This document shows positions 1 through 64,000 of a stretch of 64,000 bases of DNA, one piece after another. Made by a program: the position numbers and the translations under genes. Below the pieces are notes generated by a model. It ran no database searches. It had not been told where the DNA came from and saw only the letters and a list, made by a program, of their open reading frames with translations. The number at the start of each line of letters is the position of its first letter. The first letter of the stretch is position 1. The stretch is from Massilia mucilaginosa. Its GTDB lineage: Bacteria; Pseudomonadota; Gammaproteobacteria; Burkholderiales; Burkholderiaceae_D. The stretch spans positions 62,001-126,000 of the forward strand of contig NZ_WHJH01000009.1 of the NCBI RefSeq assembly GCF_011682145.1, in the 5' to 3' direction.

Positions 1-80
1 CCATCAGCCGCTCTGAAATCGTTTGCACGATCCATGCATTAGGCTTGATAGTTGAACAGAAGTCAATTTTTTCCGCCGGT

Positions 81-632
81 TCAGCGGTTCTGGTAGTCGT
101 CGAAGCGCTCGTAGAGGTCTTCGAGGATGTCATCCTGGTCCATTTTCGTGCCGTTGACGGGGAGCAGGCCGGGCGTCATGAAGCTGATCATCTTCTTTTT
201 CCCGATCATGCTGATATTGCCGCCGAAATAGGTGAGGAAAAAGACGGCTTTCCATCCGCGTCCGGCCTGTTTTACCGGTGCCTCGGGTTTCAGATGCAGC
301 ACGATATTGAGAATATCGCCGGGAATGGTTGGAAACGGATTGCCCGCCGAGATTTTATCGACATCGCTGAACGGCACAAACAGGCCGGTCTCATACGCGA
401 CGCCGTCGTCGCTTACCGTGAGCACAGTGCGCTTGCCGTTCATGGTTAAATGAAAAAACACCGTCGCGAACATATACACGGCACAAAACAACATGAACGC
501 GCCGAGGCCCACGCTGATCTGTTTGACGAAGGAGAAGATGCCGATGACGCCAACCGCGGCGCCCATCACAATGGCCCAGTAGCCGTATGATTTGGTATCG
601 GTGTAAGCAATCGGTGGACGTGCTTGATTCAT
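81..632 (-). CDS. Hypothetical small membrane protein (paralogue of the next gene)
   Basis: A 183-residue protein of unknown function. Two hydrophobic segments lie near the N-terminus (about residues 18-36 and 40-62), followed by a roughly 120-residue soluble domain rich in beta-prone stretches, like a PH-type (YcxB/bPH) fold, which is only a guess. The motif GGNISMIGKKKMISFMTPGL near residue 138 recurs as GNISFVGKRKMFCFMTPGL in the gene at 841-1401, and both proteins begin with PP-[IT]-[AV]-YTDT, so the two are diverged tandem duplicates. The start is the ATG at 632. Cytoplasmic-membrane location is inferred from hydrophobicity. No neighbour suggests a pathway. Confidence 0.75.
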   Translation of the reverse strand: MNQARPPIAYTDTKSYGYWAIVMGAAVGVIGIFSFVKQISVGLGAFMLFCAVYMFATVFFHLTMNGKRTVLTVSDDGVAYETGLFVPFSDVDKISAGNPFPTIPGDILNIVLHLKPEAPVKQAGRGWKAVFFLTYFGGNISMIGKKKMISFMTPGLLPVNGTKMDQDDILEDLYERFDDYQNR

Positions 633-840
633 AAAGGCCTCAATAAAAATGAAGCGCAGTATAGCATTCAGAGCAACAAAAAGTATTTCATCCGAATTAC
701 ACCGCCGTCGCGAACGCGATGTGATTCGCGATATATACGGGGATGTAGCTACATAATCGGCATCAGCCCCGGATAGTCAAATCACACAGTCAGGAAGTAA
801 ATACGCAAATCCTATTTGCCCGCTTATTCCGACGCGCCGT

Positions 841-1401
841 TCAGCGCTGTTGAAAAGCCTCCAGGCGGGCGAACAATTCCTCGCCGACCTGCTCGTCGTT
901 CTGCTTCTTGCCGCCCCAAATGCGCAAACCCGGCGTCATGAAGCAAAACATCTTGCGCTTGCCGACGAAACTGATATTGCCGTACACGTTCGATAACATG
1001 AAGGACCTGCGCACGCTGCGTCCACCCTGTTTGACCTGCACATCCGGCCGGACATAGAAGATAATCGACAGGCACTGCACCGGCATCTGGCCGAATTGAT
1101 CCATGACGGTGATATTCTCGACATCGCGAAAAGCCACCACGGTGCCGTCGGCAAAGCTGACGCCTTCGTCGCCGACTGTCATCGAGGCGCTCTTGCCATT
1201 GCTCGCAAACTGGCAAAGGCACATGACGCCTGCCCATCCGCCGAGTAGCAGAAAAAACGCCGCGATGCCCTTCTCGCCCTGATTGAGTGCCATGACGCCG
1301 AAGACGATCATGAGCGGGGCCGACACGAGCAATATCCACGCAAGCTGCCTGGTATCGGTATAAACGGTCGGGGGACGCGATGCGTGCATGTCACACTCCA
1401 T
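841..1401 (-). CDS. Hypothetical small membrane protein (tandem paralogue)
   Basis: A 186-residue paralogue of the protein at 81-632, in the same orientation, with about 210 bp between them. It has the same layout: the N-terminal YTDT motif, two membrane segments (about residues 20-38 and 45-65), then a C-terminal domain ending in the shared MTPGL motif. The C-terminal acidic stretch (NDEQVGEELFARLEAF) parallels DQDDILEDLYERFDDY of its partner. Position-for-position similarity supports duplication followed by divergence. Function is unknown. The overlapping frame at 824-1339 is a shadow of this gene. Confidence 0.75.
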   Translation of the reverse strand: MECDMHASRPPTVYTDTRQLAWILLVSAPLMIVFGVMALNQGEKGIAAFFLLLGGWAGVMCLCQFASNGKSASMTVGDEGVSFADGTVVAFRDVENITVMDQFGQMPVQCLSIIFYVRPDVQVKQGGRSVRRSFMLSNVYGNISFVGKRKMFCFMTPGLRIWGGKKQNDEQVGEELFARLEAFQQR

Positions 1402-1495
1402 TCAAAGGGACATGAAGTATAACATGTTGGCAAATGGGAAATATTATTGAGCAATAGCCGCCGGGATGCCATCGGCGGCATCCCTGTGCCCGTCC

Positions 1496-2443
1496 TCAGG
1501 TGCCGCGTTTGCCGCGTGCCGAATTGGCGGCTTTCTCGGCGGCGATGGCCGCTGCCTTTGCGGCCTTGGCGGCCATCTCGGCCGCGTGCTGGGCCATGCG
1601 CACGGCGCGCGTTTCCGGCGTTTCGAGGCTGATCCGACCGAGCGCGCCGGTGCGGTAATCCTGCAGGAAGATATGCGAGGCTTTTTCGAAATCGAGGTCG
1701 CCGCCCTTCTGGCGGTAGCCGCGCCGCGCCGCCACGCCTTCGACCACGGCGATGCCGTCCATGCCCTCGGTCTTGAAGCCATAGCGCGCACTCAAGAGCG
1801 CCGGGTAGCGCGCCAGCAGTTCGTCGGCCAGGAACACCGCCACTTCATCTTCGATGAGGGCGTTCGAGCCGATGGCGTGGCTGGCGGCGAGCATCAGGCC
1901 ATCGCTGGCGAGCGCGATCTTCGGCCACAGCATGCCGGGGGTGTCGACCAGGATGATGTTCTTGCCGAGGTAAAGCTTCTGCTGCATCTTGGTCACGGCC
2001 GGCTCGTCGCCCACCTTGGCCACCTTCTTTTTCAGCAGCGCGTTCATGAGGGTCGACTTGCCGACGTTGGGAATGCCCATGATCATGATGCGCAGCGGCT
2101 TGGTCGGCACGCCGCGGTGCGGCGCCAGCGACTGGCACAGGTCCGGGATCTTGGCGACGTCGCCCGGCTTCTTGGTGGTCATGGCGTAGGCGGTCACGCC
2201 TTCCTGGGCGTTGTAGTAGGCGCTCCAGGCGGCGGTGGCGGCCGGATCGGCCAGGTCGACCTTGTTGAGGATCTTGAGGCAGGGGCGCTGGCGGAACAGG
2301 CGCAGTTCCTCGACCATGGGGTTGCAGCTCGCCTCGGGCAGGCGCGCATCGAGCACCTCGATCACCAGATCGGTGTTCTCCATCTGTTCGGCCGCCTTCT
2401 TGCGGGCGGCGTTCATGTGGCCCGGGTACCATTGTATCGACAT
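1496..2443 (-). CDS. ylqF: Ribosome biogenesis GTPase YlqF/RbgA
   Basis: A circularly permuted GTPase of 315 residues. The G4 motif NKVD (60-63) comes before the P-loop GIPNVGKST (123-131) and the G3 motif DTPG (167-170), the order diagnostic of the YlqF/YawG/YjeQ group. The N-terminus SIQWYPGHMNAARK is typical of YlqF/RbgA. Family members help late assembly of the 50S subunit. The C-terminus is an Ala/Lys-rich tail from about residue 285 that may contact rRNA. The gene appears monocistronic, with about 80 bp to the neighbouring deacetylase gene. Confidence 0.93.
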   Translation of the reverse strand: MSIQWYPGHMNAARKKAAEQMENTDLVIEVLDARLPEASCNPMVEELRLFRQRPCLKILNKVDLADPAATAAWSAYYNAQEGVTAYAMTTKKPGDVAKIPDLCQSLAPHRGVPTKPLRIMIMGIPNVGKSTLMNALLKKKVAKVGDEPAVTKMQQKLYLGKNIILVDTPGMLWPKIALASDGLMLAASHAIGSNALIEDEVAVFLADELLARYPALLSARYGFKTEGMDGIAVVEGVAARRGYRQKGGDLDFEKASHIFLQDYRTGALGRISLETPETRAVRMAQHAAEMAAKAAKAAAIAAEKAANSARGKRGT

Positions 2444-2523
2444 GCTGTGCTTTCGGAATTCTCGTTTAAGGCGCTATTTTACCGGGGCCGGCCCGGTGCG
2501 CCGAAAAAACGGACGAACGCCGG

Positions 2524-3456
2524 CTACTCCAGCTCGGCCAATACCTTGATGTGCGCCGCCACGCTGCGTCCCAGCGCCGACAGGTTGTAGCCGCCTTCCA
2601 GGCAGCTGACGATGCGCCCCCTTGCGTACAGGCGCGCCACGGTCATCATTTCGCGCGTGATCCAGGCGTAATCGGCTTCGACCAGGCCCATGCCGCCCAC
2701 ATCGTCTTCGCGGTGGGCGTCGAAGCCGGCCGAAATGAAGATCATCTCGGGCTTGAAGTTGTGCAGCGCCGGCAGCCAGTGCTCGGTGACCAGTTTGCGC
2801 ACCACGTCGCCGCCGCTGCGCGCGGGCACCGGAATGTTGACGCAGGTGGCCGTTTGCGGCTCCGGTTCGGTGTACGGATAAAACGGATGCTGGAAAAAGC
2901 TGGCCATCAGCACGCGCGGATCGTCGCGGAACGATTCGGCGGTGCCGTTGCCGTGATGGACGTCGAAGTCGATGATCGCCACCCGTTCCAGCCCGTGCGA
3001 TTCGAGCGCGTGGCGCGCGGCGATCGCCACGTTGTTGAACAGGCAAAAGCCCATCGGCTCGGTGGGCAGCGCGTGGTGGCCGGGCGGGCGGATGGCGCAG
3101 AAGGCGTTGTCGATGCTGCCGGCGATGACGGCGTCCGTGGCGGCCAGCGCGGCGCCGGCGGCGCGCAGCGCGGCCTGGTAGCTGTGCGAACAGAGCGTGG
3201 TATCGGCATCGAGCGGATAGGTCTCGCCTTCCCGCGTGGGCGTATTGTCGCGCACCAGCGCGATGGCTTCGAGCGTGTGGTTGCGGCCGATGGCGGGGAT
3301 TTCGGCCAGCGGCGCCTCGCGCCGTTCGACCAGGCTGTCGATGCGGGCCAGGATCAACTGGTCTTCGATCGCCTGCAGGCGCGCGGGCGACTCCGGATGC
3401 CATTCGCCCATGTCGTGGCGGCTGCAATCGGGGTGGCTGTATATGGCTGTGCTCAT
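2524..3456 (-). CDS. Histone deacetylase family protein (zinc amidohydrolase)
   Basis: A class II HDAC-like / acetylpolyamine amidohydrolase family protein of 310 residues. The motifs are RPPGHHA (123-129), DFDVHHGNGT (163-172; Asp165 and His167 are the expected zinc ligands), SAGFDAH for the third ligand and EGGYN for the transition-state tyrosine. Bacterial members deacetylate small molecules or proteins; the substrate here cannot be told. The start at 3456 (MSTAIYSHPDCSRH) is preferred over a longer frame from 3609 because the family begins with a short strand leading to HP. It is divergent from moxR with 176 bp between, room for two promoters. Confidence 0.88.
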   Translation of the reverse strand: MSTAIYSHPDCSRHDMGEWHPESPARLQAIEDQLILARIDSLVERREAPLAEIPAIGRNHTLEAIALVRDNTPTREGETYPLDADTTLCSHSYQAALRAAGAALAATDAVIAGSIDNAFCAIRPPGHHALPTEPMGFCLFNNVAIAARHALESHGLERVAIIDFDVHHGNGTAESFRDDPRVLMASFFQHPFYPYTEPEPQTATCVNIPVPARSGGDVVRKLVTEHWLPALHNFKPEMIFISAGFDAHREDDVGGMGLVEADYAWITREMMTVARLYARGRIVSCLEGGYNLSALGRSVAAHIKVLAELE

Positions 3457-3632
3457 GTGCGTGATTTCAGTAGCGGCGTCATCAATGTTGCACCGGAAAC
3501 GCCGTTCTCGCATAGAATCTTGGAGAAACGGGTCGTGATGACGCAGTAGTGGTGCCGAAGGCGCTAATCTACCATGCCGTGCCCCACGCCGGTGCGCACG
3601 ACCACCCACCGCACACTGTAAAGATCAACGCC

Positions 3633-4553
3633 ATGTTCAAAAAGATGCACGCCGTCGCCCGCCAGGTCAGCCAGATTGTCGTCGGCAAGGATTTGCAGGT
3701 GCGCCAGGCGCTCACCTGCCTGCTGGCCAACGGCCACCTGCTGATCGAAGACGTGCCGGGCGTCGGCAAGACCACCCTGGCGCACGCGCTGGCCATTTCG
3801 CTCGGCCTCAAATTCAACCGCGTGCAGTTCACCAGCGACCTGCTGCCGGCCGACGTGGCCGGCATCTCGGTGTACGAACGCGAAAAGAACGGCTTCGTGT
3901 TCCATCCCGGCCCGATCTTCACGCAAGTGCTGCTGGCCGACGAAATCAACCGCGCCACGCCGAAGACCCAATCGGGCCTGCTCGAAGCGATGGAAGAGCG
4001 CCAGGTGACCGCCGACGGCGTCACGCGCGCCCTGCCGGCGCCGTTTTTCGTCATCGCCACGCAAAATCCGCTGCACCAGGTGGGCACCTTCGCCCTGCCC
4101 GAGTCGCAGCTGGACCGCTTTCTGATGTGCCTTTCGCTCGGCTACCCCGACGCCGCCGCCGAACGCGCGCTGCTGATGGGCGAGGACCGCCGCAGCATGC
4201 TCAAGACGCTGCCGGCGGCCATGCAGCCAGCCGAACTGACGGTGGCGCAAAAGGCGCTGCGCGAAATCCACACCTCGGCCTCGCTGATCGATTACGTGCA
4301 GGCGCTGGCGCAGGCCTCGCGCCAGAACGGCATGTTCGCCGAGGGCTTGTCGCCGCGCGCATCGATCGCGCTGCTGCAGGCCGCGCGCGCCTGGGCCGCC
4401 ATGGAAGGGCGCGACCACGTGGTGCCGGAAGATATCCAGGCGGTGCTGGTGCCGGTCTGCGCGCACCGCCTGCGTCCCTTGAAGTCGGCGCACGGGGTGG
4501 CGCTGGCCAGCCGCGACCTGGTCCTGCAACTGCAGAAATCGGTGCCGGTGTAA
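3633..4553 (+). CDS. MoxR-family AAA+ ATPase
   Basis: A 306-residue AAA+ chaperone-like ATPase. It has a Walker A GVGKTT (about residues 43-48), a Walker B with LLADEINRA, and sensor motif IATQNP, then the MoxR C-terminal lid. The start at 3633 (MFKKMHAVARQ) fits the family; an upstream in-frame ATG at 3549 would add 28 atypical residues. It is the first gene of a moxR-DUF58-transglutaminase set in which the next start follows after 6 bases, then an overlap. Such sets are usually linked to envelope or peptidoglycan remodelling, with MoxR thought to assemble or mature partners. Confidence 0.92.
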   Translation: MFKKMHAVARQVSQIVVGKDLQVRQALTCLLANGHLLIEDVPGVGKTTLAHALAISLGLKFNRVQFTSDLLPADVAGISVYEREKNGFVFHPGPIFTQVLLADEINRATPKTQSGLLEAMEERQVTADGVTRALPAPFFVIATQNPLHQVGTFALPESQLDRFLMCLSLGYPDAAAERALLMGEDRRSMLKTLPAAMQPAELTVAQKALREIHTSASLIDYVQALAQASRQNGMFAEGLSPRASIALLQAARAWAAMEGRDHVVPEDIQAVLVPVCAHRLRPLKSAHGVALASRDLVLQLQKSVPV

Positions 4554-4559
4554 GCGGGC

Positions 4560-5579
4560 ATGTCCGACTCCGCCCCCTCCTTCCTGGTCCGTTTGATTCC
4601 CGCCGCGGTACGCGCCAAGGCCGATACCTGGCTGTTCCAGAAGCGCGGGATCGATCCTGGCGAAACCTACCTGGCCCAGCGCCGCGTGTTCATCCTGCCC
4701 AGCGGCGCCGGCATGGGATTCGCCGCGCTGATCCTGACCCTGCTGATCGGCTCCATCAACTACTCGCTCGGGCTGGGCTTTGCGCTGACCTTCACCATGG
4801 GCACCTGCGCCATGGTCGACATCATCCTGACCTACAAGAACCTGGCGTACCTGCACCTGCGCCCGGGCCGCGCGCAGCCGGTGTTCGCCGGCGAAGTGGC
4901 GCAGTTCGAACTGCACGTGGTCAACCGCACCAAGCTGGACCGGTACGCGCTGTGGATCGACTTCATCGAGGCCGGGCAGGCGCGCCACGTGACCGACGTG
5001 GCGGCCGGCGCCAGCAGCGCGCTGACGCTGTCGGCGCCGAGCCTCGAACGCGGCTGGCTGGCGGCGCCGCGCATCCGCCTGTCGACCCGTTTTCCGCTTG
5101 GTTTGTTGCGCGCCTGGAGCTACTGGCAGCCAGACCTGTCGGCCCTGGTCTATCCCTTCCCCGAAGAGAACGCGCCGCCGCTGCCGATGTCGGGCGTCGA
5201 GAGCGCCGACGGCCACGGCCACGCCGGCCACGACGACTTCGCCGGCATCCGCAGCTACCAGCCGGGCGACCCGATGCGCCACATGGCGTGGCGCCAGATC
5301 GCGCGGCTCGACCCGGCCGACGGCGGCCAGCTGGTCACCAAGCACTTCGAAGGCGGCGCGATCGACGAGCTGGTGCTCGACTTCAATGCCATGCCGGTCT
5401 TCATGAACCTGGAACTGCGCCTGTCGCGCATGACGCGCTGGGTGCTGGACGCCGAACAGCGCGCCCTGCCCTACGCGTTCCGCATGGGCGCCATCGATTT
5501 CGAGGCGTCCAGCGGCGAAGCGCACCAGGCGGCCTGCCTGCGCGCGCTGGCCCTGCACGGCCTGGGAGAGGCGCCATGA
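4560..5579 (+). CDS. DUF58 domain-containing protein
   Basis: A 339-residue protein with two N-terminal membrane segments (about residues 44-82), followed by an immunoglobulin-like part and the DUF58 signature RSYQPGDPMRHMAWRQ near residue 225. DUF58 proteins carry a vWA-like fold and work with MoxR ATPases. The gene starts 6 bases after moxR and its stop TGA overlaps the ATG of the transglutaminase gene (ATGA), so the three are translationally coupled. Exact activity is unknown; a scaffold or metal-binding partner role is inferred from context. Confidence 0.9.
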   Translation: MSDSAPSFLVRLIPAAVRAKADTWLFQKRGIDPGETYLAQRRVFILPSGAGMGFAALILTLLIGSINYSLGLGFALTFTMGTCAMVDIILTYKNLAYLHLRPGRAQPVFAGEVAQFELHVVNRTKLDRYALWIDFIEAGQARHVTDVAAGASSALTLSAPSLERGWLAAPRIRLSTRFPLGLLRAWSYWQPDLSALVYPFPEENAPPLPMSGVESADGHGHAGHDDFAGIRSYQPGDPMRHMAWRQIARLDPADGGQLVTKHFEGGAIDELVLDFNAMPVFMNLELRLSRMTRWVLDAEQRALPYAFRMGAIDFEASSGEAHQAACLRALALHGLGEAP

Positions 5580-7600
5580 GCGCGCTCAAGCCAGCCAGCC
5601 GGGGCGGCCTGGCGCGCCTGGCCGCCCAGCTCCCGCGCGACAAGGCCGACACCCTGCTGCTGCTGGCGGCGGCGTTGATGGTGCTGGCGCCCCATGCCGG
5701 CCACCTGCCGCTGTGGGTGTCCGCCCTGTGCGGCCTGACCCTGCTGTGGCGCGCCGTGGCGACCCTGCGCGGCACGCGCATGCCCTCGGCCCTGCTGCTG
5801 CTGCCCTTGTCGATGGCGGCCATGGCGGGCGTGTTCATGAGCTACAAGACCCTGTTCGGACGCGATGCCGGGGTGGCCATGCTGGTGCTGCTGGTGGCCT
5901 TCAAGATGCTGGAGATGCACGCGCGGCGCGACCTGTTCGTGGTGATCTTCCTGTCGTTCTTCCTGGTGCTGACCAATTTCTTCTACTCGCAGAGCATGTT
6001 CACGGCCCTGATGATGATCGCCTCGATCATTGCGCTCCTGACCGCGCAGTTGTCGTTCCAGTTCACCGGCGCGGTGCCGCCGCTGGGCCGGCGCCTGTGG
6101 ATGGGCGCGCGCGTGTTCCTGATGGCCGCGCCGCTGGCGGTGCTGCTGTTCGTGCTGTTCCCGCGCATCCAGGGGCCGCTGTGGGGCATGCCGAGCGACG
6201 CCCAGGGCGGGCGCATGGGCCTGTCGAACAGCATGGCGCCGGGGAATATGTCGAACCTGGCGCAATCGGACGATCCGGTGTTCCAGGTGCGCTTTCTCGA
6301 TCCGCCGCCATCGAAGGCGCAGCTGTACTGGCGCGGCGTGGTGCTGGGCGAATTCGACGGGCGCACCTGGACCAAGGTGCGGCGCTCGCCGCGCAGCGCG
6401 CCCGAACGGATTTCGATGAAGATGCGCGGACCGGCGATCCGCTATCAGCTGACCCTGGAGCCGTCGTCCAACAACTGGCTGTTCGCGCTCGACCTGCCCG
6501 AGCGCCTGCCGGACCTGGAAGACAATACGGCGCGCGTCTCGAACGAGCTGGAACTGTTCGCCAACTACGCGCTCGACAAGCGCGTGCGCTACGACCTCAG
6601 TTCGCACATCGACTACAGCCTCGGCGCCGCCCCCGAACTGGTGGAGCGCTGGCGCTGGCTGGACCTGCCCGACGGCTTCAACCCGCAGGCGCTGCAAGCC
6701 GGCGCCGCCATCGGCCGCACGATGCCCGATCCGGAACAACGCGTCCGTTCGGTCCTGACCATGTTTACCGAGCAGCCGTTTTCGTACACGCTGCAGCCGC
6801 CGCTACTGGGGCGCAACTCGGTCGACGACTTCCTGTTCAAGACGCGCTCCGGCTTTTGCGAACATTACGCCAGCGCCTTCGTGGTGCTGATGCGCGCCGC
6901 CGGCGTGCCGGCGCGCGTGGTGATGGGCTACCAGGGCGGCGAATTCAATCCCATCGACGGCTTTTTGTCGGTGCGCCAGTCGGAAGCGCACGCCTGGGCC
7001 GAAGTCTGGATCGCCGAGCGCGGCTGGCTGCGGGTCGACCCGACCGGCGCGGTGGCGCCGGAACGGGTGCAGCGCGGCCTGGCGAGCGCGCTGACGCAAA
7101 ATCCGCCCGCCTTCGCCGGCCTGGGCGGGCTGCTCGGCTTGAGCGGCGAGCGCAACGCGCTGCTCGAACAGCTGCGCTTTCGCTTCGACGCGATCAACAA
7201 TGGCTGGAACCAGTGGGTGCTGAACTACACGCCGGACCGCCAGAGCGGCTTGCTCGACAGCCTCAAGCTCAGCCTGGCGCACTGGCGCACGCTCGCCGTC
7301 CTGGCCGCCATCGGGGCACTGTTGCTGGTGTGGCGCGCGCTACGGCTGCGGCGCGGGACAGACCCGGTCGATGCGCTATACTCGGCCCTGTGTCGAAGGA
7401 TGAGCCAGCTTGGCATGGCGCGCGCCGCCGACGAGGGTCCCAACGCCTACGCCGCCAGGCTCGCGCAAGGCACGCTGGCGCAGGACAAGATCGCTGCCGC
7501 CAAGCGCTTCCTGGCCCTCTACAGCGCCCACAAATACAGTGCCCGGCCGCCCGCTTCCGGGCTCGCTTCCACCCTGAAAAGTTTGCTGAACAACATTTAA
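5576..7600 (+). CDS. TgpA-like membrane transglutaminase (DUF3488)
   Basis: A 674-residue membrane protein. The first ~200 residues hold several transmembrane helices (DUF3488), then a periplasmic transglutaminase-like domain with the catalytic set Cys428 (RSGFCEHYASAF), His472 (SEAHAWAEVW) and Asp488 (RVDPTGA), a further helix near residue 570 and a C-terminal DUF4129-like tail. The layout matches TgpA of Pseudomonas aeruginosa. It overlaps the DUF58 gene by 4 bases and its TAA overlaps the ATG of mltB by 1, so the four genes probably form one envelope operon. The substrate is not known. Confidence 0.92.
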   Translation: MSALKPASRGGLARLAAQLPRDKADTLLLLAAALMVLAPHAGHLPLWVSALCGLTLLWRAVATLRGTRMPSALLLLPLSMAAMAGVFMSYKTLFGRDAGVAMLVLLVAFKMLEMHARRDLFVVIFLSFFLVLTNFFYSQSMFTALMMIASIIALLTAQLSFQFTGAVPPLGRRLWMGARVFLMAAPLAVLLFVLFPRIQGPLWGMPSDAQGGRMGLSNSMAPGNMSNLAQSDDPVFQVRFLDPPPSKAQLYWRGVVLGEFDGRTWTKVRRSPRSAPERISMKMRGPAIRYQLTLEPSSNNWLFALDLPERLPDLEDNTARVSNELELFANYALDKRVRYDLSSHIDYSLGAAPELVERWRWLDLPDGFNPQALQAGAAIGRTMPDPEQRVRSVLTMFTEQPFSYTLQPPLLGRNSVDDFLFKTRSGFCEHYASAFVVLMRAAGVPARVVMGYQGGEFNPIDGFLSVRQSEAHAWAEVWIAERGWLRVDPTGAVAPERVQRGLASALTQNPPAFAGLGGLLGLSGERNALLEQLRFRFDAINNGWNQWVLNYTPDRQSGLLDSLKLSLAHWRTLAVLAAIGALLLVWRALRLRRGTDPVDALYSALCRRMSQLGMARAADEGPNAYAARLAQGTLAQDKIAAAKRFLALYSAHKYSARPPASGLASTLKSLLNNI

Positions 7601-8766
7601 TGAAATTTACTTCTCTCTTGCTGGCACTTGCCGTGTCGGCAAGTCCCCTGAGCCAGGCTGCGCCTGCCAAAAAAACCGGCAAGAAAAGTGCCCAGTCCAA
7701 GCCCAAAGCCGCGCGCAAGGCCGCCGCCGTGGCCGTGCCCGCCGCCGCCGCGGCCGCGCTGACGGCGGCCCAGGCCGGCGACGCGCTCGTCTTCAGCGAG
7801 TCGGAGGCGGTCAATGCCTTCGCCGACGAGGTGGCGCTGCGGCACGGCTTTCCGCGCGCCGAGCTCGCTGCGCTGATCGGCCAGATCCGCTACATCGAGA
7901 CCGCGGTCCAGCTGGTCAAGCCGGCGCCCAAGGGCAAGCCCAAGAACTGGCAGAACTACAGCCGGGTGACGATCGAGCCGATCCGCATCCGGGCCGGCGT
8001 GGCGTTCTGGAACCAGCACGCCGCGGTGCTGGCGCGCGCCCAGGCCGAATACGGCGTGCCGGCCGAAATCATCGTCGGCATCATCGGCGTGGAAACCATC
8101 TACGGACGCCAGACCGGGCGCTTCCGCGTGCTCGACGTGCTCGCCACCTTGGCCTTCGCCTATCCCGAGGCGCCCAACCGGGCCGCGCGCATGGCTTTCT
8201 TCCGCGGCGAGCTGGAAAACGCGCTGGTGCTGGCACGCAAGTCGAATATCGACCCGCTGTCGATGCTTGGGTCCTTTGCCGGCGCCATCGGCATGCCGCA
8301 GTTCATGCCGGGCAGCGTGCTGGCCTACGGAGTCGACTACGACAACAACGGCAGCATCGACCTGCGCGGCTCGGCGGTGGACGCGATCGGCAGCGTGGCC
8401 AGCTTCCTGGTCCAGCACGGCTGGCAGGCAAAGCAGGCCGGGCCGCTCGTGTATCCGGCCAGCGTGTCCGACGACCGGGCCTGGGAAAGCTTGCTCAACC
8501 AGGGCCTGGCGGCCAAGTTCCGCGCCGAGGAATTGCGCGCGGGCGGTGTCAGCACCAGCGCGGTGTTGCCTTCGAACCAGCGTTTCGGCCTGATCGACCT
8601 GCCCAACGGCCCCGATCCGACCGAGTACCGGATCGCCACCGATAATTTTTTCGCCATTACGCAATACAACCGCTCTTACTTCTACGCCATGTCGGTGATC
8701 GAATTGGGACGTGCAATTCGTCAGAACCGGGCTGGACAGCCTCTTGCCTCAGTGGAAACTTTGTAA
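7600..8766 (+). CDS. mltB: Membrane-bound lytic murein transglycosylase B
   Basis: A 388-residue periplasmic enzyme that cleaves the MurNAc-GlcNAc bond of peptidoglycan with anhydro-sugar formation. The signal peptide ends about residue 20 (SQAA); there is no lipobox Cys, so this form may be soluble or only peripherally attached, unlike E. coli MltB. A Lys/Ala-rich linker (about 22-50) precedes the catalytic domain with Glu165 in GVETIYGRQTG, the GMPQFMPGS loop, and an EF-hand-like DYDNNGSIDL. Its ATG overlaps the stop codon of the upstream transglutaminase gene, tying it to the moxR operon. Confidence 0.93.
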   Translation: MKFTSLLLALAVSASPLSQAAPAKKTGKKSAQSKPKAARKAAAVAVPAAAAAALTAAQAGDALVFSESEAVNAFADEVALRHGFPRAELAALIGQIRYIETAVQLVKPAPKGKPKNWQNYSRVTIEPIRIRAGVAFWNQHAAVLARAQAEYGVPAEIIVGIIGVETIYGRQTGRFRVLDVLATLAFAYPEAPNRAARMAFFRGELENALVLARKSNIDPLSMLGSFAGAIGMPQFMPGSVLAYGVDYDNNGSIDLRGSAVDAIGSVASFLVQHGWQAKQAGPLVYPASVSDDRAWESLLNQGLAAKFRAEELRAGGVSTSAVLPSNQRFGLIDLPNGPDPTEYRIATDNFFAITQYNRSYFYAMSVIELGRAIRQNRAGQPLASVETL

Positions 8767-9236
8767 AAGAATGTAACGACTGGAGCACCTTTTGTTGCCT
8801 GATTTTGAGGCCGCACCCGGCCCGCGCGCGTCGCACGTGTCCCGCCGGCTATCCATTCGTGCCCCATAGAAATGCCTCTTGCGTTAATATACTCAGAAAC
8901 ATGTTGCTAATAAGCCAGTTCTCTTTAGAATTGTGCGGCGGATGCATCTAAATTGTCTTACACTTAAGTTTTCTGGGAAAACAATTAGTTTTTCCGTGAT
9001 TTTGTGAGAGAATTGCAATGCGGCTATGTTGCGATCAGACAACACGACCGACATCATTTTGTAATCTGTTATTGCTTATCGGTATTAGATTACAAAACGT
9101 TGTACAATTGTGTATATTTTTTAAAAAGTGTTACCCAAGATAAATTCGCAAGCGCACTTCGACGGTGGTTGACCAGCAGCGAGAGCTCCGCGTGTTTGAC
9201 TTAGCAGCACCACTCACAATAGGAATTATTGACATC
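8767..9236. other. AT-rich intergenic control region
   Basis: 470 bases without a supported gene. The composition is clearly more AT-rich than the surroundings from about 8870 on. It contains a perfect 11-base inverted repeat (9057-9067 and 9087-9097) and the TTGTACAA box at 9100-9107, followed by TATATT at 9113-9118. It most likely carries the promoter and leader of the small DNA-binding protein at 9237. A possible frame at 9004-9204 shows no coding character. Confidence 0.6.
9057..9118 (+). promoter_or_regulatory. Candidate operator and promoter of the 9237 gene
   Basis: TTTTGTAATCT (9057-9067) is repeated exactly, inverted, as AGATTACAAAA (9087-9097) with 19 bases between. It is followed by the palindrome TTGTACAA and a -10-like TATATT (9113-9118). 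This layout suits a dimeric regulator site overlapping the -35 region. Self-control by the downstream DNA-binding protein is an inference. Confidence 0.45.
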
Positions 9237-9563
9237 ATGACAAACCAAGTCGGCATTGATATGAACAGCGATTCGGACTCCGATGATCTGCTGCAATACA
9301 ACCCAAATCGTTTACTGGACACGCTGATTGAAAATCTGCGCCTCAAGAACGATGCGGCCCTGTCGCGCGCGCTGGAAGTGGCGCCGCCGGTGATCTCGAA
9401 GATCCGCCATCACCGCCTGCCGGTCGGCGCTTCCCTGCTGATCCGCATGCACGAAGTGAGCGACCTGTCGATCCGCGACCTGCGCTACTTGATGGGCGAC
9501 CGCCGCAACAAGTTCCGCATCAGCGACAAACAGTTCAAGCCAAAAGAAGGCGATCCAGCGTAA
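9237..9563 (+). CDS. Small putative DNA-binding protein (Cro/XRE-like core)
   Basis: A 108-residue protein. Residues about 22-85 form four or five predicted short helices around LKNDAALSRALEVAPPVISK, which looks like a helix-turn-helix: 'DAALSRALEV' then a turn and 'PPVISKIRHHRLPVG'. The N-terminus is acidic (SDSDSDD) and the C-terminus basic. The start at 9237 (MTNQVGID) is chosen over the earlier in-frame ATG at 9165, because 9165 has no good ribosome site and adds unrelated residues. I recognise the helical pattern but not a named family. It is preceded by a 470-base AT-rich leader with an inverted repeat, typical of a regulated regulator. Confidence 0.7.
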   Translation: MTNQVGIDMNSDSDSDDLLQYNPNRLLDTLIENLRLKNDAALSRALEVAPPVISKIRHHRLPVGASLLIRMHEVSDLSIRDLRYLMGDRRNKFRISDKQFKPKEGDPA

Positions 9564-9647
9564 TAGCGGGGTCGGTCCGCGCGCCCACAGGCGCTGCCGG
9601 ATAAGCCTGTGCCTTGCCCTGTGGGGGGCGGCGCACGGGAAGCATGC

Positions 9648-9706
9648 AAAAACGCCTTCCACCATGAACGGGTCCGACTCGTTCAAGGTGGAAGGCGTTT
9701 GTTTTT
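9648..9706. terminator. Bidirectional terminator between 9237 gene and cysM
   Basis: A long stem, AACGCCTTCCACC paired with GGTGGAAGGCGTT, extended by TGAAC/GTTCA, with A-runs on the left and T-runs on the right. It lies between convergent genes and can stop transcription from both sides. Confidence 0.85.
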
Positions 9707-9745
9707 GTGCGCGGCGATGTTGCCCCGCTGCGGCCGCGTTCCTGC

Positions 9746-10648
9746 TTATGCCGGGAACACCCCGGTCGACAGGTAACGGTCGCCGCGGTCGCACACGATG
9801 AAGACGATGGTGGCGTTTTCCACCGTCTGCGAGATGCGCAGCGCGATCTCGCAGGCGCCGGCGGCCGAAATGCCGCAGAAGATGCCCTCTTCGGCCGCCA
9901 TGCGGCGCGCCATCTGCTCGGCCGCGGCCTGGCTCACGCTCTCGACCTGGTCGACGCGCGCCTTGTCGAAGATCTTCGGCAGGTAGGCTTCGGGCCACTT
10001 GCGGATGCCGGGAATCTGCGAGCCGTCCTCGGGCTGGGCGCCGATGATCTGGACCGCTTCGTTCTGCTCCTTGAGATACTGCGACACGCCCATGATGGTG
10101 CCGGTGGTGCCCATGGCGCTCACAAAATGGGTGATGCCGCCCTTGGTGTCGCGCCAGATCTCGGGACCGGTCGACTCGTAGTGGGCGCGCGGGTTGTCGG
10201 GATTGCCGAACTGGTCGAGGATGATGCCCTTGCCGTCGCGCTGCAACTGCTCGGCCATGTCGCGCGCGTATTCCATGCCGCCGGTCTTGGGCGTGAGGAT
10301 GATCTGGGCGCCGTAGGCGGCCATGCTCTGGCGCCGCTCGATCGACAGGTACTCGGGCATCAGCAGCAGCATCTTGTAGCCCCGGATCGCGGCCGCCATC
10401 GCCAGCGCGATGCCGGTGTTGCCGCTGGTCGCTTCGATCAGGGTATCGCCCGGCTTGATCTGGCCGCGTTCTTCGGCGCGGCGCAGCATCGACATGGCGG
10501 CGCGGTCCTTGACCGAGCCGGCCGGATTGTCGCCTTCCATTTTGCCGAGGATGATGTTGTTGCGCGCGGCCGCATCGGCGCCCGGCAGGCGCACCAGGCG
10601 CACCAGCGGGGTATTGCCGATCGTATCTTCGATGGTCATGTAGGGCAT
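9746..10648 (-). CDS. cysM: Cysteine synthase B (O-acetylserine sulfhydrylase)
   Basis: A 300-residue PLP enzyme making cysteine from O-acetylserine and sulfide or thiosulfate. Lys47 in NPAGSVKDR is the expected Schiff-base lysine. TSGNTG (74-79) binds the substrate carboxylate and GTTGT binds the PLP phosphate. The length and the KWPEAYLPKIFD segment favour CysM over CysK. It is a single gene: a strong bidirectional terminator lies downstream and a divergent flavoprotein gene starts 117 bases from its ATG. Confidence 0.95.
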   Translation of the reverse strand: MPYMTIEDTIGNTPLVRLVRLPGADAAARNNIILGKMEGDNPAGSVKDRAAMSMLRRAEERGQIKPGDTLIEATSGNTGIALAMAAAIRGYKMLLLMPEYLSIERRQSMAAYGAQIILTPKTGGMEYARDMAEQLQRDGKGIILDQFGNPDNPRAHYESTGPEIWRDTKGGITHFVSAMGTTGTIMGVSQYLKEQNEAVQIIGAQPEDGSQIPGIRKWPEAYLPKIFDKARVDQVESVSQAAAEQMARRMAAEEGIFCGISAAGACEIALRISQTVENATIVFIVCDRGDRYLSTGVFPA

Positions 10649-10765
10649 GGCTTACTCTTTGCAGTTCAACAAAACATCATTCTAATCCACGATGCCCTTG
10701 TGCGTATGAGACGGGTCAGCCAGCTGCTAGACTGAGGGCTGATCCCCTCACAGAGCCGACCGCCC

Positions 10766-12505
10766 ATGAGCACTTTGCCCGCCCCCGACTTCATTCCCGA
10801 CAACAGCATTCAGGAGCGCGCCCAAAGCTCCCTGAGCAAATACGACACGCGCCGCGACCAGATGTTCCCGGTCCTGACACAGGCCGAAATCGCGCGCCTG
10901 CGCCGCTTCGGCAAGGAAGGGCACTGGGACGACGGGCAAGCCATTTTCGAAGCCGGGGGCGGCAATCCGGGCATGATGATCGTGCTCTCGGGCCAGGTGC
11001 GCATCAGCCAGTGCGACGGCATGGGCAACAGCCACACGATTGTCGAACACGGTCCGGGCCACTTCACGGCCGACGTGGGCCAGTTGTCGGGCAGCCCGGC
11101 GCTGGTAAGCGCGCACGCGGCCGGCACGGTCGAGGCGCTTATCGTCACGCCGGAAGCGCTGCGCGCGCTGGTGGTGGCCGAGGCCGAACTGGGCGAGCGC
11201 ATCATGCGCGCACTGATCCTGCGGCGGGTGGGACTGATCGAAGCCGGCACCAGCGCCCCGGTGCTGGTCGGCCCGCCCGGCAGCGCCGACCTGTTCCGCC
11301 TGCAGACCTTCTTGACCAGCAACGGCCATCCGCACATGGTGCTCGACCCGGCCACCAGCCCGAACGCCGAGGCGCTGATCCGCATGTACCAGCCCGGCCC
11401 GCACGAACTGCCGCTGGTGGTGTGCCCGGACGGCGTGGTCAAGAAGAATCCGAGCCTGGCCGAACTGGGATACTGCCTCGGCATGCTGCCCGACCTCGAT
11501 CCGGACAAGGTGTACGACGTGCTGGTGGTCGGCGCCGGGCCGTCCGGCCTGGCGACGGCGGTGTATGCGGCCTCGGAAGGCCTGTCGGTGCTGGTGGTGG
11601 AAAACCGCGCCTTCGGCGGCCAGGCCGGCGCCAGCGCGCGCATCGAAAACTACCTCGGTTTCCCGACCGGGATTTCGGGCCGCGCGCTGGCCGGGCGCGC
11701 CTTCGTGCAATCGCAAAAATTCGGCGCGCAGGTGGCCATTCCGGCGGCGGCCGACAAGCTGCTGTGCGACCAGTATCCGCTGCGCCTGTCGCTGGCGGAC
11801 GGCGGCCAGGTACAGGCGCGCGCGGTGGTGCTGGCGTGCGGGGCGCGCTACCGCAAGCCGGACCTGGCCGACCTGGCCACATACGAAGGCTGCGGCGTGT
11901 ACTACTGGGCTTCGCCGCTGGAAGGACGCCAGTGCCAGGGCGAGGATGTGGTGCTGGTCGGCGGCGGCAATTCGGCCGGCCAGGCGGCGGTGTTCTTGTC
12001 AAGCCATGCGAAGACGGTGCACATGCTCATTCGCGGGGCCGGGCTGGCGGCGAGCATGTCGAGTTACCTGATCGAGCGGATTGCGGCGACGCCGAACATC
12101 GTGCTGCACACGCATACCAGCCTGACCAGGCTGGAAGGCGACGGGCAGCGCTTGAGCGGCGTGCGCTGGCGCCAGCGCGGCGAGCAGGAACAAAGCCACG
12201 CGGTGCGCAGTGTGTTCTTGTTCGTCGGGGCAGATCCGAATTCGGGCTGGCTGGCCGACTGCGGCGTCCAGGTCGACCAGGGCGGATTCGTGATGACCGG
12301 GACCGATGTGATGATGGCGCGCTGCCGGGTGACCGGGCACATGCTCAACCCGGACGGTTCGCTGCACGGGAACCTGGAGACTACCGTGCCGGGGGTGTTT
12401 GCGATCGGCGATGTGCGGGCCGGGTCGACCAAGCGGGTGGCGGCGGCGGTGGGAGAAGGTGCGGCCGTGGTGGCGCAGCTGCATGCGTATCTGGCGATGA
12501 AGTAG
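10766..12505 (+). CDS. Cyclic-nucleotide-binding-domain flavoprotein, thioredoxin-reductase-like without CxxC
   Basis: A 579-residue three-part protein. Residues about 33-150 are a cyclic-nucleotide-binding (CRP-type) domain. Residues about 165-245 resemble a thioredoxin-fold module, and 250-579 are a thioredoxin-reductase-type FAD/NAD(P)H oxidoreductase with GAGPSGLA (256-263), GGQAGASARIENYLGFP (284-300), GGGNSAGQAA (399-408) and C-terminal FAIGDVRAGSTKR. Where TrxR has its redox CxxC (ACATCDG) this protein reads YYWASPLEG (about 379-387), so the cysteine pair is absent and the usual dithiol transfer cannot occur. The domain set is known in bacteria as cNMP-binding TrxR-like proteins. It is monocistronic, with the repeat element at 12573-12661 downstream. 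Confidence 0.88.
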   Translation: MSTLPAPDFIPDNSIQERAQSSLSKYDTRRDQMFPVLTQAEIARLRRFGKEGHWDDGQAIFEAGGGNPGMMIVLSGQVRISQCDGMGNSHTIVEHGPGHFTADVGQLSGSPALVSAHAAGTVEALIVTPEALRALVVAEAELGERIMRALILRRVGLIEAGTSAPVLVGPPGSADLFRLQTFLTSNGHPHMVLDPATSPNAEALIRMYQPGPHELPLVVCPDGVVKKNPSLAELGYCLGMLPDLDPDKVYDVLVVGAGPSGLATAVYAASEGLSVLVVENRAFGGQAGASARIENYLGFPTGISGRALAGRAFVQSQKFGAQVAIPAAADKLLCDQYPLRLSLADGGQVQARAVVLACGARYRKPDLADLATYEGCGVYYWASPLEGRQCQGEDVVLVGGGNSAGQAAVFLSSHAKTVHMLIRGAGLAASMSSYLIERIAATPNIVLHTHTSLTRLEGDGQRLSGVRWRQRGEQEQSHAVRSVFLFVGADPNSGWLADCGVQVDQGGFVMTGTDVMMARCRVTGHMLNPDGSLHGNLETTVPGVFAIGDVRAGSTKRVAAAVGEGAAVVAQLHAYLAMK

Positions 12506-12572
12506 GCGCTGCCGTTTGCGTCTGCCGCCTCTGAGGTTCGCGCCGCCGCCACCGTCGTTGCGGCTACCACCA

Positions 12573-12661
12573 CGTCGTTCCCGCAGAGGCGGGAACCCAA
12601 GTTGGTACCATTGCTATCGGCGGCTCGACAAACTTGGGTCCCCGCCTTCGCGGGAACGACG
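12573..12661. repeat. Paired inverted REP-like element (TTCCCGC family)
   Basis: Left arm 12573-12603 and right arm 12631-12661 are inverted copies that differ at about 3 of 31 bases. Each arm itself holds a hairpin (TTCCCGC / GCGGGAA type). The element lies between convergent genes and may also stop transcription. Related single hairpins occur at 17335-17354, 35481-35498 and 46385-46414. Confidence 0.8.
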
Positions 12662-12669
12662 GGGGATCT

Positions 12670-14061
12670 TTAGCGCAACGGCATCGGATACGTCGCCACG
12701 CTCACATTGCCATCCTTGTCCACCGCCTGCACGCCGAAGAAGTAGTTGTCCTTCGACAGCTTGACGGTCGCCTCGGTCACGTTCCCCACAAACAAAGCGC
12801 CCTGCCACTGCGCGGCGGTCGTGTCGCGCCAGACAATGCGGTAGCCGGCCAGATCGGGCTCGCCATTGGCCTGCCACACCAGCGACGAATCGTTTTCGAG
12901 CTTCGCGGTGCGCATCTGCACCTTCTGCGGCGCGGCCGGCGCCAATGACAGCGTGGCCAGCGCCGCCGCGTTCACCCGCGCCACCTTCGCGATGTAGTTG
13001 TAGTCGTTGAACTCGGGCAGGTCGCCATACTGCATCGCCCCTTCCTTGCGCACGTTCTGGTGCTGGTGCGCGAAGTCTTCGTTCGGTTCGGTGAAGCGCA
13101 GCGCCGCAAAGCCGCGCTCCAGGAACGGCATATGGTCGCCCCCGCGCAGATAACGGTCGCGCCGCTGGATCACGTTCACCGTAAAACCAGGCACGTAGCG
13201 CTCTCCCACTTCCTTCACATGGCGCGCCAGCTGACGCGAGGTCGAGTCGTTTTCGCCACCGGTCGCCAAGAGGGCGCGATTGCTTTCGCTGTTCTCCCTG
13301 GTCGCCGGAATCGATTCGGCGAACAGGCGCACCTGCCTGTCGTCGACGCGGCCATCCTCGGCGCGCGAGCTGCCGATGATATCGTTGGTGAACATGCCCT
13401 GCAGGTTCAGGTTCTTGAGGCGGGCCTGTTCGGCCCAATGGGCCGCGCCCAGCAAGCCCTGCTCCTCGGCCGCCACCGCCATGAAGACGATGGTCGCGTC
13501 GAACTGGTGGCGCGCCATGACGCAGGCCATTTCCATCACGGCGGCGGTGCCGGAAGCGTCGTCGTTGGCGCCCGGCGAATCGCCGGTGGCGTCCATGATG
13601 TCGGTATTGCGCGAGTCGTAATGGCCGCTGACGACGTAGATGCGCTCTTTCGACGCAGCCTGCGTGCCGGGCAGGGTCGCCACCACGTTGACGATCTCGG
13701 TCGGGCGTGAAATGCGCGCCGACACCGGCGCGACATGGCTGTCGAAGCTCACCTGCAAACGCCCGCCGGCGGCGGCTCCGCAGCGCTCCAGTTCGGCCTT
13801 GATCCAGCGCCGCGCGGCGCCGATGCCGACCGTATCGGACACCGTATCGGACATGGTGTGGCGCGTCTTGAAGCCAACCAGTTTGCGCACATGCGCTTCG
13901 ATGCGCTGCGGCGAAATGTCGCCGACGATCTTGTCGACCTGGGCCTGGCGACGGACAAGGTCCGGGCTCGCGGGAGCGGCGGGAACGGCGGCGGTGCAAG
14001 CGCCGGCAGCGGCGGCGATCAGGGTGGCCAGCAGGGGTTTGGTGAACGGGACAGATGCCAT
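12670..14061 (-). CDS. Secreted M28-family zinc aminopeptidase with C-terminal FnIII-like domain
   Basis: A 463-residue exported metallopeptidase. The N-terminal signal ends around residues 19-25; AGAC at 19-22 is a poor lipobox, so a lipoprotein is possible but not sure. The co-catalytic zinc ligands of M28 are all present: GHYDSR, ANDDASG, AAEEQGLLG (general base Glu then zinc Glu), FTNDIIG and GGDHMPF. Residues about 375-463 read like a fibronectin type III domain. The substrate is probably peptides in the periplasm or outside. Convergent with the flavoprotein gene. Confidence 0.88.
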   Translation of the reverse strand: MASVPFTKPLLATLIAAAAGACTAAVPAAPASPDLVRRQAQVDKIVGDISPQRIEAHVRKLVGFKTRHTMSDTVSDTVGIGAARRWIKAELERCGAAAGGRLQVSFDSHVAPVSARISRPTEIVNVVATLPGTQAASKERIYVVSGHYDSRNTDIMDATGDSPGANDDASGTAAVMEMACVMARHQFDATIVFMAVAAEEQGLLGAAHWAEQARLKNLNLQGMFTNDIIGSSRAEDGRVDDRQVRLFAESIPATRENSESNRALLATGGENDSTSRQLARHVKEVGERYVPGFTVNVIQRRDRYLRGGDHMPFLERGFAALRFTEPNEDFAHQHQNVRKEGAMQYGDLPEFNDYNYIAKVARVNAAALATLSLAPAAPQKVQMRTAKLENDSSLVWQANGEPDLAGYRIVWRDTTAAQWQGALFVGNVTEATVKLSKDNYFFGVQAVDKDGNVSVATYPMPLR

Positions 14062-14178
14062 GAGAGGTCCTTCGCGACGGCGACAGTTAATTGAGCGCCG
14101 TTATCTTCTCACGACCCGGCGCGCACTAGTATGTCCATACAGCGAAAAAACGTTACTCACGCAAGCCGAGCGCCCATG

Positions 14179-14209
14179 AAAAAACCCGCGGCGTTGGCGG
14201 CGGGTTTTT
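14179..14209 (-). terminator. Terminator of the ComEA-like gene
   Basis: The stem CCCGC/GCGGG has a T-run on the minus strand just downstream of the gene at 14228-14602, and separates it from the peptidase gene. Confidence 0.7.
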
Positions 14210-14227
14210 GGGCAAGATGCATGGCGT

Positions 14228-14602
14228 TTACATTTTGGCCGGGGCCGCCGCCGGCTTGGCGGCTGGGGCCGGTTTGCCGGCTACGGCTGGCGCCGCTTTA
14301 CTGGCCGTGGCCGGCGCTGGAGCAGCAGCGTCGAACGGCTTGCCCGCTACCTGCAATCCCGCCTGCGACAGCTTGACCGCGCGCTTGTCGCCCACGCCCT
14401 TGACGCGCCTGGAAAAGTCGGCCCAGTCCTTGAACTCGCCACCCTTGGTGCGTTCTTCCAGGATCAGCTTGGAGGTGGAGGGGCCGATGCCCTTCACGCC
14501 GTCGAGTGCGGCTGCGTCGGCCTTGTTGACGTCGACCTGGGCAAACGCCATGCTCATCGTGGCCACCAGGGTTGCTACTGCCAGCATCAATTGTCGGATC
14601 AT
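14228..14602 (-). CDS. ComEA-like helix-hairpin-helix protein
   Basis: A 124-residue exported protein. The signal peptide is at residues 1-21 (SMAFA). One helix-hairpin-helix DNA-binding module of the ComEA type spans about 22-85 (VDVNKADAAALDGVKGIGPS, then VKGVGDKRA). The tail is low complexity, rich in Ala, Pro and Lys. ComEA binds incoming double-stranded DNA in the periplasm during natural transformation. No other competence gene is nearby, so the role is a family-level inference. The alanine/proline tail is unusual for minimal ComEA. Confidence 0.85.
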   Translation of the reverse strand: MIRQLMLAVATLVATMSMAFAQVDVNKADAAALDGVKGIGPSTSKLILEERTKGGEFKDWADFSRRVKGVGDKRAVKLSQAGLQVAGKPFDAAAPAPATASKAAPAVAGKPAPAAKPAAAPAKM

Positions 14603-14738
14603 GTTGTGTCTCCTTCAGATTGTAGGGACGCGATTGCGGCCCCATCAAATCAACGGGTGACCCGGCACAATGTTGACCGCTCCGATTGAGCGTTATCAGA
14701 ACAGCAAAATGCCAATCGTGTAGGCAGACTCTGCTGTT

Positions 14739-15722
14739 TTACAGACCGAACAGTTCCTCGCGCGTCACGGTCGCCGTGCCGAGCTTGCCGACGACGATGC
14801 CGCCGGCGCGGTTGGCGGTCATGATGGCGTCGGCCATCGGCATGCCGGCGCCGAGCATCGAGGCCATGGTGGCAATCACGGTGTCGCCGGCGCCGGAGAC
14901 GTCGAACACTTCGCGCGCGTCGGCATGCATGTGCAGCACTTCGCTACCGGTGTACAAACTCATGCCCTCTTCCGAGCGCGTGAGCAGCAGCGCGTCCAGG
15001 CGCAGTTCGGCGCGCAGGGCCTGGGCCTTGGCGGTGAGCTGGTCTTCGCTCGACCAGCTGCCCACGATGCGGCGGAACTCCGACTTGTTCGGCGTGAGCA
15101 CGGTGGCCCCGGCGTAGCGCGAAAAATCGTCGCCCTTGGGGTCGACCATGACGATCTTGCCGGCCGCGCGGCCCGCCTCGATCATGTGCGCCACGTTCAC
15201 CAGGCTGCCCTTGTTGTAGTCGGACAGGATCACCACGTCGTAATCGGGCAGCAGCGCGTTGAACTGGGTGAGCTTGTCGCGCAGGACCGTGTCGGTCGGC
15301 GCGTCTTCGAAGTCGATGCGCAGCAGCTGCTGCTGGCGGCCGATCACGCGCAGCTTGATGATGGTGGAAATGGCTGCATCGCGCTGCAGGTAGCTGTCGA
15401 TGCGCGACTCGGCCAGCAACTGTGCCACCTGCTCGCCCGCTTCGTCGGCGCCGACCACGCCCAGCAAGCCGCAGCGGGCGCCGAGGGCCGCCGCATTGCG
15501 CGCCACGTTGGCGGCGCCGCCGAGGCGCTCTTCGCGCTTTTCGATGCGCACGATCGGCACCGGCGCTTCGGGCGAGATGCGGCTGACGTCACCGAACCAG
15601 TAACGGTCCAGCATCACGTCGCCGACGACCAGGATGCGCACCGCGGCCAGGTCGGGCGCGGCGATGAAGGAATGGCTGTCGGCGCTGAGCAGGCGCGCGG
15701 GTGTGGCGTTGAGATTGGTCAT
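14739..15722 (-). CDS. rfaE1: D-glycero-beta-D-manno-heptose-7-phosphate kinase
   Basis: A 327-residue PfkB/ribokinase-family sugar kinase for the ADP-heptose branch of LPS core synthesis. The N-terminal VGDVMLDRYWFGDV and the ERLGGAANVARN motif are typical of HldE domain I / RfaE1. The PfkB signature DVSGAGDTVIA near the C-terminus supplies the catalytic Asp and the anion hole. The adenylyltransferase half is absent, so the enzyme is the monofunctional kind. It follows lapB by 9 bases in the same operon, a link that places LPS precursor synthesis next to LPS quality control. Confidence 0.93.
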   Translation of the reverse strand: MTNLNATPARLLSADSHSFIAAPDLAAVRILVVGDVMLDRYWFGDVSRISPEAPVPIVRIEKREERLGGAANVARNAAALGARCGLLGVVGADEAGEQVAQLLAESRIDSYLQRDAAISTIIKLRVIGRQQQLLRIDFEDAPTDTVLRDKLTQFNALLPDYDVVILSDYNKGSLVNVAHMIEAGRAAGKIVMVDPKGDDFSRYAGATVLTPNKSEFRRIVGSWSSEDQLTAKAQALRAELRLDALLLTRSEEGMSLYTGSEVLHMHADAREVFDVSGAGDTVIATMASMLGAGMPMADAIMTANRAGGIVVGKLGTATVTREELFGL

Positions 15723-15731
15723 CGTTCGGAT

Positions 15732-16907
15732 TTAGTTCATGACATTGAGTTCTTCGGTGCGGCGCGGCGGGTAGGTCTCCCAGCGGCTGCATCCCGGGCA
15801 CTGCCAGTAGAACTGGCGCGCCTTGAAGCCGCAGTGGCTGCACTGGTAGCGCGCCAGCTTCTGGGTGTAGCCGCGCACCAGGTTCTTCACCATCGACAGC
15901 TCTTCCCAGACATCGGCCGGTGCGTCCATCAGGCGCGCTTCGAGCAGTTTGTCGAGGCCGAGCAGGGTCGGATTGCGGCGCAGTTCCTCGATCATCAGCT
16001 GCTTGGCCGCGTCCACCCCATCGAGCTCGATGACGGCCTTGAACACCACTTCGATCAGGTCGATCGAGGAGGCTTCGGCCAGGTAGGAGCGCAGCAGGTT
16101 GACGCCTTCCTGCGGGCGGCCGACCTTGCGGTAGCCGTCCATCAGGCGCTGCGCGACCAGGGCCACGTGCGGCACGCTTTGCTGCTCGACGCGGCGCCAG
16201 GTGAGCAGCGCGCCTTCGACATCATCCTTGACCAGCTGGGCGTCGCCGGTGAGCAAGGTGGCGCGCACGTTCTTGCGGTCGGCGTGCAGGGCTTTGTCGA
16301 GCAGGGCCAGGGCATCGTCGGTGTGCATGTGGACCAGCGCATCCTGGGCCAGCTCGCAGTAGAACTGGGCGATTTCCTTCTGGCGCGCGCCGGCGCCGGA
16401 TTCCTGCAGGCCGAGCGCGGCTTCGATGGCGCGCGGCCATTCCTTTTCGCGCTGGTAGATTTCGAGCAGGGCGCGGCGCGCCTGGGCGCCGTAGGGCGTG
16501 TCGAGCAGCAGGTTGAAGGTTTCTTCGGCGCGGTCGAGCAGGCCGGCCTTGAGGTAATCCATGCCCAGTTCGTACTGGCCGTGGGCCTTTTCGTCGGCCG
16601 GCAGGTCGGGACGCGAGAGCAGGTTCTGGTGGACGCGGATGGCGCGCTCGATCTCGCCGCGGCGGCGGAACAGGTTACCGAGCGCGAAATGCATCTCGAC
16701 CGTTTCGGGATCGAGCTTGACGATGTCGATGAAGGCGTCGATGGCCTTGTCGGGCTGCTCGTTGAGCAGGAAGTTGAGGCCGCGGAAATATCCACGCGGC
16801 AAAGTGCGCGATTCGGAGAGCAGCTGCTTGATGTCGACGCGCGCGGCGATCCATCCTAGGGCGAAAAACAGTGGGATGCCAAGCAACATCCAGATTTCAA
16901 ATTCCAT
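15732..16907 (-). CDS. lapB: Lipopolysaccharide assembly protein B (TPR protein)
   Basis: A 391-residue inner-membrane-anchored protein. A single N-terminal helix (about residues 5-22) is followed by TPR repeats over about 35-340 and a C-terminal rubredoxin-like metal site made of two CxxC pairs (CSHCG and CPGC). LapB (YciM) in E. coli presents LpxC to FtsH for degradation and so limits LPS synthesis. The length matches E. coli LapB (389). It lies between lapA (52 bases upstream) and rfaE1 (9 bases downstream). Confidence 0.94.
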   Translation of the reverse strand: MEFEIWMLLGIPLFFALGWIAARVDIKQLLSESRTLPRGYFRGLNFLLNEQPDKAIDAFIDIVKLDPETVEMHFALGNLFRRRGEIERAIRVHQNLLSRPDLPADEKAHGQYELGMDYLKAGLLDRAEETFNLLLDTPYGAQARRALLEIYQREKEWPRAIEAALGLQESGAGARQKEIAQFYCELAQDALVHMHTDDALALLDKALHADRKNVRATLLTGDAQLVKDDVEGALLTWRRVEQQSVPHVALVAQRLMDGYRKVGRPQEGVNLLRSYLAEASSIDLIEVVFKAVIELDGVDAAKQLMIEELRRNPTLLGLDKLLEARLMDAPADVWEELSMVKNLVRGYTQKLARYQCSHCGFKARQFYWQCPGCSRWETYPPRRTEELNVMN

Positions 16908-16959
16908 GCGGTTCTTTTTGTTGGTTTTTCAGATGGGTGAGTGCCGGGTAACTGCGGGC

Positions 16960-17265
16960 TTACTGCTGCGTGCTGACGCTGTCCGGCTGCGGCTGGGCAA
17001 CATTGGTGCGCGCCACGGTTTGCAGGGCGACGATGGTGTTCTTGTGCTTCGAGGTTTCGCGGCGGTGGCGGAACACGGTGGGCGTGACGGCCAGGATGCC
17101 GAGGGCGGCGCCGGCCACGAAAAAGCCCAGCAGCATCAACACCAGCGGGCCGCGCAGTTCGTAATTGAGGAAAAAGTGCAGGTCGACTTCCTGCGTGTTC
17201 TTCAGGGCGAAGCCGAAAAACAGGATAAACAGAATAAATCCAACGATGGTGGATACAAATTTCAT
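16960..17265 (-). CDS. lapA: Lipopolysaccharide assembly protein A domain protein
   Basis: A 101-residue inner-membrane protein with two transmembrane helices (about residues 5-22 and 40-62) separated by the NTQEVDLHFF motif typical of LapA/YciS. A short cytoplasmic tail is basic, then polar. LapA works with LapB. The conserved gene order lapA-lapB supports the call. Confidence 0.92.
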   Translation of the reverse strand: MKFVSTIVGFILFILFFGFALKNTQEVDLHFFLNYELRGPLVLMLLGFFVAGAALGILAVTPTVFRHRRETSKHKNTIVALQTVARTNVAQPQPDSVSTQQ

Positions 17266-17316
17266 CAGCCAGGTCCAGTCTGAAAAGGTCGCAAGTGTCG
17301 CATATTACACCAAAAC

Positions 17317-17354
17317 GACGGCCTTTCGGCCGTCGCCCCCGCGCAGGCGGGGGC
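17317..17354. repeat. Two adjacent hairpins upstream of lapA
   Basis: A perfect palindrome GACGGCCTTTCGGCCGTC (17318-17335) directly joins GCCCCCGCGCAGGCGGGGGC (17335-17354). The second belongs to the CCCGC-N4-GCGGG family. They lie between ihfB and lapA on the minus strand, so lapA-lapB-rfaE1 probably has its own promoter between here and 17265. Confidence 0.65.
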
Positions 17355-17427
17355 CTATGGCACCTATCAGCAAAGGTGATATGGATTCCCGCCAAGGGGG
17401 CCGCCGAGGCCGGGGACGGCGACACAA

Positions 17428-17469
17428 CCGGGGCCTGTCCCTAGTTTCAACGTTTGGATTTGACCCCGG
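17428..17469. repeat. CCGGGGTC-family inverted repeat
   Basis: CCGGGGCCTGTCC at the left and GGATTTGACCCCGG at the right form an imperfect inverted pair around GTTTCAACGTT. The outer bases match the CCGGGGTCA...GAAAC repeats found at 20429-20754 and 50603-50803, so this is a diverged member. Confidence 0.6.
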
Positions 17470-17482
17470 AACTTTGCGGGCG

Positions 17483-17511
17483 AAAAAAAACGGCATCCAG
17501 GGATGCCGTTC
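17483..17511 (-). terminator. Terminator of the rpsA-ihfB unit
   Basis: The stem ACGGCATCC/GGATGCCGT is followed on the minus strand by eight T. It lies just after the ihfB stop. Confidence 0.9.
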
Positions 17512-17530
17512 TTCTGTGTCGACAAACGAC

Positions 17531-17836
17531 TCAGTCTTCAATAATCGGCTGCCCGACCATCGCATCTACCCGTTCGCGCAATTGCTTGCCCGGCTTGAAG
17601 TGCGGTACCCGTTTTTCGGGAACCATCACCTTGTCGCCGGACTTGGGATTGCGTCCGATGCGCGGCGGCCGGCTGTTCAGGGCAAAACTACCAAAACCAC
17701 GGATCTCGATGCGCTGGCCAGTCGCCAAAGCGTTGGTCATGGCATCGAGAATGGTCTTGACAGCGTACTCCGCATCCTTGGCCACCAGCTGAGAATAGCG
17801 CTCAGCCAGGCGGTTAATCAACTCGGACTTCGTCAT
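17531..17836 (-). CDS. ihfB: Integration host factor beta subunit
   Basis: A 101-residue HU/IHF-family DNA-bending protein. It begins [14 protein letters not shown] and has the DNA-binding arm segment [26 protein letters not shown], with the Pro that intercalates DNA in the conserved RNPK context. It lies 18 bases downstream of rpsA, the classic rpsA-ihfB (himD) pair of proteobacteria, and ends at a strong terminator. Confidence 0.96.
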
Positions 17837-17854
17837 CTGTCGATTCCGAGTGTC

Positions 17855-19567
17855 TTAGTTCTTGTTGTCGAACTTAGCTTTCAACAGTGCGCCCAGGCTG
17901 GTGGTGCCCGATGCCGCATTGTTGTCGGAGGACGAAGCCATTTTCTGCATCGCTTCCTGGGTTTCAACATTGTCTTTCGCTTTGATCGACAGCTGGATGC
18001 TGCGCGCTTTGCGGTCGATGTTGATGACCAGTGCTTCAACCGAATCGCCAACCTTCAGGTGGGTACCAGCATCTTCAACGCGGTCGCGCGAGATTTCGGA
18101 AGCACGCAGGTAGCCTTCAACTTCTTCGGACAGCTGGATGACAGCGCCCTTAGGCTCGACCGACTTGACCGACCCCGTTACCAGGGAGCCTTTGTCGTTC
18201 ATTGCAGCGAAGTTGTTGAATGGGTCGCCTTCGAGTTGCTTGACACCCAGGGAAACGCGCTCGCGCTCGACGTCGATTGCCAGAACGATGGCTTCCAGTT
18301 CGTCGCCCTTTTTGAAACGGCGCACAGCTTCTTCGCCGGTTTCGGTCCAGGACAGGTCGGACAGGTGCACCAGACCATCGATGTTGCCAGCCAGGCCGAT
18401 GAACACGCCGAAGTCGGTGATCGACTTGATCGCGCCGCGGACTTTGTCGCCCTTCTTGTGGGTAACGCCGAAGTCATCCCATGGATTCGCTTTGCACTGC
18501 TTCATGCCCAGCGAAATACGGCGACGCTCTTCGTCGATCTCGAGAACCATGACTTCCACTTCGTCGCCCAGCTGGACAACTTTGTTTGGTGCCACGTTCT
18601 TGTTGGTCCAGTCCATTTCGGAAACGTGAACCAGACCTTCGATACCCTGCTCGACTTCCACGAACGCGCCGTAGTCGGTCAGGTTCGTTACTTTGCCGAA
18701 CAGACGGGTGCTTTGTGGGTAACGACGGGACAGACCGGTCCAAGGATCGTCGCCCAGTTGCTTCACGCCCAGCGAAACACGGTTCTTTTCCTGATCGTAC
18801 TTCAGGACTTTGGCGGTGATTTCCTGGCCAACGGTCAGCACTTCCGACGGGTGACGCACACGACGCCATGCCAGATCGGTGATGTGCAGCAGGCCGTCGA
18901 TACCGCCCAGATCCACGAACGCGCCGTAGTCGGTGATATTTTTGACGACGCCGGTCACCACGGTGCCTTCTTTCAGCGTTTCCATCAGTTTCTGACGCTC
19001 TTCGCCCATCGATGCTTCGATGACGGCGCGGCGGGACAGAACCACGTTGTTACGCTTACGGTCGAGCTTGATGACCTTGAATTCCAGGGTCTTGCCTTCG
19101 AACGGGGTGGTGTCCTTGACAGGACGGGTGTCGACCAGCGAACCCGGCAGGAACGCGCGGATGCCGTTGGTCAGAACGGTCAGGCCGCCCTTGACTTTGC
19201 CATTGACGGTACCGACGACGATCTCGCCCGATTCCATGGCTTTTTCCAGAGCCAGCCACGACGCCAGGCGCTTGGCCTTGTCGCGCGACAGGATGGTGTC
19301 GCCGAAGCCGTTTTCCAGCGACTCAATCGCTACGGAAACGAAATCGCCGACTTGAACTTCCAGTTCGCCCTGGTCGTTCTTGAATTCTTCGATAGGAATG
19401 AAAGCTTCGGATTTGAGGCCAGCGTTGACGATCACGAAATTGTGGTCGAGACGCACGACTTCAGCGGAAATAACTTCGCCGGAGCGCATATCTTGGCGCG
19501 ACAACGATTCCTCGAAGAGCGCTGCAAAACTTTCCATACCGGTTGCTTCAGTTGTTGCTGTTGACAT
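17855..19567 (-). CDS. rpsA: 30S ribosomal protein S1
   Basis: A 570-residue protein with six S1/OB repeats, at about residues 30-96, 113-179, 200-268, 285-355, 372-442 and 458-528. The third to sixth carry clear '[22 protein letters not shown]'-like cores. It brings mRNA to the 30S subunit and unwinds structured leaders. Codon use is more constrained and slightly less GC-rich than in neighbours, as expected for a highly expressed gene. It lies between cmk (110 bases upstream) and ihfB. S1 represses its own translation in E. coli; that was not tested here. Confidence 0.97.
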
Positions 19568-19677
19568 AGTTTGTACACGAGTTAGCCAGCAGAGATCGCA
19601 CCATGCGACTTAAACTGGGTTATAGGTTGAAACAACGCCTGCAATGGCACAATTGCAATTGCAAGCACCCATTGCTA

Positions 19678-20343
19678 CTACTTAGCGTGCGCATACCATT
19701 TCAGCACTTCCTCGACCGCTTCGTCAGCGGTCATATTGGAGGTGTCGAGCAGGTGCGCCCCTTCTGCCGGCATCAATGGCGCGATGGCCCGGCAAGTATC
19801 ACGGTCGTCGCGCGCCTTCAAATCGGACAGGAGGTCTTCTATATTAGCAGAAAACCCCTTGTCAATCAATTGCTTATATCGGCGTTGCGCGCGCGCCTCG
19901 GTACTGGCGGTGAGAAACACCTTCAGTTGCGCGTGCGGAAAGATGACCGTGCCCATATCGCGGCCATCGGCGACCAGTCCCGGCGCCCGGCGAAAGCCCA
20001 GCTGCAGCGCGAACAGGGCCTGGCGCACGGCCGGCAGCGCGGCGATTTTCGATGCCATGTTGCCAACTTCTTCCGCGCGGATGAGTTGGGTGACATGTTC
20101 GTTCGCCAGCAGGATTTCACCGCCGCTGAAGCTGGCGGGAAGGTGTTCGGCGAGTTTCGCGAGGCCATGTTCGTCGCTGAGCGGCGTGGCGCGGCGCAGC
20201 GCCATCAGCGCGGTGAGGCGGTACAGTGCGCCGGAATCGAGGTAATGGAAGCCGAGGCGATCGGCCACCTTATGGGCGACGGTCCCCTTGCCGGAAGCGG
20301 TGGGGCCATCGATGGCGATGACGGGAATATGCGAATGTGGCAT
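19678..20343 (-). CDS. cmk: Cytidylate kinase
   Basis: A 221-residue nucleoside monophosphate kinase that phosphorylates CMP and dCMP. The P-loop is GPTASGKGT (residues 13-21). Further motifs are [10 protein letters not shown] and [16 protein letters not shown]. The start at 20343 ([13 protein letters not shown]) is preferred to the frame opening at 20367 because it places the first strand at the usual distance. It belongs to the aroA-cmk-rpsA-ihfB order, although a 447-base repeat region now separates it from aroA. Confidence 0.95.
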
Positions 20344-20790
20344 GGGACGGTGTCCTGGTGAAATCACTATAAAACGTGCAAAAACGGTAAGGTGAAAAAT
20401 CCCACGATGAGCATCAAAAGTCCTACCACCGGGGTCAGAGCTCTAATTCGAAACATTGCAATATCCCCCAACCAGGGTCAGAGCTCTAAATCGAAACATT
20501 GCCCCCCCCCAACCGGGGTCCGACCTCTGATTAGAAACTTATTGCCAAAAAACAATTTCCGCCACGCACCGGCCCGGCGCTATGCCGATGTCTGCCTACC
20601 ACGGGCATCCGCGTGGGCAGAACTGACCTGGCAACGTGTGGCCAAAGAAAATTCTATCGCTGTATGCAATAATTTCTAATCGGAGGTCAGACCCCGGTCG
20701 TGGGCTTATGTCGCTGTGATGCAATCAATTTCTAATTAGAGCTCTGACCCCGGTTGTAGGTGGGTTGAGCTCTGTTGTAGGAGTTCATCC
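20344..20790. other. Repeat-filled spacer between aroA and cmk
   Basis: 447 bases without a gene. It holds five copies of the CCGGGGTCAGAGCTCT-type repeat (three forward, two inverted) around a core of about 130 bases with no coding signal. In related genomes aroA and cmk are usually close, so this looks like an insertion or repeat expansion. Confidence 0.7.
20429..20754. repeat. Cluster of CCGGGGTCAGAGCTCTAATT-GAAA repeats
   Basis: Forward copies lie at 20429-20454, 20472-20497 and 20513-20538, and inverted copies at 20673-20697 and 20729-20754. The third and fourth are a nearly perfect inverted pair (about 23 of 25 bases). The nested arrangement is like REP/BIME clusters that a RAYT transposase mobilises, but no RAYT gene is in the window. 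Confidence 0.8.
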
Positions 20791-22125
20791 TCAAATCAGT
20801 TGGTCGTGGGCGATGCCGGCGAAGGCGTCGAAGTAGTCGGGGAAGGTCTTGGCGACGCACTTGGGGTCGTTGATGCGCATCGCGTTGCCGCGCCGCGCTT
20901 TGCCGTCCAGACTCGCCAGCGAGAAGCACATCGCCATCCGGTGGTCATCATACGTGTCGATCGTCGCGGCGCTCAGCGCGCCGACGGGCGGGGTCACCGA
21001 AATGAAGTCCGGCCCCTCCACCACGATCGCACCGAGCTTGCGCAGCTCGGTCGCCATCGCGGCCAGGCGGTCGGTTTCTTTCACGCGCCAGCTGGCGATG
21101 TTGCGCAAGGTCGTGGTGCCGTCGGCGTACAGCGCGGCCACCGCAATCGTCATCGCCGCGTCGGGAATGTGGTTGAAGTCGGCGTCGATGGCTTTCAACA
21201 CGCCGTTCGAACGCGCTTCGATCCAGTTGTCGCCGCGCGTGATCGTCGCGCCCATCTGCTCGAGCGCTTCGGCAAAGCGCACGTCGCCCTGGATGCTGTC
21301 GCGCCCTACTCCTTCAACCCGGATCGGACCGCCGCCAATCGCGCCCGCCGCCAAAAAGTACGAGGCCGACGAGGCGTCGCCTTCCACATGGATCGTGCCC
21401 GGACTGGCGTAGCGCTGACCCGGCTGCACGGTGAACGATTGCCAGCCGTCCTGCTCGACCGTCACGCCGAAGCGCCGCATCAGGTTCAGGGTAATTTCGA
21501 TGTACGGCTTGGAGATCAGTTCACCGACGACGTCAATCGTGACCGGGTGCTCGCGCGCCATCAGCGGCGCGGCCATCAGCAGCGCGGTCAGGAACTGGCT
21601 CGAGACGTTGCCGCGCACCGCCATGCGCTGCGCGTGGATATGCCCGCGCCGGATGCGCAGCGGCGGAAAACCTTCGACGCCGGTGTATTCGATCTGGGCG
21701 CCAATGGCGTTCAGGGCGTCGACCAGGTCGCCGATCGGACGCTCGTGCATGCGGGTGACGCCGTGCAGCGTGTAGTCGCCGCCAATGACGGCCAGCGCCG
21801 CCGTCAGCGGGCGGATCGCGGTGCCGGCGTTACCCATGAACAGATCGGCCCCGTGCACCGGCAAGGTGCCGCCGCCGCCATGCACGATGTGGGTGTGCCC
21901 GTCGACCTGCTCCCATGTCAGGCCCAGCGAGCGCAGCGCGCCGAGCATGACCAGGGTGTCGTCCGACGCCAGCAGGCCGATGATGGTGGTGCTGCCTTCG
22001 GCCAGCGCGGCCAGCAGCAAGGTGCGGTTGGAGATGCTCTTCGACCCCGGCAGCCGCACCACGCCCTCGACGTGCATGACGGGCTTGAGATCGATATGGT
22101 GCGGGTACTGCTTCTGCTGGGTCAT
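20791..22125 (-). CDS. aroA: 3-phosphoshikimate 1-carboxyvinyltransferase (EPSP synthase)
   Basis: A 444-residue shikimate-pathway enzyme joining shikimate-3-phosphate and PEP. The motifs are [10 protein letters not shown] (25-34), [13 protein letters not shown] (PEP loop) and the C-terminal TYDDHRMAM and [14 protein letters not shown]. The GNAGTA-R loop is the class I type, which is normally glyphosate sensitive. It follows tyrA by 25 bases in the serC-pheA-hisC-tyrA-aroA run. Confidence 0.96.
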
Positions 22126-22150
22126 GCTGGGATTCCTTGAAATGCTGGGT

Positions 22151-23056
22151 TTATTCGGGACTGCTGTCCTGCGCCGGCGGCGCTTCGGCCGTTTCGATCG
22201 CTTCGATCCAGCGGCAGCGCGCCCGCTGGGCGTTGGCGTAGACCGCTTCGATGGCCGCGCCGTCGCTGCTCGCGAGCATGGCGCGTATCGCTGTTAATTG
22301 TGCCAGATATGCGTCCAACTCGCCCAATAGGGCCGGCTGGTTGGCCAGCGAGATGTCGCGCCACATCTCGGGCGAGGAGCCGGCGATGCGCGTAAAGTCG
22401 CGAAAGCCGCTGGCGGCGTACTGGAACAGCAGCCCGGCGTGGGGCTTGCGGGCGATGTCGTCGACCAGCGCGTACGCCAGCAGATGCGGCAGGTGGCTGA
22501 CCGAGGCGAACACGGTGTCGTGTTCCTGCGGCGAGAGGGTGTGGATGATGGCGCCGCAGGCGCGCCACGCGGCCGCCACTTTCTCGACGTCGGCAGGCGC
22601 ATTCTCGGGCAGCGGCGTGAGCACGGTTTTTTTGCCGTGGTACAGATCGACGATGGCGGCATCGGGTCCGTTGGTTTCGCGCCCGGCAATCGGGTGCCCC
22701 GGCACGAACTGGCCGACCCGGCCTTTCATCACGGCGCGTGCCGCCGCCACCACGTCGGACTTGGTGCTGCCGGCGTCGGTAACGACCGTACCGGCTTCCA
22801 GGTACGGCAGCAGCGACGCCAGGATCGGCGCGGTCTGCGCCACCGGCGCGGCGATCAGCACCAGGTCGGCGCCAAGCATGGCGTCCTGCACCGAGGCCGC
22901 CACCTGGTCGATGATGCTTAAGTTCAGCGCGCGCGCCATCGCCTCGGGCGAGCGCCCCACGCCGACCAGGGTGCCGGCCACGCCGGCATGGCGCAGCGCG
23001 CGCGCGAACGAGCCGCCGATCAGCCCTACGCCGAAGATGACGACTTTATTGAACAC
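22151..23056 (-). CDS. tyrA: Prephenate dehydrogenase
   Basis: A 301-residue NAD(P)-dependent enzyme for tyrosine synthesis. The Rossmann motif [13 protein letters not shown] sits at residues 9-21. PGHPIAGRE and the [11 protein letters not shown] region are typical of the TyrA catalytic helix. No chorismate mutase or ACT part is fused. One base separates it from hisC and 25 bases separate it from aroA. Confidence 0.94.
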
Positions 23057-23057
23057 G

Positions 23058-24164
23058 TCAGGCCAGCGCTTTCTTGAGGGCGGCGAGGAAGATCGCGTTT
23101 TCGGCCGGCAGGCCGATCGAGATGCGCAGCCATTGCGGCAAGCCGTAGTTGCCGACCGGGCGCACGATCACGCCTTGCTTGAGCAGCGCCAGGTTCACGC
23201 GCGCGCCCGCGCCGTCGTCGTCGCCGACCTTGACCAGCACGAAGTTACCGAACGAGGGCACGTACTGCAGTCCCAGTTCGTCGAAGGCTTCGACGAACTG
23301 GGCGTAGCCGGCGGCGTTGTTCTTGGCGCCCTGCTCCAGGAACGGCTTGTCGTTGAGGGCGGCGATGGCCGCGGCCTGCGCCAGCGAGTTGACGTTGAAC
23401 GGCTGGCGGATGCGGTTCATCAGGTCGGTCAGGGCCGGCTGCGCAATCGCGAAGCCGACGCGCAGGCCCGCCAGGCCGTAGGCCTTGGAGAAGGTGCGCG
23501 AGACCAGCAGGTTGGGGTATTTGCGCGCCCACTGGCTTGACTCGAACTGGTGCTCGGGCGCGAGGAATTCGTTGTAGGCCTCGTCCAGCACCACGACCAC
23601 GTTGGCCGGCACCTTGTCCAGGAATGCTGCGATGCGCGCGGCCGGGATGAAGGTGCCGGTCGGGTTGTTCGGATTGGCGATGAAGACCAGGCGCGTGTCG
23701 GCGTCGATGGCGGCCGCCATGGCGTCGAGGTCATGGCCGTAGTCCTTGGCCGGCACCACGATGGCGCGCGCGCCCACGCCCTGGGTGGCCAGCGCGTACA
23801 CGGCGAACGAGTACTGCGAGTACACCACGGCCTGGCCTTTTTGCACGAAGGCGTGGGCGGCGATTTCGAGGATGTCGTTGCTGCCGTTGCCCAGGGTGAT
23901 CCAGTCGGCCGGCACCTCGTAGCGTGCCGAGAGTGCGGCTTTCAAATCGAAGCCGTTGGCGTCGGGGTAGCGTCCCAGGTCGGCCACCGCGGCAGCCATG
24001 GCTTGCTGGCTCGATGCGGGCACGCCGAACGGGTTTTCGTTCGACGCCAGTTTGACGATGTTCGCTTCGTCGAGGCCGAACTCGCGCGCGACTTCGGCGA
24101 TCGGTTTGCCCGCCTGGTAGGGAGCGATGGCACGGACGTATTCTGGACCGAATTGCTGGGACAT
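23058..24164 (-). CDS. hisC: Histidinol-phosphate aminotransferase (HisC)
   Basis: A 368-residue class I/II PLP aminotransferase. Its motifs are SNENPFG, LGNGSNDIL, NPNNPTGT and RTFSKAYGLAGLRVG, whose Lys is the Schiff base. In this gene position (between pheA and tyrA) HisC-type enzymes often also transaminate aromatic oxo-acids, so it may serve both histidine and phenylalanine/tyrosine synthesis. It is nearly contiguous with tyrA, with 46 bases to pheA. Confidence 0.93.
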   Translation of the reverse strand: MSQQFGPEYVRAIAPYQAGKPIAEVAREFGLDEANIVKLASNENPFGVPASSQQAMAAAVADLGRYPDANGFDLKAALSARYEVPADWITLGNGSNDILEIAAHAFVQKGQAVVYSQYSFAVYALATQGVGARAIVVPAKDYGHDLDAMAAAIDADTRLVFIANPNNPTGTFIPAARIAAFLDKVPANVVVVLDEAYNEFLAPEHQFESSQWARKYPNLLVSRTFSKAYGLAGLRVGFAIAQPALTDLMNRIRQPFNVNSLAQAAAIAALNDKPFLEQGAKNNAAGYAQFVEAFDELGLQYVPSFGNFVLVKVGDDDGAGARVNLALLKQGVIVRPVGNYGLPQWLRISIGLPAENAIFLAALKKALA

Positions 24165-24210
24165 GGTGTTATCTCTGTAGTTGTTTTAAGGTTGTCTTGA
24201 ACGTTGAAAA

Positions 24211-25281
24211 TCAAAGACTGAGCGGGTACGAGCCGAGCACCTTGAAGAAGGCGGCGTTATCGCGCAGTTCGTCGAGCGCCTTGGCCACCGCCGGGTCCTG
24301 CACGTGGCCTTCGATGTCGACGTAGAAGTAGTATTCCCAGGTGCCGATGCGGGCAGGGCGCGATTCGAAACGGGTCATCGAGACGCCGTTCACGGCCAGC
24401 GGCGCGAGCAGGTTGTAGACCGCGCCCGCCTTGTTCGGCACCGCCAGCACCAGCGAGGTCTGGTCGCTGCCCGAGGGGTTGGTCTGCAAATGGCCGATGA
24501 CGGCGAAGCGGGTGCGGTTGTGCGGGTCGTCCTGGATGTGGCCCTTGACCACGCCGAGGCGGTACTGTTCGCCCGCCATTTCGCTGGCAATCGCCGCAAT
24601 GGTCTCGTCCTTGCTGGCCATGACGGCCGCTTCGGCGTTCGATACCACGGCGCGCCGTTCGATGCCGGGGTAGTTCTGGTTCAGCCAGACCTGGCACTGG
24701 GCCAGCGCCTGCGAATGCGCACACACCACCGTCACGCCGTCCATGTTGCCGGTCTTGGTCATGAGGCTGTGGTGCACCGGGATCGAAATCTCGCCGCTGA
24801 TGATGGTGGTGGTGCCGAGCATCAGGTCGAGCGTGCGGTTGACCGCCCCTTCGGATGAATTTTCGACCGGGACCACGCCGAAATCGGCGGTGCCGGCTTC
24901 GGTTGCGCGGAACACTTCATCGATCGAGATGCACGGCAGCCCTTCGATGGCGCTGCCGAACTGCTGGAACGCGGCCTGCTCGGTGAAGGTGCCGGACGGC
25001 CCCAGGTAAGCGACGGTGACGCGCTTTTCGAGCGAGCGGCAGGCCGACATGATCTCGCGGAAGATGGTCTGCACTTCGGCCGCCTTGAGCGGGCCCGGGT
25101 TGCGGTCGGCCACGCCGCGCAGCACCTGCGCTTCGCGTTCGGGACGAAACACGGGGGCGCTGGTTTCGGCCTTGACGTGGCCGACTTCCTGCGCCAGGCG
25201 CGCGCGCTGGCTAAGCAAATTGAGAATCTGCGCGTCGATCGCATCGATCTGTTCGCGCAATGGTGTGAGTTTGTCTGTCAT
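24211..25281 (-). CDS. pheA: Bifunctional chorismate mutase / prephenate dehydratase (P-protein)
   Basis: A 356-residue enzyme with an AroQ-type chorismate mutase (about residues 5-85), a prephenate dehydratase domain (about 90-270; GPSGTFTEQAA, and NSSEGAVNRTLD) and a C-terminal ACT domain with the phenylalanine-binding ESRPAR motif. It converts chorismate to phenylpyruvate and is probably inhibited by phenylalanine. The start at 25281 (MTDKLTPLREQID) is chosen; the frame is open to 25338 but those residues are not family-like. It lies 70 bases from serC. Confidence 0.96.
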   Translation of the reverse strand: MTDKLTPLREQIDAIDAQILNLLSQRARLAQEVGHVKAETSAPVFRPEREAQVLRGVADRNPGPLKAAEVQTIFREIMSACRSLEKRVTVAYLGPSGTFTEQAAFQQFGSAIEGLPCISIDEVFRATEAGTADFGVVPVENSSEGAVNRTLDLMLGTTTIISGEISIPVHHSLMTKTGNMDGVTVVCAHSQALAQCQVWLNQNYPGIERRAVVSNAEAAVMASKDETIAAIASEMAGEQYRLGVVKGHIQDDPHNRTRFAVIGHLQTNPSGSDQTSLVLAVPNKAGAVYNLLAPLAVNGVSMTRFESRPARIGTWEYYFYVDIEGHVQDPAVAKALDELRDNAAFFKVLGSYPLSL

Positions 25282-25351
25282 GGATGCGGCGTGGTTTGCG
25301 GTGAATCGGGTGTTCGCGTGGGGCGCCAGGCCCCGCATGCTAGTGTCGTGA

Positions 25352-26443
25352 CTAGGTGCGGCCGGCGAACTCGTTCAGATAATCGACCAGGGCTTGCACG
25401 CCCTCGATCGGCATCGCGTTGTAGAGCGATGCGCGCATACCGCCCACGGACTTGTGGCCCTTGAGCTGCAGCAGGCCGCGCGCTTTTGCACCGGCCAGGA
25501 ATTTGTCGTTCAGCGCTTCGTCGCGCAGGTAGAACGGAACGTTCATGCGCGAGCGGCAGTCTTTCGCCACGCGGTTCTGGTAAAAATCGTCGGCGTCGAG
25601 CGCCGCGTACAGCAGGCCGGCCTTGGCGATGTTGCGCTGCTCCATGGCGGCCACGCCGCCCTGGCGCAGCAGGTGCGCGAACACCAGGCCGGCGATGTAG
25701 ATGCCGTAGGTCGGCGGCGTGTTGTACATCGAGTCGTGCGCGGCGACGATGCTCCAGTCGAACGCGGACGGGCAGATCGGCAGCGCGTGCCCGAGCAGGT
25801 CTTCGCGCACGATCACCACGGTCAGGCCGGCCGGGCCGATGTTCTTTTGCGCGCCGGCGAAAATGACGCCGTATTTGCTCACGTCGATCACGCGCGACAG
25901 AATGTGCGAGGACATGTCGGCCACGATCGGCGTGTCGCCGGCCAGTTCGGGCACGAAGTTGTATTCGACGCCGTCGATGGTTTCGTTGGTGCACAGGTGC
26001 AGGTAGGCCGCGCCTGGCGTGAGCTTCCACTCGCTTTGCGGCGGCACCGTGGTAAAGCGCCCCGCCTCGCCGCTGGCGGCCACGTTGACCCTGGCGTAGC
26101 GCGCCGCTTCCTTGACCGACTTGCCGGACCAGGAACCGGTGTGCACGAAGTCGATGGTGGCTGGCGCGGGCACGCGCCCGACCAGGTTCATCGGCACGAT
26201 GGCGTTTTCGCCCAGGCCGCCGCCTTGCAGGAACAGGATCTTGTAGTTGGCGGGGACGTTCAGCAGCAGGCGCAGGTCGCGCACGGCCGCTTGGTAGATC
26301 GAGATGAACTCGGGGCCGCGGTGACTCATCTCCATCACCGACAAGCCGCTGCCGTGCCAGTCGAGCATGTCGGCGGCTGCCTCTTGCAGCACTTCCTTGG
26401 GCAGGACGGCGGGGCCGGCGGAGAAGTTGTAGATCTGGGTCAC
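25352..26443 (-). CDS. serC: Phosphoserine aminotransferase
   Basis: A 363-residue PLP enzyme of serine (and pyridoxine) synthesis. The N-terminus [14 protein letters not shown] is diagnostic. [12 protein letters not shown] carries the PLP lysine. The start is the GTG at 26443, preceded by AAGGA 7 bases upstream; the open frame to 26542 is not family-like. It heads the serC-pheA-hisC-tyrA-aroA unit. The strong gyrA terminator just upstream means its promoter must lie between about 26444 and 26520. Confidence 0.95.
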
Positions 26444-26518
26444 GAGGGTCCTTGCGAAAAAGTGGGCTAGGGTGTCGGCCAGGGTGTCATGCCCTTGTCC
26501 ATGCCTGGTCAAGGCAAG

Positions 26519-26576
26519 CAAAAAAAATGGGGCCGGCATCATTCTCGCACGAAGTGCGAAAACAAGGCCGGCCCCG
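26519..26576 (-). terminator. gyrA terminator
   Basis: On the minus strand GGGGCCGGC pairs with GCCGGCCCC around a smaller TTCGCAC/GTGCGAG hairpin, followed by seven T. It directly follows the gyrA stop. Confidence 0.88.
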
Positions 26577-26584
26577 CGCCGTTT

Positions 26585-29203
<2,619 letters not shown>

Positions 29204-29725
29204 TGGCGGGACTGATCTCAGGCTGTGGTTATATTAGCTGTACGCAAATGCTGGGACAGCGACAGCGGCATGTCAGCGCACTGTTCGACGTCCCCTGCTG
29301 CATGTTCGATGCCGCCAGTGCGGCAGGTGCACAACCTTGGTGCGCCCGCCAACTTAGCTACAGACAAGCGTGGGATTTTAGCATGCGCCGTATGGCAGTT
29401 GCGCAAATCCTAAATGGTAGGCAATGCAATGAGCGTGATCGAAATCATAAAAACGTTCACATTTTGTCAACCCGATGATGACTCGCCAGACACGATGTTG
29501 CACGAAAACAACGTGATGCACCACATTGCGGCACGATTGTTTTAACAGCCTTCGTGCTAATTAAGCGCCTGTGGCAAAATGGCCCAGAAGTTAATTGCCT
29601 GTTTCACAAGCTGTCACGAAACTGTCACGGGTAATGGCTGGGGCAAGCTGTTACTATCTTGTCCACGCTCGAAAAGTTGCGCAGCTATAAAGCTGCGGAT
29701 ATCACCCCCGAAAGGAAGAAAAACT
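29204..29725. other. Divergent control region between gyrA and ompA
   Basis: 522 bases without a supported gene; the open frames here lack homology cues. It must hold the promoters of both gyrA (minus) and the OmpA-like gene (plus). Two CTGTCACG boxes (29611-29618 and 29622-29629) stand 11 bases apart, upstream of a -10-like TACTAT at 29652-29657. Confidence 0.6.
29611..29657 (+). promoter_or_regulatory. Candidate promoter and direct repeats of the OmpA-like gene
   Basis: CTGTCACG occurs twice with starts 11 bases apart, one helical turn, as for tandem response-regulator sites. A -10-like TACTAT follows at 29652-29657. No good -35 box is present, which would fit activator dependence. Confidence 0.35.
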
Positions 29726-30430
29726 ATGAAAAAACTCGTCTCGCTCATGCTCGCGGCCTCCGCGATTGCAGGCAGCGCACTGGCACAACAGTCGCCTCCG
29801 TTCGCTCCTGTAACCACCGACATCATGGCACCGAAGCCAAACAGCGCCTATGTCCAGGATGCCCGTGGCGTGATCGCGCGCGATCCTTTCGGCCTGTGCT
29901 GGCGCACTGGCTACTGGACGCCGGCCGATGCCGTTCCAGGTTGCGACCTTCCCCTGTGCGTCGAGCCGGCGAAACTGGAAAACGGCAAATGCGTCACGCC
30001 GCCAGTGGCCGTGGTACAGCCGCCGATCACCCCGGATGCCAAGCCAGCCCAGCCTCCAACCCCAGTCGTGACATCGGAAAAAGTGAGTTTCTCCGCTGAC
30101 GCGCTGTTCGACTTCGACAAGTCGGTCCTGAAAGCCGAAGGCAAGAGCAAGCTGGACGACCTGAGCTCGAAACTGCAAGGCGTGAACCTGGAAGTCATCA
30201 TCGCTGTCGGCCACACCGACGCGGTCGGTACCGATGCGTACAACCAGAAGCTGTCGATCCGCCGCGCCGAAGCTGTCAAGGCTTACCTGCAAGCCAAAGG
30301 CATCGAAGCGAACCGCATCTACACCGAAGGCAAGGGCGAAACGCAGCCAGTGGCAGACAACAAGTCCGCTGAAGGCCGCGCCAAGAACCGCCGCGTTGAA
30401 GTTGAAGTCGTCGGCACCCGCGCCAAGTAA
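29726..30430 (+). CDS. OmpA-family peptidoglycan-binding protein
   Basis: A 234-residue exported protein. The signal peptide is residues 1-20 (GSALA). Residues 25-110 are a Cys-containing region with no beta-barrel, and about 118-230 are an OmpA C-terminal domain with SADALFDFDKSVL, GHTDAVGTDAYNQKLS-RRA and KNRRVEVEV, which bind diaminopimelate of peptidoglycan. It matches the short OmpA proteins abundant in Burkholderiales. The start at 29726 is supported by AAAGGAAGA 8-16 bases upstream; the frame opens earlier at 29579 without a signal peptide. It ends at a strong terminator and is probably highly expressed. Confidence 0.92.
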   Translation: MKKLVSLMLAASAIAGSALAQQSPPFAPVTTDIMAPKPNSAYVQDARGVIARDPFGLCWRTGYWTPADAVPGCDLPLCVEPAKLENGKCVTPPVAVVQPPITPDAKPAQPPTPVVTSEKVSFSADALFDFDKSVLKAEGKSKLDDLSSKLQGVNLEVIIAVGHTDAVGTDAYNQKLSIRRAEAVKAYLQAKGIEANRIYTEGKGETQPVADNKSAEGRAKNRRVEVEVVGTRAK

Positions 30431-30506
30431 GCTGCGCGCCTGACAGATTGTTCGCCCCGGCCGCTCGGCCGGGCGGGCAAGCTGACTGGGACGACGATGC
30501 ATCGTC

Positions 30507-30539
30507 AAAAAAACACCCCTCGCGCAGGGGTGTTTTTTT
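30507..30539. terminator. Bidirectional terminator between ompA-like and gst
   Basis: AACACCCCT and AGGGGTGTT form the stem, with seven A before and seven T after. It serves the convergent OmpA-like and GST genes. A second GC-rich stem lies at about 30453-30477. Confidence 0.9.
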
Positions 30540-30571
30540 GCCCGCTCGCTGCGCAGCGGCAGCGGCGATCC

Positions 30572-31192
30572 TCAGCCCTGCGCGCCGGGCACGGCGAGTC
30601 CTTCCGCCAGCAGTGCCTGCCGCACCGCCGCGCGCGCCGCCACCCGCGCCATGTACGCCTTCAATGCCGGCACGGCGTCGAGCCCGATGCCGAAGTCGGT
30701 GGCCCAGCGGGTCACGGCGAACACATACGCATCCGCCACTGAAAACCGCGGCCCCAGGAGAAAGGCGCGGCCATCGGCCAGCAGGCTGTCGAGATAGCCC
30801 AGTTTTGCGATCACCGGACGCTGCGCATCGACGCGCCCGGCGCCCTCGGCCAGGTAAAACAGCGGCGTATACGCCTTGGCATAATCGGACGACACATAAT
30901 TCAATATCTCGTGCAGGCGGGCGCGCTCCAGGGTGCCGCCGGGCGGCGCCAGCGCGGGCGCGTGCCGCTCGGCCAGATACTGCAGCACCGCCACGCCCTC
31001 GGTCAGCACCACCCCATCGCCGATGTCGATGGCCGGCACGCCGCCCTTCGGGTTGATGGCATAGTAATCGGCGCCGTCGGCCAGCCGATGCCGGCGCAGG
31101 TCGACCTTGATCAATTGGTGAGGCACACCCGCCTCGCACAGCACGATATGCGGCGCCAGCGAGCAAGCGCCAGGGGAATAATACAGCTTCAT
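30572..31192 (-). CDS. Beta-class glutathione S-transferase
   Basis: A 206-residue GST. The N-terminal thioredoxin-like half starts MKLYYSPGACSLAPH with Cys10, the mixed-disulfide cysteine of beta-class GSTs. GGVPAIDIGDG and LTEGVAVLQYLAE bind glutathione. The C-terminal all-helical half carries FSVADAYVF. The start at 31192 is preferred to the frame opening at 31249. It is divergent from an HxlR-type regulator with a shared 151-base control region, suggesting induction by electrophiles or oxidants. Confidence 0.93.
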   Translation of the reverse strand: MKLYYSPGACSLAPHIVLCEAGVPHQLIKVDLRRHRLADGADYYAINPKGGVPAIDIGDGVVLTEGVAVLQYLAERHAPALAPPGGTLERARLHEILNYVSSDYAKAYTPLFYLAEGAGRVDAQRPVIAKLGYLDSLLADGRAFLLGPRFSVADAYVFAVTRWATDFGIGLDAVPALKAYMARVAARAAVRQALLAEGLAVPGAQG

Positions 31193-31240
31193 CAGGACGA
31201 TCCTTTCGGTGCAGAAGAAGATCCGTATAATAGCCGCCAT

Positions 31241-31303
31241 GGTTACCAAAGGATACCAAGTAACCCAAGGTAAGAAGAAGAATCCGGTTTCCGTTTGGTA
31301 ACT
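31241..31303. promoter_or_regulatory. Candidate HxlR operators between gst and hxlR
   Basis: GGTTACCAAAGGATACCAAGTAACC (31241-31265) is an imperfect dyad. Its first half GTTACCAAA is repeated exactly inverted as TTTGGTAAC (31294-31302). Two such sites between divergent genes fit control of both by the HxlR protein. Confidence 0.45.
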
Positions 31304-31343
31304 AAGTCACCGCACGGTAAGCCACTGATGGGGAGCGGTCGCG

Positions 31344-31739
31344 ATGGCCTTAAAGATGCGCAAGAGTAAAGTCGTCATGCCGATACCGCGCTGCGCGGTG
31401 GGCACCTGCATGTGGCTGCTGGGCGGCGCATGGACCCCGACCCTGCTGTGGAACCTGAGCGGCGGTGCGCGCCGTTTCGGCGAGCTGCGCGCCGACATTC
31501 CCGGCATTTCCGCCAAGGTCCTGTCGGGCCGGCTGAAAGACCTGGAAGAGAAAGGCGTTGTCATCCGCACCCTGATGGCCACCTCGCCGCCCTCGGCCGA
31601 ATACAGCCTGTCCGTGCTGGGGCGCGAACTGCTTCCGGCCATCAACGAAATCGCCCGCATCGGCGAACGGCTCAAGGTGGAGCAGGAGAGCGGCAAGATC
31701 AGCATCGACGCGAGCGCTGCCGGGAAGGGTCATGACTGA
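31344..31739 (+). CDS. HxlR-family transcriptional regulator
   Basis: A 131-residue winged helix-turn-helix protein. The core [44 protein letters not shown] matches HxlR/YodB. Cys17 and Cys22 lie where redox- or quinone-sensing members have their sensing cysteines, so a thiol switch is plausible. It is divergent from gst; DNA repeats between them are probable sites. The target is inferred from position only. Confidence 0.9.
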
Positions 31740-31807
31740 GGGCGGCGGCGGGATTTTTTTGTGCATGCGTCCGTCGCATTCCCCGATTTCCCGCTATTAT
31801 TCCGCGT

Positions 31808-32503
31808 ATGAATGCCGATCCTCTAGAAATCCAGAAATTTAGCGAACTTGCCCACCGCTGGTGGGACCCGACGTCCGAGTTCAAGCCCTTGCACGAGATC
31901 AACCCGCTGCGCCTCGAATGGATCAACGCCCGCGCCGCGCTATCCGGCAAGAAAGTGATCGACATCGGCTGCGGTGGCGGCATCCTGACCGAATCGATGG
32001 CGCGCAAAGGCGCCGACGCCACCGGCATCGACCTGTCCGACAAAGCGCTCAAGGTCGCCGACCTGCACAGTCTCGAATCCGGGGTGCAGGTGCGTTACGA
32101 ACTGATCGCCGCCGAAGACATGGCCGCGCGCGAAGCGGGCCAATACGACGTCGTCACCTGCATGGAAATGCTCGAGCACGTGCCCGATCCGGGCGCCATC
32201 GTGAAAGCCGCCGCGACCCTGGTCAAGCCGGGCGGGCATGTGTTTTTCTCGACCATCAACCGCAATCCGAAGGCCTATCTATACGCCGTGGTCGGGGCCG
32301 AATACCTGCTGCGCATGCTGCCCAAGGGCACCCATGACTACGGCAAATTCATCACCCCGTCCGAACTGGCGCAATTCGTGCGCGCGGCCGGTCTCCAGGT
32401 AGACGGCCTCAAGGGCATGACCTACAATCCGCTGACCAAGATCTACTCCCTGAACCAGGACACCAGCGTCAACTACCTGCTTGCCTGCAGCCGCCCCCTG
32501 TAA
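31808..32503 (+). CDS. ubiG: Ubiquinone biosynthesis O-methyltransferase
   Basis: A 231-residue SAM-dependent methyltransferase for both O-methylations of ubiquinone. The start [15 protein letters not shown] is characteristic of UbiG. DIGCGGG is SAM motif I, and [10 protein letters not shown] and [12 protein letters not shown] follow. A separate start codon of gph lies 28 bases after its stop, the common ubiG-gph pair. Confidence 0.95.
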
Positions 32504-32531
32504 AGCCCTCCTCGACCGCCGAGCCGCCGCC

Positions 32532-33239
32532 ATGACCTTCCCCCCTTCCCCAGCGGCGCCGCGCGCCGTCCTGTTCGACCTCGACGGCACCCTGGCCGAC
32601 ACCGCGCCCGACCTCGCGGCGGCGGTCAACCGCCTGCGCGCCGACCGCGGCCTCGAGCCGACTCCGTACGCCCTGCTGCGCCCGACCGCCTCGGCCGGCG
32701 CGCGCGGCATGATCGGCGCCGCCTTCGGCCTTGCGCCAGGCGATGCCGGCTACGAAGCCTTGCGGGTGAAATGGTTCGACTACTACCAGGCCGACATGGC
32801 ATCGCACAGCACCCTGTTCGGCGGCGTGCCCGAACTGCTCGCCGGCATCGGCGAGGCCGGCATGGCGTGGGGCATCGTCACCAACAAACCGGCGCGCTTC
32901 ACCGACCCCTTGATTCCCCTGATCGGGCTCGCGCACGCCGGCTGCATCGTTTCCGGCGACACCACAGCGCACGCCAAGCCGCACCCGTCGCCGCTGCTCG
33001 AAGGCGCGCGCCGGCTCGGCATGGCGCCGGAACAGTGCTGGTATGTGGGAGACGACTTGCGCGACATCGAAGCCGGGCGCGCGGCCGGCATGGTCACCGT
33101 CGCCTGTGCCTGGGGCTACTGCGGCGCGGTCGAGCAGACCCAATGGGGCGCCGACTACCTGCTCGACACGCCGCAGGATCTGCTGGAATTGCTGCGCACA
33201 ACGGTTGCTGCCACGACGCCGGCGGCACTGGTGGCGTAA
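32532..33239 (+). CDS. gph: Phosphoglycolate phosphatase (HAD family)
   Basis: A 235-residue HAD hydrolase. The nucleophile motif is LFDLDGTLADT (about residues 14-24), TNKP is motif II, KPHPSPL motif III and GDDLRDIEAGRAAG motif IV. It removes phosphoglycolate formed in DNA repair or oxygenation. The ATG at 32532 is preferred because it gives a short lead before the first strand. The ubiG-gph order supports the call. Confidence 0.92.
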   Translation: MTFPPSPAAPRAVLFDLDGTLADTAPDLAAAVNRLRADRGLEPTPYALLRPTASAGARGMIGAAFGLAPGDAGYEALRVKWFDYYQADMASHSTLFGGVPELLAGIGEAGMAWGIVTNKPARFTDPLIPLIGLAHAGCIVSGDTTAHAKPHPSPLLEGARRLGMAPEQCWYVGDDLRDIEAGRAAGMVTVACAWGYCGAVEQTQWGADYLLDTPQDLLELLRTTVAATTPAALVA

Positions 33240-33300
33240 AGCGCGGCGGCCGGCGGGCTGTTTCGTCCTGACGGGTGTCGCCGCACGCCGCCAAAACAAA

Positions 33301-33337
33301 ACGCCTGGCCCCGCTTTTTCAAGCAGCGGCCAGGCGT
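33301..33337. terminator. Terminator between gph and the TonB-domain gene
   Basis: ACGCCTGGCC and GGCCAGGCGT form the stem. A-rich sequence precedes it and a short T-rich stretch follows, between convergent genes. Confidence 0.75.
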
Positions 33338-33394
33338 TATTGATTCCACGAGAGACGATGCGCCCTTACTGGCGCATGGTCCGGCGCTGATCGA

Positions 33395-33742
33395 TCAGCT
33401 CAGGGTCCAGTTGTATTCCACTTTGGTCCAGGTGCTGTCAGGACGGCCGTCTTTGCTGCCCGGCTTGAATTTGCAGGCGCTGATGGCGCTCATTGCAGCC
33501 TTGTCCAGGCTCTTGAAACCGCTGGTCTTGTCCAGTTTCGCTTCCAGCACTTTGCCTTCGGCCGACACCAGGAAAGCCATGCTGACCACGCCCTGCTCTT
33601 CGTTCATCAACGATGCTTTAGGATAGTCGGCCTTGCAGCTTTTGGCGTCGAACACCGCTGGTACGTCAGCTGCGAATGCCACGTTGGCGCTGGCTGCTAC
33701 GATCAGTGCTGCGCAAAGGCGGAAGGTCGTCTTGGTCATCAT
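33395..33742 (-). CDS. Secreted stand-alone TonB C-terminal domain protein
   Basis: A 115-residue protein. The signal peptide is residues 1-24 (ANVAFA), followed directly by a TonB C-terminal-like domain (YPKASLMNEEQGVVSMAFLV, then SAISACKFKPG). There is no N-terminal membrane anchor or Pro-rich span, so it cannot act as an energy transducer by itself. Two Cys (about 36 and 90) could form a disulfide. Short periplasmic proteins of this type are frequent in Oxalobacteraceae; the role is unknown. Confidence 0.85.
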   Translation of the reverse strand: MMTKTTFRLCAALIVAASANVAFAADVPAVFDAKSCKADYPKASLMNEEQGVVSMAFLVSAEGKVLEAKLDKTSGFKSLDKAAMSAISACKFKPGSKDGRPDSTWTKVEYNWTLS

Positions 33743-33946
33743 GATGCTGTTCTCCTGGAGATGGGTTAGAGGGTTTGACTTGACTGCGAAGCCATCGTCA
33801 CAGCCAAGAGAATAGCTGCAAAAGTTCCATGTGGCAATTTATTTGATGCGTTTAAGCAATTTTGTTTTCTTTTGTGGTCATTTTTTGACAGGTTAGCCAC
33901 GAGTTTTGGCTTGACACGAGAGTGGCACAGTGATGTGGATTTGAGG

Positions 33947-33952
33947 TACAAT
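33947..33952 (+). promoter_or_regulatory. -10 box of ssrA
   Basis: TACAAT lies 11 bases before the mature tmRNA 5' end. No good -35 hexamer is present at the standard distance. The mature 5' end is normally made by RNase P, so the start may lie a few bases upstream. Confidence 0.45.
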
Positions 33953-33963
33953 GGCTGTTCTGT

Positions 33964-34323
33964 GGGGGCGACCTGGTTTCGACGTGGGTTGCAAAGCAGC
34001 GCAGGGCATACCGAGGGCGGGCTACCTCGTAAATACAACCTGAAAAACTTAACTGCAAACGATAACTCGTACGCACTCGCAGCTTAATTGCTGCTAGCTC
34101 TAGAACACCTCGTCCCTGGGGTGGGCCGTCAAAAGCTCTAGAGTCATTTACAGGGACTCGTCTTGAACTGGGTTACTTAGTTCCGGACTAAATAATAGGT
34201 AACTCGCTTGTACACAGCGTGCACGTCCGCGTTGTACCGGTTAAATTAAATGGCAGTGCTAAGTATGTAGAACTGTCTGTAGAGTGCTTGCGGACGCGGG
34301 TTCGATTCCCGCCGCCTCCACCA
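33964..34323 (+). ncRNA. ssrA: Transfer-messenger RNA (tmRNA)
   Basis: A 360-base tmRNA. The acceptor stem GGGGGCG at 33964-33970 pairs with CGCCTCC at 34313-34319, followed by A and the encoded CCA (34321-34323). The T-arm GCGGGTTCGATTCCCGC is at 34296-34312. The tag frame (34055-34087) encodes ANDNSYALAA and stop TAA. It rescues ribosomes stalled on broken mRNAs and marks the product for proteolysis. It is the one-piece type and ends at a strong terminator. Confidence 0.97.
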
Positions 34324-34332
34324 TAGCATCCT

Positions 34333-34361
34333 AAAAAACCGCCCACTGGGCGGTTTTTTTT
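34333..34361 (+). terminator. ssrA terminator
   Basis: AACCGCCC and GGGCGGTT form the stem with a three-base loop and a run of eight T. Confidence 0.92.
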
Positions 34362-34375
34362 CGCTTGCGCCAGCG

Positions 34376-34399
34376 GGCGGCGGGAATCGAAGCCGCGGG
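34376..34399 (-). repeat. Degenerate inverted copy of the tmRNA T-arm
   Basis: 24 bases match the reverse complement of the tmRNA 3' part (34293-34316) at 21 positions. It could be the trace of an old insertion at the ssrA 3' end. A spurious 'SNPRPQ'-type frame on the minus strand overlaps both copies. Confidence 0.6.
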
Positions 34400-34538
34400 A
34401 CGCGGGGCGTAGTGGGGAATTCGCCGGGCATGCCCGGCGCCCACGAAGCGACTTGCGCTTGCAAGCGCAAGGCTCTCCGATTCCCTGACTAGAGGGAAAT
34501 CGCTGCGCGATTTCTTGCCTTTCGCCTCTGCCCGTCCG

Positions 34539-34564
34539 AAAAATCGCCCGAAGGGCGATTTTTT
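34539..34564. terminator. Terminator-like hairpin downstream of the NTR-like gene
   Basis: AAAAATCGCCC and GGGCGATTTTTT form a symmetrical stem with a GAA loop. It serves the minus-strand gene ending at 34718 and is symmetrical enough to act in both directions. Confidence 0.8.
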
Positions 34565-34717
34565 CCTCAGTGAATCATGATCTCTAGAATCACTGAGCCA
34601 TCAGAAAACCAAACCGAGAACTCCGGCGATTCTGTCGCGGCGGGCGTGTGCTCGCCTCTCGGTCAGCAACCCAAGCGAAACACCTTCGGCGCCCATAGCC
34701 CCACCGCGACCAAGCCC

Positions 34718-35248
34718 TCACCCTCCCCGCAACTTCTCAAGTATCGTCAAATCATAAGCGGCCCGCTCAAGCGGCCTGCTCAGCGGCGAGTCCTCGATTT
34801 CAAACGCGGGCATCTGCATCGGCGAATTGGGAAGATGTGGAGGACTCGTGTGATAAATCAGCCACTGCTTCGGATAGTCCTGAGAGCGCGCCATCTTAAA
34901 GCCGGAGCCAACAACCATTACGGTTTCCGGCGCCACGCCGCGCCCGCATGAGGAGATCCCCGAGTCGATCACAAACGTATCCCCGGCCTTCAAGGTTCCC
35001 TTGAACACCCGGTCGACCCGAAACCTGGCGCGCTCGAATTTCATCTTGAAGTCCGGATAAGGCGGCTTGGCTTCATGCACCATTTTCACGTCGATCACGG
35101 TAGCCGCCACGACAAACTGCGCGCCATCAAAATTGGACTTCACCCGGCGCGGTGTCTCCGCCCAAAACTCAGCTGCCAGGGGCTGGCAAGCCATCGCGCC
35201 GGGCGCGGCAAACTGGGAGGCAATCAAACAAGCTAAAACGATTCGCAT
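34718..35248 (-). CDS. Secreted NTR/TIMP-like protein
   Basis: A 176-residue exported protein of no named family that I can be sure of. The signal peptide runs to about residue 20 and cleavage at AMA would leave Cys21 as the first residue. The next ~110 residues look like an OB/NTR-type barrel, with ATVIDVKMV, RARFRVDRVFKGTLKAGD and the GISSCGRGV segment carrying a second Cys. This is the general pattern of TIMP-like domains, in which the free N-terminal Cys matters. The AMAC context is not a good lipobox (Ala at -3). The next gene on that strand, the decayed kinase, ends about 320 bases upstream. Confidence 0.65.
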   Translation of the reverse strand: MRIVLACLIASQFAAPGAMACQPLAAEFWAETPRRVKSNFDGAQFVVAATVIDVKMVHEAKPPYPDFKMKFERARFRVDRVFKGTLKAGDTFVIDSGISSCGRGVAPETVMVVGSGFKMARSQDYPKQWLIYHTSPPHLPNSPMQMPAFEIEDSPLSRPLERAAYDLTILEKLRGG

Positions 35249-35568
35249 CGGCTGCGGCTCTATAAAGGAGATTCAAAATGGGCGAGAAAGCGATCAAGCC
35301 AGTAGATATTGCCAACAGCAATGCAATCAACTGTTTGCAGCACAACGCCATGTGGCATCGCCATCAACTTATCCTATTTTTACCAAAACGACAACAAGCG
35401 CAGTCCCGCGTCCGAATCGTAACGTCAATAATTATTCAATTTTTGCCCCCGGCATCTGTGCTGAGCGACGGTGCCTTGGATTCCCGCCTGCGCGGGAAGT
35501 CATTTCTGCCAATGACAGGAATGACGGAGCTTCAGCCAGCGGCCTTCACATCCAGACCGGCTCCAAGC
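35249..35568. other. Spacer with REP-like hairpins
   Basis: 320 bases without a gene, more AT-rich than the flanks. The hairpin TTCCCGCctgcGCGGGAA (35481-35498) is followed at once by GTCATTtctgccAATGAC (35499-35516). The first is a member of the TTCCCGC family also seen at 12573 and 46385. Confidence 0.7.
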
Positions 35569-37370
35569 TCAACCCCTGAGCAGTATCTTTGTCAGCGCAG
35601 CGATATCCACCGGCTTCACCAGATGATGATCGAAGCCCGATGACTTGGCCAGCAAACGATCCTGTTCCTTGCCATACCCGGTCAGCGCGATCAGCTTGGC
35701 GGTATGCCTGCCAGGGGTAGCGCGCAGGCGGCGCGCCAGTTCGTAGCCATCCATCCCCAGCAAACCGATATCGAGGATAAACACATCGACCGGCTCCCGC
35801 GCCGCCAGGCGCAGGCCAGCGTCCCCATCGCCGACCACGCGCACCTGATACCCCTGGGCGCCGATCAGCGCCGCCAGCGACTGCGCGCCGTCGGCGGTTA
35901 TCGTCGACAATCATCACCCTCGGCAAGCTTGCCCCATGCAAAGGCGCAGCCTCAACGGCGCCAGCCAGCGCGCCGTCCTGCGCCGACGAGACAGCGCCCG
36001 GATCACCCCCGCCCGCCACCTCCAACAACGGCAAGCGGACAACAAAACTCGAACCCCTGCCGAGCCCATCACTGATCGCCTGCACGCTGCCCTGATGCAG
36101 CTCGACGATGCGCTTGACCAGCGCCAGCCCGACGCCCAGGCCGCCCTGGATGCGGTCGGGTGTGCGCTCTGCCTGGATAAACAAGTCGAACACATGCGGC
36201 AGCAGGCCGGCGTCGATCCCGATGCCATTGTCGGTGACCGTGATGCACGCCGCCCCGTCCTGCATCTGCAGGGACAAGGCGATCTACCCGCCCGGCGCCG
36301 TGTACTTGGCGGCATTGTTAAGCAGATTGACGATCGCCTGCACCAGGCGCGTCTTGTCGCCCTGCGCGAACAGGTGCTCCGGCGGCAGCGCCACCGTCAA
36401 ATGATGCCTGCGCGCCTCGATGCCCGGGCGCGCCTGCTCGACCGCGCTGTGCAGCGCCGCATGCAGATCGATCACCACGCGCTCGATCTGCACCAGGCCG
36501 CTGGTCACGCGCGACACATCGAGCAGATCATCGACCAGATTGGTCAGATGGCCGACCTGGCGCAAGATGATCTCGCCCGATTTTTGCACGCGCTGCGGAT
36601 CGGACTTGCCCAGGATGAGCAGCTGGGCCGCGCTGCTGATCGGCGCGAGCGGGTTGCGCAGCTCATGCGCCAGCATGGCCAGGAATTCATCCTTGCGCTG
36701 GCCGGCCTGGCGCAACGGCGGCGCCCGGCGCGGCGGCGCCCGGCGCGCACCACTCGCGCACCCCGTCCAGGGTAGCGGCGGCATGGTCGACGGTAGCGTA
36801 GCCGACCCTGCCGGCGCCGAGCGCCTCGCCGAGGATGGCGGCCGCCGCGTCCGCGATATCGTCGACTGCCTTGAGATCGCGCAAGGCGTTGGCCAGCGCG
36901 GCCAGCACATCGCGCAGCGAGCCCTTGAGCGACACATCGGCGCCGCTCACTTCCTCGGCCGAGTGGATGATGTAAAGAAGCGTGCCATCGGCATGCAGGA
37001 CCGGCATGTTGACCGGCTTCCAGTAGCGGGGCAGAAAGACGCTGCCGCCGGCTTCGATTGCCACGTCATAGCGTTGAATCTCCATCCTGTCCACGCAAGC
37101 GCCGGCAAGCACCCGTTGCAGCGATGCGCGCAGTTTGGCGACCCCGTCCGCAAGCGGATCCTGTGGATCGCCGGGAAACGCATCGAAAACATGCAAACCA
37201 AGAATATCCGACGCGACCCGCCCGACGATGCGCACATACGCCGCATTGGCCGCGAGCACGATCAGCGCCGCCGGCATGATGAGATAGGGCGTTGGAAGCG
37301 CCTGGAAGAATGGCCCGAAATCGAGCGGCGCCTGCCCGGCGTTGTGCGGGAATATCACGGGTTCATCCAT
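35569..37370 (-). pseudogene. Decayed hybrid sensor histidine kinase
   Basis: Remnant of a PAS-GAF-HisKA-HATPase-REC protein. The part from 37370 encodes a PAS domain (about the first 140 residues) and the beginning of a GAF domain. The frame then changes near a 15-base tandem duplication (36717-36746), and most of the GAF domain appears missing. The HisKA box KDEFLAMLAHELRNPLAP follows in another frame. A TAG at 36284-36286 interrupts the HATPase after AAKYTAPGG; the same frame continues with TVTDNGIGID and GGLGVGLALV. A one-base insertion just after IVDDN (near 35900) throws the REC domain out of frame; REC residues continue to the stop at 35569. Three lesions in 1.8 kb argue against a single sequencing error. 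It is divergent from blaI. Confidence 0.85.
36717..36746. repeat. 15-base tandem duplication at the kinase frame change
   Basis: GGCGGCGCCCGGCGC occurs twice in tandem, exactly where the GAF part ends and the HisKA part changes frame. It is a likely slippage or recombination scar. Confidence 0.7.
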
Positions 37371-37500
37371 TCACAATCCACTTCCACATCGTGCGCTGAG
37401 GGTTTCTGTCCGGACGCCATTTTACCAATCATGCGCTGCCTGACGGGGACTGTTGGCAGTGCGCGATGCGCTCGCCCAACGCCGAGCCGCATCATCGCGC

Positions 37501-37546
37501 TTGACGTTTATGCGACGGATGTCACATAATGGTGGCATTCGTCGCA
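37501..37546 (+). promoter_or_regulatory. blaI promoter with overlapping dyad operator
   Basis: TTGACG (37501-37506) and CATAAT (37525-37530) are separated by 18 bases, a good sigma-70 pair. A dyad TGCGACGGATG (37511-37521) / CATTCGTCGCA (37536-37546), with one mismatch in 11, is centred on the -10 box. A dimeric repressor bound there would block RNA polymerase. The blaI ATG follows at 37561. Confidence 0.65.
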
Positions 37547-37560
37547 CCTTTAAAGATCCC

Positions 37561-37944
37561 ATGGCCATTCCCTCCATTTCCGAACTGATCGTCCTCAAAT
37601 CCCTGTGGCGGCAGCAGCCCCTGAGCGCGCGCGAAATCCACCAGCAGGTCGAAGCCGAACTTGGCTGGTCCTACTCCTCGACGCGCAAGACCCTCGAACG
37701 CATGCTGGAAAAGGGGTCGATCATCCAGTCCACCCTGCACGGCGTGCAAGTCTACGAAGCCGTGCTGGAAAAAGTCGGCACCCTCGCCTCCTTCGCGCAC
37801 GACTTCGGCAAACGGGTGATGGAGATGGACGCGCCTTTGCCGGTCACCATGTTCACCGGCAGCAAGCTCGTCGATGACGCCGAGCTCACCCGGCTCGAAC
37901 AACTGCTGCACGACTGGCCCGACGACAACGGTGACGACAAATGA
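37561..37944 (+). CDS. blaI: BlaI/MecI-family transcriptional repressor
   Basis: A 127-residue winged-helix repressor. The N-terminal domain (about 1-80) contains SELIVLKSLWRQQPLSAREI and the recognition segment WSYSSTRKTLERMLEKG, matching the conserved '...STVKTLLNRL-KKG' of BlaI/MecI. The C-terminal dimer part is PVTMFTGSKLVDDAELTRLE, where BlaI has its protease-sensitive site next to a Phe. The start at 37561 is chosen over the frame opening at 37453, which would run through the promoter. It overlaps the blaR-like gene by 4 bases (ATGA). It probably represses its own operon at the 37511-37546 dyad until the partner protease acts. Confidence 0.9.
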   Translation: MAIPSISELIVLKSLWRQQPLSAREIHQQVEAELGWSYSSTRKTLERMLEKGSIIQSTLHGVQVYEAVLEKVGTLASFAHDFGKRVMEMDAPLPVTMFTGSKLVDDAELTRLEQLLHDWPDDNGDDK

Positions 37945-39779
37945 GCCCGGCCGAGCTCTTGATGTCGCGCTTCCTGCTGGCCAGCGGCGGTTGCCTCGCT
38001 GCCGGCCTGGCCGTGTGGGCGGTCACCACGCTGTGCCGGCGCAGGCTGCCCGATTTTGCCGCGCAGCGCTCCCTGTGGCTGCTGAGCCAGATCACGATCG
38101 TGGCGGCCTTCCTGGTGATCCTGCTGCCGCACAGCGAACGGCTGCGCATCATTCCGCAGATCGACCTGGAGAGTGCCACGCAAAGCGGCGTGGCCAGCGC
38201 CAACACCACGGCAACCAAGGCGCCGGCCACCGGCACCCCGGCCAGCAGCGGCGCGCCGGCCAGCGAGACAAGCTGGCTGGCCAGCGGCGCGCAAGCCTGG
38301 CTGCTGATCTACCTGCTCGGGCTGGGCTATGCGATCGGCAAGCTGGTGCACGCGCGGCGCATGCTCAACGGCCTGGCCGCAGCCGGATCGCGGATGGACG
38401 CGCGCCACCCGCACGACGGCTTTGCCGGTTCCGCGCAAGCGGCCCGCACACCGGACGTGATCGAAGTCGACGCCCCCATCTCGCCCATGCTGTTCGGCCT
38501 CATCAAACCGCGCCTGCTGCTGCCGCGCCACCTGCGCAGCCTGGCGCCGGTGCAGCAGCAATTGATCGTCGCCCACGAACTGACCCACCTGCGGCGCCAC
38601 GACCTGCAATGGATGAGCGCCGGCGTGCTGCTCCAGACCCTGCTCTGGTTCAACCCCTTCATGCGCCTGCTGCGGGTGAACCTGTCCTGGGCGCAAGAAC
38701 TCGGCTGCGACCGCGACGTGTTGCGCGGACGGCCGCAGCTCCAGCGCAAGGCCTACGCGGCGGCCCTGGTGGCGCAACTGCGCTTGCAGCACCACACGGT
38801 CGCGACGGCGCTGGCCTTCGGCGGTGTCAGCGAGCGCAGCGTGGCGGCGCGCATCGCGCTGATCCGCGAACCGGCCAGCGCCCCGCGTCGCCCGTGGGCA
38901 CGCTGCGCCGCGCTCGCCAGTCTGGCCGGCATCGTGCTGGGCAGCCTTGCCTTCCAGCCAGCGCTGGCCTGGCGCATCGACGCCGCCCCGCATGCGGCAC
39001 AGAAGGCATCGCCGGCCAGCGCCAGCACATCCTCCGTCGTGCTGAGCTGCACGGCAATGATCGACGCCGCCAGCGGCCAGCGGCTGGTGCACGAAGGCCA
39101 GTGCGACGAGCGCGTGACGCCGGCGTCGACCTTCAACATTGCCGTCAGCCTGATGGGCTACGACAGCGGCTTTTTGCGCGACGAACACGCCCCGGTACTG
39201 GCGTTCAAGGAGGGCTATGCCGACTGGAACGATTCCTGGCGCGCGAGCACCGACCCGACCAGCTGGATGCGCAATTCCACCGTGTGGTACGCCCAGCAAG
39301 TCAGCGCCCACCTTGGCGCGGCGCAATTTCAGCGCTACATCAATGACTTTGACTACGGTAACCGCGAGGTCCTGGGCGAGGCCGGCGACGACAATGCCCT
39401 CCCGCTGTCGTGGATCAGTTCGACCCTGGCCATCTCGCCCGTCGAACAGCTTGCCTTCCTGCGCAAAGTGGTCAACCGCGAGCTCGGGCTGGCGCCGGCG
39501 GCGTACGACATGACCGCCCGCATCACCCGGCTCGACAAGCTGCACAACGGCTGGGAAATCCACGGCAAGACCGGCACCTCGGCGCCGGTCAGCGTCGCCG
39601 GACCCGATGACGCCCAGCACGAATACGGCTGGTTTGTCGGCTGGGCGAGCAAGGGCGGCCGCACCGTGATCTTCGCGCGCCTGGTGCTCGATCCGCGCCA
39701 GGAAGGGCACGCCGCCGGCACCAGAACCAAAAAAGCCTTCCTGCGCGACCTGCCCGCCCGCCTGGACGCGCTCAATTAA
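37941..39779 (+). CDS. BlaR1-like M56 metalloprotease with class D beta-lactamase-type sensor
   Basis: A 612-residue membrane sensor-transducer, near the size of staphylococcal BlaR1 (601). Transmembrane helices lie at about 8-30, 43-60, 115-135, 222-242 and 315-338. The M56 zinc protease motif HELTH is at 212-216 with a probable third ligand Glu253 (AQELGCDRD). Residues about 350-612 are a complete class D (OXA-type) penicillin-binding domain: S396-T-F-N399, S446-T-V448, Y472-G-N474 and K543-T-G545. In OXA enzymes and BlaR1 the first motif is S-x-x-K; here the Lys is Asn (codon AAC). Acylation at Ser396 with very poor deacylation would suit a sensor, but loss of the base could also slow acylation. 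It is coupled to blaI; the B3 gene follows 23 bases on. Confidence 0.9.
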   Translation: MSPAELLMSRFLLASGGCLAAGLAVWAVTTLCRRRLPDFAAQRSLWLLSQITIVAAFLVILLPHSERLRIIPQIDLESATQSGVASANTTATKAPATGTPASSGAPASETSWLASGAQAWLLIYLLGLGYAIGKLVHARRMLNGLAAAGSRMDARHPHDGFAGSAQAARTPDVIEVDAPISPMLFGLIKPRLLLPRHLRSLAPVQQQLIVAHELTHLRRHDLQWMSAGVLLQTLLWFNPFMRLLRVNLSWAQELGCDRDVLRGRPQLQRKAYAAALVAQLRLQHHTVATALAFGGVSERSVAARIALIREPASAPRRPWARCAALASLAGIVLGSLAFQPALAWRIDAAPHAAQKASPASASTSSVVLSCTAMIDAASGQRLVHEGQCDERVTPASTFNIAVSLMGYDSGFLRDEHAPVLAFKEGYADWNDSWRASTDPTSWMRNSTVWYAQQVSAHLGAAQFQRYINDFDYGNREVLGEAGDDNALPLSWISSTLAISPVEQLAFLRKVVNRELGLAPAAYDMTARITRLDKLHNGWEIHGKTGTSAPVSVAGPDDAQHEYGWFVGWASKGGRTVIFARLVLDPRQEGHAAGTRTKKAFLRDLPARLDALN

Positions 39780-39802
39780 ACCCACCTCATCACGGAGACA
39801 AC

Positions 39803-40663
39803 ATGAAACACCTGCTCATCGCCACCCTGCTGGCCGCCTCGCCGCTCACGCCAGCGCTGGGCGCCGACTGGAACGACCCGCAAGAACCGTTCGCCCTCTA
39901 CGGCAACACCTACTACGTCGGCGTGCGCGGCCTGAGCTCGGTGCTGATCACCTCCCCTGCCGGACACATCCTGATTGACGGCGGCAGTCCCAAGTCGGCC
40001 GTCCAGATCGTGCAGCACATCGGCCAGCTGGGATTCAAGATCGCGGACGTGAAATACATTCTCAATTCGCACGAGCACTTCGACCATGCCGGCGGCATTG
40101 CCGAACTGCAGCGTCTGTCGGGCGCCACCGTGCTGGCCAGCGTGCACGGCGAGCAAGTCCTGCGCACCGGCGCGACCAGCAAGGGCGACCCGCAATACAC
40201 CAACCTGCCGCCAACGCAAGCCCCCGTGGCCAAGACGCGCGCCGTCAAGGATGGCGAGATCGTCAAGCTCGGCCCGCTGTCGGTCAGCGCGCACTACACG
40301 CCGGGCCACACGCAGGGCGGCACCAGCTGGACCTGGCGCTCGTCCGAGGGGGGCAAGACGGCCGCCATGGTGTATGCCGACAGCCTGAACGCGATCAGCG
40401 CCGGCCCCTTCCGCTACAGTGCCAGCAAGACCTACCCGCGGGCGCGCGCCGAGCTCGAAAAGTCGATCGCCACCGTTGCCGCGTTCGATTGCGATGTGCT
40501 GGTGTCGGCCCATCCGGAAGGCAGCGGCCTGTGGGAGCGCCTGGCGCAACAGCCCACGCTGGGCAACGCCGCCTTTATCGACCGCAACGCCTGCCGCGCT
40601 TACGCCGGCGCTGCGCGTGACCGGCTGGCAAGCAAGCTGGCCGCCGAAGCCGCTCAAAAGTAA
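39803..40663 (+). CDS. Subclass B3 metallo-beta-lactamase
   Basis: A 286-residue periplasmic zinc beta-lactamase. The signal peptide ends near residue 20 (ALG-A). All six B3 zinc ligands are present: His90, His92, Asp94 and His95 in NSHEHFDHAGG (BBL 116, 118, 120, 121), His169 in TPGHTQGG (BBL 196) and His237 in SAHPEGS (BBL 263). Position BBL 116 is His, not Gln as in GOB enzymes. It resembles THIN-B of Janthinobacterium and other environmental B3 enzymes, so hydrolysis of penicillins, cephalosporins and carbapenems is expected. GGAG lies about 6 bases before the ATG. It lies 23 bases after the sensor gene and 44 before the class C gene. Confidence 0.95.
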   Translation: MKHLLIATLLAASPLTPALGADWNDPQEPFALYGNTYYVGVRGLSSVLITSPAGHILIDGGSPKSAVQIVQHIGQLGFKIADVKYILNSHEHFDHAGGIAELQRLSGATVLASVHGEQVLRTGATSKGDPQYTNLPPTQAPVAKTRAVKDGEIVKLGPLSVSAHYTPGHTQGGTSWTWRSSEGGKTAAMVYADSLNAISAGPFRYSASKTYPRARAELEKSIATVAAFDCDVLVSAHPEGSGLWERLAQQPTLGNAAFIDRNACRAYAGAARDRLASKLAAEAAQK

Positions 40664-40707
40664 ACCCCTTCGCAGCGACCACCGCCATCAGAAAAGGAAG
40701 CACCGCC

Positions 40708-41871
40708 TTGTCCACTTCGCCGAAAAAATCCACCAGCATCATCACCCTGGCCCTCATCGCGGCATGCTGCGCGCCCCTGGCCAGCCAGGCTGCCGACGAC
40801 AGCACGCGCCTGCGCGCCATGGTCGACCAGGCCATCCGCCCCATCATGGCCGAGCACGAGGTACCGGGCATGGCGGTGGCCGTGACGGTGGGCGGCAAGG
40901 CCTATTTCTTCAATTACGGCCTGGCTTCGATCAAGGACCAGACGCCGGTGAGCGAGACGACGCTGTTCGAACTGGGCTCGATCAGCAAGACCTTGACGGC
41001 AACGCTGGCCTCGTACGCGCAGGCGAGCGGCAAACTGTCGCTGGACGCGCATCCGAGCGCCTACATGGCGCAGCTGAAAGGCAGCGACATCGACAAGGCA
41101 AGCGTGCTCAACCTGGGAACCTACACCGCCGGCGGCTTGCCGCTGCAGTTTCCCGAAGCCGTCAAGGACGCGCACATGGCCGACTACTTCCGGCAATGGC
41201 AAGCGCAAGCGGCGCCCGGCACGCAGCGCCGCTATTCCAACCCCAGCCTGGGCCTGTTCGGGCATGTGACCGCGCTGGCCCTGGGCAGCGATTTTGACGA
41301 GGCGATGAACCAGCTGTTCGCGCAACTTGGCCTGAGCAGCAGCTACCTGCGCGTGCCGCCGGGCGCGGTGGCCAACCAGGCCTGGGGCTACGACGAGGAC
41401 AAGCAGGCACGCCGCATGGACCCGGGCGTACTGGCGGCGCCAACCTACGGCGTGCATTCGAGCAGCGCTGACATGATCGGCTTCATGCAGGTCAACATCG
41501 CACCGGAGCAGCTGGACGAGCCGGCGCGGCGCGCGGTGCAAGGCACGCATGTCGGCTACTTCAAGGTGGGGGCGATGGTGCAGGGCCTCGGCTGGGAGCA
41601 ATATCCCTGGCCCGTCAGCCTCAAGCGCCTGCAGGCCGGCAACTCGCGCAGCATGATCACCCAAGCCAACGCCGCCAGGCGCATCGGCGCGCCCAAGGCG
41701 CCGTCCGCGCCGACCCTGTTCAACAAGACCGGTTCCACGGGCGGATTCGGCAACTACGTTGCATTCGTTCCGGCGAAGAAGATTGCCGTCGTGATCCTGG
41801 CCAACAAGAACTATCCGATTCCGGACCGCATCAAAGCCGGACACGCGATCCTGGAGCAGCTTGCGCCATAA
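40708..41871 (+). CDS. Class C (AmpC-type) serine beta-lactamase
   Basis: A 387-residue serine beta-lactamase. The signal peptide runs to about residue 29 (ASQA). The class C catalytic set is complete: Ser91-I-S-Lys94 (ELGSISKTLTA), Tyr176-S-Asn178 (RRYSNPSLG) and Lys340-T-Gly342 (FNKTGSTGGFG). The start is a TTG at 40708 with GGAAG about 8 bases upstream, which may lower translation. It lies 44 bases behind the B3 gene with no terminator between. There is no ampR beside it, the usual regulator of ampC; the BlaI/BlaR pair upstream is the likely replacement. Confidence 0.94.
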   Translation: MSTSPKKSTSIITLALIAACCAPLASQAADDSTRLRAMVDQAIRPIMAEHEVPGMAVAVTVGGKAYFFNYGLASIKDQTPVSETTLFELGSISKTLTATLASYAQASGKLSLDAHPSAYMAQLKGSDIDKASVLNLGTYTAGGLPLQFPEAVKDAHMADYFRQWQAQAAPGTQRRYSNPSLGLFGHVTALALGSDFDEAMNQLFAQLGLSSSYLRVPPGAVANQAWGYDEDKQARRMDPGVLAAPTYGVHSSSADMIGFMQVNIAPEQLDEPARRAVQGTHVGYFKVGAMVQGLGWEQYPWPVSLKRLQAGNSRSMITQANAARRIGAPKAPSAPTLFNKTGSTGGFGNYVAFVPAKKIAVVILANKNYPIPDRIKAGHAILEQLAP

Positions 41872-42036
41872 GGCATGATCAGGCCGGGGCGGCGACGCCG
41901 TTCCCGGCCGACCCCTGGCACTTTGCACACGAGGACATGGTGTTCGATGCGCGCCGGACAGCGTCGCGCCGGCTTACAACAAGCTCATGCGCGGGAACGG
42001 ATTTTAGCGGCGGGGACGATTGGCACGACACGGTTT

Positions 42037-42522
42037 TCAGGCGGCGGACGGACATGGCCGGCCCTGTTCCCAGCACTGCAATACATGCAAGGCACTGGCG
42101 GCATGGCTGCCCCAATGAATACTGAAGTGCTCGCGCCAATAAAACACGGCGGCATCGGGATTGCCGCCATCGAGCAGATTGAGGCCGTGCTTGAGGTTAC
42201 GCCAGATATCGGCCAGGTCGTCGGCCAGGTCGCCGATCATCATTTCGCCGCACCCGGCATCGAGCGTATTGGCGCTCTGCGAGTAGTAATTGACCGGAAG
42301 CACTCCGAAGCGCGCGAACATCGCTTGCCACGCGTCATACGACACCCCGGCTGCCTCATCGCCCCAGTCGCAATCGCGCAGCGGCAGATCGAGCGCTTGC
42401 GCATACAAGCGCGCCAGGTGCCGGCGGGCGATCGGCACCTGCGCCTCGCCCGGCTGCAAATCGCCTTCGGCCCACTGGCAAAAATCGCGGGCCGATTGCG
42501 CAAATACCATGCTGCTGTCCAT
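42037..42522 (-). CDS. DUF5063 domain-containing protein
   Basis: A 161-residue cytoplasmic protein. The pattern GDLADDLADIWRNLKHGLNLLDGG near the middle (about 95-120) and the N-terminal DFCQWAEG match the DUF5063 family. Function is unknown; members occur scattered in Gram-negative genomes. It is rich in Trp and acidic residues. It ends 165 bases from ampC and is convergent with it, so it is not part of the bla operon. Confidence 0.75.
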   Translation of the reverse strand: MDSSMVFAQSARDFCQWAEGDLQPGEAQVPIARRHLARLYAQALDLPLRDCDWGDEAAGVSYDAWQAMFARFGVLPVNYYSQSANTLDAGCGEMMIGDLADDLADIWRNLKHGLNLLDGGNPDAAVFYWREHFSIHWGSHAASALHVLQCWEQGRPCPSAA

Positions 42523-42570
42523 GCTAACCCTTTTTTCAAGCAGCCATGTGAGGGGAACACGCGAGATTCA

Positions 42571-43137
42571 TCATGGCGCGAGTTCCGTTCCAGTGGCCAG
42601 CACCAGCGCCTCGATGGCCGCCAGCAACGGCCCGGCCAGCGCCGGATCAGCCACCATGCGCGCGGCATCGAATCCCTTGTTGGCCACAGCAATCAACGGC
42701 GAAGCCGCTGCGATCACGGTCCAGCCCATCGTCGTGACGATCTCAGCCAGCGCCGCCTGCGCATGCAACGCCCGCGCCGAGGTGTTGATCAGCGCCACCG
42801 GCTTGCTGCCCAGCTCGGCGCAGCCAACCAGCCAATCCAGCGCATTCTTGAACGCACCGGGCACGCCGTGCGCGTACTCCGGGCTAGCCACGATGATGCC
42901 ATCGGCCGCGCCCAGCAAGCCGCGCAGCTCGCGCACGGCTGGCGGCGGATCGGACTCGCTATCGGGATTGAAGAACGGCAACTCACCCACGCCCTCGTAC
43001 AGCACGATGCGCACCCCGGCGGGCGCCAGGGCGCAGGCCGCGCGCAGCAGCGTGGTATTGGCCGAGTCGCGCCGCAGGCTGCCGGAAAGAGCGATCAGGA
43101 TGATCATGCGTGGAGCGCTGTCGATGGAATTGAACAT
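42571..43137 (-). CDS. NADPH-dependent FMN reductase
   Basis: A 188-residue flavodoxin-like reductase. GSLRRDSANTTLLRA binds the FMN phosphate and PEYAHGVPGAFKNALDW is the signature of NADPH-dependent FMN or azo/chromate reductases. An internal start at 43107 (MIILIALSGS) is as likely as the one given, since neither has a strong ribosome site. It lies next to a PfpI/DJ-1 protein in the same orientation, a pairing often linked with oxidative stress. Confidence 0.87.
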   Translation of the reverse strand: MFNSIDSAPRMIILIALSGSLRRDSANTTLLRAACALAPAGVRIVLYEGVGELPFFNPDSESDPPPAVRELRGLLGAADGIIVASPEYAHGVPGAFKNALDWLVGCAELGSKPVALINTSARALHAQAALAEIVTTMGWTVIAAASPLIAVANKGFDAARMVADPALAGPLLAAIEALVLATGTELAP

Positions 43138-43185
43138 CGTAACAGAGTCCCACGGAACGGCGCCATGACGGCGCCGCCCGGCCGC

Positions 43186-43776
43186 TCAGGAAGACAGACC
43201 GCGATCGGCCACTGCGGGGTCGATCGCCAGCGACTCCAGCAAGGCCTTGTTGAAAGCCGGCAGGTCGTCCGGCTTGCGGCTGGTGATCAGGCGGCCGTCG
43301 ATGACCACTTCTTCGTCGGTCCATTCGGCGCCGGCATTGCGCAGATCGTTTTGCAGGCTCGGCCAGCTGGTCATGTGCCTGGCCTTGGCGATGCCGGCGT
43401 CGATCAGGGTCCAGGGACCGTGGCAAATGGCGGCAATCGGCTTTTCTTCGGCGCCGAAGGCGCGGATGAAGTCGATCGACGCCTTGTCGAGGCGTAAGGC
43501 GTCGGGGTTGGACACGCCACCCGGCAACAGCAGCGCATCGAAATCGGGCGGCGAGGCTTGCGCGACGTGCAGTTCGACCTCGAAGCTGTCGCCCTTGTCC
43601 GCATGGTTGAATCCCTGCACCTTGTCACCCTTGGCCTTGGGCGAGATCAAGGTGACCGTCGCGCCGTGTTCCTCAAGGAAACTACGCGGCGAGGTGTATT
43701 CGATTTGCTCGACGCCATCGGTCATCAGTACAGCGACGCGTTTGCCCTTGAGGGCCTGACCATTGTTTTGTTCCAT
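43186..43776 (-). CDS. PfpI/DJ-1 family protein (type 1 glutamine amidotransferase-like)
   Basis: A 196-residue DJ-1/PfpI superfamily protein. The nucleophile elbow is AICHGPWTLIDAG with its Cys near residue 118; the Glu partner lies in the N-terminal DGVEQIEYTSP. The YhbO/PfpI type protects proteins or nucleotides from glycation or other stress. The chemistry of this member is not shown by sequence. It lies 49 bases before the FMN reductase gene. Confidence 0.88.
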   Translation of the reverse strand: MEQNNGQALKGKRVAVLMTDGVEQIEYTSPRSFLEEHGATVTLISPKAKGDKVQGFNHADKGDSFEVELHVAQASPPDFDALLLPGGVSNPDALRLDKASIDFIRAFGAEEKPIAAICHGPWTLIDAGIAKARHMTSWPSLQNDLRNAGAEWTDEEVVIDGRLITSRKPDDLPAFNKALLESLAIDPAVADRGLSS

Positions 43777-43861
43777 GTGAACTCCTTTGCATCATTAATT
43801 TATCGTCAATATTGAAGGAGGATTGTAGAAGCCCTTGCCAGAACGTGTCGCCGCCTTGACC

Positions 43862-44191
43862 TTACAGGGCGCCGAGCACCCGCAAGCGCGTGCGCAGCCG
43901 GCTCACCTCGTCGGCCAGGTCGAGCACGAGGGCGGCGATTTCTTCGTTGGCATCGAGATCGTGCTCCAGGTTCACCAGGCGCCGCGCGCGCTGCAAGTCG
44001 CCGCTGCGAAAGCGCCACTGCGCGCGGGCGGGCTCGTCGAAGCCCAGGGCGATGATCTCGTCGGCGCCCAGCAAGCCGTCGCACACATGGCGCACCACCC
44101 AGTCCGGCTCGACGCCGCAGGCGCGCGCCAGTTCGTGCAGGTCGAGCGCCGCGTCGTCGAGCAGCACACCGACAATGGTCGTCGTTTCCAT
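43862..44191 (-). CDS. cbpM: Chaperone modulator CbpM
   Basis: A 109-residue MerR-like helical protein that in E. coli binds the J domain of CbpA and inhibits it. The segment LHELARACGVEPDWVVRHV is the MerR-type HTH, and the C-terminal half is a coiled coil (LDLADEVSRLRTRLRVL). The ATG at 44191 is used; a TTG at 44197 would add two residues. It follows cbpA, but a palindromic element of about 155 bases separates the two, whereas they are usually adjacent. Confidence 0.88.
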   Translation of the reverse strand: METTTIVGVLLDDAALDLHELARACGVEPDWVVRHVCDGLLGADEIIALGFDEPARAQWRFRSGDLQRARRLVNLEHDLDANEEIAALVLDLADEVSRLRTRLRVLGAL

Positions 44192-44196
44192 AGGCA

Positions 44197-44355
44197 AGTG
44201 TCCCGAGTCAGAAATTCGTTGAATAAATATGGCGATAATCGCGCCGATACCGCGTCACAAATGCTCGCCAGGCATTTGCCTGTCTGCGCTTTGTTCCTTG
44301 TCTCGGTGCGATTTCGCTATATTTAATCATCAACGAATTTCCAACTCGAGACACT
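44197..44355. repeat. Palindromic MITE-like element between cbpA and cbpM
   Basis: The left arm from 44197 (AGTGTCCCGAGTCAGAAATT...) matches the reverse complement of the right arm ending at 44355 for about 60 bases with roughly 75-80% identity, including 13 identical bases GAAATTCGTTGA-type. The centre carries a smaller hairpin CAAATGC/GCATTTG. AGGC occurs on both flanks (44192-44195 and 44356-44359) as a possible short target duplication. The right end overlaps the cbpA stop codon. Confidence 0.75.
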
Positions 44356-45277
44356 AGGCTCCCGCCTGCGCGCGCGGATTGAAGGCCATCTCGCGCGCCA
44401 TGGTGCGATACAGTTCGCGCGCGCGGTCGCTGGTGGCCGGCGGCAGCACCACTTCGAGCATGAGATACAGGTCGCCCGCCGGCGTGCCCGGAATGCCGCG
44501 CCCCTTGAGCCGCAGCTTGCGCCCCGTTTGCGAGCCGGCCGGCACGACCACCTCGACCTGGCCGGACGGCGTCGGCACGTGGATGGTGGCGCCGAGCGCG
44601 GCCTCCCACGGCGCCACCGGCACGCTGGTGTACACGTGGCGGCCCTCGACCCGGTAGCGCGGATCGGGATGGAAGCCGATTTCGAGGAACAGGTCGCCGG
44701 CGCCGGCGCCGCCGCTGCCCGCATGGCCCTGGCCGGCCAGGCGCAGCTGCTGCCCCGGCAGCACGCCCTTGGGAATGTTGACGTTGACGGTGCGCTCGCG
44801 CGTGACCACCCTGCCCTGCGCATCGTGTTCGGGCACGCGCAGGGTCACCGCGCGGGTGGAGCCGTGATAGGCGTCGGTCAGGTCGATGGTGATGGACGCG
44901 TGGATATCGTCCCCGCGCATCTGGAAGGCTTGCCCGCCGGGACGCGCGCGGCGCCCGACGTGGGCGAACAGGTCGGAAAAGAAATCGCTGGAATCGCCCG
45001 CGCCGCCGTTATCGAAGCCGGAGCCCCAGTCGGGCGGCGGACGGAATTGCTCACCGGCGCGGCGGGTGCGGCCCAGCGCATCGTAGGCGGCGCGCTTGTC
45101 GGCGTCGCCCAGCACGCCGTAGGCCTCGTTCACTTCCTTGGTCATGCGCTCGGCGTCGGGCGCGCGGCTTACATCCGGATGGTATTTGCGTACCAGCTTG
45201 CGGTACGCCTTCTTGATTTCCTCGGCGCTGGCGCCTTTGTCGATACCGAGGGTGTTGTAGTAGTCCTTGTATTCCAC
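44354..45277 (-). CDS. cbpA: Curved DNA-binding protein CbpA (DnaJ-type co-chaperone)
   Basis: A 307-residue DnaJ-like protein. The J domain (1-70) has HPD at 33-35. A short Gly/Phe linker leads to DnaJ C-terminal domains I and II (ITIDLTDAYHGSTR, GQGHAGSGG, FHPDPRYRVEGRHVY). No zinc finger is present, as in CbpA. The start is GTG at 45277 (VEYKDYYNTLGID) with GGAG about 9 bases upstream. The stop codon falls in the terminal bases of the downstream palindromic element. Confidence 0.93.
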   Translation of the reverse strand: MEYKDYYNTLGIDKGASAEEIKKAYRKLVRKYHPDVSRAPDAERMTKEVNEAYGVLGDADKRAAYDALGRTRRAGEQFRPPPDWGSGFDNGGAGDSSDFFSDLFAHVGRRARPGGQAFQMRGDDIHASITIDLTDAYHGSTRAVTLRVPEHDAQGRVVTRERTVNVNIPKGVLPGQQLRLAGQGHAGSGGAGAGDLFLEIGFHPDPRYRVEGRHVYTSVPVAPWEAALGATIHVPTPSGQVEVVVPAGSQTGRKLRLKGRGIPGTPAGDLYLMLEVVLPPATSDRARELYRTMAREMAFNPRAQAGA

Positions 45278-45375
45278 GGGCGGCGCTCCAGGATCGGTTT
45301 TGATAATCCTACAACGCTCCCGAGCGACGCAGCGCACGCTTGCCTTGTGTATTTACCAAGCCGCTTTCGAGCCGT

Positions 45376-46248
45376 TTACCGCAGACGTCGCAGCGATGAA
45401 ATCATGTTGCCCATGGGACCGAGACGCTCGTAGCGGCCCGGCCCGTAGGTCATGCAGCGCCCGCCGAAATCGGCGTGCTGGCAGAACTCCCACTGGCCGC
45501 GATGCACGATCAGGGCGTCGGCGCGGTCGTTGAAACCGAAGTCGGTCAGGTCGCGCGTGTCTTCGCGCAGCACCAGGCGCTGGCCCGAAAAGCCGCTCGA
45601 CGAAAACAGCTCCACATCGCCCTCGCGCCGGCCGCCGCCATCCTCGTCGACCAGGCGCGCCGACGATACCCGCCCGCGCAGGCCGCGTCCCAGGTCCTCG
45701 TAACGGCCCGGCGCGAAGATGCGGCAGGTGCCGCGAAAGCCTGCATCGCTGCACAGCTGCCAGCTGCCTTCGATGACCTGGGCGCTGGCGGCGCTGTCGT
45801 TGAAATCGATCTCGCTGAAATCGTCGGCGTCGCGCCGCAGGCGCCTGGCGTCGCCGTCCAGGGCGCGTGCGGAAAACAGCGCGATCATCCCGCGCTTGCC
45901 GCCATGCGGGCGAGCGCCGCCATGTGCGCGCTCGGGCACGATCTCGCGCGCCGATGAAATGCGGTCGTTGAAGCGCTCCAGGGTCGGATACTCGCCCTGC
46001 CCGTACACCGCGCAGCGGCCTTCGAAGCCGACGTCCTCGCACAGCTCCCAGCGCCCGGAGCGCACGATCATGCTCGAAGCGCGGTCGTTGAAGCCGCTCT
46101 CGACCAGGTTGGGGGTGGCCGAGCGCAAGGTCATCTCGCGGCCGTCGAAACCATCGCGCGAGAACAAGGTCAGTTCACCAGCGCTGGCGACGGCATGCGA
46201 GAAGACGGCGCCGAACAGCAGCGCGATGGTGATGCGGGATGTGAGCAT
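45376..46248 (-). CDS. Secreted beta/gamma-crystallin repeat protein
   Basis: A 290-residue exported protein. The signal peptide is about residues 1-23 (AVASA). Six Greek-key motifs form three beta/gamma-crystallin domains. The calcium clamp consensus (N/D)(N/D)xx(S/T)S appears as NDRASS, NDRISS and NDSAAS, and in decayed form as GRVSS, NDRADA and GNMISS. Each motif is preceded by a Trp-containing strand (GRWELCEDVGF, GSWQLCSDAGF, GQWEFCQHADF). Likely a calcium-binding extracytoplasmic stress or matrix protein; that is a family-level inference. Confidence 0.88.
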   Translation of the reverse strand: MLTSRITIALLFGAVFSHAVASAGELTLFSRDGFDGREMTLRSATPNLVESGFNDRASSMIVRSGRWELCEDVGFEGRCAVYGQGEYPTLERFNDRISSAREIVPERAHGGARPHGGKRGMIALFSARALDGDARRLRRDADDFSEIDFNDSAASAQVIEGSWQLCSDAGFRGTCRIFAPGRYEDLGRGLRGRVSSARLVDEDGGGRREGDVELFSSSGFSGQRLVLREDTRDLTDFGFNDRADALIVHRGQWEFCQHADFGGRCMTYGPGRYERLGPMGNMISSLRRLR

Positions 46249-46384
46249 GGGACGGTCCTCGATGTGCGATGCCCCGATTGTGACCATCTCGCGGCCGCAG
46301 CGCCAGTGGCGCGGCCCGAAGATGTGTAACAAGTCTTTACGCGGACCGGTGTGAGCAGCGTCCCTGTTTGCGCTAACTTGTGCT

Positions 46385-46414
46385 CCGTCTTTCCCGCGAA
46401 GGCGGGAAAGACGG
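46385..46414. repeat. Perfect TTCCCGC-family palindrome
   Basis: CCGTCTTTCCCGC and GCGGGAAAGACGG are exact inverted copies around GAAG. It lies between divergent genes, upstream of the MATE transporter. Confidence 0.8.
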
Positions 46415-46497
46415 TTTCCAGGTTACCGGCAAAAGGGCCGCTCCACCCTGTTTATCATTAGCCGGTAAAATCGCTGTTTGCTCCCATCGCCCGCCCC

Positions 46498-47883
46498 ATG
46501 TCCGCCATACTCGCCAAGCCCGCCCCCATCCGTACCGAAGTCGCCGCCATGTGGCGCCTGTCCTGGCCCATGCTGGTCGGCCAGCTGGCCAGCGTGGGCA
46601 TGGGCGTGGCCGACGTGGCGATGACGGGCCACGTCAGCGCCAGCGAACTGGCCGCCGTCTCGCTCGGCGCGTCGGTCTGGTCGATCATCCTGGTGACCGT
46701 GATGGGCACCATGATGGCGCTCAACACCGTCGTCGCCCACGAAACCGGGGCCGGGCAGTTCGGCCGCATTCCGCACGTGGTGCGCCAGGGACTGTGGACG
46801 GGTCTCGGCGTGGGCCTGGTGGCCTGCCTGATAGCCAACCTGTCGACCCTCGTGTTCGACCATATCGGCCTCGCGCCCGATGTCGCCGCCAACGCCGCCA
46901 TGTTCGTGCACGCGATCAGCATCGGCATGCCGGCCTTCGCCTGCTACCGCGCGCTGTACGGCTACACCACCAGCATCAACCAGACCAAGCCCGTGATGGT
47001 GATCGCCGTCCTGGGGCTGCTGTTTAACATCTTCGTCAACTGGCTGCTGGTGTTCGGGAACTGGGGCATGCCCAAGCTGGGCGGGGTTGGCTGCGCGGTG
47101 GCCACCGGGATCTGCCTGTGGCTCATGCTGGGCGCCATGCTGGCCTGGATCCGCATCGCCCCGGCCTACCGCCAGACCTACCCGTTCACCCAATGGGAAT
47201 GGCCCAACTGGCCGGAAATCGGCGCCATGCTGCGCCTTGGCCTGCCGATCGGCGTGACCTACCTGGCCGAAGTGAGCGCGTTCGGCGCGGTGAGCCTGAT
47301 GATCGCGCGCTTCGGCGTGGTGCAGGTTTCGGCCAGCCAGATCGCGCTCAATTTTTCGTCGCTGGTGTTCATGGTGCCGCTCAGTTTCGGCATGGGCCTG
47401 ATGACCCGGGTCGGCCATGCGCTGGGCGAAGGCAACGCGGTGCGCGCGCGCTTCGTGGCCTGGGTTGGCGTCGGCATGTCGCTCGCCTTTGCGCTGCTCT
47501 CGGCCGCGCTGATCGCCGTGTTCCGCTGGGAGATTGCGCGCGCCTACACGTCCGACCCGGCGGTGCAGGAACTGTGCGCGCACCTGCTGCTGTTCGCGGC
47601 GCTGTTCCAGTTGTCGGACGCCACCCAGGTGGCCACGTCGAGCGCGATCCGCGGCTACAAGGTCACGCGCCAGCCGATGCAGATCCAGCTGCTCGCCTTC
47701 TGGGGCTTCGCCATGCCGCTCGGGTATGTACTGGGCATCGCGCCGGCGTGGTTCGCCTGGTCGCCGGCGGCGCCGATGGGAGCCGCCGGCTTCTGGATCG
47801 GACTGGTACTGGGCCTGACCGTGGCCGCGCTGCTGCTCACGCGGTCCTTACACCGCCTGTCGCACGCGCGCGCGCAGGCTTGA
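46498..47883 (+). CDS. MATE-family efflux transporter
   Basis: A 461-residue inner-membrane transporter with about twelve transmembrane helices in two six-helix halves, of the NorM type. Helix 1 has MLVGQLASVGMGVADVAM and helix 7 LPIGVTYLAEVSAFG. It exports cationic drugs or metabolites using Na+ or H+. Substrate and ion cannot be told. It is divergent from the crystallin gene. Confidence 0.9.
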   Translation: MSAILAKPAPIRTEVAAMWRLSWPMLVGQLASVGMGVADVAMTGHVSASELAAVSLGASVWSIILVTVMGTMMALNTVVAHETGAGQFGRIPHVVRQGLWTGLGVGLVACLIANLSTLVFDHIGLAPDVAANAAMFVHAISIGMPAFACYRALYGYTTSINQTKPVMVIAVLGLLFNIFVNWLLVFGNWGMPKLGGVGCAVATGICLWLMLGAMLAWIRIAPAYRQTYPFTQWEWPNWPEIGAMLRLGLPIGVTYLAEVSAFGAVSLMIARFGVVQVSASQIALNFSSLVFMVPLSFGMGLMTRVGHALGEGNAVRARFVAWVGVGMSLAFALLSAALIAVFRWEIARAYTSDPAVQELCAHLLLFAALFQLSDATQVATSSAIRGYKVTRQPMQIQLLAFWGFAMPLGYVLGIAPAWFAWSPAAPMGAAGFWIGLVLGLTVAALLLTRSLHRLSHARAQA

Positions 47884-47977
47884 ACGGGCAAGACCGGGGT
47901 GGGCGGCGGGGGTGCCCACCGGTGCGGAACTCTGGTATCGTCCTGAGTTCTCCACATCCACCTCACCCGAGACATCC

Positions 47978-50191
47978 ATGCGATTTCTTCTCTGCTTTCT
48001 CGCCGCATTGTCCAGCGTTCCCGCATCCGCCGAACGCCTGACACTGGACCGTATCCACGCCGACCCGGCGCTGGCGGGACCAGGCGTGCGCAACCTGCGC
48101 GTGTCGCCCGACGGCGCGCGCGTGACCTACCTGCGCGGCCGCCAGGACAACCAGTTCCAGCTCGACCTCTGGGAATTCAACATGAAGGACAAGACCTCGA
48201 AGCGCCTGGTCGACTCCAAACTGCTGGTTCCGAACGAGACCCTCTCGCCCGAAGAACAGGCCAGGCGCGAGCGCGCGCGCACCGCCAGCCTGACCGGCAT
48301 CCTCAATTACAGCTGGTCGCCGGACGGCAAACAGCTGCTGGTGCCGATCGCCGGCGACCTGTACCTGGTCGACGCGGCCAGGCCGGAGGCCGCGCGCAAG
48401 GTCGCCTCGGGCAATGTGGCCGATCCGAAGATTTCGCCCAAGGGCCGCTACGTCTCCTTCGTGCGCAAGCAGAACCTGTATGTGATCGACCTGGTCTCGG
48501 GGCTTGAGAAGCAGCTCACCACCGACGGCGCCGGCACCATCTTCAACGGCGAAGCCGAATTCGTGGCGCAGGAAGAAATGGGCCAGCGCACCGGCTACTA
48601 CTGGGCGCCGGACGATTCGGCCATCGCCTACAAACGCTACGACGAGTCGCCGGTGCCGGTGGTGCGCCGCTTCGAGATTTTTGCCGACCGCACCGACGTC
48701 GTCGAACAGCGCTACCCTGCCGCCGGCGACGCCAACGTGCTGGTCGACCTGATGATCGTCTCGCCCGCCACCGGCGCGCAGCGCAAGGTCGAGCTGGGCC
48801 CGAACCGCGACATCTACCTGGTGCGCGCCGACTGGAGCGCCAACAGCAAGCAGCTGCTGTATCAACTGCAGTCGCGCGACCAGAAACGCCTCGACCTGAT
48901 CTCGGTCGATGCCGCCACCCTGGCGCAGCGCACCCTGCTCACCGAAACGTCCAGGACCTGGGTCAGCATCCACGACGACCTGCGCTTCCTCGGCAAGCGC
49001 AATGCCTTCCTGTGGACGTCCGAGCGCAGCGGGCGCAATCACCTGTACCTGTACGACCTCGATGGCAAGCTGCTGCACCCTGTGTCGAGCGGCGAATGGG
49101 GCATCGACAATGTGCTGGCGGTGGACGAAAAGGCCGGCCGCGTGTACGTCGCCTCGAACCGCGACGCGGTGATCGACAAGCAGACCTACGCCCTGGCGCT
49201 CGACGGCAGCGGCGCCGACAAGCCGGTGCGCATCACCAAGGGCGACGGCTGGCACGAAGCGGCGTTCTCGCGCAACGGCGAAGTCTTCGTCGACACCTTC
49301 TCCGACCCATCGACCCCGCCGCAGATATCGATCCGCCGTCCGGACGGGTCGATGGTCGGCTGGCTGGAGAAGAACGAGCTCAATGCCGAGCACCCGTACG
49401 CCAAATACAAGGCCGACCACCTGGCCACCGACTACGGCACCATCAAGGCCAACGACGGCCAGACCTTGTACTACTCGATGATCAAGCCGTCCAATTTCAG
49501 CGCCGCGAAAAAGTATCCGGTGTACCTGTCGACGTATGGCGGGCCGCATGCGCAGCACGTCTCGCGCAAGTGGGGCAACTACTTCGACCAGTACATGGCG
49601 CAGCAGGGCTTCGTGGTGTTCCGCCTCGATAACCGCGGCTCCTGGCGGCGCGAGCGCGCCTTCACCGACGCGATCTACAATGGCCTGGGCAAGCACGAAG
49701 TCGAAGACCAGCTGACCGGCATCGACTGGCTGGGCAAGCAGGGCTTTGTCGACGCCAGGCGGATCGGCGTATTCGGCTGGAGCTACGGCGGCTACATGAC
49801 ACTGCGCCTGCTGGCGGCGTCCGACAAGATCGCGATGGGCGTCTCGGTCGCGCCGGTGACCGACTGGGCGCTGTACGACACCCACTACACCGAGCGCTAT
49901 GTGGGCGGCACGCCGAAGGGGCAGCCGGACGCCTACAAGACCAGCGGCGTGTTCGCGCACCTGGACGGCTTGAGATCGCCGCTGCTGCTGGTGCACGGCA
50001 TGGCCGACGATAACGTCCTGTTCACCAATACCACGCGCCTGATCGATGGCCTGGTCAACCGCAACGTGCGTTTCGACCTGATGACCTACCCGGGCGCCAA
50101 GCACGGCATCTCATCGCGGCCGGGGCAGCGCCACGTGTACGGGACCATCGAAGCGTTCTTCAAGAAGAACCTGGGCGACGCGCCGAAGTAG
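47978..50191 (+). CDS. Dipeptidyl peptidase IV-like S9 serine peptidase
   Basis: A 737-residue exported peptidase. The signal peptide is about residues 1-19 (PASA). The DPP4 N-terminal beta-propeller is followed by an alpha/beta hydrolase domain with Ser602 in GWSYGGYM, Asp677 in ADDNVLF and His709 in GAKHGI. The AEFVAQEEMG segment is the conserved Glu pair that binds the substrate N-terminus (double-Glu motif). It removes X-Pro or X-Ala dipeptides. The start at 47978 is chosen because it opens the signal peptide. It stands alone behind the MATE gene (94 bases). Confidence 0.93.
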   Translation: MRFLLCFLAALSSVPASAERLTLDRIHADPALAGPGVRNLRVSPDGARVTYLRGRQDNQFQLDLWEFNMKDKTSKRLVDSKLLVPNETLSPEEQARRERARTASLTGILNYSWSPDGKQLLVPIAGDLYLVDAARPEAARKVASGNVADPKISPKGRYVSFVRKQNLYVIDLVSGLEKQLTTDGAGTIFNGEAEFVAQEEMGQRTGYYWAPDDSAIAYKRYDESPVPVVRRFEIFADRTDVVEQRYPAAGDANVLVDLMIVSPATGAQRKVELGPNRDIYLVRADWSANSKQLLYQLQSRDQKRLDLISVDAATLAQRTLLTETSRTWVSIHDDLRFLGKRNAFLWTSERSGRNHLYLYDLDGKLLHPVSSGEWGIDNVLAVDEKAGRVYVASNRDAVIDKQTYALALDGSGADKPVRITKGDGWHEAAFSRNGEVFVDTFSDPSTPPQISIRRPDGSMVGWLEKNELNAEHPYAKYKADHLATDYGTIKANDGQTLYYSMIKPSNFSAAKKYPVYLSTYGGPHAQHVSRKWGNYFDQYMAQQGFVVFRLDNRGSWRRERAFTDAIYNGLGKHEVEDQLTGIDWLGKQGFVDARRIGVFGWSYGGYMTLRLLAASDKIAMGVSVAPVTDWALYDTHYTERYVGGTPKGQPDAYKTSGVFAHLDGLRSPLLLVHGMADDNVLFTNTTRLIDGLVNRNVRFDLMTYPGAKHGISSRPGQRHVYGTIEAFFKKNLGDAPK

Positions 50192-50221
50192 GCGGAAGGA
50201 AGCGGAAGCAAGCGCCAGACC

Positions 50222-50251
50222 AAAAAAAGCCGCGAAATTCGCGGCTTTTTT
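50222..50251. terminator. Terminator between S9 peptidase and csbD
   Basis: AAGCCGCGAA and TTCGCGGCTT form the stem, with seven A before and six T after, between convergent genes. Confidence 0.9.
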
Positions 50252-50268
50252 CATAGGGAGCGGACCAA

Positions 50269-50448
50269 TTAGTTGGTCGCATCCTTGACGGCTTCTTTGA
50301 GGTCGCCGATTTTTTCCTGAGTTTTGCCTTCGACCTGGTTTTGCAGGCCCTTTGCTTGCTGCTCGGTGCTACCGACCAGTTTGCCAGCTTCTTCCTGAAT
50401 TTTGCCGCCGATGTCTTGCAGTTTGCCGTTGACTTGATCTTTGTTCAT
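50269..50448 (-). CDS. CsbD-family stress protein (copy 1)
   Basis: A 59-residue soluble protein made mostly of helices: MNKDQVNGKLQDIGGKIQE, then STEQQAKGLQNQVEGKTQEK. CsbD/YjbJ proteins are induced by general stress or envelope stress; the function is unknown. The start at 50448 is supported by AAGGAG upstream. The copy at 50827-51009 is about 70% identical by eye. Confidence 0.9.
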   Translation of the reverse strand: MNKDQVNGKLQDIGGKIQEEAGKLVGSTEQQAKGLQNQVEGKTQEKIGDLKEAVKDATN

Positions 50449-50602
50449 GGTAAGGCTCCTTGAAGTGCTCATGGCCAGGGTGGCGATGTAGTGAAGCCAT
50501 CTTACTGCTGAGTTCAAAACCGCTCAGTTCGCTCCCGCACATAAGACACCATTTATTTTCCAAACGCCAAAGTCCCACATTTCCCCGCCACCGCCATTCC
50601 CC

Positions 50603-50666
50603 AACCGGGGTCAGAGCTCTGACTAGCAACAAAACCGTTTCGCTTCGGAACTCTGCCCCCGGTTAG
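50603..50666. repeat. CCGGGGTCAGAG-family imperfect hairpin
   Basis: AACCGGGGTCAGAG at the left pairs with CTCTGCCCCCGGTT at the right, with GACTAGCAAC in the position held by AATTAGAAAC in other copies. Confidence 0.75.
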
Positions 50667-50751
50667 ACAACTTTTCCTCACCGAGACCTGCTGAAACGCT
50701 GGATTTTCTGCCCATCCGCACGGAAACCCCGAACTGGAGCGGTAAACGGCA

Positions 50752-50803
50752 CCGGGGTCAGAGCTCTAATCAGAAATATTTCTATTTAGAGCTCTGACCC
50801 CGG
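50752..50803. repeat. CCGGGGTCAGAGCTCTAA perfect 18-base inverted pair
   Basis: CCGGGGTCAGAGCTCTAA (50752-50769) and its exact complement (50786-50803) flank 16 bases that themselves form GAAAtattTC. It is the cleanest copy of the family seen also at 20429-20754 and 17428-17469. Confidence 0.85.
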
Positions 50804-50826
50804 TTGTAGGGGGAATCAGCGCTGGA

Positions 50827-51009
50827 TCAGCGGTTTCCTTGGTCCTTGAGCACTTCTTTGGCGTCGCCGAATTTTTCCTGGGTTTTGCCTTCGACTTGCT
50901 TCGACAGGCCTTTGGCCTGCTGTTCGCTGCTGCCGATGACCTTGCCGACTTCTTCCTGAATCTTGCCGCCGATGTCTTTCGCTTTGCCTTTAACTTGGTC
51001 CTCGTTCAT
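50827..51009 (-). CDS. CsbD-family stress protein (copy 2)
   Basis: A 60-residue paralogue of the protein at 50269-50448, with the same motifs (DQVKGKAKDIGGKIQEE, SSEQQAKGLSKQVEGKTQEK). Tandem duplication is clear from the near-identical layout and shared orientation. It probably has its own promoter between 51010 and 51105. Confidence 0.9.
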   Translation of the reverse strand: MNEDQVKGKAKDIGGKIQEEVGKVIGSSEQQAKGLSKQVEGKTQEKFGDAKEVLKDQGNR

Positions 51010-51105
51010 TTTCGGTACCTCATATGGTGAGTGAAACTGCGGGGCGCACTGGAATGTGCGACGGACTCAGAATACGACGTTCGATTGAACTGTTCCGTTC
51101 GCTAC

Positions 51106-51729
51106 TTAACCTACCGGCTTGCGCCAGACACTCGCCAGCCAGGGCTGCTGCTCGCGCGGCAACCCTTCCGGACGATAGTAATGATGCAACGGGGAAAAGT
51201 TGGCCGCGGTCATGTACTCCTGCCAGGTGTCGACATCGTAGTAGCTGCCGTAGCGCGGCCCGTTCCAGCCTTCCTGGTTGTCGCCGCGCGGATTGGAGCA
51301 AAACAGCACGCCGCCCGGTTTCAGGGCCGCGTACAGGTCGTCCAGCACCTTCGGCAGCGCGCGGCTGGGGACGTGGAACAGCACCGCGTTGGCATACACG
51401 CCGTCGAACAGGCCGGCCGGTAAATCGAGGTGCACAAAGTCCTGGTGCCACACTTCGCAGCCGCTGTAGGCGCGCGCCATGGCCGCGAACTCGCCCGAGC
51501 CATCGAGGCCGATGGCGCGGTGGCCAAGGGCGCTGAAGGTCTTCAGGTCGCGCCCCGGACCGCAGCCCAGGTCGAGCAGGGTGTACGGCGCCTCGCCTTC
51601 GATGGCGCCCAGCAGCGCGGCGATGTTCTGGCTGACGTCGTGGTCCAGCGTACCGCGGAAGAACTGTTCTGCGGTACTGTCGTAATGCGCCAGGGTGCGG
51701 CGCGTGATGGCGTCGATATCGTCGCTCAT
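51106..51729 (-). CDS. SAM-dependent methyltransferase (class I)
   Basis: A 207-residue methyltransferase. LLDLGCGPGRDLKTF is SAM motif I (about residues 50-64), GLDGSGEF the acidic motif, and FDGVYANAVLFHVP motif IV. The N-terminus (ITRRTLAHYDSTAEQFFRGT) resembles small-molecule methyltransferases of the Tam/UbiE-like kind. The substrate is unknown. It lies 13 bases after the M13 peptidase stop in the opposite reading order, so the two may be one transcript, with methyltransferase downstream of pepO. Confidence 0.85.
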   Translation of the reverse strand: MSDDIDAITRRTLAHYDSTAEQFFRGTLDHDVSQNIAALLGAIEGEAPYTLLDLGCGPGRDLKTFSALGHRAIGLDGSGEFAAMARAYSGCEVWHQDFVHLDLPAGLFDGVYANAVLFHVPSRALPKVLDDLYAALKPGGVLFCSNPRGDNQEGWNGPRYGSYYDVDTWQEYMTAANFSPLHHYYRPEGLPREQQPWLASVWRKPVG

Positions 51730-51742
51730 GGCACGCGCGCGC

Positions 51743-53791
51743 CTACCACACCTTCACGCGCTCGGCCGGCGCCAGGTACAGGGCCTGGCCGGGCTTGACG
51801 TCGAAGGCCTTGTACCAGGGCTCCAGATTGCGCACGATGGCGGTGCGGTATTCGGCCGGTGCGTGGCCGTCGGTCAGGACGCGCTGGCGCGCGGCCGCTT
51901 CGCGCACCTTGGTCTGCCACGCCTGCGCGTAACCGAGGAAGAACTGCTTGTCGGCGTCGGCCGGCGCGTCCGGCCACAGCGAGGCTTTGTAGGCGTCGTA
52001 CGCCGCCGCCACGCCGGCCAGGTCGGCCAGGTTTTCGCTCAGGGTCAGCTGGCCGTTGACCGCCAGGTCGGGGAACGGTTTGTAGGCGTTGAACTGGGCC
52101 ACCAATTTGTCGGCGGCGCCCTTGAAGTGGGCCATGTCTTCCTTGGTCCACCAGTCGCGCAGGCGGCCCTGGGCGTCGAATTGCGCGCCCTGGTCGTCGA
52201 AGCTGTGGCTGATTTCGTGGCCGATGATCGAGCCGATGGCGCCGTAGTTGGCCGCGTCGGACGCCTTCGGGTCGAAGAACGGCGGCTGCAAAATCGCGGC
52301 CGGGAAGTTCATGGCGTTTTGCAGCGGCAGGTTGACCGCGTTGACCAGTTGCGGCGGCATCGCCCACGCGCTGCGGTCGACCTTTTGCTTGAGGCGCGCG
52401 ATCTCCTGCGCGTAGTGGAATTGTTCGGCGCGCACGGCGTTGCCGAGGGCGTCGCCGGGCAGCACTTTCAGGCCCGCGTAAGAGCGCCAGCGGTCCGGGT
52501 AGGCTACGCCAACGTGCATGGTCTTGAGCTTTTCCTGGGCCTGGGCGCGGGTGGCCGGGGCCATCCAGTCCAGCTGGTCGATCCGTTTGCTGAAGGCGGC
52601 GATGATGTTGCCGACCATTTTCTGCACGCGCGCCTTGTTCTCGGCCGGGAAGTGGCGTTCGACGTACAGGCGGCCGACCGGTTCGTCGAGCGCGTCGTTG
52701 GTGGCGGCCAGCGCGCGCTTCCAGCGCGGCGATTGCTGCGGCGTTCCGCTCATGGCTTTGCCGGAAAATTCAAAACGCTGGTCGGCAAACGCTTTCGGCA
52801 AGTTCGGGGCGAAGTGGTTCACCTGGTGGAAGGCGAGGAAATCCTTCCAGGTGGCGATGTCGGTGCTTTCGACCAGCGCGGCGGCGCCGGTCACGGCGCT
52901 CGGGTGCCAGACGATGAAGGCCCGGGCGCCAGAGAGGCCGGCGCTCTTGAAGAATGCGTTCCAGTCCATGCCCGGCGCTTTGGCGGCGAAGTCTTTCTGG
53001 GTCCAGCTGTTGTTGGCCTTGAGGACGTCGGCCGAATCTTCACGGCTGGCGTGCGACCGGGCGATCTTCATTTCGAGGTCGAACACCCTGGCGGCGCGCG
53101 CGTCCGCGTCGGGGTAGCCAGCCAGCTTGAGCATGGCGCCGATGTGCTGTTTGTATTTGGTGCGCAGCTCGGCCATGCGCGGGCTGTCGGTCAGGTAGTA
53201 GGCGCGGTCGGGCATGCCCAGGCCACCCTGCAACAGGTAGGGCGTGTTGCGGGCCGGGTCGTTCAGGCCCTGGGCGATCCACAGGCCAAACAGGTTTTCG
53301 GTGAAGAAGTTGGTGGCGTTGAGCGGGTCGATGTCGGCGCGCAGCGACTGGCCCAGCGCGCGCGTGAGCTGCGTCTTGTCCTTGATGGCGTCGATCTTCG
53401 CCAGCAGCGGCTTGAGGGGCGCCGTGCCTTTGGCTTCGATGGCCGCTTCGTCCATGAAGGCATTGTAGAAATCGGCGACCTTGCGGGCGTCGCCCTTGGC
53501 CGTTTTATCGGCCGAGACTTGCTCGATCAGTTTGACGATGCGCGCGTTGCTCGTTTCGGCCATGGCGGCAAACGCGCCCCAGCTGCTGCGGTCGGCCGGG
53601 ATCTCGGTCCTGGCGAGCCAGTCGCCATTGGCGTAGGCGAAGAAGTCGTCGCCCGGCAGCACCGTGGCGGTGACGGCCTTGGCGGCCGGGGCCGCGTCCT
53701 TGCCGGCGCCGTGCGCCGGTGCAAAGGCGAGCGAGGCGCCGCACAGTGCCAGGGTCAGGGCGGTCTTGATGGGTGTCCAATGGGTTTTCAT
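51743..53791 (-). CDS. pepO: M13-family endopeptidase (PepO/neprilysin type)
   Basis: A 682-residue exported zinc endopeptidase. The signal peptide is about residues 1-29 (AHGAG). The zinc site is HEISH at 525-529 with the third ligand in ENLAD (Glu586, Asp590); substrate-backbone motif NAVNLPLQNAMNFPA sits near 484-498. It starts at 53791; the open frame to 54079 overlaps the neighbouring aminopeptidase gene and is not used. It is 38 bases downstream of the M1 peptidase gene, so two metallopeptidases are probably co-transcribed. Confidence 0.93.
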   Translation of the reverse strand: MKTHWTPIKTALTLALCGASLAFAPAHGAGKDAAPAAKAVTATVLPGDDFFAYANGDWLARTEIPADRSSWGAFAAMAETSNARIVKLIEQVSADKTAKGDARKVADFYNAFMDEAAIEAKGTAPLKPLLAKIDAIKDKTQLTRALGQSLRADIDPLNATNFFTENLFGLWIAQGLNDPARNTPYLLQGGLGMPDRAYYLTDSPRMAELRTKYKQHIGAMLKLAGYPDADARAARVFDLEMKIARSHASREDSADVLKANNSWTQKDFAAKAPGMDWNAFFKSAGLSGARAFIVWHPSAVTGAAALVESTDIATWKDFLAFHQVNHFAPNLPKAFADQRFEFSGKAMSGTPQQSPRWKRALAATNDALDEPVGRLYVERHFPAENKARVQKMVGNIIAAFSKRIDQLDWMAPATRAQAQEKLKTMHVGVAYPDRWRSYAGLKVLPGDALGNAVRAEQFHYAQEIARLKQKVDRSAWAMPPQLVNAVNLPLQNAMNFPAAILQPPFFDPKASDAANYGAIGSIIGHEISHSFDDQGAQFDAQGRLRDWWTKEDMAHFKGAADKLVAQFNAYKPFPDLAVNGQLTLSENLADLAGVAAAYDAYKASLWPDAPADADKQFFLGYAQAWQTKVREAAARQRVLTDGHAPAEYRTAIVRNLEPWYKAFDVKPGQALYLAPAERVKVW

Positions 53792-53829
53792 GTGTGGCTC
53801 CTTGCGGGTTTTCTTGTTGCGATATTCGA

Positions 53830-56457
53830 TTATTTTAGCGCCGCGCGCACCTGCGGCAGCAAACGGGCTTTCTGGGCGGCGCGGGTGCGGATGCCATTGG
53901 CCACGCGTTGCGCTTCGACCTGGGCATCGGGGCCGAAGTTCTGCTTCACGTACGCTTCCATCATGTCGGCGTGGGCCGGATTGGAGGAGGACGATACCAC
54001 GCTCGGGAAAAAGCGGTTCTGGCCAACCGATTCCTGGTCCTTCATCAGTGCCGCGCGGTTGGCGGTGGCGAAGGCCCACGCCAGTTCCACGTGTTCGGCG
54101 CGCGCCACGGCCGGCACCAGGGTGGAGGTCAGCTGCGCCGGCAGTTCGGGCGAGAGCGCCATCGCCAGCGTGCGCCGCGCCAGGACCGGGTCGCGCGCCA
54201 GCGTCATGGAACGGGCGTAGCGGTTGCGTTCTTCGTCGGTCTGGGCTTGCGCCACGCGGCTGGCCAGCGCGTCGTAGGTGGCGCCGTCACCGTGGCGGCC
54301 GGCCGCGCGCATGACGAAGTCGATCATCGACGGCGGCACGCTGGCCGGGTCCTTCAGGAAGCGTGCAAAACGCGCACGCCCTTCGGCGATCACGGCCGGG
54401 TCGCCGATCCTGGCCAGCGCGCCGGCCAGCAAGGCGCGCAACTGGCGCTCTTCGGTCGACTCGCCCGCCTTGTCGTCCCAGCCGAGGCGCGCGAACTTGG
54501 GTGCGGCCAGGCCGGTGATGTAGCGCCGCACCAGCGCGCGTTCCGGTTCGCCTTCGGCCAGGATGTCGAGCGTGGCGAGGTTGTCGAGCATGGCGTTCCA
54601 CACCGCCAGGCGCGGTTCGTCCGCGTAGGCCGAGACCAGCTTGACGTAGCTGGCCAGCTGCAGGCGGTCGGCCTGGACCAGGCTCCAGGTGTCGCCCAGC
54701 AGCTTGAGGCGGGTGGTGTCGGGCAGTTTGGCGGCCTGCCCGGCCAGCGCGTCGAAGCCGGCCTGGTCGTACTGGACGCGGAAGTAGCCGACGCTGGCCG
54801 GGTCGAGCACCAGCGCGCCCTCGCACGAGGGCTGCGTGATGGTGGTGCTGGCGCCGGCGAACAGGGCGTAGCTGGCCTTGCCGCCCACGGTACCGACTTG
54901 CACCGGCACGTTCCAGAGGCGTTTTTCGACGGCCGGTTCGTCGAGGCGGAACTGCTCCTGCGACAAAGTGACGATGCGCTTGCCGTCGACGCAGCTTTGT
55001 TCGACTTTCAGCAGCGGGAAGCCGGGCTGGGTGGTCCAGTCGGAGGCCAGCTTTTCGACCGGCTTGCCGGAGGCTTTTTCGAGCGCGGCCCAGAGGTCGG
55101 CGGTGGTGGTGTTGCCATACTGGTGCTTGGCCATGTAGGCGCGGATACCCTTGCGGAAGGGATCTTCGCCCAGGTAGGCTTCGAGCATGCGCAGGAAGGC
55201 CTGGCCCTTGCCGTAGGTGATGGCGTCGAAGGCGTCGGCGGCCTGTGCTTCGGTCAGCACCGGGGTCTGGATCGGGTGCGTGGTTTTGCGGGCGTCGAGG
55301 TTCATGACGCTTTCGCGGTCGGCCAGGGCGGCCAGCTGCACCCGCCACTCGGGATGGAAATGGTCGGTGGACTTGGTCGCCATCCACGAGGCGAAACCTT
55401 CGTTGAGCCACAGGTTGTCCCACCAGCCCATGGTCACCAGGTTGCCGAACCACTGGTGCGCCACTTCATGGGCGTTGATGCTGAAGGAAGTCTGGCGCAC
55501 GCTGTCGGGACTTTTTTGCGGGTCGACCAGCAGGGTCGATTCGTTGTAGACGATGCCGCCCCAGTTTTCCATGGCGCCGTTAAAGCCGCCGGGGATCGCA
55601 ATCTGGTCGAGTTTCGGCAGCGGATAGGGCACGCCGAAGTAGTTGTTGTAGTAGCGCAGCAGGTCCTTGGTGGCGGCCAGCGCATAGGCGGCCGAGGGCA
55701 GTTTGCCTTCGGTGGTGACGACGCCGATGTCGACCCCATCCTGTTTGGCGCTGACCCGTTCCAGCTGGCCCGCGACCAGCACGAACAGGTAGCTCGGCAT
55801 CTTGGGCGTGACGCCGAAGTGGAAGCGCTGCAGGCCGCCGTCGAGCTTTTCCTGGCGTTCGAGCGGGGTGTTGGAGTACGCCTTGAAGTTGGATGGCAGG
55901 TCGACGGTGAGCTTGAAGGCGGCGCGGAAGGCCGGTTCGTCCCAGGTCGGCAGCAGGCGGCGCGTGTCGCTCGGCTCCATGTTGGTGGCGATCATGGTGC
56001 GGGCGGCGCTGCCGGCCTTGTACTTCATGTGGAACATGCCGCGCGCTTCGCGGTTGATCAGGCCATGGAACTTGAGCGCGAGGTTGTAGCGCCCCGGCGC
56101 CAGCGGCTGCGCCAGCGCGAAGCTGAGCGTTTCCTGATCCTTGTCGATGACCGGCGCCAGTTTGATGGCGCCGATGTTTTTCCCGGACAGGCTGGCCGCG
56201 TCGATCTCGATATCGACGGCGTTGAGCATGATGCGCGAGGTGGTGTTGAGGACTTCGATTTCGACCGTCTGGGAGCCGAGGAAGGTGTTGGCGGCCAGGT
56301 CGGGAATCAGGTGGGCGGCGTATTGCACCGGTACGATATCCTTGGGCAGCTTGCCCGGCGTGGTGGCGAAGGCGTACGGCGCTTCGGCGTTGGCGGCGAA
56401 GGCGCTACAGGCCAGCGCGATGGCGGCGGCGAGGCGCCGGGCTTTCAATAATGTCAT
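53830..56457 (-). CDS. M1-family zinc aminopeptidase
   Basis: An 875-residue exported aminopeptidase. The signal peptide is about residues 1-24 (AANAEA). GAMEN (294-298) binds the substrate amino group, HEVAH (330-334) and Glu353 (NEGFASW) hold zinc. A C-terminal ERAP1-like helical domain fills residues about 540-870. The signal peptide separates it from cytoplasmic PepN. The start at 56457 is chosen over the frame opening at 56655. The gene is first in a pair with pepO and is divergent from the HDOD gene. Confidence 0.93.
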   Translation of the reverse strand: MTLLKARRLAAAIALACSAFAANAEAPYAFATTPGKLPKDIVPVQYAAHLIPDLAANTFLGSQTVEIEVLNTTSRIMLNAVDIEIDAASLSGKNIGAIKLAPVIDKDQETLSFALAQPLAPGRYNLALKFHGLINREARGMFHMKYKAGSAARTMIATNMEPSDTRRLLPTWDEPAFRAAFKLTVDLPSNFKAYSNTPLERQEKLDGGLQRFHFGVTPKMPSYLFVLVAGQLERVSAKQDGVDIGVVTTEGKLPSAAYALAATKDLLRYYNNYFGVPYPLPKLDQIAIPGGFNGAMENWGGIVYNESTLLVDPQKSPDSVRQTSFSINAHEVAHQWFGNLVTMGWWDNLWLNEGFASWMATKSTDHFHPEWRVQLAALADRESVMNLDARKTTHPIQTPVLTEAQAADAFDAITYGKGQAFLRMLEAYLGEDPFRKGIRAYMAKHQYGNTTTADLWAALEKASGKPVEKLASDWTTQPGFPLLKVEQSCVDGKRIVTLSQEQFRLDEPAVEKRLWNVPVQVGTVGGKASYALFAGASTTITQPSCEGALVLDPASVGYFRVQYDQAGFDALAGQAAKLPDTTRLKLLGDTWSLVQADRLQLASYVKLVSAYADEPRLAVWNAMLDNLATLDILAEGEPERALVRRYITGLAAPKFARLGWDDKAGESTEERQLRALLAGALARIGDPAVIAEGRARFARFLKDPASVPPSMIDFVMRAAGRHGDGATYDALASRVAQAQTDEERNRYARSMTLARDPVLARRTLAMALSPELPAQLTSTLVPAVARAEHVELAWAFATANRAALMKDQESVGQNRFFPSVVSSSSNPAHADMMEAYVKQNFGPDAQVEAQRVANGIRTRAAQKARLLPQVRAALK

Positions 56458-56669
56458 GTCGGTTCTCTTTTCATGGCGGCGCCGGGGCCGGCGCATTTTT
56501 CCCAGCCTGCACTCTAATCGAGCGCCGGGCGAAATGCTCGTCAAATGCGACAAACCGCACAATACGCCGCCAGAGTGCGGAAAACCCGCGCCGTGGCGCA
56601 CCAGTGGCGCCGTGCGGGGGTTTTCTATATAGTCACCCTGCCCCGCGCCCGCCACAACCAGGAGACACG

Positions 56670-57497
56670 ATGACCCTTGAAGCCCTGCTGCAAAATCCGA
56701 ACGCCCTGCCCTCCGCGCCGAAAGTGGTGGCGGAGCTGATCAGCAGTTTCGACGACCCCGATGTGGCGGTCGAAGAAATCGCGCGCAAGCTCTCGCTCGA
56801 CCCGGTCCTGAGCGCCAAGCTGCTGCGGCTGGCCAATTCGGCCTACTATCATGTGTCGCGCCGGATCGGCAATGTGGGCGACGCGGTGCGCATGCTGGGC
56901 TTCGTGACGGTGCGCACCTTGGTGATCAGCTCGGGCCTGGTGGGCAGTTTCAAGACGGTGCCGGGGCTGGACCTGAAGCGCTTCTGGCGCTACAGCCTGC
57001 ACACGGCGGTGGCGGCCAAGTGGATCGCCAAGCAGATCGGCGCCAATACCGACCTGGCGTTTACGATCGGGATGATGCACGGGATCGGGCAGCTGGTGAT
57101 GCACGCGGGCGTGGCGCAGCAGGCGCGCGAACTCGATCAGACGGTGGGGCCGTACGAGAACGGCCGGATCGCGGCCGAGCGGGATCTGTTCGGCTACGAC
57201 TTCGGCGTGGTGGGGGCGGAACTGGCGCTGCGCTGGAAGTTCCCGGACCTGTTTCACCAGACCCTGCGCCATTTTGCCGAGCCGACGCCGGAGTCGCCGT
57301 CGTACCGGATGGCCGCCGTGATTCACCTGGCCGTGCTGCGCGCGCGCTACGAGGAGCGCCAGCCGAACGACGAGGAACTGGCGGCGTGCTTTACGCCGGC
57401 GCTGGCGACCGGGCTGGGGGTGGCGCCGGATGCCTTGTTCATGGGGATTCCACCGCTCGGGGAGCTCAGTGGGGGGCTGGAAGAGCTTATCAATTAG
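56670..57497 (+). CDS. HDOD domain-containing protein
   Basis: A 275-residue protein made of one HDOD domain (about residues 15-215), an HD-related fold without the full catalytic metal set. The motifs are LPSAPKVVAELI, LDPVLSAKLLRLANSAYY and IGMMHGIGQLVMH. HDOD proteins take part in signalling tied to c-di-GMP, motility and biofilm. The ATG at 56670 follows AGGAG by 6 bases. The next gene, FliT-like, supports a loose motility link. Confidence 0.9.
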   Translation: MTLEALLQNPNALPSAPKVVAELISSFDDPDVAVEEIARKLSLDPVLSAKLLRLANSAYYHVSRRIGNVGDAVRMLGFVTVRTLVISSGLVGSFKTVPGLDLKRFWRYSLHTAVAAKWIAKQIGANTDLAFTIGMMHGIGQLVMHAGVAQQARELDQTVGPYENGRIAAERDLFGYDFGVVGAELALRWKFPDLFHQTLRHFAEPTPESPSYRMAAVIHLAVLRARYEERQPNDEELAACFTPALATGLGVAPDALFMGIPPLGELSGGLEELIN

Positions 57498-57546
57498 TCA
57501 TCAGTGAGCCGGGCTAAAAATATTTCCGGATTTTTTGAAAAAACCC

Positions 57547-57573
57547 TAAAGTTCCGCGCAATCCCGACGTTAT
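57547..57573 (+). promoter_or_regulatory. Sigma-28 (FliA)-like promoter of the FliT-like gene
   Basis: TAAAGTTC (57547-57554), 11 bases, then GACGTTAT (57566-57573). The -35 part is 7 of 8 to TAAAGTTT and the -10 part 5 of 8 to GCCGATAA, with the right spacing. It lies 47 bases before the ATG. Confidence 0.5.
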
Positions 57574-57620
57574 GGAAGGACACGCGGTAATCTTTATAAA
57601 TTTTTTGGCCAGGTGAGCGC

Positions 57621-57899
57621 ATGACCTCCAACGAAGTTCTCTCGATGTACGAAAATATTGCTGGCCTGACTGGCAAGATGGCGGTTGCGGCAAAAGCAGG
57701 CGACTGGAACGGCCTGACCAACCTGGAAATGCAGTGCAAGCAGCAGGCGGCGGCGGTCAAGACCGGCGTGCCGGCACTCGATGGGGCGCCAAGGATGCGC
57801 AAGATCGACTTGCTCAAGCAGATCATGGCCAACGACCGCGCAGTGCGCGAGATTACCGAACCGTGGCAGTTATCCGATGTGATGTGCGCAACGCACTGA
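57621..57899 (+). CDS. FliT-like flagellar chaperone
   Basis: A 92-residue helical protein. The N-terminal VLSMYENIAGLTGKMAVAAK and WNGLTNLEMQC and the later LLKQIMANDRAVREIT match the FliT pattern, the chaperone of filament cap FliD that also binds FlhDC. It is not beside fliD or fliS, which is unusual for fliT in Burkholderiales. A sigma-28-like promoter precedes it and a terminator follows, so it is a single-gene unit. Confidence 0.7.
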   Translation: MTSNEVLSMYENIAGLTGKMAVAAKAGDWNGLTNLEMQCKQQAAAVKTGVPALDGAPRMRKIDLLKQIMANDRAVREITEPWQLSDVMCATH

Positions 57900-57920
57900 A
57901 CTGCTTACAGGATGTGAATG

Positions 57921-57943
57921 AAAGCGCCCGAGGGCGCTTTTTT
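57921..57943. terminator. Terminator after the FliT-like gene
   Basis: AAAGCGCCC and GGGCGCTTT with a GA loop and six T at the end. It serves the FliT-like gene and possibly the convergent aminotransferase. Confidence 0.88.
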
Positions 57944-57959
57944 GCTGGCGTGGCGCCGG

Positions 57960-59180
57960 TCAAGCGGCCACGGCCAGTTTCAAGGCCAGTGCAATCCCCT
58001 CCGCCGCCTGGGTAATCTCGGGCAGCGATGGAAAACTCGGGGCGATGCGGATATGGCTGTCGTCGGGGTCGACCCCGTACGGATACGCGGCGCCGGCCGG
58101 CGTGAGCGTGATCCCGGCCTGCCTGGCCAGCGCAATCGTCTTCTTCGCCGCGCCCGGCGGCGTCACCAGGTCGATGAAGTAGCCGCCCTTCGGCACCGTC
58201 CACGAGACGCCCGCCACATCGCCCAAATGCGCGCCGAACTGCGCCAGCACGGCGTCGAACTTGGGCTTGAGCAGCGCCGCGTGGCGCGTCATCAGCGCCT
58301 CGACGGTCGCTGTGTCTTTCAACAGGCGCACGTGGCGCAGCTGGTTGATCTTGTCCGGGCCGATGCTGCGGATGCCCGCATGCCTGGTCCACCAGGCGAT
58401 ATTGGCCGGCGACGACGCCAGCGCGGCAATGCCCGACCCGGCCCAGCTTACCTTCGAGGTCGATGCGAACATGATCGCCCGGTCCGGATTGCCGGCCCTG
58501 GCGCATTCGCCAATGATCTCGGCGACGCGCACCTTGTCACCGGTCAGATGATGGAAGCGATAGGCGTCGTCCCACATCACGCGGAAGTCCGGCGCGGCGG
58601 TTTGCATGGCGGCGAGGCGGCGCACCACCTCGTCCGAATACACCGTGCCGGACGGATTGCTGTACTTCGGCACGCACCACATGCCCTTGATGCTGGCGTC
58701 ATTCGCAACCAGGCGCTCGACTACATCCATATCCGGGCCATCGTCGTTCAACGGCACGTTGATCATCTTGATGCCGCGCGCTTCGCAAATCGAAAAATGG
58801 CGGTCGTAGCCCGGTACCGGGCACAGGAACACCGGCTGCTGGCCGACCCACGGCTGGCCGCCCGGCACGCCGTTCAACAGCGCATACACGATCACATCGT
58901 GCATCAGCGACAGGCTGGCGCTGCTGTCGACCACGACCTGGGCGCCTGGGACGTCGAGCAGGCTGCCGAACAGCGCGCGCGCTTCGGGCAGGCCCACGCC
59001 CAGACCGTAATTGCGGGCGTCGGTGCCATCGGCCGCGCTAAAGCCGGGCATGGCGTCGAGCAGGTCGTTGCACAGGTCAAGTTGTTCGGGAGAGGGTTTG
59101 CCGCGGGACATGTCGAGCTTGAGTCCGCGTTGCAGGAAGAGGTCGTACTGCGCTTGTGCTTGGTTTGCTGCCGTCGTCAT
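57960..59180 (-). CDS. PLP-dependent aminotransferase (class I, MocR/Asp-type)
   Basis: A 406-residue fold-type I aminotransferase. The pattern LDMSRGKPSPEQLDLCNDLL at the start, NYGLGVGLPEAR, PGYDRHFSICE, the PLP Lys in STSKVSWAGSGIA and the WWTRHAGIRSIGPDK segment match the subgroup annotated as putative aspartate aminotransferase (type Ic). The exact amino donor is not known. The ATG at 59180 (MTTAANQAQ) is preferred to one at 59207. Confidence 0.88.
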   Translation of the reverse strand: MTTAANQAQAQYDLFLQRGLKLDMSRGKPSPEQLDLCNDLLDAMPGFSAADGTDARNYGLGVGLPEARALFGSLLDVPGAQVVVDSSASLSLMHDVIVYALLNGVPGGQPWVGQQPVFLCPVPGYDRHFSICEARGIKMINVPLNDDGPDMDVVERLVANDASIKGMWCVPKYSNPSGTVYSDEVVRRLAAMQTAAPDFRVMWDDAYRFHHLTGDKVRVAEIIGECARAGNPDRAIMFASTSKVSWAGSGIAALASSPANIAWWTRHAGIRSIGPDKINQLRHVRLLKDTATVEALMTRHAALLKPKFDAVLAQFGAHLGDVAGVSWTVPKGGYFIDLVTPPGAAKKTIALARQAGITLTPAGAAYPYGVDPDDSHIRIAPSFPSLPEITQAAEGIALALKLAVAA

Positions 59181-59540
59181 GTGCTTGCCTTCGGTGATTG
59201 GGGTCACCGTAGAGTATAGCTTGAAGGCAAAATGATCGCTGGGGGAGGAAAGAATTCTGGAGAGCGATCACCAGGTATCTCCTGGTGTCGCCTCTTGCCG
59301 GTTGCATCCGGCGTCCGCAAGCGCATTGTTGGCTGGCGGACCGCTTCCGGGGACAGGCGTTTCTTCAACGATCATCTGCTTGCCGCGCCACACTATCGTT
59401 GGTGGCTGCGCCAGATCCTGGGCCCGTTTGTGCAGTCCCGCAGGACTACGGAAACAAGTATAGCGCAGTTTTTCAAGTTGTGTAGACCACTTTGCGTGCG
59501 TGCGAGTCTTTTTTTCAACATTTTTGTATTTGCAAGGAAA
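59181..59540. other. Spacer between the aminotransferase and FimV-like genes
   Basis: 360 bases with no supported gene; the frame at 59285-59485 has no homology cue. It holds a small hairpin CACCAGG-tatct-CCTGGTG at about 59269-59287 and must carry the aminotransferase promoter. Confidence 0.6.
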
Positions 59541-60692
59541 TCAGCTGGGGTCGGGCTCCACGTGCACCACCGGCGCGGGCGCTTTCGGCGTGCGTTTGAA
59601 GCGGGCGGCGAGCCTCGCCAACATGCCTGTTTTGGCCGCTGCGGGCGCGTCGGCGGGTGCGGCGGGTGCTGCGGTCTCGGCGGCAAGCGCGGCCTTGCGC
59701 TTGCGGCGGCGAAGCAGGAACCAGGCCGCCAGGGCGGTCATCAGCGTCGCCCCGACGGCGCCCCCGATCAGCATCCAGGGAAAGCCCTCCCCTTTCTTGG
59801 CGGCGGCGTTCTTTTTGGCGAGGGCCGCGCGCGAGAGGATCGGCGGCGGCACCGCCGGCTCGGCCGCATGGCTGGCCGACGCTGCCGCATGGCTGGCGGC
59901 AGCGGCGTCATGCCCGCCAGAGGCGGCTTCATGCCCGGCGGAAGCGGCCGCATGGCTGGCCGCGCCACCCGTGCCCTCGATGGCGCGTTGCAGCAGTTTG
60001 ACCTTTTCTTCGAGCTCCACAATCCGGGCGGACAGCACGCCATTCTTGCGGTCGAGGTCGGCGCAAGTCTTGAGCTGATCCTCACTGATTTGGGGACACG
60101 ATGCCGGGGTGGCCGACGGCAGTTGCAAGACCCGCACCGGACGCGGCGCTGGCGCTGGCGCGGCAACCCTGGCGGGCTCGGCACGCACGGGAGAGACCGG
60201 CGGCGCTGCCGGGACCGGGACCGGAACCGGGACCGGAACCGGCAGCGCAACCGGCGGCGGCGGTGGTGGCGCGGGCTGCGGATCGTGGCTCAGCCACAAG
60301 GTCACGGCGCGCACTTCGCGCTTGCCGCCTTCGCCGAGCGTGAGAAACAGGTGCACATAATCGCCCTCGACCGGCTTGACCGAGGTGATGTGCAAAAACT
60401 GGCGGCCGTCGCGCCGCATCACCGACAGGGTCAGGTTCGACAGCACCGGATGCATGCGCACATTGGCGCCGCGCCACACATCGGGATCGGCCAGCCGTAC
60501 CTGCACGCTGGTCCCGGGCTCGGCCAGCGAGGTCAGTTCCACATCGGCCACCAGCGGCTGGCCGATGTAGGAGCGCACCTGGGCCTCGCCCAGTTCGGCC
60601 GCGTGGGCGCCGGCCAGTATCGGGCCGAGAAGCAGGCAGAGCATCAGGGTAATGCCGGACCGGACCAGCCGGGCGATTCGGGAATGGTGCAT
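59541..60692 (-). CDS. FimV N-terminal-domain-like membrane protein
   Basis: A 383-residue protein with the FimV/TspA N-terminal domain: a signal peptide to about residue 32, then LGEAQVRSYIGQPLVADVEL (33-53) and the LTLSVMRRDGRQFLHITSVKPV region. A long Pro-Val-rich linker (about 140-190), a coiled coil (LKTCADLDRKNGVLSARIVELEEK-like stretch, about 205-235), a His/Ala-rich repeat stretch (about 240-280), one transmembrane helix (about 310-330) and a basic tail follow. FimV organises polar complexes, type IV pili and signalling in related bacteria. The TPR/C-terminal domain of FimV is missing. It is not near truA, the usual neighbour. Confidence 0.8.
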   Translation of the reverse strand: MHHSRIARLVRSGITLMLCLLLGPILAGAHAAELGEAQVRSYIGQPLVADVELTSLAEPGTSVQVRLADPDVWRGANVRMHPVLSNLTLSVMRRDGRQFLHITSVKPVEGDYVHLFLTLGEGGKREVRAVTLWLSHDPQPAPPPPPPVALPVPVPVPVPVPAAPPVSPVRAEPARVAAPAPAPRPVRVLQLPSATPASCPQISEDQLKTCADLDRKNGVLSARIVELEEKVKLLQRAIEGTGGAASHAAASAGHEAASGGHDAAAASHAAASASHAAEPAVPPPILSRAALAKKNAAAKKGEGFPWMLIGGAVGATLMTALAAWFLLRRRKRKAALAAETAAPAAPADAPAAAKTGMLARLAARFKRTPKAPAPVVHVEPDPS

Positions 60693-60808
60693 ATATGGTA
60701 ATGTTGTCCAGCTAATGACGGAGGAGCGGAGAAATCTGTAGCCCTGCCGTAATTAACGTACGCAGAGATAAACTCTTTAACCGCATTCCCAAATAAACAG
60801 GAAGCAAT

Positions 60809-62200
60809 ATGGAAACAAGAATCGAAAAGGACAGTTTTGGCCCGATCGCGGTCCCGGCCGGACGCTTGTGGGGCGCGCAGACGCAACGCTCGCTGGAGCA
60901 CTTCGCCATTTCGAGCGAGCGCATGGCGCCCGAGCTGGTGGCCGCGCTGGCCCAGGTCAAGCGCGCCGCCGCCGCCGTCAACCGCTCGCTCGGACTGTTG
61001 CCGAACGACAAGGCCGAAGCCATCGTCAAGGCCGCCGACGAGGTGCTCGACGGCCAACATCCGGAGGAATTCCCGCTGGTCGTGTGGCAGACCGGCTCAG
61101 GCACGCAAAGCAATATGAACATGAACGAGGTGCTGGCCAACCGCGCTTCCGAGCTGATCGGCGGCGCGCGCGGCGAAGGCCGTCTGCTGCATCCGAACGA
61201 CCATGTCAACCTGGGCCAGTCGTCCAACGATATTTTTCCGACCGCCATGCACGTGGCGGCGGCCCAGGCCGTGGTGCAGTCGCTGCTGCCGGCCCTGGCG
61301 CGCCTGCGCGGCACGCTGGAAATCAAGTCGCGCGAGTTCGCCGACATCGTCAAGATCGGCCGCACCCACTTGCAGGACGCGACTCCGCTGACGCTCGGGC
61401 AGGAATTCTCGGGCTATGTGGCCCAGCTGGAATACTCCGAGCATGCGATCAAGTCCACCCTGCCCGGCCTGCTGCACCTGGCGGCCGGCGGCACGGCGGT
61501 CGGCACCGGCCTGAACGCGCACCCCGATTTTGCGGCCCGCATCGCGGCCGAAATCGGTTCGCGCACGGCCCTCGGCTTCAAGACCGCGCCCAACAAGTTC
61601 GCGGCCCTGGCCGGGCACGATGCGCTGGTCGGCTCCCATGGCGCCCTGAAAACCCTGGCCACGGCCTTGATGAAGATCGCCAACGATGTGCGCTGGATGG
61701 CGTCCGGCCCGCGCTCGGGCCTCGGCGAGATCAGCATTCCCGAAAACGAGCCCGGCAGCTCGATCATGCCGGGCAAGGTCAACCCGACCCAGTGCGAAGC
61801 GCTGACCATGCTGTGCTGCCAGGTGTTCGGCAACGATGTCGCCATTACCATGGGCGGCGCGTCGGGCAACTTCGAGCTGAACGTGTTCAAGCCGATGATC
61901 GCGCATAACTTCTTGCAAAGCGCGCGCCTGCTGGCCGACGGCATGCGCTCGTTTAACGATCATTGCGCGCACGGCATCGAGCCAAACCGCGAACGCATCG
62001 GCGAACTGATGGAGCGCTCGCTGATGCTGGTGACCGCCCTGGCGCCGCATATCGGCTACGACAGCGCGGCCCAGATCGCCAAGAAGGCGCAGCACGAGGG
62101 CACTACCCTCAAGCAGGCGGCGCTGGCGCTCGGATTTGTGACGGAACAACAGTTCGAGGAGTGGATCGTGCCGCTCGACATGACCCGGCCAGGCCTGTAA
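60809..62200 (+). CDS. fumC: Fumarate hydratase class II
   Basis: A 463-residue iron-free fumarase of the TCA cycle. The motifs are [47 protein letters not shown] and the signature [15 protein letters not shown]. The His in GRTHLQDA and the Ser in the signature loop are the catalytic pair. The length equals E. coli FumC (467). It is monocistronic. Confidence 0.96.
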
Positions 62201-62228
62201 GGCCACGCCAAGGCGCAGTGCGGCAGCG

Positions 62229-62270
62229 GCGCTATGCGGCGCGCTATGCGGCGCGCTATGCGACGCCCGA
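62229..62270. repeat. Short tandem repeat after fumC
   Basis: The unit GCGCTATGCGGC recurs three to four times with small changes (GGCGCTATGCGGCGCGCTATGC...). It is in the 3' spacer and has no A/T-run, so it is not a clear terminator. Confidence 0.55.
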
Positions 62271-62351
62271 TGCGAGGCGCGGGCAACGTTGACGCGCCGC
62301 GCCGATGCCGCCACACTGCGGTTCTTACATCTATTTTAGGACGAGCGGTAA

Positions 62352-62585
62352 ATGCAGAAAGTCACTTTTGACCTCACAGGCGAGTTCGTCGAACTGAACC
62401 AGTTATTGAAACTGTCGGGCCTGTGCGACAGCGGCGGCGCGGGCAAGAACCTGGTGGCCACGGGCGTGGTATCGGTCGATGGCAAAAAGGAATTGCGCAA
62501 GACCGCCAAGATCCGCGATGGCCAGGTGGTCGGCATCGGCGACGTGCGCATCAGTGTGCGCAGCTCCGGGACAGATGGCGCCTGA
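62352..62585 (+). CDS. YbcJ-type S4 RNA-binding protein
   Basis: A 77-residue single S4 domain. LNQLLKLSGLCDSGGAGKNL and VSVDGKKELRKTAKIRDGQVV carry the basic surface that meets RNA. E. coli YbcJ is the closest type and is tied to ribosome assembly or rRNA binding. It stands alone. Confidence 0.88.
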   Translation: MQKVTFDLTGEFVELNQLLKLSGLCDSGGAGKNLVATGVVSVDGKKELRKTAKIRDGQVVGIGDVRISVRSSGTDGA

Positions 62586-62743
62586 TTGCGTCAGCGCAGT
62601 ATAAACACCTTGTAATCGGGCAATATTAGAAATATGCTGAGTGAAGACGGCGGCGGCGCGGGTGTTCTTGCGCGGCGACAAACACGAAATTGCATGCTTT
62701 GTATATATTCTAAGACGTGATTAACCGATTCAAGGTGGCCACC

Positions 62744-63028
62744 ATGGATAACCCTGAAGAAAACCAGCAAACCCAGGAACGATTGATCGGCGACCTGCGG
62801 CTCGTGATCGAAAATGCGGAAGAATTGCTGAAGAACACGGACCAGTACACCAGCGTGTTATACCGCAGTGCCCGCGCCAAGCTGGCGCTGGCGCTGAACG
62901 CGGCCACCGAAGAACTCACCCGCTTCGAGGACGAGCAACTCGGACGCATGATCGAAGCGACCAGGACCGCCAATGCGGAAAATGCCGATCTGTCCGGCGA
63001 AGCGCGCATCATGCGTGCGTTTCATTGA
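62744..63028 (+). CDS. ElaB/YqjD-like protein without membrane anchor
   Basis: A 94-residue helical protein. The segment ERLIGDLRLVIENAEELLKN, and later ARAKLALALNAATEELTRFE, match the coiled-coil core of ElaB/YqjD/DUF883. Those proteins normally end in a Gly-rich transmembrane helix that ties ribosomes to the membrane; here the C-terminus is polar and stops at residue 94. The ATG at 62744 follows AAGGTGG. A GTG at 62717 would add nine residues. Confidence 0.75.
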   Translation: MDNPEENQQTQERLIGDLRLVIENAEELLKNTDQYTSVLYRSARAKLALALNAATEELTRFEDEQLGRMIEATRTANAENADLSGEARIMRAFH

Positions 63029-63099
63029 TGAAACCAAGCCAGCGGCGTCTTCCCCGGCCGCCGCTGTTTTCGTCCCCGCCCGCGCTATTCTTCGGGCTG

Positions 63100-64000
63100 C
63101 TACAAATACCCCGTGGTCCATCCATCGAACAGGTTCTGCACGTGATCGAGCAGCCAGGTGCTGCCTTTTTTCACCAGCAGGAAGCGGCACTGCGCGTGTG
63201 CGCGATTGCTTGTGTACACGCATAGCTTGCGCGCCGACAGCCATTCCACCGCGATGATGGCGTGTTGGCGGTATTCGGGCGGCGTGCTGAAGCTGAGCGC
63301 GTTCGGACGCCCGAATTTGCGGTCCTTGGGCGTGCAGAACTGATGAAAAATCGCGGCGCAGGCCGGCTGGCGCCAGTCGTTCAGGTGCGGGGTTTTCTGG
63401 CTGTCGAGCGCGAGTTCGGTTTCCCAGGCGCTGATGGCATCCCAGAAGCCATGCAGCACGCCCAGCGCCGCCGCCTCCTCGCCCGCGCCGGCGACAAAGC
63501 CGGGCGGCGTGCGGCTGGCCAGGCGCCGCTGTTCGCGCACGAACTCCTGGTCCAGCCCGTCGGGCCGGGTGTCGTCCGCACATAATTTGAGGGTCGGGTG
63601 GGCCGCCAGCGCCAGCAAGCCGGCGCGCGTCATTGCGCTGCCCTTCACATCCAGATACGACAAGGAGGCGATGCCGACGATATGCCGCACGCAGGCATCG
63701 TCGACCGGGGTATTGCGCAGGGACAGATGGCGCAGCCTGGCATGGCCGGACAAGGCCGCCAGGCCAGTGCCGCCGATGCCGGTGTTGTCCAGCACCAGCC
63801 AGTTCAGGGCGGGAACCCGGGCGATATCGGGCAGCACGGCGTCGGTGATGGCGCTGCCGTCGAGCCACAGGCGTTCCAGCTTCGGCAGCGCGCACAGGGC
63901 GCGCACGGCGTCGTCGCCAATGTCGCAGCCGGTAAAGGTCAGGCCGCGGATCGAAGGCTTGGTGAGCAATAAAGCAATGTCGGCGGCGCTGAGCGCGCGG
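63100..64000 (-). CDS. Leucine-rich-repeat protein with NTF2-fold immunity-like domain (5' end beyond window)
   Basis: The frame is open to the window edge (the last codons read RALSAADIALLLTKPS), so the start is outside. The visible 300 residues have two parts. About the first 135 are leucine-rich repeats (LPKLERLWLDGSAITDAVLPDI, then VPALNWLVLDNTGIGGTGL, each about 23 residues). After residue ~165 follows a domain with IFHQFCTPKDRKFGRPNALS, FSTPPEYRQHAII, VYTSN and LLVKKGSTWLLD, which is the pattern of NTF2-fold immunity proteins of polymorphic toxin systems. Its partner toxin is not in the window. The last residues are YL before the stop. Confidence 0.75.
   Translation of the reverse strand, partial: RALSAADIALLLTKPSIRGLTFTGCDIGDDAVRALCALPKLERLWLDGSAITDAVLPDIARVPALNWLVLDNTGIGGTGLAALSGHARLRHLSLRNTPVDDACVRHIVGIASLSYLDVKGSAMTRAGLLALAAHPTLKLCADDTRPDGLDQEFVREQRRLASRTPPGFVAGAGEEAAALGVLHGFWDAISAWETELALDSQKTPHLNDWRQPACAAIFHQFCTPKDRKFGRPNALSFSTPPEYRQHAIIAVEWLSARKLCVYTSNRAHAQCRFLLVKKGSTWLLDHVQNLFDGWTTGYL

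What the first reader, a model, noticed from the sequence alone, without database searches (positions are those of the whole stretch)
37501..41871. Four-gene beta-lactam response operon: BlaI, BlaR1-like sensor-protease, B3 metallo- and class C beta-lactamases
Seen: four genes in one direction with gaps of -4, 23 and 44 bases, no terminator between them and one good promoter with a dyad in front. Established: BlaR1/BlaI in Gram-positives senses beta-lactams and releases a lactamase gene, while Gram-negative ampC is usually under AmpR. Inferred: here one acyl-sensor controls two unrelated beta-lactamases (zinc and serine) that together would cover most beta-lactams and escape either class of inhibitor. 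I do not know of a described system with this exact composition.
Basis: partly seen in the sequence, partly recalled or inferred. Interest (0 to 1): 0.88.

Follow-up and report, generated by a model that had tools for sequence, protein, structure and literature searches.

The report
Beta-lactam sensor without its lysine
A soil-type Gram-negative bacterium carries a gene set in which a lactamase-like domain that has lost its key catalytic lysine is fused to a membrane protease, apparently serving as a penicillin detector that switches on two different antibiotic-destroying enzymes.

Summary
The four-gene operon is real (37561-41871): BlaI repressor, M56 protease fused to a class D-like domain, subclass B3 and class C lactamases, behind one promoter. 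The 42 OXA domains found without M56 all keep Lys. Other active-site motifs are intact, so the domain should be acylated but not turn over. S. aureus BlaR1 keeps both residues and differs at a third (S-V-N).

Outputs are exchangeable: 56 of 63 loci hold a nearby lactamase gene, 12 a zinc plus a serine lactamase, 4 the B3 plus class C pair. A 16-bp operator overlaps the promoter; its 57 exact copies in 29 genomes (control 0) lie at BlaI/M56 operons (50), unlinked B3 or class C genes (6) or a TonB receptor (1), so BlaI probably also acts in trans. M56-OXA fusions were already in print; I saw no text on the lysine loss or operator. Beta-lactam induction is inferred.

The parts
37501..37530 (+). 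sigma-70-type promoter, TTGACG-18 bp-CATAAT
   Evidence: 10 of 12 matches; shuffles mean 0.5
37511..37526 (.). BlaI operator TGCGACGGATGTCACA (one mismatch to TGYGACANNTGTCRCA), between -35 and -10 and touching -10
   Evidence: conserved in front of this operon in relatives and in front of the paralogous BlaI operon
   Evidence: similar half-sites in relatives
37561..37944 (+). blaI, BlaI/MecI-type winged-helix repressor (127 aa)
   Evidence: Penicillinase_R 63.8 bits, cut-off 22.6; a Phe aligned with the cleavage site of staphylococcal BlaI is kept in 68 of 69 rows
37941..39779 (+). M56-OXA fusion sensor-protease (612 aa)
37995..38858 (+). M56 protease region; HELTH at residues 212-216
   Evidence: H212, E213, H216 invariant in 29 of 29
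39048..39758 (+). class D beta-lactamase-like sensor domain (residues 370-606)
39135..39137 (+). codon AAC, Asn399, in the place of the catalytic SxxK lysine
   Evidence: Asn in 58 of 63 fusions; Lys in 42 of 42 OXA domains not fused to M56
39411..39413 (+). codon TGG, Trp491, aligned with OXA-10 Trp154 (kept here; Glu in the 5 fusions that keep Lys)
39803..40663 (+). subclass B3 metallo-beta-lactamase (286 aa); HEHFDH, GHTQGG, SAHPEG zinc-ligand motifs
40708..41871 (+). class C beta-lactamase (387 aa, TTG start); SISK, YSN, KTG motifs

Best explanation
This is a beta-lactam-responsive lactamase operon. BlaI binds the operator that overlaps the promoter and keeps the operon off. The M56-OXA protein sits in the inner membrane with its class D-like domain in the periplasm. 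A beta-lactam acylates Ser396; because the general-base lysine is Asn399, the acyl-enzyme cannot be hydrolysed and the signal persists. This activates the M56 protease, which cleaves BlaI (or starts its removal), so the sensor, BlaI and two lactamases of unrelated chemistry are made together. In sister loci the same module drives other lactamases, and BlaI probably also acts in trans on unlinked copies of the operator. Shown by sequence: operon anatomy, domain fusion, residue losses, operator conservation, exchange of output genes. Inferred: acylation, persistence, protease activation, BlaI cleavage, induction, antibiotic range.
For: Domains and order. Lys to Asn in 58 of 63 fusions, with both Asn codons in use (AAC 35, AAT 23), so it is held at the protein level; the other 5 have Trp to Glu at the OXA-10 Trp154 column; 41 OXA domains without M56 were checked at both columns and keep Lys and Trp, and the 42nd keeps Lys. 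Ser396, Ser446, Tyr-Gly-Asn and Lys-Thr-Gly are invariant in 58 of 58 Asn-type sensors; by the thresholds set, only 3 positions separate them from 34 enzymes. Lysine mutants of class D enzymes can still form acyl-enzymes: OXA-24/40 K84D is called deacylation-deficient and was captured with imipenem and meropenem (PMC9293634 passages); PDB titles name the OXA-10 K70C-ampicillin acyl-enzyme and OXA-1 K70D with oxacillin. Operator: 41 of 43 loci with blaI have it within one mismatch in the 150 bp upstream (860 base-shuffled sequences: none below 2 mismatches); 19 of 20 loci without blaI have an exact copy before the sensor gene; 57 exact sites in 29 genomes against 0 for the control, of which 50 lie at BlaI/M56 operons, 6 at unlinked B3 or class C lactamase genes and 1 at a TonB receptor. 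Lactamase gene nearby in 56 of 63.
Against: No expression or biochemical data. Without Lys, acylation itself may be slow: OXA-24/40 K84D with ertapenem gave an unproductive, unacylated complex. The window's own operator has one mismatch, and G144 and G212 have no exact site. 7 of 63 fusion loci show no lactamase in the stretch examined; 4 of those have a TonB receptor directly downstream. The operator also marks the M56-M23/TonB-receptor operons, so it is not specific to lactamases. The BlaI cleavage site is only an alignment. The trees disagree on whether the Lys-type fusions lie inside the Asn-type group.
Confidence: 0.7

Rival explanations
1. The OXA domain is not acylated; without Lys it binds beta-lactams or peptidoglycan fragments reversibly, and the M56 protein senses wall damage, like its M23-bearing paralog may do.
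For: The SxxK lysine is the general base for acylation as well. The paralogous M56 proteins carry an M23 (wall peptidase-type) domain instead of OXA and share BlaI and operator type. The K84D-ertapenem complex was unacylated.
Against: Ser396, Ser446, YGN and KTG are kept in 58 of 58, hard to explain if no acyl bond is made; other lysine mutants of class D enzymes do form acyl-enzymes.
Confidence: 0.17
2. The sensor is an ordinary membrane-anchored class D lactamase, or a decayed one, and the BlaI/M56 part serves something else.
For: It passes NCBIfam's class D cut-off (305 against 280 bits); a published table lists such genes as class D lactamases (PMC5967600).
Against: The general base is lost in 58 of 63 and its Trp partner in the other 5, with long-term conservation of Asn. 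Decay would not keep the other motifs.
Confidence: 0.05
3. A standard BlaR1/BlaI system received from Gram-positives, with the usual lysine-decarboxylation switch.
For: Same overall architecture and partner.
Against: The lysine is absent, the S-x-N polar residue of BlaR1 is Val here, and the domain is 49-53% identical to 6ni0, OXA-57 and a Caballeronia plasmid OXA against 21-25% to staphylococcal BlaR1.
Confidence: 0.03
4. The two lactamases are mainly transcribed from their own promoters and the BlaI module is a mere neighbour.
For: Gaps of 23 and 44 bases could hold weak promoters; co-transcription was not measured.
Against: No second promoter-like site; a lactamase gene near the module in 56 of 63 loci, of different classes; the operator recurs before unlinked B3 and class C lactamase genes.
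Confidence: 0.05

Closest known systems
BlaR1/BlaI (and MecR1/MecI) of Staphylococcus and Bacillus
   Same: BlaI-type repressor; M56 protease with a C-terminal class D-like domain outside the membrane; lactamase gene next to it; operator at the promoter (the last recalled)
   Different: SxxN in place of SxxK; S-x-V/L in place of S-x-N; sensor domain much closer to Gram-negative class D enzymes; outputs are B3, C, D or their fusions rather than class A BlaZ or PBP2a; operator sequence differs from the TACA/TGTA type (recalled)
Oxalobacteraceae 'BlaR homologs' of PMC9045261 (14 representative sequences) and the BlaR1/class D genes beside LRA-13-like enzymes of PMC5967600
   Same: the same kind of M56-class D fusion; PMC5967600 also saw a regulator gene beside it in Massilia
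   Different: neither text (PMC5967600 read whole; PMC9045261 passages and one section) mentions, in what I read, the lost lysine, the Trp-to-Glu alternative, the operator, the range of outputs or the M56-M23 paralog; supplementary tables could not be read
Class D enzymes of the OXA-42/OXA-57 group (Burkholderia)
   Same: nearest solved relatives of the sensor domain together with 6whl and 6huh (6ni0 49%, 9hpu 51% identity over the model)
   Different: those are free enzymes with SxxK
AmpR-controlled ampC of Gram-negatives (recalled)
   Same: inducible class C lactamase
   Different: AmpR is a LysR-type regulator that senses muropeptides; here the drug itself is the likely ligand and the regulator is BlaI

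Membership tests
BlaR1/MecR1 signal transducers | M56 zinc protease with HExxH | tested here: met
   PF05569 119.9 bits, cut-off 31; HELTH 212, invariant His212, Glu213, His216 in 29 of 29
BlaR1/MecR1 signal transducers | C-terminal class D-like sensor domain after the last TM helix | tested here: met
BlaR1/MecR1 signal transducers | SxxK lysine that is carboxylated and decarboxylates on acylation | tested here: not met
   Asn399; role of K392 from PMC5957439 passages
BlaR1/MecR1 signal transducers | polar third residue of motif 2 (S-x-N) | tested here: not met
   Val448 here; V 40, L 17, A 1 in the Asn-type sensors; N in two staphylococcal BlaR1; feature named in PMC9045261 section 18
BlaR1/MecR1 signal transducers | partner repressor of the BlaI family in the same locus | tested here: met
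   present in 43 of 63 loci
BlaR1/MecR1 signal transducers | acylation by beta-lactams leads to repressor cleavage and induction | not testable with these tools
   needs experiment
BlaI/MecI repressors | Penicillinase_R winged helix | tested here: met
   63.8 bits, cut-off 22.6
Class D beta-lactamases (for the sensor domain) | SxxK, S-x-V, K-T/S-G and omega-loop Trp | tested here: not met
   K replaced by N; the other motifs present; model-level score 305 against cut-off 280
Subclass B3 metallo-beta-lactamases | NF033105 above cut-off; HxHxDH and distal His ligands | tested here: met
   326.3 against 240; motifs in the translation
Class C beta-lactamases | NF033085 above cut-off; SxxK, YxN, KTG | tested here: met
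   498.6 against 415; motifs in the translation

The most novel reading that the evidence does not exclude
Gram-negative Oxalobacteraceae made their own BlaR1-type switch by fusing a local class D lactamase to an M56/BlaI module and turning enzyme into sensor by breaking the carboxylated-lysine catalyst: in most lineages by replacing the lysine itself, in one by replacing its tryptophan partner. Gram-positive BlaR1 reached the same end through a third position. The result is a hard-wired, CO2-independent suicide sensor. The same BlaI/M56 module takes exchangeable sensor domains (OXA or M23) and exchangeable outputs (B3, C, D, C-D and B3-D fusions, TonB receptors), wired together in trans by one shared operator.
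Probability: 0.5. Interest if true: 0.85.

Novelty: new variant of a known kind. Interest (0 to 1): 0.7.

Why it matters
How a lactamase becomes a sensor is a long-standing question that rests mostly on staphylococcal BlaR1. Here is a large natural family, next to its enzyme relatives, in which the conversion uses other residues, so the role of the carboxylated lysine in sensing can be tested with natural proteins. It also suggests direct drug sensing in Gram-negatives, where AmpR-type control is the textbook case, with zinc and serine lactamases under one switch. In practice the window's sensor passes the class D annotation cut-off and may be counted as a resistance enzyme that it probably is not.

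Tried and rejected
Considered and rejected: (a) Gram-positive import of BlaR1: residues and similarity speak against it. (b) Decayed sensor: Asn and the remaining motifs are conserved across 58 loci. (c) Asn as a sequencing or assembly slip: seen in 58 loci, with two codons.

Inconclusive: whether Lys is ancestral or regained in the 5 Lys-type fusions. With distant class D rows and BlaR1 in the tree, Asn-type (85/88) and Lys-type (99/99) fusions are separate groups. Without those rows all 63 form one clade (99/98) and the Lys-type rows join the M. aurea group (83/91). The M56 tree joins all 63 (100/100) with Lys-type rows inside the Asn-type. Which came first, M56-M23 or M56-OXA, is not shown. 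The AlphaFold model of the whole protein is only moderate (pLDDT 71, pTM 0.45), so I use it for the domain fold and helix order only; the structure comparison barely tested the M56 part.

Led nowhere: literature searches for Massilia/Janthinobacterium/Duganella with BlaR1/BlaI gave one paper or none. The related-loci scan kept the best 80 of 188 candidates, so more distant fusions may exist. The one-mismatch operator match on G000:C401 has no match to any protein of these operons around it.

Rows dropped or missed: L103 was missed by the name filter in the residue counts (its motif STFK is seen), so 41 of 42 OXA domains without M56 were checked for Trp. One search leaves out 7 distant class D domains, which includes. 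L182 was poorly aligned.
Full report
Anatomy. The window holds four same-strand genes: blaI 37561-37944, an M56-class D fusion 37941-39779, a subclass B3 metallo-lactamase 39803-40663 and a class C lactamase 40708-41871; gaps are -4, 23 and 44 bases. Family scans confirm each. The one promoter-like site of the region is at 37501-37530, and no + strand terminator-like site was found.

The missing lysine. The SxxK motif reads S-T-F-N (Asn399, codon AAC at 39135-39137). I collected 28 full-length relatives from 245 unnamed family genomes (alignment A1; Asn in 27 of 29 with the window) and, by a genome-contig scan whose two patterns do not include that residue, 62 named M56-OXA loci (79 loci kept, 17 of them OXA without M56). 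The two sets overlap, so counts below use the named set. Window plus named loci: Asn in 58 of 63, Lys in 5 (L116, L117, L121, L122, L126); 42 OXA domains that are free or fused to another lactamase (41 from these loci, one Caballeronia plasmid hit) all have Lys. The Asn codons are AAC 35 and AAT 23. Comparing 58 Asn-type sensors with 34 enzymes, only residues 399, 402 and 451 pass the thresholds for a separating position; Ser396, Ser446, Tyr-Gly-Asn, Trp491 and Lys-Thr-Gly are kept in all 58.

A second way to the same loss. In an alignment with OXA-10 and OXA-1, Trp491 lies in the column of OXA-10 Trp154, the residue that stabilises the carboxylated lysine (PMC10235803 passage). It is Trp in 58 of 58 Asn-type sensors and in 41 of 41 lactamase domains checked, and Glu in 5 of 5 Lys-type fusions. 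So each of the 63 fusions has lost one or the other, none both, and no lactamase domain checked has lost either. Staphylococcal BlaR1 (two sequences) keeps Lys and Trp and has Asn at the third position of motif 2, where this family has Val, Leu or once Ala. The title of a 2012 paper on an amino acid position at the crossroads between BlaR1 and class D enzymes was seen only in a reference list; the paper is not held.

What the loss should do. Class D enzymes use the carboxylated lysine as general base in acylation and deacylation, and OXA-24/40 K84D is a deacylation-deficient variant that was captured as acyl-enzyme with imipenem and meropenem, though not with ertapenem (PMC9293634 passages). 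PDB titles name the OXA-10 K70C-ampicillin acyl-enzyme and OXA-1 K70D with oxacillin. In BlaR1 the lysine decarboxylates on acylation, which is critical for the stable acyl complex (PMC5957439 passages). I infer that Asn399 hard-wires what BlaR1 does by decarboxylation.

Outputs. Lactamase genes in the flanks of the 63 loci: class C 25, class D 7, C-D fusion 6, B3 then class D 5, B3 then class C 4, B3-D fusion 3, divergent C-D fusion 3, divergent class C 2, B3 alone 1, none found 7. Four of the seven have a TonB-receptor gene directly downstream (L117, L121, L122, L126); L125 is cut by its contig end. So 56 of 63 have a lactamase gene nearby, and 12 pair a zinc with a serine lactamase.

Operator. 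Upstream of blaI a palindrome TGYGACANNTGTCRCA sits between -35 and -10, followed by a half-site (read by eye in the stretches). Of 43 loci with blaI, 28 have it exactly and 13 with one mismatch within 150 bp; of 860 base-shuffled sequences none came below 2. Of 20 loci without blaI in the stretch, 19 have it exactly in the 600 bp before the sensor gene; the other, L125, is cut by the contig end. Three such genomes (G188, G199, G166) have one BlaI each, in a BlaI-M56-M23 operon elsewhere, so BlaI must act in trans there if the site is used. In G000 the sites with at most one mismatch are this operon, the paralogous one on C333 and one on C401 without a related gene; at up to two mismatches the reversed control gives no fewer hits than the pattern (61 against 49), so only sites with zero or one mismatch are informative. 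In 29 fusion-bearing genomes there are 57 exact sites and none for the reversed control. By position: 21 at fusion operons; 29 at second BlaI operons (M56-M23 type; two of these sites belong to one degraded copy, L228, without an M56 match); 4 before a PgeF-like gene followed by a B3 lactamase that is 78-100% identical to that of L222 (three of the four scanned: SMB-1 family, above cut-off); 1 before a lone B3 lactamase (L224, 67% identical to the window's); 1 before a class C lactamase (L226, 62%); 1 before a TonB receptor (L225). G089 thus has the window's two outputs, B3 beside the sensor (L045) and class C elsewhere, under the same kind of operator.

Paralog. All 25 M56-only loci with a match (27 loci given, two held none) are BlaI, M56 fused to an M23 peptidase domain, and a TonB receptor; 6 of 7 further loci agree and the seventh (L228) lacks an M56 match. 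In the M56 tree the 25 stand against the 63 fusions with full support. Which form is older is not shown, and the place of the Lys-type fusions differs between trees.

BlaI. In 68 of 69 aligned BlaI rows a Phe stands where the yardstick, a S. equorum plasmid BlaI, has the Phe of the cleavage site known for S. aureus BlaI (site recalled); Met precedes it in 67. This fits cleavage by M56 but does not show it.

Prior knowledge. PMC5967600 (read whole) noted class D genes with BlaR1/MecR1 domains upstream of LRA-13-like C-D lactamases in Janthinobacterium, Massilia and Duganella, and a regulator gene in Massilia. PMC9045261 (passages and section 18) found 14 Oxalobacteraceae representatives with class D site and M56 domain and classed them as BlaR homologs; 'STFN' and 'asparagine' do not occur in its main text, and its supplements could not be read. 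Ten searches, seen as listings and for eight papers as passages or more, showed me no text on the lost lysine, the operator or the B3-D fusion. The fusion is therefore known; its chemistry and wiring appear new.

Verdict. Real operon, BlaR1-like in working, not a BlaR1 member in the strict sense since two defining residues were tested and not met. New variant of a known kind, interest 0.7.

Noticed in passing
L113, L115, L119 (about 5717-7333): Single ORFs of 537-539 aa that join a subclass B3 metallo-lactamase to a class D lactamase (Massilia arenae, Massilia sp. HP4, M. timonae), downstream of the same sensor. A zinc-serine fusion lactamase; not seen in the search.
   Followed up: partly
L220-L223 (G155, G177, G228, G067): B3 lactamase gene (SMB-1 family in the three scanned) next to a PgeF-like (Cu-oxidase_4) gene, behind an exact copy of the BlaI operator, away from the sensor operon.
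   Followed up: partly
L224 (G040) and L226 (G089): Exact BlaI operators directly before a lone B3 and a lone class C lactamase gene.
   Followed up: partly
L064 (G000:C333) and 24 further loci: Paralogous operon BlaI, M56-M23 fusion, TonB receptor; possibly a cell-wall sensor that shares operator type with the lactam sensor.
   Followed up: partly
L117, L121, L122, L126: Lys-type M56-OXA fusions followed by a TonB receptor (OMP_b-brl_3) instead of a lactamase.
   Followed up: partly
window:37941-39779: The sensor passes NCBIfam's class D lactamase cut-off, so pipelines may list it as a resistance enzyme.
   Followed up: no
L227 (G148) and L228 (G181): A third BlaI-type operon with two operator copies; pieces similar to the OXA domain lie downstream in both, and L228 lacks an M56 match. 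Not read through.
   Followed up: no
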